The translations under genes were made by a program, and so were the position numbers. From positions 1 to 29,819 of the IMG/VR virus record IMGVR_UViG_3300044911_000285: a stretch of 29,819 nt of DNA. One strand, written 5' to 3'. Source of the DNA: a virus. This document shows, one piece after another, positions 1 through 29,819 of this stretch. Numbering within the stretch: position 1 is the first letter of the stretch; each line of letters starts with the position of its first letter. Below the pieces are notes generated by a model. The model had not been told where the DNA came from. It worked only from the letters and a program-made list of their open reading frames with translations, and did not search any database.

Positions 1-130
1 TTAAATACGCAGATAACTACGTCCATAATGGAAACTTTAAAGGTTATTATAATACGTTAACGCCTCCCGCTTATGTTTTTCAGCCTTACGGTTGGAGTTT
101 TTTCGCTAGTGCTTTTCCGGCTTCTTATGT
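1..130. repeat. Terminal direct repeat, left copy (circular closure)
   Basis: Bases 1-130 match 29690-29819 except at base 127 (A here, T at 29816). The repeat lies inside one reading frame that continues across the join, which is what a circular assembly with an overlap of about 127 bases produces. It is not evidence for physical direct terminal repeats. The mismatch changes residue 340 of the split tail gene from Tyr (this copy) to Phe (right copy). Confidence 0.95.
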
Positions 131-1085
131 TAATATGGATATAGACGACGATTTGTCTTCTAATACTGTAAATATATCCCAACCAATAGGAGCGGGATTT
201 TTTGCTTATGCAGAAATGGGGGGATTCCCTCCTCCTATAAGTCCTTATTTATATTTACCTTATATGAATGGGCCTAGCTTTAACGTAAGTTTTACTTATT
301 TTATCGGACAAGGAATAGGCGCTAAATTATTTATTTCTATTATTAATCCGGCTAACGGTATTAAATATTATTATGACGGTACTAATTGGGGAACCGGATC
401 TACTTACGTAGTAGTAAATAAAGTAGATAGCGCCGAGTTTGTAAGTTACTCCGAGAAAGTAGATTTAAATAGCATAAATAGTCCTACGGGAGTAGCGTTA
501 AAAGGTTACGTACAATTAAGATTTTTAGTAGACGGAGGAACCCCGTTTCCTAAGTATACAAATATTAGAATAAGAAGCGTAGCGATAACTCAAGATTATA
601 CTACTATTAGATCAGTAGACGTAACTAGACAAGTAGGAACCGAAAACACTACTATTAAAGAAATCGACCAACCTTACGGAAGTTTCTTAAATAACTTTTC
701 AGTTAATAACAATATAGGGAATATAGTAAACGCTTCGGGGATTTCTTATACTAATTGGTATCGTTATCCCGATACGGCTAATACCTTCCCTCTTTTAGCT
801 ATGTTAATGGCTAGACAGTATTCAAACTTATTAAATAAGAACTTTGCAACACTAGAAGCCGAATTAGGTTCGTTTCAAACTGCAAAAGGGTTAAACTACT
901 TGGATAAAGTTTATACGGTCGAAGATTCAGCTACTAACGCCCTTTCTTACAACGATAAAACATTTATGTTAAATAGAGGGAATGTAATCCCGCAAGTAGA
1001 TCAAGTAGCTTCTTTTCAGTTAATAGAAATAACAAACGACGATAACGAACTTTCAATAGAAACTATAAAGTATAATATCGAGTAA
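1..1085 (+). CDS. Putative tail tip / baseplate hub-like protein, C-terminal part (split by contig ends)
   Basis: This is the C-terminal part of the gene that starts at 28798. Base 1 corresponds to 29690, and the frame stays open from 28798 through the join to the TAA at 1083-1085, giving 658 residues in all. An ATG at 135 lies inside the frame and is not the real start. This part is rich in beta-strand-like segments with many Gly, Tyr and Asn. It looks like a carbohydrate-binding or jelly-roll region, followed by a segment resembling the structural parts of other tail tip proteins. I see no catalytic motif. Its place between the tape measure and the fiber argues for the tail tip. The exact role (hub, distal tail or adhesion) is inference. 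Confidence 0.75.
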   Translation, partial: KYADNYVHNGNFKGYYNTLTPPAYVFQPYGWSFFASAFPASYVNMDIDDDLSSNTVNISQPIGAGFFAYAEMGGFPPPISPYLYLPYMNGPSFNVSFTYFIGQGIGAKLFISIINPANGIKYYYDGTNWGTGSTYVVVNKVDSAEFVSYSEKVDLNSINSPTGVALKGYVQLRFLVDGGTPFPKYTNIRIRSVAITQDYTTIRSVDVTRQVGTENTTIKEIDQPYGSFLNNFSVNNNIGNIVNASGISYTNWYRYPDTANTFPLLAMLMARQYSNLLNKNFATLEAELGSFQTAKGLNYLDKVYTVEDSATNALSYNDKTFMLNRGNVIPQVDQVASFQLIEITNDDNELSIETIKYNIE

Positions 1086-1095
1086 AATAAAAGAT

Positions 1096-1103
1096 TAAAT
1101 TTG
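1096..1103 (+). promoter_or_regulatory. TAnnTTTG -7-like element before the second tail-tube-like gene
   Basis: TAAATTTG matches the Bacteroidota sigma-A -7 consensus. No TTG -33 element lies at the expected distance, and the ATG follows after only four bases, so a transcript from here would be nearly leaderless. It may be weak or coincidental. Confidence 0.35.
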
Positions 1104-1107
1104 TAGT

Positions 1108-1800
1108 ATGGCAAACGCAGTAAACGGAAAAAATGTTATGCTTTATTGGCATAGGACGGACGTAGATCCGGAAGTAGACGTAGCGTTCGCGTGTTCTACA
1201 AACTGTTCTTTTAGTGTTAATGTAGATCAAGTAGAGGTAACCTCCGTTACGTCGGCTTGGTTCCGCGAATATAAAAACGATATAGCTACTTGGAGTATTA
1301 ACTGCGACGGCTTAGTTATCTTAAGCGGATTCTCTTATTTATTTATGCTTAATAAGCAATTAGCTAGAGAACCTATCGAGGTTAATTTCGTAATAGACAA
1401 CGGAGTAGACGGCTTAGTAATAATAAACGGTATTTGTAATATAACGAGTATAAATATAGGCGCTCCGGTAAGGGACGTCGCTACTTATAACGTTACACTA
1501 CAAGGGACCGGCGCTTACGGTACTACGGGAACTAGTATTACTCCGGCGGGAATTGTTATTCGCGGAGGATATGTTTACAATAAAGAATATACGGCGGCCG
1601 GTGGCGAGACTACTATCACTTGGGTAGATATGATCGGGAAGGATTGCGTTTATGTATCTAGAGGCGGTATAGATTGCCAAGGGATCATAATTAGCGGGAC
1701 TCCGGTAGACGAGGAAGTTAAGTGGAATAGTATAACGGGAGTTCTTACATTTAGTAGGGCTTTAGATAGTGGGGAATTTGTTAGAGGTTTGTTTAATTAG
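1108..1800 (+). CDS. Tail-tube-like structural protein (second copy of the fold)
   Basis: A 230-residue protein. Residues about 35-135 follow the pattern of TP901-1-type major tail proteins: a stretch around EVTSVTSAWFREY, a Trp-containing strand TWSINCDG, and an ending near YNVTLQGTGAYG. Residues about 150-230 form a separate Gly-rich beta domain beginning near YVYNKEYTAAGGET. A shorter protein of apparently the same fold (25803-26252) sits at the normal tail tube position. This copy lies between the tail tip gene and the fiber, 22 bp after the first and 14 bp before the second. A role as a tube-derived tail tip or fiber-attachment protein is inferred. Structure prediction would be decisive. 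Confidence 0.7.
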   Translation: MANAVNGKNVMLYWHRTDVDPEVDVAFACSTNCSFSVNVDQVEVTSVTSAWFREYKNDIATWSINCDGLVILSGFSYLFMLNKQLAREPIEVNFVIDNGVDGLVIINGICNITSINIGAPVRDVATYNVTLQGTGAYGTTGTSITPAGIVIRGGYVYNKEYTAAGGETTITWVDMIGKDCVYVSRGGIDCQGIIISGTPVDEEVKWNSITGVLTFSRALDSGEFVRGLFN

Positions 1801-1814
1801 ATAAAAAAAGTAAA

Positions 1815-4800
1815 ATGAGTAACCAAATAGTTATAACAAGCGGAGCCAAATTAAGAGACTTAGACGACGTTATTATAGGAACTGACGGGATATTAAGTTC
1901 CGTAGCCTTTAACGTCGCTAACGGGGTTCCTAGGCTTGACGAGAACGGTAAAATTCTAGTAAGTCAGTTACCTAATTCGGTTATGGAATTTAAAGGAGTT
2001 TGGAACGCGGCTACTAATAGTCCTACTTTGGTTAACGGTACGGGTAACGCGGGGGACGTTTGGTTATGTAACGTTGCCGGAACTGTAAACTTCGGGGCCG
2101 GTCCTATCGTTTTTGCCGTTGGCGATTACGCAGTCTATACCGGTACGGAATGGGCTAGATCGTCGGGAGCGACGGGGACCGTAACTTCGGTAGGAGTATC
2201 TAGAGACGGAAACGCTCTAACTATTACCGGTTCTCCCGTAACTTCTAGCGGAACGATTAATTTAGGTTTTAGTGGCGATAATACACAGTACATAAATGGA
2301 GCGGGAAATTTAACTACGTTCCCGACTGTAATAAATAGCATAGGTTTAACTATGCCGGCGGCTTTTGGCGTCTCTAATAGCCCCCTAACGGCCAACGGAA
2401 CGATAGGCGTAACCGCTTTAGGTTTCCCTTCTCAATATATTAGAGGAGACGGAACTTTAGCCGACTTCCCTACTAGCGGAGGTGGCGGATCTTCGGTTTC
2501 TTACTATTTGAATGGAGGAACTAGCCAAGGGACAATAGGGGGTACTACTTATTACGAAATGAGTAAGATTGCCAATACGGGAACTATGGTAGATTTTAGT
2601 AAAACGGGAGACGGATTTATTACGGCGTTTTTAACGGACGCAAACGATCCGGCTTTATTACAAATACCGGCGGGGAATTGGGACTTTGAAATTTACGCTT
2701 CTATGAGTTCTAACGGAGGTACTCCGGAACTTTACGCGGAATTATATAAATACGACGGTACTACTTTTACTTTAATTGCTACTAGTTCGCACGAAATTTT
2801 ATACGACGGAGTTAATCTTAATTTATATTCTTTTGCTACGGCGGTTCCGGAAACTGTTTTAACGGTTACGGATAGATTAGCGATAAAACTTTACGCTACA
2901 AATAGCGGAGGTAAGACTACTACGGTTCATACGCAAAACGGTCATTTATGCCAAGTTATAACGACGTTTACTACCGGTTTAACGGCTTTAAACGGCTTAA
3001 CTTCTCAAGTGCAATACTTTGCTACCGGAACGAGCGGAAGCGATTTTAATATCGTTTCTAGCGTTGCTACGCATACTTTTAATATTCCTTCGGCTTCGGC
3101 TACTGCTAGGGGTTTAATTACTACCGGAACGCAGACAATAGCGGGAGCAAAAACTATAACGGGTACTACTACTTTTACGGGAGGCCCTATTTTATCCGAT
3201 ACTAATTTAACCTATGCAAATTCGGGATTTACTTTAGTATTACAGTCTCCGACTTTATCGGTTAATAGGACGGTTACTTTACCAAACGGAACGGGAACCC
3301 TAGCTTTAACTAGCGACATATCTTATCCGGTTACTTCCGTATTTGGTAGGACCGGAGCGGTAGTAGCGACTAGCGGAGACTATACTACGGCCCAAGTTAC
3401 TGAAAGCGGTAACTTATATTTTACGGACGCAAGGGCTAGAACTGCGATTAGTCTTACGACTACGGGATCTACCGGCGCTTCTACTTATAACAATACTACG
3501 GGAGTTTTAAATATTCCTAATTACGCGGATCAATACGTCGGAACGGTTACGAGCGTAGGTTTGTCGGCCCCAACGGGCTTTAGTGTTTCCGGTTCTCCGG
3601 TTACTTCTAGCGGTACTTTAGCTTTATCTTTTGCTAGTGGATATTCTTTGCCTACTAACGTTAAGCAATCGAATTGGGACGACGCTTATACTTGGGTGGC
3701 GGCCTTCCCTACTCAAACGGGAAATACCGGTAAATTTTTAACTACGGACGGATCTAGTTTGTCTTGGGTGGCTAATCCTTTAGGAACTGTAACGAGCGTA
3801 GATATGTCAGTTCCTACGGGCTTAACTGTATCGGGAAATCCTATTACTACGAGCGGAACTCTAGCGGTTACATTAACGGCGGGTTACTCTATTCCTACTA
3901 CGGCTAATCAATCTACTTGGACGACTGCTTATAATAGAAGTTTAACGAGTGCGGCGGTTACGGGTACTACGACTAAGACTCTTACTTTGAACCAACAAGA
4001 CGGAGGAACTATTACGGCTTCTTGGACTGATATTAATACGGACGCGGTTACTTCGGTGTTCGGTAGAACGGGCGCAGTAGTGGCAACGGAGGGAGACTAT
4101 ACTTTAACTCAATTAGGAGACGTAACTATTACAAGTCCTAGTTCGGGCCAAGTATTAAAATATAACGGGACTGCGTGGATTAACGATACGGACGCAAATA
4201 CGGGGACAGTTACTAGCGTTGCTATGACAGTTCCAACGGGCCTAAGTATTGCGGGTTCTCCTATTACAAGTTCGGGAACTTTAGCGGTTACTTTTGCGGC
4301 CGGATATTCTATTCCTACTAACGCTTCTCAAACTACTTGGGATACGGCTTATACTAATAGAATTACGAGTCTTACTACAACGGGTACAAGTGGCGCGGCT
4401 ACTTTAATAAGTAACGTTTTAAATATTCCACAATACCAAAGCGTTTTAACTAATCCGGTAACCGGAACGGGAACTTTAAATAAAGTAGCTAAATTTTCTG
4501 CGACCGGAAGTACAATTACTGACAGTTCAATATTTGATAACGGGACTTTTGTTGGAATCAATAGCGTAACAAGTGTAAGTAGCGATTTTAGATTACAAGT
4601 AGCCGGAGGGATTTACGCGGCAACTTCTAGCGCTAATACTGTATTAGATATAACAAATACTAACTTAACTACGGGTTACGGAGTATATATACAAGCGGGA
4701 GGAAATAGTGTGGGTAGATATAGCTTATTGGTAAGAAATGCGGCTAATAGCGATTTATTAAAAGTTTTACCTTCCGGAAGGACTTTAATAAATAATGCTA

Positions 4801-6869
4801 CGGACGATACTACGAGCGCGCTACAAGTAAGCGGAGTAGCAAGATTTACTTCAAATATTATTCTTGGGAACGGCGCTTCGGAACAAATACAATCTGCAAA
4901 TTCTTACATAGAAATATATAATGGTTCTACGGGGGATATGACTTTTTTTAGTGGATTTGGAACGGGTGCTATAAAGTTTTGTACTGCTAATAATACGACT
5001 CCAAAAGTTACTATAAGTTATACCGGCGCGACTACTTTTACTTCTACTATTACTGCTTCTAATTTTACCGGATCTTCTAGCGGTACAAATACGGGCGATC
5101 AAACTTTAGCCGGATTAGGTGGCGTTCCAACTTCTAGAACTTTAACTATTAACGGAGTCGGATATGATCTTAGCGCGGATCGATCTTGGACTATTACGGC
5201 GGGAGTAAGCGGTAGCGGTACGGAAAATAAAATCCCTAAATGGAATAATGCGGGAGGTACTACAATAGGGGATAGTATTTTAAGGTCTACGACTTTTGTA
5301 GACGCAATAAGTGCGGGAGGTGCTTTAGGTTATCAAGATATTTATTTTGTAGGTAGATACTTACAAGATGAAACTACTTATAGGGGTGTAGCTATTGGCT
5401 ATCAGTCTACCGCTCAAAGAGGTATTATATACGCAGAAAGTGCGGGTGCGACAAGTTCTTTAGGATTTGCAACTTATGACGCCACTACTACTACTTGGGC
5501 GCAAAGAGTATATATTACTAGTTCCGGTTTATTTGTTCTTGGGACTTCATCAACTGCTTACAATTTTGTTATAGGAAATAGTAATAGCTTAACGGGATTA
5601 TATGCAACCGACGGCGGAGGATTAACTAAAGACTTTTTATTATCTACGGGAGGAAGTGTGGGATCGGGTGCGATTAGAATTTTTGCTAATGGAAACGCGC
5701 AAGTAGCGGCTAGTAATTTAGCGGACCAAGGATATAAATTATATGTAGACGGATTAGGTTATTATTCAAATGATTTAGACGCGAGGTCTAACGGTACTTC
5801 TTTATGGTGGGGAGGTAGTGCGGCAAGATATGGTCAATTAAATTGGAATACTAACGAAACTATTATAGCGGCTACAACCGGTAATAAACTTACATTTAGA
5901 ACAAACGGAGTTACTTCCGCAGAAAATAGACTAATAATTACAACGGGAGGTAAAGTAAATATTAATAACTCTACTAATACTGATTTTCAACTTTATGTAG
6001 ACGCCGGCGGATTAACAAGTGGGAATTCAAAATCCGTTGCCGCTTTTAGAACGGGTACAAATTTTTATTTTGATATTATACAAAGTTGGAACACTTCTCC
6101 GGCGGGCCAAAGTTTATTAGGTACTTTATTAAAATCTACCGACGACTTAGCTATATCTACTTTAGGCGTTGAAAGGCTTAGGATTGATACGGGGGGGGAT
6201 ATGTGTTTTTATGGAACCGCTATTACGTCAGCAACAAGGGCAGTCTTTAGAAATAGTTCATCTGCTTTAACATTTTTTGCGGGAGATGCCGGAAGTTCAA
6301 CAAAAGAAATACAATGGTATGTAACTAATGGTACTACTCAGTTTTTGGCAATGCAACTTCGCACTACCGGCTATTTATATTTACCTAAAGCAAGAATTAT
6401 AGGCGATACGGATATAGCTTATATGGATTTATATAATCCAAATGTAGGAAACGTAAGAATAGTTAATACAAGCGCAAGCGCAAGTTTTGGTAGGATTGAG
6501 TTATATACTAATAATACTTTAAGAGTTACGGTACAAACTAACGGAGATACTAATTTTACAAATTCAATTATTGCGGGTGGCGACGTTACGGCTTATTCGG
6601 ATATTTCAGTAAAAGAAAATATCCGTCCTATTGAAAATGTATTAACAAGAATAAATAATTCTAGAGGAGTTCTTTACGATAGAATAGATACTAAGACTAA
6701 AAATAATATAGGATTTATAGCGCAAGAATTAGAAAAGGAGTTTCCGGAATTAATTACCACTAATTTAGACGGAACTAAGGGAGTTAAATATCAAAATGCG
6801 GTAGCCGTATTATTTGAAGCTATTAAAGAGCAACAAAAACAAATTAACCAACTTAAAAATATTAATTAA
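1815..6869 (+). CDS. Long tail fiber with C-terminal S74 intramolecular chaperone
   Basis: A 1,684-residue protein, the largest in the genome. The N-terminus (about 1-120) probably anchors it to the tail. The middle is low-complexity Thr/Ser/Gly/Asn sequence with repeated units. GTVTSV starts near residues 121, 576, 657 and 797, most followed by a PTG..SGSPITSSGTLAV-like run, and VTSVFGRTGAVVAT starts at 506 and 745. The C-terminus is a Peptidase_S74 chaperone: YSDISVKENI at about 1594-1603, IGFIAQELE, and a terminal coiled coil ending in INQLKNIN. In this family the chain cuts itself between Ser and Asp after trimerisation, which here predicts a cut between Ser1595 and Asp1596. It probably binds the host receptor. 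A run of eight G at 6191-6198 is odd in this AT-rich gene. Confidence 0.92.
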   Translation: MSNQIVITSGAKLRDLDDVIIGTDGILSSVAFNVANGVPRLDENGKILVSQLPNSVMEFKGVWNAATNSPTLVNGTGNAGDVWLCNVAGTVNFGAGPIVFAVGDYAVYTGTEWARSSGATGTVTSVGVSRDGNALTITGSPVTSSGTINLGFSGDNTQYINGAGNLTTFPTVINSIGLTMPAAFGVSNSPLTANGTIGVTALGFPSQYIRGDGTLADFPTSGGGGSSVSYYLNGGTSQGTIGGTTYYEMSKIANTGTMVDFSKTGDGFITAFLTDANDPALLQIPAGNWDFEIYASMSSNGGTPELYAELYKYDGTTFTLIATSSHEILYDGVNLNLYSFATAVPETVLTVTDRLAIKLYATNSGGKTTTVHTQNGHLCQVITTFTTGLTALNGLTSQVQYFATGTSGSDFNIVSSVATHTFNIPSASATARGLITTGTQTIAGAKTITGTTTFTGGPILSDTNLTYANSGFTLVLQSPTLSVNRTVTLPNGTGTLALTSDISYPVTSVFGRTGAVVATSGDYTTAQVTESGNLYFTDARARTAISLTTTGSTGASTYNNTTGVLNIPNYADQYVGTVTSVGLSAPTGFSVSGSPVTSSGTLALSFASGYSLPTNVKQSNWDDAYTWVAAFPTQTGNTGKFLTTDGSSLSWVANPLGTVTSVDMSVPTGLTVSGNPITTSGTLAVTLTAGYSIPTTANQSTWTTAYNRSLTSAAVTGTTTKTLTLNQQDGGTITASWTDINTDAVTSVFGRTGAVVATEGDYTLTQLGDVTITSPSSGQVLKYNGTAWINDTDANTGTVTSVAMTVPTGLSIAGSPITSSGTLAVTFAAGYSIPTNASQTTWDTAYTNRITSLTTTGTSGAATLISNVLNIPQYQSVLTNPVTGTGTLNKVAKFSATGSTITDSSIFDNGTFVGINSVTSVSSDFRLQVAGGIYAATSSANTVLDITNTNLTTGYGVYIQAGGNSVGRYSLLVRNAANSDLLKVLPSGRTLINNATDDTTSALQVSGVARFTSNIILGNGASEQIQSANSYIEIYNGSTGDMTFFSGFGTGAIKFCTANNTTPKVTISYTGATTFTSTITASNFTGSSSGTNTGDQTLAGLGGVPTSRTLTINGVGYDLSADRSWTITAGVSGSGTENKIPKWNNAGGTTIGDSILRSTTFVDAISAGGALGYQDIYFVGRYLQDETTYRGVAIGYQSTAQRGIIYAESAGATSSLGFATYDATTTTWAQRVYITSSGLFVLGTSSTAYNFVIGNSNSLTGLYATDGGGLTKDFLLSTGGSVGSGAIRIFANGNAQVAASNLADQGYKLYVDGLGYYSNDLDARSNGTSLWWGGSAARYGQLNWNTNETIIAATTGNKLTFRTNGVTSAENRLIITTGGKVNINNSTNTDFQLYVDAGGLTSGNSKSVAAFRTGTNFYFDIIQSWNTSPAGQSLLGTLLKSTDDLAISTLGVERLRIDTGGDMCFYGTAITSATRAVFRNSSSALTFFAGDAGSSTKEIQWYVTNGTTQFLAMQLRTTGYLYLPKARIIGDTDIAYMDLYNPNVGNVRIVNTSASASFGRIELYTNNTLRVTVQTNGDTNFTNSIIAGGDVTAYSDISVKENIRPIENVLTRINNSRGVLYDRIDTKTKNNIGFIAQELEKEFPELITTNLDGTKGVKYQNAVAVLFEAIKEQQKQINQLKNIN
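3330..4330 (+). repeat. Imperfect internal repeats in the fiber gene
   Basis: Units encoding GTVTSV followed by PTG and SSGTLA motifs begin at 3540, 3783 and 4203, with a more diverged unit at 2175. Units encoding VTSVFGRTGAVVAT begin at 3330 and 4047. The DNA copies differ at many synonymous positions, so they are old duplications kept at the protein level. They could support recombination that alters fiber length. Confidence 0.8.
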
Positions 6870-7789
6870 TGGCACTCCCAAGTAGCGGCGCGTTATCTTT
6901 AGGCGATATAGCGGTAAATCAAGGCGCTAGTTCCGTAGGAGTAGTTACGCCTTATTCTCTTTACCAATTATGTACCTTAACGGGAGTAGGTACTTATTAC
7001 GACGGCGCTTGGTTTAGAGATTACTTTATAAGTAACTTTTATTCTTGGGCCGGATATGGGTATAAATTCGGTAGTCCGGCTATGTTACACGATTTCGGCT
7101 TAAGTAATAGATTCCCTACAAGTTCAAGCGCGATTATAGATACAAGCGGAAACGCAAGAAACGGGACCTTTGTAACCGGAACCGGTAACGGAACGGCTAC
7201 TAACGTAACGGGTTATACTACGGGGTATCCGGCAAATATTGCTATTAATTCCGCTTCTCAATACGCAATAAGATTAAACGACGTAGCTAAGTTTTCGGGT
7301 ACTACTTCTTATACAGTTATTTCGTGGGTAAAAGTAACTTCGTTCCCTAGTTCCTATCCGGCCGTAGTAGGGGCCGAAGGTAGAAGCGGAAGTACTCCTA
7401 TTGGTTGGAGTATGCACTTCGATAATGTAAGCGGTTATCATTTAAACCACACTCGTTGGAATTTAGTTACGGGGGTTCCTCTTACAGTAACCGTAACTTT
7501 TGGGGCCGGTGGCGCTCCTTCTTTTGCTACGGGAACTTGGTATATGACAGTAGCAAGGTGGGACGGTTCTCTTATTAATGTAGATTTATACGCAAATGGA
7601 TCAAGATACGGTAGCACTTCGGGAGGAGTATCTTCTTTATCTACGGACGCTTCTTGGGGCGCTTTTATCGGATTGCGTTATAATAATTGGCTAAATGGGA
7701 ACGTAGGATATACTTCAATTTATACAAGTGCTTTAACTAACGCTCAATTAGACGAAATTTACGAATTTACACGATATAGATACGCATAA
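6869..7789 (+). CDS. LamG / concanavalin A-like lectin tail protein
   Basis: A 306-residue protein whose ATG overlaps the fiber stop codon by one base (TAATG), indicating coupled translation. The N-terminus, MALPSSGALSLGDIAVNQG, is the short motif common at the start of phage tail appendage proteins. Residues about 85-300 look like a LamG/concanavalin A-like jelly roll: an FSGTTSYTVISWVKV strand, GTWYMTVARWDGS and VDLYANG in the middle, and NVGYTSIYTSALTNAQL near the end, where many LamG domains carry a similar sequence. It probably binds host surface sugars next to, or attached to, the long fiber. No enzymatic motif is visible. Confidence 0.85.
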   Translation: MALPSSGALSLGDIAVNQGASSVGVVTPYSLYQLCTLTGVGTYYDGAWFRDYFISNFYSWAGYGYKFGSPAMLHDFGLSNRFPTSSSAIIDTSGNARNGTFVTGTGNGTATNVTGYTTGYPANIAINSASQYAIRLNDVAKFSGTTSYTVISWVKVTSFPSSYPAVVGAEGRSGSTPIGWSMHFDNVSGYHLNHTRWNLVTGVPLTVTVTFGAGGAPSFATGTWYMTVARWDGSLINVDLYANGSRYGSTSGGVSSLSTDASWGAFIGLRYNNWLNGNVGYTSIYTSALTNAQLDEIYEFTRYRYA

Positions 7790-7938
7790 TGATAACAATA
7801 AACTTAAACATATTAAAAACAGTAGTTAAGATAATTCTATTTTTAGCTTTATCTTATCTTATAGTAAGTTTTAACGCTAATACAAGTTATACTAACTTTG
7901 TTAGTCAAGATTCCGTAATGGAAAACTTTTACCCTTAA
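7789..7938 (+). CDS. Small single-pass membrane protein
   Basis: A 49-residue frame whose ATG overlaps the preceding stop by one base. Residues about 11-29 (TVVKIILFLALSYLIVSF) form one transmembrane segment, preceded by a short amphipathic N-terminus with Lys10 and Lys14 and followed by a polar tail ending in ENFYP. Tight coupling to the LamG gene and lack of any other gene in this space support it. The function is unknown. It could be an accessory holin-like or superinfection-related protein, but nothing in the sequence decides this. Confidence 0.55.
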   Translation: MITINLNILKTVVKIILFLALSYLIVSFNANTSYTNFVSQDSVMENFYP

Positions 7939-7948
7939 AATATAAAAA

Positions 7949-8272
7949 ATGAAAACAATCGAACCCGTAGTAATTTGGGCAAATGGAACTCAACAAATAG
8001 CCACAGTATTAAACGTCTTTTCGTCTTATGACAACTTAGCCACTTACGCAAATCTTAGTTTTGCTTTAATGGAGGTAATAGATAATAATATAGTAAACGC
8101 CTTATCGCAAGGAAGTTTAACAATCGAAGGAACTGATTATCAAAATTGGGAGACAAACGATTATGCTTATACTTGGGTAGCGGCTAAACTTAATTTAGTT
8201 ATTACGGGCGAGTACGTTCCTCCGGTTATAGAAACTCCTCAAATAAACGAAGAGCAAATAAATACAATTTAG
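7949..8272 (+). CDS. Hypothetical protein of the tail-appendage region
   Basis: A 107-residue protein, ten bases after the preceding small gene. It opens with TIEPVVIWANGTQQIATVLN, a type of opening I associate with small proteins found beside tail genes in Bacteroidota phages. The middle, GSLTIEGTDYQNWETNDYAY, suggests a compact mixed or beta domain, and the C-terminus is Pro/Glu-rich. No signal peptide or membrane segment is visible. Position suggests an accessory of the tail tip or of fiber assembly. The function is not established. Confidence 0.65.
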   Translation: MKTIEPVVIWANGTQQIATVLNVFSSYDNLATYANLSFALMEVIDNNIVNALSQGSLTIEGTDYQNWETNDYAYTWVAAKLNLVITGEYVPPVIETPQINEEQINTI

Positions 8273-8275
8273 TTA

Positions 8276-8283
8276 TATATTTG
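8276..8283 (+). promoter_or_regulatory. TAnnTTTG -7-like element before the lysis region
   Basis: TATATTTG lies 17 bases before the ATG at 8301, at the junction of the tail and lysis regions, where a late promoter would make sense. I see no TTG -33 element 17-23 bases upstream. Confidence 0.45.
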
Positions 8284-8300
8284 TAAAAAATAATTAACTT

Positions 8301-8690
8301 ATGAAGTACGAAAAAATCGGTCTAGTAATTACCCAAATTAACGCCGTAATAGGCAAACAAGAAACTAAGGTCCAAAAGAAACTATTTAAGTTCGGCGAGA
8401 AGCTAAAACCTTATCAAGAACAGTACGTTAGTAAAATAGAGGAACTTAGGCTAGATAACGCCGCTACGGACGATAAAAACGTTTTAATTACTGACGAGAA
8501 AGGAGAATATAAATTCTCTAAAGAAGGCCTTAAGAAACTAAGAGAAGACATTAAGAAACTTAACGAAAGCGAGTTCGACTTTAAGCCTATCGAGGTATTA
8601 AATCCTAAAGGATTAGAGGAGTTTCACTTCCTAAGAGATTGGGTAACCGGTGTAACCTTTGACGAAGAGGAAGCCGACGAAGAGTTATAG
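8301..8690 (+). CDS. Hypothetical charged helical protein
   Basis: A 129-residue protein, very rich in Lys, Glu and Asp, with long predicted helices at residues about 15-50 and 70-92. A segment near residues 58-70 (VLITDEKGEYKFSKEG) reads like a beta hairpin. The C-terminus is acidic (FDEEEADEEL). It has no membrane segment and no motif I recognise. It is the first gene of the lysis-side cluster, and the next gene starts one base after its stop codon, so the two are probably translated together. A structural or assembly-helper role is as likely as a lysis role. Confidence 0.65.
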   Translation: MKYEKIGLVITQINAVIGKQETKVQKKLFKFGEKLKPYQEQYVSKIEELRLDNAATDDKNVLITDEKGEYKFSKEGLKKLREDIKKLNESEFDFKPIEVLNPKGLEEFHFLRDWVTGVTFDEEEADEEL

Positions 8691-8691
8691 A

Positions 8692-9228
8692 ATGAAAAAT
8701 TTGCTCATAGTGGTTTTAGTTTTATTGATAGGGTGGCTATTTTTTAGCCGCCCTACTGATTTAACGACAGTACGAACCGAAATAGATACTTTTTACAAGT
8801 ACGATACTTTTAAGATCACAAAGAAAGGGAAGGACATACCTTATAAGGTTTTAGATACTACTTTTGTAGTAGACGAGGTACACGATACGACCTTTATCCT
8901 TAAGGATTACGCCGAAGTAAAGGCCTATTCCGATACAATATTTAAGGACTCAAATAGATTCGTTATTAACGATACAATTTCCCGCAATAAAATCATATCT
9001 AGGGGCTTCGAAGCCTTCCTAGCCGAGAAAACTGTAATTAGAAATAATTATATCTTTACAAAGGAGAAAGGGACGCTTTATATAGGCGGACTTACTTCCT
9101 ACGATAGAAGAGACGGGAAACTAGGTCTAGGATTGGGGTTAAATTATAAAACGCCGAAAAAAGACATATTTTCTTTAGGGTACTCGACTAACGTAGTAAC
9201 GATAGGGTACTTTAAAAAAATTATGTAG
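8692..9228 (+). CDS. Membrane-anchored periplasmic protein, unknown function
   Basis: A 178-residue protein with an N-terminal membrane anchor (MKNLLIVVLVLLIGWLFF). It is followed by a Thr/Asp-rich region with repeated D-T-F motifs (about residues 25-90) and a C-terminal Gly-rich part (GKLGLGLGLNYKTPKKD) that looks like outer-membrane-type beta strands. I chose ATG 8692, one base after the preceding stop. The frame extends upstream to 8659, but that would add a charged segment before the membrane anchor and overlap the previous gene. Its position just before other membrane proteins and the lysins suggests a role in lysis or envelope interaction. It resembles conserved Bacteroidota phage proteins of unknown function. 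Confidence 0.7.
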   Translation: MKNLLIVVLVLLIGWLFFSRPTDLTTVRTEIDTFYKYDTFKITKKGKDIPYKVLDTTFVVDEVHDTTFILKDYAEVKAYSDTIFKDSNRFVINDTISRNKIISRGFEAFLAEKTVIRNNYIFTKEKGTLYIGGLTSYDRRDGKLGLGLGLNYKTPKKDIFSLGYSTNVVTIGYFKKIM

Positions 9229-9231
9229 AAA

Positions 9232-9531
9232 ATGGCAGACAAGAAAATTAACGTTTCGGCTAATCCCCTCCCAATAAACTTTAAGGAATTTAGTAAAAAT
9301 CCGGTAGTAGCTACGCTATTTATTACGCTATGCGGTATCGGATATTTATACTTAGACGTTAAAACTACGTTTAGGGATCAAGCTATCGCGCAAATGGTTA
9401 AAGTAGAAAGGCTAGAACAAAGAGTAGACGCTATTAGCGACGCTCTTAGACGTTGCGACTCTTCCCTAGCTACTTCTAATACTAAGTTATCTACCCTAGA
9501 GCAATTAGGTAAAATTCAGCATATAAAATAA
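9232..9531 (+). CDS. Small membrane protein with coiled coil (possible inner-membrane spanin)
   Basis: A 99-residue protein. One hydrophobic segment at residues about 27-46 (VVATLFITLCGIGYLYLDV) is followed by a coiled-coil helix (about 52-95, with VERLEQRVDAISDALRRCD). A short cytoplasmic-type head, a single membrane span and a periplasmic coiled coil are the layout of an inner-membrane spanin, though many small phage proteins share it. It lies 3 bases after the previous stop and 5 bases before the next start, in the lysis block. The spanin assignment is inference from topology and context. Confidence 0.6.
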   Translation: MADKKINVSANPLPINFKEFSKNPVVATLFITLCGIGYLYLDVKTTFRDQAIAQMVKVERLEQRVDAISDALRRCDSSLATSNTKLSTLEQLGKIQHIK

Positions 9532-9536
9532 AAGAT

Positions 9537-9851
9537 ATGAAGTATTTACTGTTTATATTTTTGTTGGGTTGTAACGTAAAGGCCCAAAATAGAGTAGAAG
9601 ATCCAAAAGAAAAGGAGTATAGGGCTTTAATGAGTAATTTTAATAATACTCTACAAGTCAGCGCAGACGTGCAAGATAAAGCTAGTAGTAAACAAACCGA
9701 ATTAGTAGATCAAGCGGTAGAAACTATTACAAGCCTAAAAAATGAAGTTAGTAATCTTAAAACCGAATTAAATGAAGTTAAAGCTAAACTTGATAGCGTT
9801 ACTATTGATAGCGGGCGAAATTTCGTCCTATTGCCAATATCCAATAAGTAA
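9537..9851 (+). CDS. Exported coiled-coil protein, possible outer-membrane spanin
   Basis: A 104-residue protein beginning MKYLLFIFLLGCNVKAQ, a short signal sequence. It contains LLGC, a possible lipobox with Cys12 as the lipidated residue. Cleavage before Gln17 by signal peptidase I is the alternative. The mature part is one long coiled coil (about residues 50-90, TSLKNEVSNLKTELNEVKAK). The last 80 bases overlap the next gene in the +1 frame, an overlap that recalls Rz/Rz1 spanin genes. With 9232-9531 it could form a two-component spanin linking the inner and outer membranes. The lipobox is not a perfect match, so this is tentative. Confidence 0.6.
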   Translation: MKYLLFIFLLGCNVKAQNRVEDPKEKEYRALMSNFNNTLQVSADVQDKASSKQTELVDQAVETITSLKNEVSNLKTELNEVKAKLDSVTIDSGRNFVLLPISNK

Positions 9852-10170
9852 GGTAATAGGTAAAGATACGGTCGTAATAATGACAGTTAAGCAAGCTAAC
9901 GAAATAAACATTTTATTTAAGTCTTACGGTAATACGATAGATTTATTAAAGGATTCTTTAACAATTAAAAATATAAAAAATGATAGTCTTAATAAAACAA
10001 TATATACTAAACGCGATACGATCCGTTATTGGGAAGGAAAATACGAGGCAAGTAGAGAACTTTATCGCGCCCCCAAAAGCCGAGACTACGACAAAAAAGA
10101 AGCCCTCGACTTCGCGCAAAAAGTAATTTTAATAGTTATAATATTTATACAGTTTCAAAGTTTAAAATAG
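9772..10170 (+). CDS. Exported protein with C-terminal membrane anchor (u-spanin-like topology)
   Basis: A 132-residue protein. Residues 1-21 are a signal peptide (MKLKLNLIALLLIAGEISSY) with Cys21 before Gln22, a frequent cleavage context in flavobacteria. The middle (KQANEINILFKSYGNTIDLL and onward) is helical and polar. Residues about 115-129 (KVILIVIIFIQFQ) form a C-terminal membrane anchor. An N-terminal export signal with a C-terminal transmembrane segment is the layout of unimolecular spanins, which join both membranes in one chain. The residue before Cys21 is Tyr, which does not fit a lipobox well. Its ATG lies inside the previous gene, so the two overlap by 80 bases in different frames. 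Confidence 0.6.
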   Translation: MKLKLNLIALLLIAGEISSYCQYPISKVIGKDTVVIMTVKQANEINILFKSYGNTIDLLKDSLTIKNIKNDSLNKTIYTKRDTIRYWEGKYEASRELYRAPKSRDYDKKEALDFAQKVILIVIIFIQFQSLK

Positions 10171-10175
10171 TAGAA

Positions 10176-10424
10176 ATGATAAAGAATTTTATTTGGCATT
10201 TATTAAGCGATAAGTCTCCATTAAATGGGGCCGTAGCTATTGGATTAGGGGCTTTTATAATGATGTGCGTATTTGCAATATCGGATATAGGAACCGGACT
10301 ATTTAAAAGGGATTTAGTAGTAAGCAATACAATTTACCACAGTTTCGTAGCTATTGTCTTCGCGGCGTTCTTTAAGTCTCTTTACGAAAATGTAAAAGGC
10401 AATAAAAACCTAACGAATGACTAA
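10176..10424 (+). CDS. Putative holin
   Basis: An 82-residue protein with two hydrophobic segments, about 17-37 (LNGAVAIGLGAFIMMCVFAI) and 53-68 (IYHSFVAIVFAAFFKSL), separated by a short charged loop (GLFKRD), and a polar C-terminus. Size, two membrane spans and a position just upstream of two peptidoglycan-degrading enzymes fit a class II-like holin, which would open the inner membrane and time lysis. No family signature is certain. Other small membrane proteins in this block (10417-10500, 9232-9531) are rival candidates. Its stop codon lies within the start of the next small frame. Confidence 0.6.
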   Translation: MIKNFIWHLLSDKSPLNGAVAIGLGAFIMMCVFAISDIGTGLFKRDLVVSNTIYHSFVAIVFAAFFKSLYENVKGNKNLTND

Positions 10425-10500
10425 GAGGGAACGAACCCTATTAATACTATTTTTTTTAGTATGGGCTATTAGTATAGGATATTCATTTTATAAAATATAA
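10417..10500 (+). CDS. 27-residue membrane peptide in the lysis block
   Basis: The ATG at 10417 overlaps the end of the holin candidate (stop at 10422-10424). The frame encodes 27 residues: a basic start (MTKRER) and one membrane segment (LLILFFLVWAISIGYSF). It ends three bases before the endolysin start. Overlapping start and stop codons suggest coupled translation. It could be a second small holin, a pinholin-like peptide or a regulator of lysis timing. Very short frames can occur by chance, so confidence is limited. Confidence 0.45.
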   Translation: MTKRERTLLILFFLVWAISIGYSFYKI

Positions 10501-10503
10501 TAT

Positions 10504-10971
10504 ATGAAGTTAAGCGAACATTTAGAACTAGCGGAGTTAATCCGTAGCGAGTCAGCAAAGAGAAACGGGATTTCAAATATGCCAACTCCCGAACATATCG
10601 AGAACTTTAAGTTATTAGCCGAAAAGGTGTTCGAGCCTATTCGGGTTAATTTCCGTTGCCCGATCCATATTTCGAGCGGTTATAGGTCCAAGGAGTTAAA
10701 TAAATGTATAGGAGGTTCCGCAACTTCTCAGCATTGCACCGGCGAAGCTATCGATATAGATATGGACGGAAGCCTTCAAGGAATTACTAATAAAATGGTT
10801 TTCGATTACATAAAAGAAAGCCTAGAGTTTGATCAGTTAATTTGGGAGTTTGGATCGGACAGTAATCCGGATTGGGTTCACGTTTCCTATGAGTCGACGG
10901 GTAACCAACGTAAACAAATACTTAAAGCTAAAAAGGTTAACGGTAAGACAGTTTACGAACCGTATAAATAA
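10504..10971 (+). CDS. Peptidase M15 endolysin
   Basis: A 155-residue protein of the M15A zinc peptidase type, which cuts peptide crosslinks in peptidoglycan. The zinc site is visible as SGYRSKELNKCIGG followed by His77 and Asp84 in SQHCTGEAIDID, and His126 in WVHVSY. The family spacing H-x6-D and a later W-x-H are intact. There is no signal peptide, so release to the periplasm should depend on a holin. It is one of two adjacent lysins. The next gene begins one base after its stop codon. Confidence 0.92.
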   Translation: MKLSEHLELAELIRSESAKRNGISNMPTPEHIENFKLLAEKVFEPIRVNFRCPIHISSGYRSKELNKCIGGSATSQHCTGEAIDIDMDGSLQGITNKMVFDYIKESLEFDQLIWEFGSDSNPDWVHVSYESTGNQRKQILKAKKVNGKTVYEPYK

Positions 10972-10972
10972 A

Positions 10973-11572
10973 ATGATTTCCCGCTCCGCTATCGACTTAA
11001 TATTACAGTTCGAGGTAGGAAATAAAAACTACTATAATAAGTTTTTGTTTAGGCCAAGTTATCGGGGAACGGGGATTATAATAGGAATTGGCTACGATCT
11101 AGGAAATACTTATAGGACGCAGTTAATAGACGATTGGGACGGGAATATTAACCCAAACTATTTTCCGCTATTATTTAGGGTTTTAGGCCTTAATGGTAAT
11201 CCGGCTAAACAAATGCTAACTTCGGACCTACTGAAAGTAACTATCCCTTATTTAAACGCTTACGAGGTCTTTATTAAGAGAACAATCCCTAGAGGGTATA
11301 ATATGGCTAAATTAATTTATCCACAATTAGACGGTTTAAACGCCAATACAAGGGGGGCTTTAGTTTCTTTAGTACTTAGTCGGGGAATTAGCTTAGAGGG
11401 CGAGAATCGGGAGGAAATGAGGGAAATAATAGATTTTACAAGGAATAAGGATTACGAGGGAATAGCAGACGCCTTAGAGCGATCAAAAAGACACTTCGAG
11501 GAGAAAGGCCTAGACGATCAAGTTAAGCGAAGGGAAGCGGAAGCGGACCTAGTTTTATCTAGCCTTTATTAA
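10973..11572 (+). CDS. Lysozyme-like peptidoglycan hydrolase
   Basis: A 199-residue protein matching, from memory, a phage/bacterial family of putative muramidases. It begins with a helix ending LILQFEVGNKNYY, where Glu14 is the likely catalytic acid. Then come GTGIIIGIGYDLGNTYR, a middle helical part, LVSLVLSRGISLEG, REEMREI, and VKRREAEADL near the end. I chose ATG 10973, one base after the M15 stop. The longer frame from 10850 would overlap the M15 gene by 122 bases and adds an unlikely basic N-terminus. Cutting both glycan strands (this gene) and peptide bridges (M15) would be complementary. Confidence 0.8.
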   Translation: MISRSAIDLILQFEVGNKNYYNKFLFRPSYRGTGIIIGIGYDLGNTYRTQLIDDWDGNINPNYFPLLFRVLGLNGNPAKQMLTSDLLKVTIPYLNAYEVFIKRTIPRGYNMAKLIYPQLDGLNANTRGALVSLVLSRGISLEGENREEMREIIDFTRNKDYEGIADALERSKRHFEEKGLDDQVKRREAEADLVLSSLY

Positions 11573-11607
11573 ATATCTTCATAACGTTGATTCATACACG
11601 ACGTACG

Positions 11608-11633
11608 GCCTCCGTTTCTACGGGGGCTTTTTT
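11608..11633 (+). terminator. Rho-independent terminator after the lysis genes
   Basis: GCCTCCG (11608-11614) pairs with CGGGGGC (11621-11627) around a six-base loop, followed by six T. It separates the lysis operon from the early control region. Confidence 0.85.
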
Positions 11634-11648
11634 ATGCTATAAATTGGG

Positions 11649-11760
11649 TTTGTCCGGTTTTTTGTCCGGACAATCTTTGGACAATTTTAACCTATTTAAC
11701 AATTTTAACACTTTGTTAACAAAAAAGATTTGGTTAGTATGTATACAATGTATACCTTTG
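11649..11760 (+). promoter_or_regulatory. Early control region with palindromic operators and promoter
   Basis: TTTGTCCGG occurs at 11649 and 11661. The second is part of the perfect palindrome TTGTCCGGACAA (11662-11673), followed by the half-like TTGGACAA. ACAATTTTAAC is repeated at 11681 and 11699. TTTGTTAACAAA (11712-11723) is a second perfect palindrome. GTATACAATGTATAC (11741-11755) is an inverted repeat lying between and over the promoter elements. The promoter itself is TTTG (11729-11732), a 20-base spacer, then TACCTTTG (11753-11760), a consensus-like Bacteroidota sigma-A promoter. It points toward the early genes. Regulatory function of the palindromes is inferred. Confidence 0.75.
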
Positions 11761-11779
11761 AGAAACAAAAGCAAACGTT

Positions 11780-11986
11780 ATGAATATAGAATTAAAAATA
11801 GGTACAGTAATAGAATATAAAAACGGGTTAAATGTTTGGGTAGAATCTACAATAACTAAAGAGTCGGATTCTTTTGTATGGTTTAAAGGTTCCGGAGTTC
11901 AAAGGGTAGCTAAACAAACTTTTATTAATTGGCCTACATTATTTAGAATTAAACAAAACGGGGGGACGGCCGCGCCGAACATATAA
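11780..11986 (+). CDS. Small hypothetical protein, first early gene
   Basis: A 68-residue protein beginning MNIELKIGTVIEYKNG. It looks like a small beta-barrel (repeated strands with a Trp-Val and Trp-Phe pattern: NVWVESTITKES, SFVWFKGSG). It is the first gene after the early promoter. The start codon is directly preceded by AAACGTT, a motif seen before three other early genes. A longer overlapping frame from 11587 runs through the terminator and promoter and is not credible. The function is unknown. As a first early gene it could be a host-takeover or regulatory protein, but the sequence does not show this. Confidence 0.65.
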   Translation: MNIELKIGTVIEYKNGLNVWVESTITKESDSFVWFKGSGVQRVAKQTFINWPTLFRIKQNGGTAAPNI

Positions 11987-11991
11987 ACGTT

Positions 11992-12210
11992 ATGAAGGAT
12001 CTAATAAAAACTATGAAGGAGACAATGGCTAGAGTCTACTGTCTTAAAACGGGTTGGGATTACGATAATCTTAGCCCTATTAAGTCCGCTATAATTAAAG
12101 CGTACTGTAATCAATTATTTATTAACAATGGGGACGAAAGTAAGGCCCTAGGTATTTTAGAGGAACAAATTAATTCATTCACTTTTAAATTTAATCAAGA
12201 TGAAGTATAA
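11992..12210 (+). CDS. Small hypothetical helical protein
   Basis: A 72-residue protein with AAACGTT immediately before its ATG and five bases after the preceding stop. The composition suggests two or three helices (KDLIKTMKETMARVY, SPIKSAIIKAYCNQLF, SKALGILEEQIN). There are no membrane segments and no recognised motif. Its end overlaps the next small frame by 11 bases. The role is unknown. Confidence 0.65.
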   Translation: MKDLIKTMKETMARVYCLKTGWDYDNLSPIKSAIIKAYCNQLFINNGDESKALGILEEQINSFTFKFNQDEV

Positions 12211-12295
12211 GGAAAGTATCGAAGTTTCAACTATGAAAGGGGTAATAATTTTTATAGTTTGTATGATTATAGGCCTCTTAGCAGATAACCTATAA
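12200..12295 (+). CDS. 31-residue single-pass membrane peptide
   Basis: The ATG at 12200 overlaps the end of the previous gene. The frame encodes MKYKESIEVSTMKG followed by one hydrophobic segment (VIIFIVCMIIGLLA) and a short DNL tail. It fills an otherwise empty stretch of the early region. Early-expressed membrane peptides in phages are sometimes involved in exclusion of other phages, but nothing here proves that. Confidence 0.45.
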   Translation: MKYKESIEVSTMKGVIIFIVCMIIGLLADNL

Positions 12296-12305
12296 ATCTA
12301 ATAAA

Positions 12306-12482
12306 ATGACTATTACCGATATACTATTCGATAGTAATAAGACGGCCATAGAGCAATATATTACGATCCTAGAAATACAACTCTTAACAATGCCAAAATA
12401 CAGTGAGGTTACTAGGACTATTATAGCTTGCAAAGAGTTAGCCGAGGAAATCAATATTTTATATAAAATAAATTCTAATTAA
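12306..12482 (+). CDS. Small hypothetical helical protein
   Basis: A 58-residue frame from ATG 12306 to TAA 12480-12482, next to the following ATG at 12483. It is predicted to be mostly helical (KTAIEQYITILEIQLLTMP, then TIIACKELAEEINILY). It fills the gap between two better supported genes with no spare bases at its end, which supports it being real. No motif recognised. Confidence 0.5.
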   Translation: MTITDILFDSNKTAIEQYITILEIQLLTMPKYSEVTRTIIACKELAEEINILYKINSN

Positions 12483-12698
12483 ATGAAGGATCTAATAACG
12501 GTAAGGGTTTTACCGGAAACTAAAACCCAATTATTAACCGAAGCGGACCTAGGTAATACTACTTTATCTAGAGTAGCTTCTAAAATCTTAACTCAATACT
12601 ATGAGCAAAATAAAAACACTAAGCCAAGTAAACAAGCTAGAGCGTCTATTAAATCAAGCGATAGGACGAGAAGTAATACTAAAGGACGATCTAAATAG
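12483..12698 (+). CDS. Ribbon-helix-helix-like DNA-binding protein
   Basis: A 71-residue protein. Residues about 4-42 follow an Arc/CopG-type ribbon-helix-helix pattern: a strand ITVRVLPETKTQLL, then a helix-turn-helix ending TLSRVASKILTQYYEQ. The remaining basic tail (KPSKQARASIKSSDRTRS) is encoded where the next gene overlaps in the +1 frame. Ribbon-helix-helix dimers bind short palindromes, so this is the best candidate in the genome for a regulator acting on the early control region at 11649-11760. That link is inference. Confidence 0.6.
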   Translation: MKDLITVRVLPETKTQLLTEADLGNTTLSRVASKILTQYYEQNKNTKPSKQARASIKSSDRTRSNTKGRSK

Positions 12699-12879
12699 GT
12701 GGCGCGCTTCCGGTCCCTACGACATTAATCGATTATTTAGCCACGAAAACGATATACTTCTAAAAATTGCTAGAATAAACGCAATCCAACGTAGGATATT
12801 AGATTCCTTAATGGTAAAAATAAAGGACCTCTATTTAGAAAGCAATTTTAAGCTATTAGACAATGAAATACTTAATTAA
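12601..12879 (+). CDS. Hypothetical helical protein overlapping the RHH gene
   Basis: A 92-residue frame starting inside the preceding gene and overlapping it by 98 bases in the +1 frame. The sequence looks like a natural helical protein (KTLSQVNKLERLLNQAIG, HENDILLKIARINAIQRRIL). No motif recognised. Given the long overlap, either this gene or the tail of the RHH gene may be translated less than fully. A frameshifted RHH fusion is an alternative reading. Confidence 0.55.
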   Translation: MSKIKTLSQVNKLERLLNQAIGREVILKDDLNRWRASGPYDINRLFSHENDILLKIARINAIQRRILDSLMVKIKDLYLESNFKLLDNEILN

Positions 12880-13033
12880 AAACGAATACTTAATACAGTT
12901 AGAAAATGACGAACTTAAACAAAGAATCAAAGAAAAAGACGACGAAATCAAGCGACTTCGTCGGGAACTCGAAACTCAAAGAAGTAGTAGCGAGCCGGTA
13001 CAAGAACAAGATAAGGGAAGAGAAACTAGATAG
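12863..13033 (+). CDS. 56-residue coiled-coil peptide overlapping the DnaA-like gene
   Basis: From ATG 12863 to TAG 13031-13033. It encodes a short hydrophobic start (MKYLIKNEYLIQ) and a strong coiled coil (LENDELKQRIKEKDDEIKRL). It overlaps the preceding gene by 17 bases and the DnaA-like gene (from 12906) by 128 bases in another frame. The coiled-coil heptads look selected, while the same bases give a Lys/Ser-rich low-complexity stretch in the other frame, so the peptide may be the real product here and the DnaA-like protein may have a poorly conserved N-terminus. Confidence 0.45.
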   Translation: MKYLIKNEYLIQLENDELKQRIKEKDDEIKRLRRELETQRSSSEPVQEQDKGRETR

Positions 13034-13313
13034 GGCAGTTAAAATATTCGTAGACGTTTGTATTTATTACGACGTTACGATCCTACAAGTTAGGGCCAAG
13101 TATAGAGGCGTTACTGTGGTAAAGGTCCGACAAGTTTCTTGCTACGTTATCAAAGAGAAAACCGATTTAACATTCGGGGATATTTCTAATATCCTAGGAA
13201 TAGATCGTAGTACGGCTAGCCATAATTATTCCTTAATAAAGGACCTAATTAGTACTAAGCAAGGGGAAGAGTTAAAAAAAGATATTAACAATATTTTAAT
13301 AGTTACTATCTAG
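12906..13313 (+). CDS. DnaA domain IV-like DNA-binding protein
   Basis: A 135-residue protein. After a Lys/Ser-rich start (about residues 1-35), residues about 70-120 resemble the DNA-binding domain IV of the replication initiator DnaA: VRQVSCYVIKEKTDLTFGDI, then ILGIDRSTASHNYSLIKDL, like the DnaA signature where a helix-turn-helix ends in D-x-S/T-T-x-x-H. There is no AAA+ ATPase part. The protein could bind DnaA boxes to redirect host DnaA, or act in phage origin firing or regulation. It lies two genes from the recombination and replication block. Only the domain resemblance is seen. Confidence 0.7.
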   Translation: MTNLNKESKKKTTKSSDFVGNSKLKEVVASRYKNKIREEKLDRAVKIFVDVCIYYDVTILQVRAKYRGVTVVKVRQVSCYVIKEKTDLTFGDISNILGIDRSTASHNYSLIKDLISTKQGEELKKDINNILIVTI

Positions 13314-13357
13314 TTATTATCATTAAATTGCTATATATTAGCACAAAATTAAACGTT

Positions 13358-14089
13358 ATGAATCAAATCGAAAAGGTACAAAGTACTATTAGTTTTAGTA
13401 AGGAGCAACTAGAATTAATAAAATCGCAAATCGCTCCGGAGGCAACTAACGAGGAATTACAGTTATTTCTCTATACTGCTAAGAGGTCCGGCCTTGATCC
13501 ATTGGCCCGCCAAATCTACTGCATACATAGAAGCGTAAAACTTCCGAACGGACAGTACGGTAAGAAAATGACCGTCCAAACTTCGATAGACGGATTTCGC
13601 GTAATAGCTGAAAGGTCCGGTTTATATGGAGGACAAGGCGAACCAATCTTCGAGTATAGTCCCGAAGGCGAAGTAGTTTCTTGTAAAGTCTCAGTCTATA
13701 AGTTCAAAGGAGACGTTCGCTACGAAGCGGCCGTAGGTGTCGCGTTCTTTAGCGAGTACGCTCAAACGGACCGAAGCGGAAACCTAACCGGCTTATGGGC
13801 TAGTAAAAAGCGTATTATGCTACAAAAGGTTGCGGAAGCCTTGGCGCTCCGTAAAGCCTTTGCGCAAGACTTAAGCGGGCTTTATACTTCGGAGGAAATG
13901 CCGCCGGCGGAAGAGACAGTAACTTCTCCTTACATTAAGTCGCACGATAACCTAGAAGACATAGAATTAGCTATCGAGTTATGTAATAATAAAACCGAGT
14001 TAAAGTCTTTGTACGATCTAAATAAGGATATTGTAAACGATCTAGAATTGGTCCCTTTATTTACTGAACGCAAAAAATCCCTTAAATAA
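13358..14089 (+). CDS. recT: Bet/RecT-family single-strand annealing protein
   Basis: A 243-residue recombinase of the phage Bet/RecT family, which anneals complementary single strands. Visible signatures: RSGLDPLARQIYCIHR, KMTVQTSIDGFRVIAERSG, the conserved LWASKKRIMLQKVAEALALR, and KAFAQDLSGLYTSEEM. I chose ATG 13358, directly after AAACGTT. The frame from 13328 adds ten residues with no support. The C-terminal 45 residues are probably variable and may interact with partner proteins. I find no lambda Exo or YqaJ-type exonuclease in the genome, so it either uses a host nuclease or an unrecognised phage one. Confidence 0.92.
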   Translation: MNQIEKVQSTISFSKEQLELIKSQIAPEATNEELQLFLYTAKRSGLDPLARQIYCIHRSVKLPNGQYGKKMTVQTSIDGFRVIAERSGLYGGQGEPIFEYSPEGEVVSCKVSVYKFKGDVRYEAAVGVAFFSEYAQTDRSGNLTGLWASKKRIMLQKVAEALALRKAFAQDLSGLYTSEEMPPAEETVTSPYIKSHDNLEDIELAIELCNNKTELKSLYDLNKDIVNDLELVPLFTERKKSLK

Positions 14090-14508
14090 TGAACGAAATA
14101 ACCCTAGGCCAATTAGCGCCAACGAAAAGCGAAATAGATCAAATAACGGAAACTATTAGATTAGAACTAGAGGACGGTCGTATTAATCCGGAGTTTGTAG
14201 CCGTTAAGATAGCGGCTATCGAAAACTTCGCCAAGGCTTTAAGAGTAAAGTCCGAGGAGTATATTATCGACTTCTTAAGTAAATGTCCTAAAGGAACCTA
14301 CGATTATTTAGGGGCTAAGATTTCGCTAAAGGATTCGCAGACTTACGACTACGGAGCCTACTCCGAAAGGTGGGCCGAACTAGAAGCGCAGATCCAAATA
14401 TTAAAAGCCGAGCAAAAAGAAATAGAGGAAACCGGCAAGAAATTCGAGCGCGGAGTAATACCTCTAAAGTCTTATAAACAAACTTATTCATTAACTTTAA
14501 CTAAATAA
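14089..14508 (+). CDS. Hypothetical protein linked to the recombination genes
   Basis: A 139-residue protein whose ATG overlaps the recT stop codon by one base, indicating translational coupling. It is largely helical, with a coiled-coil part (residues about 97-122, WAELEAQIQILKAEQKEIE) and a C-terminus SYKQTYSLTLTK. Proteins of this shape are common beside RecT in Bacteroidota phages. No nuclease motif is visible, so I do not call it an exonuclease. It may be a partner of the annealing protein. Confidence 0.65.
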   Translation: MNEITLGQLAPTKSEIDQITETIRLELEDGRINPEFVAVKIAAIENFAKALRVKSEEYIIDFLSKCPKGTYDYLGAKISLKDSQTYDYGAYSERWAELEAQIQILKAEQKEIEETGKKFERGVIPLKSYKQTYSLTLTK

Positions 14509-14512
14509 TTTT

Positions 14513-14785
14513 ATGATCGTAATTAATGTAGAACGCGATAAAATAGCTTGGACTCCGGTCCAAACTAAGAACGGATTAAAACACTACGGAAACTTAGCTA
14601 TCGACCTATTAAAAGAAAAGGACGAGAAGGATAACACTCACTCCGTATGGAATAATCAATCCAAAGAGGACCGCGCAGAAAAAAAGAAAAAAGAGTACGT
14701 CGGTCGCGGTAAGGAAATTAAGTTTAATCCGGAGGCTAAAAAGGAATACAGTAATAACCAACAAATAGACGATTTACCCTTTTAA
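14513..14785 (+). CDS. Small SSB-like protein with DDLPF tail
   Basis: A 90-residue protein that starts with a beta strand (MIVINVERDKIAWT) and ends IDDLPF. An acidic tail ending in P-F is the hallmark of bacterial single-stranded DNA-binding proteins, whose tip docks partner enzymes. The middle (GLKHYGNLAIDLLKEKDEKD, then a KEDR and a GRGKEIKF segment) fits a small conserved phage family that may be a reduced OB fold. The protein is about half the usual SSB length. Together with recT it suggests a compact ssDNA handling module. The SSB call rests mainly on the tail and context. Confidence 0.65.
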   Translation: MIVINVERDKIAWTPVQTKNGLKHYGNLAIDLLKEKDEKDNTHSVWNNQSKEDRAEKKKKEYVGRGKEIKFNPEAKKEYSNNQQIDDLPF

Positions 14786-14797
14786 ATTAATAACGTT

Positions 14798-15112
14798 ATG
14801 AAGACTTTATTTGACGAACTAGAGACGGAGGATTTTAAATGGTTTAATGAGTATCATAAACAAAATCCGCAGATTTACGAGTACTTTAAGCGTTATACGT
14901 TTAAGTCAATCGAGCGAGGATTTAAGAACTTATCCGCAGAATTTATCTTTAATATTATTAGGTGGGAAACTCCCGTAAAAGCAAACGGAGACGACTTTAA
15001 GGTTAACAATAACGCCAAGCCGTTTTACTCCCGCTTATTTATGAAGGAGTACCCTACTTACGAAGGATTCTTTAGAAAACGAGCAAGTAAAGCGGACGAA
15101 GTTTATATTTAA
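14798..15112 (+). CDS. Conserved-type phage hypothetical protein
   Basis: A 104-residue protein with TAACGTT immediately before the ATG. It contains HKQNPQIYEYFKRYTF, then a segment FIFNIIRWET, and ends with NNNAKPFYSRLFMKEYP followed by GFFRKRASKADE. The pattern is reminiscent of a widespread small phage family found near replication or recombination genes. Its aromatic and basic residues could bind nucleic acid. The function is not established. Confidence 0.65.
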   Translation: MKTLFDELETEDFKWFNEYHKQNPQIYEYFKRYTFKSIERGFKNLSAEFIFNIIRWETPVKANGDDFKVNNNAKPFYSRLFMKEYPTYEGFFRKRASKADEVYI

Positions 15113-15117
15113 TTACT

Positions 15118-15125
15118 TATATTTG
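15118..15125 (+). promoter_or_regulatory. TAnnTTTG -7-like element before the replication gene
   Basis: TATATTTG lies right after the preceding stop, about 94 bases before the ATG at 15219. No TTG -33 element is present at normal distance. If it is used, the transcript would carry the structured leader at 15131-15208. Confidence 0.45.
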
Positions 15126-15130
15126 TTATT

Positions 15131-15208
15131 GAGTGTAGGATACTCTATTTAAAACTTATTGGCCTTGATACGAACCCCTAATCCTACTAGGGGGGAGTAG
15201 ATAGGCCA
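15131..15208 (+). promoter_or_regulatory. Structured leader before the replication gene
   Basis: TGGCC (15160-15164) can pair with GGCCA (15204-15208), enclosing a hairpin in which CCCCTA (15175-15180) pairs with TAGGGG (15188-15193). CTACT (15184-15188) can instead pair with AGTAG (15196-15200), which excludes part of the first hairpin. A small GAGT/ACTC stem lies at 15131-15145. There is no proper T-run after the inner hairpin. It could regulate translation or antitermination of the replication gene, or be part of an origin or small RNA. It matches no class I know. Confidence 0.5.
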
Positions 15209-15218
15209 CTTTTAATTT

Positions 15219-15863
15219 ATGTCAAAGGATCCCGCGTTTTTATTTTACCCTAACGATTATTTAGGGGGAACTATGGGTATGACCTTCGAAGAGAAGGGAG
15301 CCTATATCGATTTACTTATGCTACAATTTAACAGAGGTCATATGACCGAACATATGATAGGTCATACGGTCGGTCAACTATGGAAAAACATTAAGGACAA
15401 ATTTATCCAAGATTCTACCGGTTTATGGTATAACGTTCGACTAGACGAGGAAAAAAGTAAAAGAATGGCCTTTACACAGTCTAGAAGGAATAATATTAAA
15501 GGAGTTAACCAACATACGCTAGGTCATATGACCTCCCATATGGAAAATGTAAATGTAAATGTAAATAAAGATAAAAATATAAATATAGATTTTGACTTCT
15601 TTTGGAATGATTACGACAAAAAGGTAGGCGATAAGAGTAGGTTAAAAAGTAAGTGGAATAAATTATCCGATAATGACCGAAATCAAATAATGAATTATTT
15701 ACCTTTATACATAGAGGCAGTTCCCGACAAACAGTTCCGCAAAAACCCCGAAACATTTTTAAATAATAAATCTTGGCTAGATGAAATCGTTAAACGAACT
15801 AATCCCGACTACAATAAACAATCTTACGCCGAGCGTGAGTTTGCCAAACTTAAGAGTCTCTAA
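15219..15863 (+). CDS. DUF1376-type replication protein (lambda O-like initiator)
   Basis: A 214-residue protein. The N-terminus DPAFLFYPNDYLGGTMGMTF, followed by EEKGAYIDLLMLQFNRG, is typical of the DUF1376 / YdaU-type phage replication proteins, which carry a winged-helix DNA-binding domain. Residues about 108-120 (NVNVNVNKDKNIN) form a low-complexity linker. The C-terminal domain (FDFFWNDYDKKVGDKSRLKS to NPETFLNNKSWLDEI) is a separate helical unit found in such proteins. GHMT at 40-43 and 102-105 and GHTV at 48-51 are encoded by repeated DNA palindromes, suggesting that an origin lies within the gene, as in lambda O. It overlaps the next gene by 83 bases. Confidence 0.8.
   Translation: MSKDPAFLFYPNDYLGGTMGMTFEEKGAYIDLLMLQFNRGHMTEHMIGHTVGQLWKNIKDKFIQDSTGLWYNVRLDEEKSKRMAFTQSRRNNIKGVNQHTLGHMTSHMENVNVNVNKDKNINIDFDFFWNDYDKKVGDKSRLKSKWNKLSDNDRNQIMNYLPLYIEAVPDKQFRKNPETFLNNKSWLDEIVKRTNPDYNKQSYAEREFAKLKSL
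15335..15600. other. Putative replication origin inside the replication gene
   Basis: AGGTCATATGACCnnnCATATG occurs at 15335-15356 and 15521-15542. The core GGTCATATGACC is a perfect 12-base palindrome in both. A degenerate copy, AGGTCATACGGTC, begins at 15359. All three lie in the same codon phase. The second copy is followed directly by an AT-rich tract (about 15543-15592) with ATGTAA repeated, like a DNA-unwinding element. Iterons followed by AT-rich DNA within the initiator gene is the arrangement of lambda ori. No experiment supports it here. Confidence 0.55.
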
Positions 15864-16515
15864 CGCTCTAGAAAAACACGAATTAAAAGTAATAGACGCG
15901 CTCCAAACTATGGGCGTAGGACGTTGCGCTAGGATCGAAATAAAAGAACACTTAAAAACTTGTCTCCATTTTAGCGGGTGTACTATACCAACTGCGGAAG
16001 AGTTCGAGTTTATGGTAACTTTTGTAATAGATAACTATAAACGTTTTTGCCTAAAAGAGTTAGGTTGCGCCTTTGAAATGTACGCCCTAAATAAGCTAGA
16101 CGTAGACAAAGCGATTAAGTTTACGCCTAAGTTTGTAGGGGAGGTTTTAAGCGCATACGAAAAAATCGCTATTAAGGTCCGTAGGAGCGTCGTAGTCGAG
16201 TTACCGGAGCCAAAGCCTAGAGAAGTATCGGAAGAGGAAATATTAGCCTTAAATCAAGAATTTTGGGCCGACTCTAAAAGTAAGGACTTTAGGTTCCTAA
16301 ATGCTAAGGCCTTCGATATACTATGGAAACGAAAAGAGTTAAATATTACGATCCTAACAAAAGAAAAGGCAGACTCGATAAAAAGTAAGGTCCTAGCGTT
16401 TTACCGTACTAAACTACAAAATAAGGAAGACGAAGAGCGATTATCTAGCGAAGACTTTGTTAGGGATCAGTGCAAGAAATATACTTTAATGTTATTTTAT
16501 AATAATCAACTATAA
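15781..16515 (+). CDS. Putative replication partner protein (position of lambda P)
   Basis: A 244-residue protein with its ATG inside the replication gene (83-base overlap, different frame). It is mostly helical and without a Walker motif. The region FEMYALNKLDVDKAIKFTPK followed by FVGEVLSAYEKIA resembles conserved proteins found after phage replication initiators. The C-terminal half is charged (KPREVSEEEILALNQEFW). In lambda the gene after O is P, the helicase loader. Position alone suggests a similar role, loading the host helicase, since this genome has no helicase, primase or polymerase that I can recognise. No residue-level proof. Confidence 0.6.
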   Translation: MKSLNELIPTTINNLTPSVSLPNLRVSNALEKHELKVIDALQTMGVGRCARIEIKEHLKTCLHFSGCTIPTAEEFEFMVTFVIDNYKRFCLKELGCAFEMYALNKLDVDKAIKFTPKFVGEVLSAYEKIAIKVRRSVVVELPEPKPREVSEEEILALNQEFWADSKSKDFRFLNAKAFDILWKRKELNITILTKEKADSIKSKVLAFYRTKLQNKEDEERLSSEDFVRDQCKKYTLMLFYNNQL

Positions 16516-16518
16516 CAA

Positions 16519-16635
16519 ATGAACTTAAATAAATATATTTTAAAACGATATAACTATTCTAGTTATAAACTTAGAGGTTGGTTTGGTAGAAAACTTTATC
16601 TTTTAGGTAGAAATTTAAAAACTTATAAACAATGA
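16519..16635 (+). CDS. Small basic peptide
   Basis: A 38-residue frame, three bases after the preceding stop, very rich in Lys, Arg and Tyr (NKYILKRYNYSSYKLRGWFG). Its TGA stop overlaps the next small ATG, and TGA is otherwise rarely used as a stop here. It could bind nucleic acid or simply be a fortuitous frame. No family recognised. Confidence 0.4.
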   Translation: MNLNKYILKRYNYSSYKLRGWFGRKLYLLGRNLKTYKQ

Positions 16636-16769
16636 TAAAAGCGACAGTTATTTTTATCCTACAAATGATCTACTTTCTCCTTATTTCGGTCCCCTTAGCT
16701 TGCTTACTACTAATTACCTTTAACCTATACTTTGAGGCCAAAAGAGTAATTTATAAAAATAAATCCTAA
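16632..16769 (+). CDS. Small single-pass membrane protein
   Basis: A 45-residue frame whose ATG overlaps the preceding TGA (ATGA). One long hydrophobic stretch, residues about 5-33 (TVIFILQMIYFLLISVPLAC and onward), is followed by a basic tail (EAKRVIYKNKS), which suggests the C-terminus faces the cytoplasm. It lies in the early-to-middle region between the replication and NinG genes. Function unknown. Confidence 0.5.
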   Translation: MIKATVIFILQMIYFLLISVPLACLLLITFNLYFEAKRVIYKNKS

Positions 16770-16774
16770 ATTTG
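16767..16774 (+). promoter_or_regulatory. TAnnTTTG -7-like element before ninG
   Basis: TAAATTTG overlaps the preceding stop and lies four bases before the ATG of the ninG-like gene. No -33 element is visible. As at 1096, use of this site would give a nearly leaderless message. Confidence 0.3.
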
Positions 16775-16778
16775 GTTA

Positions 16779-17153
16779 ATGACATTAAAGCCGTTACCCA
16801 AAGTACTAGAGCAAACTCAAAAGGTTTTTAACGCTTATGTTCGTAAAAGAGACGAAGACGAAACTTGTATTTCTTGCGGATCTAACTCCGCTAATCAAGC
16901 CGGACACTATTTCCCCGTTAAAGGATTCTCTTCTCTTAGATACAACGAACTAAACGTTAATATTCAATGCGCTTCTTGCAATATGTATAAATACGGCAAC
17001 CAAGCTATGTACCGAATCGGACTCGTAAGAAAAATAGGAGAAGACGCAGTAAAGAACCTAGAACGTCAAGCCGTAAACGATAGAGTAAAGAAATGGACGA
17101 GGGCCGAACTGTATGAAATAATAAATAAATATAAAAATGGCGAAACTAAGTAA
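16779..17153 (+). CDS. ninG: NinG/Rap-like HNH recombination nuclease
   Basis: A 124-residue protein of the lambda NinG (Rap) type, a nuclease that processes branched recombination intermediates. Signatures: VFNAYVRKRDE, the zinc pair Cys30 and Cys33 in CISCGS, AGHYFPVKGF with His43, RYNELNVNIQCASCN with Cys64 and Cys67, and KYGNQAMYRIGL. NinG proteins usually run longer at the N-terminus, so this is a short version. It pairs logically with the annealing protein RecT: one anneals strands and the other resolves joints before packaging. Confidence 0.85.
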   Translation: MTLKPLPKVLEQTQKVFNAYVRKRDEDETCISCGSNSANQAGHYFPVKGFSSLRYNELNVNIQCASCNMYKYGNQAMYRIGLVRKIGEDAVKNLERQAVNDRVKKWTRAELYEIINKYKNGETK

Positions 17154-17256
17154 CTCCGGTAAAGTAACCTTCGGCCGCAGAAAAGGCGGTAAGGCAACTA
17201 AAACTAAAGGACCTAAAGACAAACCGACTAAAGCCTACAAAGGCCAAGGCAAATAA
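17137..17256 (+). CDS. 39-residue basic peptide of a Bacteroidota phage type
   Basis: The frame starts inside the end of ninG (17-base overlap) and encodes a very basic, Gly-rich peptide: SGKVTFGRRKGGKATKTKG, ending TKAYKGQGK. Similar short peptides with an F-G-[KR]-R-x-x-G core and a terminal GQG-R/K recur, as far as I recall, near terminase or NinG genes in Bacteroidota phages. The composition suggests nucleic acid or ribosome binding. Function unknown. Confidence 0.6.
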   Translation: MAKLSNSGKVTFGRRKGGKATKTKGPKDKPTKAYKGQGK

Positions 17257-17263
17257 AAATATT

Positions 17264-17470
17264 ATGACTGCAAAAGAGAAAGCGGTAGAGTTAATAGACT
17301 TTTTTACATTTAATTGTAAAGAGTGCGATAATGCTAAAATATCTGCATTAATAGCAGTAAATCAAATATTAGAATCATTAGTATATAAGAAATTAAGTGA
17401 TTCCCCATATACGACATTACAAGCAAGACAATTTTATATAGAAGTTAAACAAGAGATAAAAACCCTATGA
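17264..17470 (+). CDS. Small conserved-type phage hypothetical protein
   Basis: A 68-residue protein with the pattern KEKAVELIDFFTF, AKISALIAVNQILE and FYIEVKQEIKTL. This pattern of two helices ending in an EVK-EI motif is common in small early proteins of Bacteroidota phages. The gene overlaps the next by four bases (ATGA), indicating coupled translation with the ParB-like gene. Its role is unknown. Confidence 0.65.
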   Translation: MTAKEKAVELIDFFTFNCKECDNAKISALIAVNQILESLVYKKLSDSPYTTLQARQFYIEVKQEIKTL

Positions 17471-17898
17471 GAATAGAAGAAATACGACCTAACCCGTCTA
17501 ACCCCCGTTATATAACGGACGATAAGTTTAAGCAACTAGTAGAGTCTATTAGATCCTTCCCCCAAATGCTAGAATTACGTCCCCTAGTAATCGACGAGAA
17601 TAATATAGTTCTCGGCGGGAATATGCGTCTAAGGGCTTGCATAGAAGCCGGCCTTTTAGACGTCCCCGTTAAGCAAGTAATGAACTTTACTAAAGAACAA
17701 AAAGAAGAGTTTATTATTAAAGATAATCTAGCCTTCGGCGCTTGGGATTGGGACACGCTAGCAAACGAATGGTCCGTTTCCGCCCTCGTAGAATGGGGAT
17801 TAGATTTGCCTACCTTTGACAAAGAAGTACCGGAACCAAAAGACGAGACTAACGTTAAGGAACCGATAACTTGCCCGAACTGCGGGTTTAATCTTTAA
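17467..17898 (+). CDS. ParB-like domain protein beside terminase
   Basis: A 143-residue protein with a ParB/sulfiredoxin-type N-terminal domain: EEIRPNPSNPR, then RPLVIDENNIVLGGNMRLRA, where the G-G-N-x-R motif (residues 50-54) corresponds to the ParB nucleotide-binding box. The C-terminus carries one zinc-knuckle half (CPNCGF, residues 136-141). Such small ParB-like proteins are often found just before phage terminase genes and may assist packaging or DNA handling. The typical ParB helix-turn-helix partition part is absent, so a partition role is unlikely. Confidence 0.8.
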   Translation: MRIEEIRPNPSNPRYITDDKFKQLVESIRSFPQMLELRPLVIDENNIVLGGNMRLRACIEAGLLDVPVKQVMNFTKEQKEEFIIKDNLAFGAWDWDTLANEWSVSALVEWGLDLPTFDKEVPEPKDETNVKEPITCPNCGFNL

Positions 17899-17903
17899 CT
17901 TTG
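17871..17903 (+). promoter_or_regulatory. Promoter for the terminase genes
   Basis: TTG (17871-17873) is followed after 22 bases by TAACTTTG (17896-17903), a fair match to the Bacteroidota sigma-A promoter. The ATG of the small terminase follows 15 bases later. It probably drives the packaging and head genes. Confidence 0.6.
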
Positions 17904-17918
17904 CATAAATCTACTAAA

Positions 17919-18269
17919 ATGGACATACAAAAAAGGGCAATGATAGAAGCGCTAGAGAAAAGCCTAGGGATAGTTACTACGGCCGCTAAAATGGTCGGAA
18001 TTTGTCGATCTACTCACTATCTTTGGATAAGTAACGACGAGGAATATAAACTAGAAGTAGAGGCAGTAGCGGACCTTACTTTAGACTTTGTAGAAAGTAA
18101 ACTACATAAACAAATAGAAAAGGGCGAAGTTTCGTCTACTATCTTTTACCTAAAGACTAAAGGTAAGAAACGAGGTTACATAGAGAAACAAGAAATAGAA
18201 CACTCCGGAAATATGCAAGTAACTTGGAACGAAGAGAAGACTTACGAAAGTAAAACGAGTTCCTTATAA
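17919..18269 (+). CDS. terS: Terminase small subunit
   Basis: A 116-residue protein. Residues about 10-40 form a helix-turn-helix (LEKSLGIVTTAAKMVGICRS, followed by HYLW) that would recognise the packaging start site. The rest is helical (FVESKLHKQIEKGEVSSTIF) with the motif KTKGKKRGYIEKQEIEHSG, which is typical of phage small terminases. I chose ATG 17919, which fits the promoter just upstream. The frame could start at an upstream TTG at 17901, but that lies inside the -7 box. It directly precedes the large subunit. Confidence 0.85.
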   Translation: MDIQKRAMIEALEKSLGIVTTAAKMVGICRSTHYLWISNDEEYKLEVEAVADLTLDFVESKLHKQIEKGEVSSTIFYLKTKGKKRGYIEKQEIEHSGNMQVTWNEEKTYESKTSSL

Positions 18270-18276
18270 TCCAAAT

Positions 18277-19587
18277 ATGAAGCTAACAGTAAAGCAGACA
18301 ATCGCTTTAGACTATTTAGAGGACAATATAACTAACGAAGTATTATTCGGCGGAGGAGCCGGAGGCGGTAAAACTGCGCTAGGGTGTTATTTCCAAATTA
18401 AACGCAGATTAAAATATCCGGAGACTAGAGGACTAATAGGTCGAGCGGTCCTAAAGACACTTAAAGAAACTACCTTAGTTTCCTTTTTTCAAGTAGCTAA
18501 AATACAAGGATTAGTAGCTAATCAACACTACCGTTATAACGGACAATCAAATCAAATAGAGTTCTTTAATGGTTCCGTAATCTTACTAAAGGATCTATTC
18601 CAATACCCTAGCGATCCAAACTTTGATGAGTTAGGATCGTTGGAAATAACCGACTCTTTTATAGACGAGGCTAATCAAGTAACCGATAAGGCAAAGAATA
18701 TCGTAAAGTCTAGGATTCGTTTTAGGCTAGACGATTATAACCTAATCCCGAAACAGTTATACACTTGTAACCCCGCTAAGAATTGGACCTACTCGGAGTT
18801 TTATAAGCCGGACCGAGACAACGAACTAGAACCAAATAAAAAGTTTATTCAATCACTAGTAGACGATAATCCCTTTATTTCTAAGCACTATAAACAAAAC
18901 TTATTAACTTTAGACAAAGAAAGTAAGGAGCGTTTACTGTTTGGTAATTGGGAGTATTTATCCGATCCTTCAAGCCTTATAGACTATGATAAGATTATTA
19001 ATAGCTTTAGTAACGATTTTGTTAGTAGCGGCGATAAGTATATTACTTGCGACGTTGCTCGTTTTGGTAGCGATAGTACTGTTATCGGTGTATGGAGTGG
19101 CTACCGCGTTAAGGTTTATAGGTACTCTAAGAAGTCGATAGTAGAAGTAGCGCAGATCGTTAGACAATTAATGGCCGAGAACTCGGTCCCTATTTCTAAC
19201 GTACTACTAGACGAAGACGGAGTAGGCGGGGGAGCGGTAGATATATTAAATTGCCGAGGATTTGTTAATAACAGTTCTCCGCTAGAAAACCCGATAAGTA
19301 GAACAAAGGATAACTTCGACAACTTAAAGAGCCAATGTTATTTTAAGTTAGCCGAGAAGATTAATAGCGACGAAATATATATAGATTGCCCTTCTAACTT
19401 CAAACAAATGATCGTAGAAGAGTTAGAGCAAATAAAGCAAAAGTCAGTAGATAACGACGCTAAAAAAGGGATTATCCCAAAAGATAAAGTAAAGCAACTT
19501 ATAGGAAGGTCCCCCGATTTCTCGGATATGCTAGCTATGAGAACTTGGTTCGAGTTTAAGCCGAAGTTTGTCGTCGGCGTTTGGTAA
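18277..19587 (+). CDS. terL: Terminase large subunit
   Basis: A 436-residue packaging motor. The ATPase half shows a Walker A-type GGGAGGGKT (residues 25-33) and a Walker B ITDSFIDEA with Asp130-Glu131. The C-terminal nuclease half shows YITCDVARFGSD with Asp259, and LLDEDGVGGGAVD with acidic residues near 312-314, which bind metal for cutting concatemers. Length and order are normal for the family. It follows the small subunit by seven bases and precedes the portal, as usual in HK97-type phages. Whether packaging is headful or cos cannot be read from the sequence. Confidence 0.95.
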   Translation: MKLTVKQTIALDYLEDNITNEVLFGGGAGGGKTALGCYFQIKRRLKYPETRGLIGRAVLKTLKETTLVSFFQVAKIQGLVANQHYRYNGQSNQIEFFNGSVILLKDLFQYPSDPNFDELGSLEITDSFIDEANQVTDKAKNIVKSRIRFRLDDYNLIPKQLYTCNPAKNWTYSEFYKPDRDNELEPNKKFIQSLVDDNPFISKHYKQNLLTLDKESKERLLFGNWEYLSDPSSLIDYDKIINSFSNDFVSSGDKYITCDVARFGSDSTVIGVWSGYRVKVYRYSKKSIVEVAQIVRQLMAENSVPISNVLLDEDGVGGGAVDILNCRGFVNNSSPLENPISRTKDNFDNLKSQCYFKLAEKINSDEIYIDCPSNFKQMIVEELEQIKQKSVDNDAKKGIIPKDKVKQLIGRSPDFSDMLAMRTWFEFKPKFVVGVW

Positions 19588-19598
19588 ATAAAAATTGT

Positions 19599-19606
19599 TA
19601 ACTTTG
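19599..19606 (+). promoter_or_regulatory. TAnnTTTG -7-like element before the portal gene
   Basis: TAACTTTG, 15 bases before the portal ATG. TTTG occurs at 19580-19583, but with a spacer of only 15 bases, shorter than usual. It also argues for ATG 19622, since the alternative TTG start at 19595 would lie upstream of it. Confidence 0.45.
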
Positions 19607-19621
19607 AATAAATATTCTATT

Positions 19622-21010
19622 ATGGGGTTATTTGATATATTCACGAATAAAAAGACACTAGACACAGTTCTACCTCCCAATTTTAATACTGCGCAACAAG
19701 TAGCAATCCAAAGAGGGATCGTTACTTGGCAAGGAGGTAACCAACAAGCCTACGTAAGAGACGGCTATCAAGCTAACGACATAGTTTACTCTATCATAAA
19801 ACTAATAACGGACAAAGCAAAGCTAGCGCCGTTCCACGTTTATAAGGTAGTAGACGAAGTTTCGTCTAAGCGTTATAAGGCTTTAATGAAGCAACCGGAT
19901 AAGATAACTAATTGGCAAGAAGTAGCGGAACTGCATACTAAAGCCTACGAAATGTATACCGGAGACGCACGTCTTAACGAGTTACTAAAATATCCTAACG
20001 AGGAAGATACTTTCGCGGATCTAGTAGAGCAATATTGCGGATTTAAATTAATGATAGGTAATACTTTCTTATACGCTAAACTAATAGAAAGCGGGAACAA
20101 TCAAAGTAAGCCTTACGAGTTATTCGCTCTACCCGCTCAATATATGGCGATCATAGCAGATATAGAAGTCTTCCCTCCTACTAGATTAGGTTATCAATTA
20201 TACTACGGTAAAATGTGGTCCTTTGACGCTAAAGAAATTTTACACGATAAATACTTTAATCCTTCTTGGACCGTAACCGGTAACCAACTTTACGGACAGT
20301 CTCCTTTATTAGCGGCTTCTAGGACTTTAACTAGATCCAACGAGGCAAAGACTGCGGCGGTTTCTGCGTTCCAAAATGGAGGACCGGCGGGAGTTTTATT
20401 TATGAAGGATCAAAGATTCGATCCGGCTAGCGGGGGCCAACAAGCCCAAGCGTTAAAGACTTCAATCGCACAAAAGGGAGGCGCTGAAAACTTTAATTCT
20501 ATCGCGGTTTCTGCGTACGAAGTAGATTGGAAACAAATAGGATTAAGTCCGGTAGAGTTAAATATTATCGAGTCCGAAAAGTGGGATATGAAAGCCCTTT
20601 GTAATATCTACGGAGTTCCTTCGCAGTTATTAAACGACGCAGATAATAAGACATACAATAACCAACTAGAAGGCGAGAAAGCGTTAACTCTTCGTTGCGC
20701 TATTCCTTTACTAGATTCATTAAGAGACAATCTTAACCGTAAACTTCACACCGATTGGGGCTACAAAGGGACCGACATTTACGTAGATTATGATATTAAA
20801 GTCTATCAAGAATTAGAGTCAAATAAAACGGAGCAAGTAACTTGGTTAGAAAAAGCGTGGTGGATTCCGCCGGCGCAAAAGAATGAAATAATGGGTATAA
20901 AAACTCCGGACTATATTCCTACGGACGAAATGCAGAAATTATATATTCCTAGTAGTTTACAAGCTACCGACGAGTTTCAACCCTTAACACTTCCTAGCGA
21001 TAACTTATAG
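19622..21010 (+). CDS. Portal protein (HK97 family)
   Basis: A 462-residue protein forming the DNA channel at the capsid vertex. The N-terminus MGLFDIFTNKKTLD and the central helices match phage portals: YQANDIVYSIIKLITDKAKL, YCGFKLMIGNTFLYAKLIE, GQSPLLAASRTLTRSNEAKT and the FQNGGPAGVLF segment, then SEKWDMKALCNIYGVPSQLL. I chose ATG 19622. The alternative start at 19595 (TTG) overlaps the promoter element. The next gene starts two bases after its stop. The C-terminus (PIPTD-like KTPDYIPTDEMQKLYIPSSL) is normal for the family. Confidence 0.95.
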   Translation: MGLFDIFTNKKTLDTVLPPNFNTAQQVAIQRGIVTWQGGNQQAYVRDGYQANDIVYSIIKLITDKAKLAPFHVYKVVDEVSSKRYKALMKQPDKITNWQEVAELHTKAYEMYTGDARLNELLKYPNEEDTFADLVEQYCGFKLMIGNTFLYAKLIESGNNQSKPYELFALPAQYMAIIADIEVFPPTRLGYQLYYGKMWSFDAKEILHDKYFNPSWTVTGNQLYGQSPLLAASRTLTRSNEAKTAAVSAFQNGGPAGVLFMKDQRFDPASGGQQAQALKTSIAQKGGAENFNSIAVSAYEVDWKQIGLSPVELNIIESEKWDMKALCNIYGVPSQLLNDADNKTYNNQLEGEKALTLRCAIPLLDSLRDNLNRKLHTDWGYKGTDIYVDYDIKVYQELESNKTEQVTWLEKAWWIPPAQKNEIMGIKTPDYIPTDEMQKLYIPSSLQATDEFQPLTLPSDNL

Positions 21011-21012
21011 TT

Positions 21013-21888
21013 ATGATATGGCAAGACTATAAAAAACTTTATTGGAACGCTTTAAAACAATACTCCCCTAAATTTGAGAAGGAGTTACAAAGGCAAGTAG
21101 ATACCTACTGCAATACGTTAGACTATAACGCTATTAGTAGTAAGGCCATTAAGAAGACTATTCAAAAATTGCATTTAGCTTTAGGTACTAAAATGGCGGG
21201 TATTGCTTATAAAAATGTAAATAAAAGCGTTAAGTCTACTACCGGACCTAAAGAGGTTAAGTCGGCTTTAACGGATCTATGGTCTTACACTATCTTAACC
21301 TACCTAGAACAAAAGGGATTAGAGGAGTTAGCTGAGGGAATAACCGACACTACAAAAGAACAAATAAGACGATTCTTAATACAAGCGCAAGAACAAAACT
21401 TAACTATTAACGAAACTATTAAACTGTTAAGAGTTAGCGACCTTACCGATTATAGAGCGGCTTTAATTGCTAGGACCGAAACGGGAAGAGCGGCTAACGT
21501 TGGATCAGTAGTAGGCGCAGTCTCTACGGGATTAGTTACGGTTAAAGAGTGGATAGCTACTAGAGACGCTAGAACTCGTAGGATTCCAAGGGATCAAACG
21601 GACCACTTAAGTATGGACGGAGTACAAGTTCCAATAGACGAAACTTTTACAGTTAAAGGAATAAAATATATAGACTTAATGTTACACCCTTGCGACTCTA
21701 GCGCGCACGCCGGAAACGTTTGTAATTGCCGTTGCACTTTAGGCTATGAGGCACAAAGGGACGCTTCGGGTAATTTACAAAAGCTAGAAAATAATCCTCC
21801 GAAGGGAGACGTCGGTAGAATATGGGGGATAATAAAGAACCCGCAACAAATGGAGGTAAGGACTTTAATACGGTCCGCTCTACAATAA
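21013..21888 (+). CDS. MuF-like head morphogenesis protein
   Basis: A 291-residue protein of the Mu F / SPP1 gp7 type, a minor head protein bound to the portal. Visible motifs: LIARTETGRAANVGSVVGAV, VKEWIATRDARTR, DHLSMDGVQVPIDETF, and MLHPCDSSAHAGNVCNCRCT, with the His/Cys-rich end typical of the family. The N-terminal half is helical and divergent. No toxin or extra C-terminal effector domain is fused, unlike some MuF proteins. Its position between portal and protease is canonical. Confidence 0.88.
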   Translation: MIWQDYKKLYWNALKQYSPKFEKELQRQVDTYCNTLDYNAISSKAIKKTIQKLHLALGTKMAGIAYKNVNKSVKSTTGPKEVKSALTDLWSYTILTYLEQKGLEELAEGITDTTKEQIRRFLIQAQEQNLTINETIKLLRVSDLTDYRAALIARTETGRAANVGSVVGAVSTGLVTVKEWIATRDARTRRIPRDQTDHLSMDGVQVPIDETFTVKGIKYIDLMLHPCDSSAHAGNVCNCRCTLGYEAQRDASGNLQKLENNPPKGDVGRIWGIIKNPQQMEVRTLIRSALQ

Positions 21889-21900
21889 AAAAAAATAGTA

Positions 21901-21908
21901 TAACTTTG
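21901..21908 (+). promoter_or_regulatory. TAnnTTTG -7-like element before the prohead protease
   Basis: TAACTTTG lies 24 bases before the protease ATG, just after an A-rich stretch. No TTG -33 element is visible. It could raise transcription of the protease and capsid genes relative to the upstream head genes. Confidence 0.45.
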
Positions 21909-21932
21909 AATCAAGAATAATTTATTTAGGCT

Positions 21933-22685
21933 ATGAAAAAATACCAATTTAAAGACATAATAGCGGAGAAACAAGATTCTACTTATTCCGTTATGGACGT
22001 AGATAGCGCGCAAAGAAGAGTTAAAACAGTTTGGGCGCGTTGCGGTAATGTGGATTTAGATAACGACATTATAGTAGCGGAAGCGTTTACTAAGACTATT
22101 AGAGAACGCGGTCCAATGGGTAAAAATCTTATTTGGTCTTTAGTAGATCATTGCGCGGAAATGGACTCGGTAATAGGTAAGCCGGAGCAATTATACGTAG
22201 AGAACGATATGTTAATAGCGATCACTCCAATAGTAGATACCGAAATGGGCGAAGACGTAATTAAAATGTACGACGCGGGTTTAATTAACCAACACTCAAT
22301 AGGATTTAGTACTATTAACTCTAGCGTAGATAAGAAAGGAGTTCGAACTATTACGGAATTAAAACTATACGAAGGATCTGCGGTACTTTGGGCGGCTAAT
22401 CCGGAGACTCCGACTTTAGACGTAAAAGGCGAGGATCGTAAAAATAACCTTAACGATAGATTAGAAAAACTATTAAAGGCGTTTAAGAGTGGCCGTTTTA
22501 CGGACGAGACTTTCGCATTAATGGAAATAGAAATAAAAAGAATACAATCCGAAATATTAGAAATAGAAGTAGTTAAAGAAATCACTCTACCCGCGATTGC
22601 AGTCGAGCCGATATTAACCGAAACGAAATCTAACGAGGATTTATATAAGGCAATAAACAATTTTAATAACCTATTTAAAAAATAG
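21933..22685 (+). CDS. Prohead protease (HK97 type)
   Basis: A 250-residue serine protease that matures the procapsid. The first part matches the U35 family: VDLDNDIIVAEAFTKTIRER, the catalytic-His region WSLVDHCAEMDSVIGK with His73, and INQHSIGFS with Ser122 as the likely nucleophile. LWAANPETPTLDVK follows. The C-terminal third (from about residue 170) is helical and low in recognised motifs, and may act as a scaffold or tether. It ends five bases before the capsid gene. Confidence 0.9.
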   Translation: MKKYQFKDIIAEKQDSTYSVMDVDSAQRRVKTVWARCGNVDLDNDIIVAEAFTKTIRERGPMGKNLIWSLVDHCAEMDSVIGKPEQLYVENDMLIAITPIVDTEMGEDVIKMYDAGLINQHSIGFSTINSSVDKKGVRTITELKLYEGSAVLWAANPETPTLDVKGEDRKNNLNDRLEKLLKAFKSGRFTDETFALMEIEIKRIQSEILEIEVVKEITLPAIAVEPILTETKSNEDLYKAINNFNNLFKK

Positions 22686-22690
22686 AAAAA

Positions 22691-23785
22691 ATGGAACTAG
22701 AAAATCAAATCGGCCAAATGGCTGAAAATGTTAAGTCTATCAAAGACGATACGACTAACGCAATCGCTGACTTAAAGTCGGACATTAAAGTAACTCGCGA
22801 CGAAATGCAAAACCAAATCGACGGAGTTTTAGCCGCTCAAAAGAAAGCCGCTAAAAAAGAAGTTAAATTTATCGACGATTTAATTATCGAGAAATTAGAC
22901 GGTAGATTAGACGAAATGGAAAAATCTATGAAGTCAAACGGTAAATTTCGTATCGACTTAAGCGAAGCTAAGTCTATGACTTTATCCGCTTCATTAACCG
23001 GAGACGCGCAAGCCTCTTACGCTCCTAACGCTTCAATTTTACCAAGTCAAGCTATTAACTTCCGCGACTTGATCCCTACTGTTAGAAGTACTAGCGGTCT
23101 TTATGTATTCTACAAAGAGACTTCTACTACTAACAATATAGCGGCACAAACCGAAGGTTCTAACAAAGGCGAGAATAGTTACGCATTGAGCGAAGTAAAA
23201 GTAGTTAACGATTATATCGCGGGCTTCTCTACCTTCTCTAAGCAAATGGCTAGATCACTTCCTTTCTTAAGTACTACTTTACCTAGAATGTTAACTAGAG
23301 ATTTCTACAAGGCTGAGAACGCCGCTTTCTTTTCAACTGTAAGCGGAGCCGCTACCGGTTCTACTACAACTGCGGAGACCGTAGACTTAAAGCAATTAGT
23401 AGACTATATCGGTAATCAAAAGAGCGCAAACTTTGTAGCTTCGGTTGCTTTAGTTAGCCCCGCTCAATTAGGCCGTTTATTAAAAGAGACTATTACTGCG
23501 GGCTATTACGCCGGTAGTGGTAGCGTTATCGTTAATCCAAACGGAGGTATGACAATTTGGGGAACTCCGGTTATCGCCGCTTCTTGGGTTACTGACGACA
23601 AAGTACTTATCTTAGATAATAATTTTTGTGAGCGTGTAGAAGTAGAGGGATTAGCTATTGAGTTCTCTTATGAGAACGCTAGTAATTTCCAACAAAATAT
23701 GGTAACTGCTCGTATCGAGTGCTACGAAGACGTTAACTTAATGCAACCTACTTCGGCTATTTTTGCTGACTTAGGAAACGTATAG
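22691..23785 (+). CDS. Major capsid protein (HK97 fold)
   Basis: A 364-residue protein. Residues about 1-95 form a helical, coiled-coil delta domain (IKDDTTNAIADLKSDIKVTR and onward) that probably serves as internal scaffold and is removed by the protease. The rest matches HK97-type capsid proteins: LIPTVRSTSGLYVFY, GSNKGENSYALSEVKVVNDY, VDYIGNQKSANFVASVALVS, GGMTIWGTPVIAASWVTDDK, and a C-terminal FSYENASNFQQNMVTARIE. Codon choice is slightly richer in C-ending codons than in tail genes, as expected for a highly expressed gene. A strong terminator follows. Confidence 0.95.
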   Translation: MELENQIGQMAENVKSIKDDTTNAIADLKSDIKVTRDEMQNQIDGVLAAQKKAAKKEVKFIDDLIIEKLDGRLDEMEKSMKSNGKFRIDLSEAKSMTLSASLTGDAQASYAPNASILPSQAINFRDLIPTVRSTSGLYVFYKETSTTNNIAAQTEGSNKGENSYALSEVKVVNDYIAGFSTFSKQMARSLPFLSTTLPRMLTRDFYKAENAAFFSTVSGAATGSTTTAETVDLKQLVDYIGNQKSANFVASVALVSPAQLGRLLKETITAGYYAGSGSVIVNPNGGMTIWGTPVIAASWVTDDKVLILDNNFCERVEVEGLAIEFSYENASNFQQNMVTARIECYEDVNLMQPTSAIFADLGNV

Positions 23786-23810
23786 TTTTAATGTATAGTA
23801 AGTAAAATTT

Positions 23811-23842
23811 AGGGGTGTAGCTAAAAACTACGCCCCTTTTTT
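23811..23842 (+). terminator. Rho-independent terminator after the capsid gene
   Basis: AGGGGTGTAG (23811-23820) pairs with CTACGCCCCT (23828-23837) over ten base pairs, with one G-U, around a seven-base loop, and is followed by a run of T. It separates the highly expressed capsid gene from the connector and tail genes. Confidence 0.92.
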
Positions 23843-23860
23843 ATATAAGAAATAAATGTT

Positions 23861-23868
23861 TAAATTTG
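23861..23868 (+). promoter_or_regulatory. TAnnTTTG -7-like element before the connector genes
   Basis: TAAATTTG lies 13 bases before the ATG at 23882 and directly after the capsid terminator, the place where a new promoter for the tail genes is needed. No TTG -33 element is present, since that space is occupied by the terminator T-run. Confidence 0.55.
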
Positions 23869-23881
23869 TAAAAAAGAGGTT

Positions 23882-24418
23882 ATGTATAATTTTATAATAG
23901 ATCACTTTCTAGAGTACGACGGAGCCATAACGGAACCGGTAACGGTAGAGGAGGCTAAATTATATTGTCGTATTACTGATAACGTAGAAGATAACTTAAT
24001 AGAGGATCTTATAATCCAATCTAGGGAAGCCATAGAGAAGGTTACTAATTTAAGTTTGGTTCCTAAGATTGCTACTGTATGGTTTACTAATATGGCGGGA
24101 ATGTTTCAATTTCAATACGGGCCAATGCAAGAATTTACCGAATTATTAAACGAGGAAGGCGACGAAATAGATCCGGCTAATTATAGATTAGTAGGAGGTC
24201 AATACCCAAGTTTAGCGCGTCCATTATGGGCGCAGTTAAAAGCTACTTATTCTTGCGGTTTCCCCGAAGGCGAGGTCCCTACGGAACTTAAAATAGCTAT
24301 TTTAGATCAAGTAAGTTATGGATATGAGAATAGAGGATTAGAAGTAGACGGTATGGGTATTTGTGAAAAAACTTGGCGAGTTTGTCAGCGTTGGACTAGA
24401 ACAAGCCCAATTATATAA
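23882..24418 (+). CDS. Head-tail connector (gp6-like)
   Basis: A 178-residue protein matching the gp6-like connector family: EPVTVEEAKLYCRITDN at residues about 17-33, then EDLIIQSREAIEKVTN, and a later GFPEGEVPTELKIAILDQVS helix. It would form the ring beneath the portal. The order of connector, closure, completion and terminator proteins that follows is the standard HK97-type block. The next gene starts three bases after its stop. Confidence 0.88.
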   Translation: MYNFIIDHFLEYDGAITEPVTVEEAKLYCRITDNVEDNLIEDLIIQSREAIEKVTNLSLVPKIATVWFTNMAGMFQFQYGPMQEFTELLNEEGDEIDPANYRLVGGQYPSLARPLWAQLKATYSCGFPEGEVPTELKIAILDQVSYGYENRGLEVDGMGICEKTWRVCQRWTRTSPII

Positions 24419-24421
24419 TTT

Positions 24422-24763
24422 ATGAGAATAGGCAGAAATAAAACTAATTACGTCGACGCAAACTCTATGAATAGACAAGTGGGCCTTTTTGCGCCTACAA
24501 GGACTAGCGACGGCCAAGGAGGGTTTACTACTACGTTTACTTTACAAGAAACAGTTTGGGGCGATTTTAGGCCGCAGACGCAGAATAGAAGCCTTTTAGA
24601 GTTAGAACTTAGCTTTACTAGATTCGGTAGATTATATATTCGTTTTGGAGTTACAATAACCGACGCTTACGAAATAGAAGTCGAAGGAGAAAGGTATACG
24701 ATACACTCTATTAAAAACGTAGACGACGCGAGAAGATATTACGAAATAGAAATTTATTTTTAA
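24422..24763 (+). CDS. Head closure protein
   Basis: A 113-residue protein of the SPP1 gp16-type head closure / head-tail joining family. It contains NRQVGLFAPTRTSDGQGGF, TVWGDFRPQTQ, then RLYIRFGVTITDAYEIEVEG and YTIHSIKNVDD, the usual beta-barrel pattern. It would plug the connector after packaging. It starts three bases after the connector stop and ends one base before the tail completion gene. Confidence 0.85.
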   Translation: MRIGRNKTNYVDANSMNRQVGLFAPTRTSDGQGGFTTTFTLQETVWGDFRPQTQNRSLLELELSFTRFGRLYIRFGVTITDAYEIEVEGERYTIHSIKNVDDARRYYEIEIYF

Positions 24764-24764
24764 T

Positions 24765-25397
24765 ATGGCGGATAGTATTCATTTTAGCCTAACGGGAGTC
24801 GATAGCCTAATAAAAAAGGTAGAGGCTTTATCCGAAAAGGTGCAAGACGAAATAGCCCTAAGTATTAGGGAGTCCGCCCTTAAGATACAAAAGGACGCAA
24901 AGAGAAACGCGCCCGTAGATATGGGTACTTTAAGGAACTCTATATTTATAGACTTTGACTATCAAAAGAATAAGTTAACGTATAAAGTAGGGGCTAGCGC
25001 AAGTTACGCGCCTTATATTGAGTTCGGAACGGGAGGAAGTGTAAAGGTAGATCCGCAGTACGCTAACTATGCTTTACAGTTCAAAGGCAAAAGAGCGGGA
25101 GGCGGAACGTTAGACGAGTTCTTACTTGCGTTAATGGATTGGGTAAAACGTAAAGGAATAGCGGGAACGTATCAAGCTAAAACTTACGATATTAGTACTC
25201 GTAAAGCTAGTAAGATAACTCGTAAAGGAGGGAAGTCCCAACAAATGGGCGAAGACTTCGACGTAGCTTTTGCGATAATGCTTAAGATATTAAAGAAAGG
25301 AATTAATCCTCAACCTTTTTTATTACCGGCATACGACGCAGAAAAAGTTAATTTAGTAAAGAAAATAAAAAACGCTTTAAACAATGTTAAATCCTAA
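24765..25397 (+). CDS. Tail completion protein (HK97 gp10-like)
   Basis: A 210-residue protein of the HK97 gp10 family. Key motifs: ALKIQKDAKRNAPVDMGTLR followed by NSI, VGASASYAPYIEFGTG, and INPQPFLLPAYDAEK at the end. It is longer than the usual 130-150 residues because of an insert at about residues 105-165 (GTLDEFLLALMDWVKRKGIA and a Lys-rich stretch). The protein joins head and tail. It overlaps the next gene by 14 bases. Confidence 0.88.
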   Translation: MADSIHFSLTGVDSLIKKVEALSEKVQDEIALSIRESALKIQKDAKRNAPVDMGTLRNSIFIDFDYQKNKLTYKVGASASYAPYIEFGTGGSVKVDPQYANYALQFKGKRAGGGTLDEFLLALMDWVKRKGIAGTYQAKTYDISTRKASKITRKGGKSQQMGEDFDVAFAIMLKILKKGINPQPFLLPAYDAEKVNLVKKIKNALNNVKS

Positions 25398-25791
25398 TAT
25401 AGAAATAAAAAAATGGTTTTATAGCCATTTAGTTAGCGCTACAAATTTAGCGGTTTACGACGGAATAGCGCCGGAGGGAGCGGGTACTGAATATATAATA
25501 ATGACGGGCCGGACCGGTTCGCAAGATCAAGGTAAGAGCGGATTTACAAGTACTACGGTTATCGTTGTAGACATTGTTACAAAAAATGCTAACTTTGGTT
25601 ACAAAAGAGCGGAAACTATTAGCGATTTGGTTTTAAATGCTATAAACTCTAACTCTAGTGTAACTCTTCCGGCAACGTGGGGAGCCTCTAGTTTAAGCGT
25701 AGAAAGTATAAGAAACCTAGACGGAATAAATCCAATAGAAAACGTTTTTAGGGTTTTAATAACTTATAACATTACAATTACTCAAAATTAA
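25384..25791 (+). CDS. Tail terminator protein
   Basis: A 135-residue protein matching the tail terminator (gp17-like / DUF3168-like) type: an N-terminal helix in NIEIKKWFYSHLVSATNLAVY, beta strands IIMTGRTGSQDQG and VIVVDIVTKN, a helix FGYKRAETISDLVLNAIN, and a final strand VFRVLITYNITITQN. It would cap the tail tube at the head-proximal end. Its overlap with the gp10-like gene and its position before the tube gene support the call. Confidence 0.8.
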   Translation: MLNPNIEIKKWFYSHLVSATNLAVYDGIAPEGAGTEYIIMTGRTGSQDQGKSGFTSTTVIVVDIVTKNANFGYKRAETISDLVLNAINSNSSVTLPATWGASSLSVESIRNLDGINPIENVFRVLITYNITITQN

Positions 25792-25802
25792 AATAAAATA
25801 AA

Positions 25803-26252
25803 ATGGCAGAAACTAAAGTAAGCGGTAGAGATTATATCCTCTTAGCTGACATCAACAACGACGGTACGTTTAAGCCGGTAGCTTGCTTAACTACTAACTC
25901 TTTAACTTCAACGTTAGGAACTATCGACGCAACTTCTAAATGTGGCGATCAGTACACTCCTAGCCCTTCTTTTAACCAATCTTTTGAATGTGAGGGCTTC
26001 GCAATAGACGAAACGGGTACTCCTTCTAAAGATAGTTACCAACAATTATACGACGCTCACGCGGCTAAAACTTTATTCGCTATTAAAATGGGTAAAGCTA
26101 CTCCAACTGCGGGCGACGTTTATTACGGAGGTGCGGGATCTTTAGTATTTATTAGTAACTTTAACGTTAACGCGGCAGATAAAGACGACGTTAAGTTTAC
26201 GGCTACTTTTGTAGTAAGCGTTCCTCCTATTACTCAAACTGAACAAGTATAA
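25803..26252 (+). CDS. Major tail tube protein
   Basis: A 149-residue protein in the standard tail tube position, between the terminator and the chaperone. The pattern FKPVACLTTNSLTSTLGTID, SFECEGFAIDETG and AGSLVFISNFNVNAADKDDV fits the phage tail tube fold. It should build the stacked rings of the tail. Many codons end in C, in line with high expression. Compare 1108-1800, which looks like a second protein of this fold in the tail tip region. Confidence 0.82.
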   Translation: MAETKVSGRDYILLADINNDGTFKPVACLTTNSLTSTLGTIDATSKCGDQYTPSPSFNQSFECEGFAIDETGTPSKDSYQQLYDAHAAKTLFAIKMGKATPTAGDVYYGGAGSLVFISNFNVNAADKDDVKFTATFVVSVPPITQTEQV

Positions 26253-26261
26253 TAAAAAAAT

Positions 26262-26654
26262 ATGTTCGAATTAAAAGTAAAAGACAAAGTAATCCCCTTA
26301 AAATGGGGTACTTGGGCTATGTATGAATTTAGTAAAGAGAAAGGATCAATTAATGAAAGGGGCGAAAAAATCCCTTTATCTATGAATGATTACTTCAAAT
26401 TATTATCAAGTCCTAACGTAGACTTAAGTAATATTATTAGTTTTATTTCGATCGGTTATAAATCTGCTTGCGTAAGTAATAAAACGCAGATAGAATATAC
26501 CGAGACGGAGGTTTACGATTGGCTAGACGAAATAGGCGGTATTCTTGATTCTAACGGACAAGTTATGGAATATATGAAATACATAGTTTCCGAGACGGTA
26601 GTCTTATTAAGTAAGAAACAAGAAGTAAAGGAAGTAGGTAAAAAAAAAGGTTAA
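26262..26654 (+). CDS. Tail assembly chaperone, short form (G-like)
   Basis: A 130-residue protein matching the tail assembly chaperone (lambda G-like) position and shape, with an N-terminal MFELKVKDKVIPLKWGTWAM and a helical body. It ends VGKKKG and TAA at 26652-26654, just after a run of nine A. The frame one base back is closed by TAA at 26639-26641 and opens from there, so some ribosomes are expected to slip back by one base and make a longer fused chaperone. This is the standard arrangement in long-tailed phages. Confidence 0.85.
   Translation: MFELKVKDKVIPLKWGTWAMYEFSKEKGSINERGEKIPLSMNDYFKLLSSPNVDLSNIISFISIGYKSACVSNKTQIEYTETEVYDWLDEIGGILDSNGQVMEYMKYIVSETVVLLSKKQEVKEVGKKKG
26640..26648 (+). 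promoter_or_regulatory. A9 slippery site for -1 ribosomal frameshift
   Basis: Nine A in frame 0 as AAA AAA AAA, then GGT TAA. Slipping back one base continues into AGG TTA AAT AAT and the open frame to 26962. TAA at 26639-26641 closes the -1 frame just upstream, so the slip must occur in this run. Confidence 0.82.
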
Positions 26655-26962
26655 ATAATTTAACTTGGGACGAAATATTAGTAAAGGCGGCTGAATGTGG
26701 AATAAGGCCTAGCGAATTTTGGGAAATGACTTGGAAGGAGTTTTCTATTATCGTTATGGGCCAAGAACGTAAAGAACTTAACGAATGGGCTAGAACTAGA
26801 CAATTAGCCTACGTTATGTATTTAAGTAGTAGCGCCGAGAAGTCCCCTAAGCCTTTGAAATCCTTTTGGCCTATTCCGGAACTAGACGAAGACGACGAAG
26901 AGAAAGTATTTATAACCGCCGAACAGTTAAAGAGAAGTCTAAAAATGTACGGCGTAAATTAA
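26642..26962 (+). CDS. Tail assembly chaperone, frameshift extension (T-like)
   Basis: This is the second half of the frameshifted chaperone, read in the -1 frame. It has no good start of its own: an ATG at 26726 lies 84 bases in, after residues that already look conserved (LTWDEILVKAAECGIRPSEF). The pattern AAECGIRPSEFWEMTWKEF followed by a helix and LSSSAEKSPKPLKSFWPIPE is typical of the T part, which recruits the tape measure. The fused product would be 233 residues (26262-26962). It ends six bases before the tape measure. Confidence 0.82.
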   Translation, partial: KKRLNNLTWDEILVKAAECGIRPSEFWEMTWKEFSIIVMGQERKELNEWARTRQLAYVMYLSSSAEKSPKPLKSFWPIPELDEDDEEKVFITAEQLKRSLKMYGVN

Positions 26963-26968
26963 AAGGAA

Positions 26969-28798
26969 ATGGCAGAAAGTACGGGACAACCTATTTTAGA
27001 GGTCAATATAGGAGCGGATATTACCCAACTCCAAGCCTCTTTAATTGCGGCCGAAAATGAATTACGGGGATTTCAAAGCGAAATAAAGAAGACTACCGAT
27101 ACCGGTAGAATAGCCGAACTTTCTCAAAGCATAGAAACGACTAAGACTAAAATAGCCGGTTTAAATGCTGAAATAAATAAATCGCCTAAGAAATTCGGAG
27201 ACGCTACTAACGCTTTAGGTAATTTATCTAGAGTAGCGCAAGACGCCCCTTATGGGTTTATAGGTATTGCGAATAACCTTAACCCTTTACTAGAATCATT
27301 CCAACGATTATCTAAAACGGAAGGAGGAACTAAAAAGGCCCTCGGTGCTATGGCGGCCGGATTAACCGGACCGGCGGGTATTGGGATAGCTTTATCAGTA
27401 GTTTCCTCTTTAGTGGTAGCTTTTGGCGACGATATAGGAATTTTCATAGATAAGGCGACCGGAGGATCTGCGGCATTAAGAGAATACGCTAACGCTTTTA
27501 CGGGTGCAAAAAGTGCGTTTACTGACGCCTACGTAGAAGTAGAGAAAGTAAATAGCGCCTTCGAGCAATTCAATAACGGGACAATGTCCAAGAAGGACGC
27601 CCTAGATCAGTATAACAGTACTTTAGGTAAGGTTTACGGTACTACTAAGGATATAGCCGAAGCCGAGAAACTATTTATAGATAATAAAGACAATTACGTT
27701 CAAGCGGCCCTTTATAGAGCGGCCGGACAATTAGCATTAAAGAAAGCGGCGGAAGAGGCGTTTAAACAATTAGAAGCGCAAAACGCGCCGGAGAACGCAA
27801 ATAAGGTAGATTTATTTATGGGCGAAAGTTTAGGTGCTTTTGCCTTATCTAAATTAACCGGCGGTCCCGCTATTAGTGCTAGCGACATTATAGGAAGCGA
27901 AGCGATAGCAAAGAAGGCTAAGAAACAAGAAGAGGTATTTAAAAGTATATTTAAACTATTTGAAGACTTAGCTAGAGCGCAAGATAAATTAGCTACTCAC
28001 TCTAAAACATTCGGACAAGATATAACTAATATAGATCCATTAAAGGAATATTCTGCGGCGCTTAAATATGAGTTAGCCCAACAATTAATGGACTACGAGA
28101 AGTATAAAAAGAAATTTAAGGAAATAGATACTTCTTATATTCCATTCCAATATAAAGACGAACCCGTTAAGGAAAGCGAGTTTACTAAGAAGACTAGGAA
28201 GGAATTAGCAGATCCATATAAAAACAGTATTGGTAAGGTTGTAAAAGAGCGAGTAATTAATTACGATATAGAAGAGAAAAAAATAAAAGAATTAACCGAC
28301 AGTTACGAGAACTTTGCTAATATGTTATCGGGTAGCGTAACTAACGGTATTATGAGTATATTCGACGCTATGGCGGCCGGAGAAAGTCCTTTAGAGGCCC
28401 TTGCTCAAATGTTTGCTACAATAGCTAGAAACATAGCGGCGGCCGTAATTCAAGCGGCAATATTTGAGGCTATACTTACTGCGTTTCCCGAACTTAAGGC
28501 AGTATTCGCGGCGAGCGGTTCATTAATGAAAGCGTTTTCCGGAGGCCACGCAAACGGAGGAATTACTAACGGTCCTTCTATTGGTATGATCGGAGAAGGA
28601 GGAAGAGAAGCTATTATTCCTTTAGATAAATTAAATACGTTTATGCAAACCTCTTTTAGCGCGGGCGTTATGAGTGGCGGAGGAAGCGGCGGAGGAAATG
28701 GCGGACAATTTGTATTAAGAGGACAAGATTTATTAGTAGCAATTAATAGAACTCAAAAGTCTTCGGCCCTTAAAGGACAAAATATAAGTTTAATATAA
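26969..28798 (+). CDS. Tape measure protein
   Basis: A 609-residue protein. The N-terminus (residues about 12-75) is a coiled coil (QLQASLIAAENELRGFQSEI and onward). A hydrophobic stretch lies at about 127-153 (GAMAAGLTGPAGIGIALSVV), and a second hydrophobic part at about 465-520 (ALAQMFATIARNIAAAVIQ). The C-terminus has the motif GGITNGPSIGMIGEGGREAI followed by IPLDKL, common at the end of such proteins. Tape measure length sets tail length: about 0.15 nm per residue gives roughly 90 nm. Its stop overlaps the next ATG by one base. Confidence 0.92.
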   Translation: MAESTGQPILEVNIGADITQLQASLIAAENELRGFQSEIKKTTDTGRIAELSQSIETTKTKIAGLNAEINKSPKKFGDATNALGNLSRVAQDAPYGFIGIANNLNPLLESFQRLSKTEGGTKKALGAMAAGLTGPAGIGIALSVVSSLVVAFGDDIGIFIDKATGGSAALREYANAFTGAKSAFTDAYVEVEKVNSAFEQFNNGTMSKKDALDQYNSTLGKVYGTTKDIAEAEKLFIDNKDNYVQAALYRAAGQLALKKAAEEAFKQLEAQNAPENANKVDLFMGESLGAFALSKLTGGPAISASDIIGSEAIAKKAKKQEEVFKSIFKLFEDLARAQDKLATHSKTFGQDITNIDPLKEYSAALKYELAQQLMDYEKYKKKFKEIDTSYIPFQYKDEPVKESEFTKKTRKELADPYKNSIGKVVKERVINYDIEEKKIKELTDSYENFANMLSGSVTNGIMSIFDAMAAGESPLEALAQMFATIARNIAAAVIQAAIFEAILTAFPELKAVFAASGSLMKAFSGGHANGGITNGPSIGMIGEGGREAIIPLDKLNTFMQTSFSAGVMSGGGSGGGNGGQFVLRGQDLLVAINRTQKSSALKGQNISLI

Positions 28799-29819
28799 TG
28801 GCATACGGACTAAGATATACTATAACGCAAGCGTTAAGAGACGGTACTACATTAAACGCAAACATTTACGAGAAGGATTATTCCGGAAGTGTTCTTACTT
28901 ATGAAGCGATTAATATTAGTCTAGAGTCTAACGCTAGTAACGACGAGCCTTTAGCGGGGATTATTTCCTCTCAGTTAAATATATCTTTTTTAACTACGGA
29001 AGAGAACGGAGAAACCTTCCCCGAAATATTAAGTTTCGATATTAGAAAATACTTTGTTAAACTTTATACAGTAAATATAGAATACCCTCTTTGGGTAGGG
29101 TTTTTATTTAACGACTATGTTCAAATACCTTTTACTACGGGTAACGTTCAAGTAGATATAGTCGCGATAGACGGACTTTCTTTTTTAGATTATACGGAGT
29201 TTATATATCAAGAAGCGGATAGTATAAATTCAGTATATAGACTTATAGACATAATAGCGGAGACTTTAAACGTTATTGCTTATCCCGATCCTATTATGCT
29301 TTTAACTTCTTGCTCTTATTATGCGGAAGGAATGTACGATCGTGCGGACGCTTCGGCGGAAGAGCCATTCGCTCAAAGTTATCAATATAGGCGCGACTTT
29401 GTAGGGTTAACTTACTTTCAAGCCTTAGACAATATAGTTAAATCTTTTGGGTGTAGACTATTCCAATCGGACGGGAAATGGCAGATCCTAGCTATTAATC
29501 AAATGGCGCTAGCGACTAGATATTTTACTAACTATGTAATTTATCCTACTGTATCTAATTCCGGAAGTGGAACTTTCGATAAGAATATTACTATTGAGCC
29601 TTACTCGGACGGTAACGTACATTTTATAAATAATAGCCAAAATAAAATAGTTAGAAAGGGTTATCCTAAAGTAGTAGTTAAAGGGAACTTTAAATACGCA
29701 GATAACTACGTCCATAATGGAAACTTTAAAGGTTATTATAATACGTTAACGCCTCCCGCTTATGTTTTTCAGCCTTACGGTTGGAGTTTTTTCGCTAGTG
29801 CTTTTCCGGCTTCTTTTGT
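28798..29819 (+). CDS. Putative tail tip / baseplate hub-like protein, N-terminal part (split by contig ends)
   Basis: The first 340 or so residues of the gene that continues at base 1, for 658 residues in all. The ATG overlaps the tape measure stop by one base (TAATG). The pattern includes ILSFDIRKYFVKLYTVNIEY, WVGFLFNDYVQIPF, then FQALDNIVKSFGCRLFQSDG followed by KWQILAI, a helix-strand unit common in hub-like tail proteins. Position right after the tape measure is that of distal tail or hub proteins. In this copy codon 340 reads Phe; in the left copy it reads Tyr. The family assignment is inference from pattern and place. Confidence 0.75.
   Translation, partial: MAYGLRYTITQALRDGTTLNANIYEKDYSGSVLTYEAINISLESNASNDEPLAGIISSQLNISFLTTEENGETFPEILSFDIRKYFVKLYTVNIEYPLWVGFLFNDYVQIPFTTGNVQVDIVAIDGLSFLDYTEFIYQEADSINSVYRLIDIIAETLNVIAYPDPIMLLTSCSYYAEGMYDRADASAEEPFAQSYQYRRDFVGLTYFQALDNIVKSFGCRLFQSDGKWQILAINQMALATRYFTNYVIYPTVSNSGSGTFDKNITIEPYSDGNVHFINNSQNKIVRKGYPKVVVKGNFKYADNYVHNGNFKGYYNTLTPPAYVFQPYGWSFFASAFPASF
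29690..29819. repeat. Terminal direct repeat, right copy (circular closure)
   Basis: Same 130 bases as 1-130 with one mismatch at 29816. The split tail gene stays in frame across the join, which supports a circular map of about 29,689 bp. Confidence 0.95.

Follow-up and report, generated by a model that had tools for sequence, protein, structure and literature searches.

The window, the 29,819-nucleotide stretch of viral DNA analysed here, carries a replication initiator gene together with a leader RNA, two arrays of short repeats, an AT-rich tract and an overlapping downstream gene (Table 1). An AlphaFold2 model of the initiator protein has a winged-helix N-domain, a disordered linker at about residues 101–120 and a helical C-domain, and its N-terminal part matches PHROG 9327 ('primosomal protein') and its C-terminal part PHROG 270 ('replication initiation protein'). 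The match to DUF1376 (PF07120) has an E value of 3e-5 at 24.7 bits, below the Pfam gathering cutoff of 30.1, and 46 of 49 relatives match the same family at E 0.01 or better, so the window protein is likely a divergent DUF1376 relative. None of its PHROG matches at E 0.01 is O-like, PHROG 678 (O-like) is matched by 7 of 49 family members, and Pfam RepA_N gave no match for the window protein. A PDB fold search returned no strong match, the similarity to 4PTA (Z 3.5) and to DnaD-N 2v79 (Z 3.9) being weak, and the family profile run against solved structures yielded only weak RNA polymerase subunit matches at E 0.01 or worse, which we took as chance.

Table 1. Features of the initiator locus (window coordinates)
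Feature	Coordinates	Strand	Evidence or remarks
Conserved structured leader RNA, ending at the initiator start codon	15129..15221	+	Covariation, cmsearch
Replication initiator gene, 214 aa	15219..15863	+	PHROG, DUF1376 match, AlphaFold2 model
Exchangeable cassette: DNA-binding domain, array A and almost the whole of array B	15259..15535	+	Replaced in L022, L023, L028, L036
Array A, four 12-bp units inside helix-turn-helix codons	15336..15383	+	Conserved placement across three word classes
Array B, three 12-bp units in the linker	15510..15545	+	
AT-rich tract, proposed unwinding region	15543..15590	+	Encodes ENVNVNVNKDKNINID
C-domain, aa 121–214	15579..15860	+	tblastn, PHROG; common to vibriophage initiators with other N-domains
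Overlapping downstream gene, 244 aa	15781..16515	+	Position of the helicase or loader gene in relatives

The downstream gene has no convincing Pfam match and falls in a PHROG of unknown function; in relatives, the gene in this position encodes DnaB, TOPRIM-DnaB or a DnaC-like loader, and in Psychrobacter phage Y8A replication protein P. Elsewhere in the window, positions 12906–13313 encode an orphan protein with DnaA domain IV (Bac_DnaA_C, E 1e-9), to which an annotated gene of Cellulophaga phage phi19:1 (gp042) is similar. DnaA boxes were also considered and set aside, as the window holds a single TTATCCACA, at 11317, the number expected by chance. The relatives used below are metagenomic contigs from IMG/VR (80 loci for the window protein and 79 for a class II relative), and a prophage scan of genomes yielded two MAG contigs.

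The units of array A are, in order, GGTCATATGACC, GAACATATGATA, GGTCATACGGTC and GGTCAACTATGG, arranged head-to-tail and in register, and they code for residues 40–55 within the helix-turn-helix. Array B reads CAACATACGCTA, GGTCATATGACC, TCCCATATGGAA and passes directly into AATGTAAATGTAAATG; it codes for residues 98–109. The original prediction had described a perfect palindrome within two 22-nucleotide repeats, together with a degenerate copy at 15360, and had likened the arrangement to iterons in the linker of an initiator gene. The palindrome GGTCATATGACC is indeed present at both 15336–15347 and 15522–15533, and the degenerate copy, GGTCATACGGTC, is real. A 22-nucleotide pair can be found at 15335 and 15521 (86%), but the true unit is 12 bp, and only array B is in the linker, array A being inside winged-helix codons. 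The copies in the window share a codon phase, as had been noted, and the GHMT peptide is common to them but follows from the DNA. All four copies of CATATG in the 29.8-kb window lie inside the two arrays. At two or fewer mismatches, chance alone would give 0.35 copies of the GGTCATATGACC 12-mer per window, and two matches were reached in 4 of 100 shuffles; a pair of identical palindromic 12-mers no more than 400 bp apart arose in 2 of 300 Markov simulations. The window by itself is therefore suggestive, and it is the comparative data that settle the question of the arrays: chance palindromes, unlikely from the shuffles and simulations, are excluded by the relatives.

The AT-rich tract adjoins array B as described at the outset, and it is AT-richer than its peptide requires. 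In the window, GC3 is 0 in the tract versus 0.39 in the remainder of the gene; across 48 genes, the tract following the iterons has a third-position GC of 4.6% versus 33.6% elsewhere, and a total GC of 18.7% versus 26.1% in synonymous shuffles. An inflection of GC skew near 15.4 kb, which had been proposed as a further sign of an origin, is absent, and the cumulative skew, which rises almost throughout, says nothing either way. In the cultured, DUF1376-annotated Cellulophaga phage phi19:1, gp031 contains AAACCGAAACA-like repeats followed by an AT-rich tract.

If the repeats act as DNA, the palindromes should be conserved at synonymous sites, and this is seen in codon choice, in low synonymous diversity and in out-of-frame copies. 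Every HM dipeptide in the first (80-locus) set uses CAT (353 of 353), versus 154 CAT and 105 CAC among the other His codons there. Among 17 diverged class I representatives, the mean synonymous diversity at G40, H41 and H45 is 0.04 versus 0.50 at 49 other conserved columns, and the fourth unit of array A is just as frozen at G52 and Q53. The clade L048–L082, which retains the CATATG core alone without the full 12-mer, carries extra CATATG copies out of frame, where they are read as SYE or PYE (35 observed, about 12 expected from synonymous shuffling). The density of CATATG is 7.70/kb in the gene versus 0.138/kb in the flanks, and CATATG-N6-CATATG is confined to two clusters about 170–220 bp apart in the records of 16 of 16 relatives. 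The distance between cores is 12 bp for 39 of the 41 spacings counted in class I and for 60 of the 67 in class III; for class II, where the counting pattern overlapped itself, no spacing is claimed. No homologue with the same protein and no palindromes was found, class I homologues carrying CATATG arrays. Together, the CAT-only HM codons, the frozen synonymous sites and the out-of-frame copies show that the word is selected as DNA, and not as peptide.

The position of array A is occupied by different words in different relatives, and each word recurs in the linker. The class II word, AACCTAATGGTT, encodes KTIRL at site A, where it lies in the opposite orientation, and KPNG or KPSG in the linker; the class III word, ATGCCRCGGCAT, encodes NATAD at site A and DATASTTAYATAM in the linker. 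With 54 representatives and 200 synonymous shuffles per class, the 12-mers common to sites A and B number 557 versus 261 ± 26 in the shuffles for class I, 287 versus 48 ± 12 for class II, and 187 versus 22 ± 7 for class III, with all shuffles exceeded in each class. In class I the repeats have peptide sequence in common, and their similarity therefore comes in part from the protein, as the null of 261 out of 557 reflects. When site A is compared with the linker, matches of at least 11/12 occur in 46–84% of pairs within a class and in 1–3% of pairs across classes, the class labels in the cross-class pairing having drawn partly on the same peptides. In some class II members the two sites have moved to a new word in step, for example to GCATATGC in L120 and to AACCATATG in L117. 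On a tree of the N-domain with site A removed, the motif class changes 5 times with a minimum of 2, a count to which rough labelling contributed (L117, which has AACCATATGG, had been counted as class I) and on which we do not lean.

At site A of L107, L116, L122 and L133 no shared word was found. In L107 (2001–2975) and L122 (74–796) the N-domain is fused to an HNH endonuclease domain at the position of the iteron linker, and the shared words are absent. The linker of L116 (gene 2001–2903) has tandem, telomere-like 12-mer repeats of CCCAACCCTTAA instead of the class II word.

Co-variation of the words with the DNA-binding domain, the other comparative test of the original prediction, is apparent from the word classes and most directly from exchanges between near-isogenic phages. 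Four relatives (L022, L023, L028 and L036) are mostly 92–97% identical to the window in DNA on both sides of the gene, with parts of the L022 and L023 flanks at 88.7–90%, and for L028 and L036 the match extends from 12403 to 18709 with small gaps. Their initiators have N-domains that are about 46% identical to that of the window protein, and C-domains that are 94–98% identical. The exchange leaves the AT tract and the C-domain in place, and in this first lineage also the upstream sequence. The same exchange is seen in a second C-domain lineage, between L010–L018 and L087–L089. Where two genes have a common C-region and differing N-regions, the word changes along with the domain in 91 of 91 pairs, with a junction near gene position 318–329 on the class I side; the pairs are not independent, but both types occur in each of two C-lineages. 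These alignments show that the DNA-binding domain moves between phages in a single block with its words, and they constitute the strongest evidence that we have.

In the leader RNA, a small hairpin is accompanied by a larger stem that encloses a second hairpin, and the loops of these two hairpins pair with each other as a 7-bp kissing loop. In 29 sequences, on which the structure was itself drawn by eye, 97.1% of cells are paired and 15 of 24 pairs are changed on both sides; no shuffle reached this number of two-sided changes, and slid controls were at most 51% paired. Part of the search for these sequences used a pattern in which 4 of the 7 loop pairs are fixed, such that the remaining pairs alone are evidence, and one free pair of the kissing loop covaries (C-G in 20, A-U in 9). 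The window leader scores 95.4 bits with cmsearch, and no Rfam family matches it. The covariance model also finds the leader before initiator genes that the pattern missed (for example in L037, L041 and L073). This leader is found in front of initiators with at least seven types of N-domain, several of them with DNA repeats beyond synonymous expectation, and is located at L010:2912–3003, L016:2912–3003, L176:3267–3358 and others; the pattern has at least 119 matches in viral contigs, some of which are chance. It also precedes an ATPase-like gene (L024:1662–1754) and a methylase-like gene (L034:2267–2359), both read by eye, and is therefore not exclusive to initiators; it could be an element of early genes in general. 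A U-run comes after the last stem of the leader, as would suit an attenuator or translation control.

The origin of phage lambda lies in the middle of gene O, where four 18-bp iterons in the region encoding the linker are followed by a 38-bp AT tract, and the O protein has an N-terminal DNA-binding domain and a C-terminal domain that binds the helicase loader P, with the linker between them (PMC3349717, PMC7466680, PMC6022878). The window family is alike in having DNA-selected repeats within the coding sequence of the initiator that its protein would recognize, an AT-rich tract directly adjoining the iterons that would melt, and an N-domain inherited together with its iterons and separately from the C-domain. 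In relatives a P-like loader or helicase gene lies downstream; the window's own gene in that position has no helicase or loader function assigned to it. It differs from lambda in its 12-bp palindromic units at a 12-bp period, its DUF1376-type N-domain, its array in the helix-turn-helix and its shared RNA leader. To our knowledge, lambda O has no array in its DNA-binding codons. In view of the lambda-equal layout and the helicase, loader or P genes next in relatives, we consider it very likely that the gene is a lambda-O-like replication initiator that contains its own origin, as originally proposed; both comparative tests support this arrangement. The winged-helix N-domain would coat the linker array, perhaps as a dimer per palindromic unit, the AT-rich tract beside array B would melt, and the C-domain would recruit a helicase or helicase loader. 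Array A is probably an auxiliary binding site, and we can guess at a role in extra nucleation, in looping to array B, or in control of the gene's own transcription.

The main rival explanation is that the arrays are autoregulatory operators, bound by the gene's own protein for control of the gene or operon, and that the true origin is elsewhere. Such operators would give the same binding and co-variation, self-repression is common among initiators, and array A lies well away from the AT tract; but operators are normally at the promoter, and these arrays sit about 120–330 bp inside the gene. The joining of array B to a tract that is AT-rich beyond the needs of its peptide, the equivalence of the layout to that of lambda, and the helicase genes that follow in relatives also speak against operators, and we regard this explanation as unlikely. 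It is considerably less probable still that the repeats are recombination sites promoting exchange of N-terminal modules: the exchange is real, with a junction where array B ends, and the phage has a gene for a RecT-like protein (13328–14089), but swapped partners carry different words, which thus cannot be the shared homology, and the crossovers are located in flanking conserved sequence. A repeated peptide motif (GHMT, HM) without function at the DNA level, which would account for the common codon phase in the window and for part of the class I shared 12-mers, is contradicted by the synonymous-site tests, including codon choice and out-of-frame copies, and by the different peptides encoded by one word in class II, and we give it almost no credence.

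Related arrangements are found in other initiators. Several plasmids with initiators of the RepA_N type have their origin inside rep. The RepA_N initiators, of staphylococcal plasmids and of the PLE satellites (RepA), have a winged-helix N-terminal domain that binds semi-palindromic direct repeats and a host-specific C-terminal domain, and in PLE the iterons are in a noncoding region outside the gene (PMC7145576), whereas those of the window are inside it; the association of a winged helix with repeats is common to both, with weak fold similarity for the window protein. The C-domain of the window protein is similar to that of vibriophage Lin1244_N/DUF4373 initiators, and the C-domain of the DUF1376-type relative L131 to that of the Psychrobacter phage Y8A initiator. 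The vibriophage and Y8A genes directly precede a DnaB-like helicase or replication protein P, and several of their linkers show repeats (GTGACAN3TGTCAC palindromes in Y8A), although the N-domain families and the words are different and no array was seen among their helix-turn-helix codons.

A broader reading, which we put forward tentatively and as somewhat short of probable, is that of a plug-in origin, in which a constant RNA leader and a constant melting tract plus C-domain would flank an exchangeable cassette of domain and words, with array A as a functional second binding array. The reader (the helix-turn-helix) would then be partly written in the word that it reads, and the phages are probably those of Bacteroidota. 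Exchange of replication specificity between lambdoid phages (phi80, 82, P22 type-specific relatives) is classical. An origin within the initiator gene and the exchange of type specificity are thus already known from lambdoid phages; lambda-phi80 and lambda-82 hybrids are attributed to Furth and Yates (1978), as cited in PMC6022878. New here are the DUF1376-type domain, the 12-bp iterons, the second array inside helix-turn-helix codons, the swappable cassettes and the shared RNA leader. The open-access literature searched gave no description of the origin of this DUF1376-type family, an absence that is weak evidence.

Each of these genes holds a DNA-binding domain and, we infer, its target. The metagenomic copies therefore let change in initiator and origin be watched together, as a set for protein–site co-evolution and as paired data for decoding winged-helix recognition, and the natural swaps are precise chimeras for testing. 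The shared leader, absent from Rfam, is a candidate for a regulatory RNA with a link to phage replication. Should array A prove functional, the same DNA would be constrained both as helix-turn-helix codons and as a binding site, a tight overlapping constraint.
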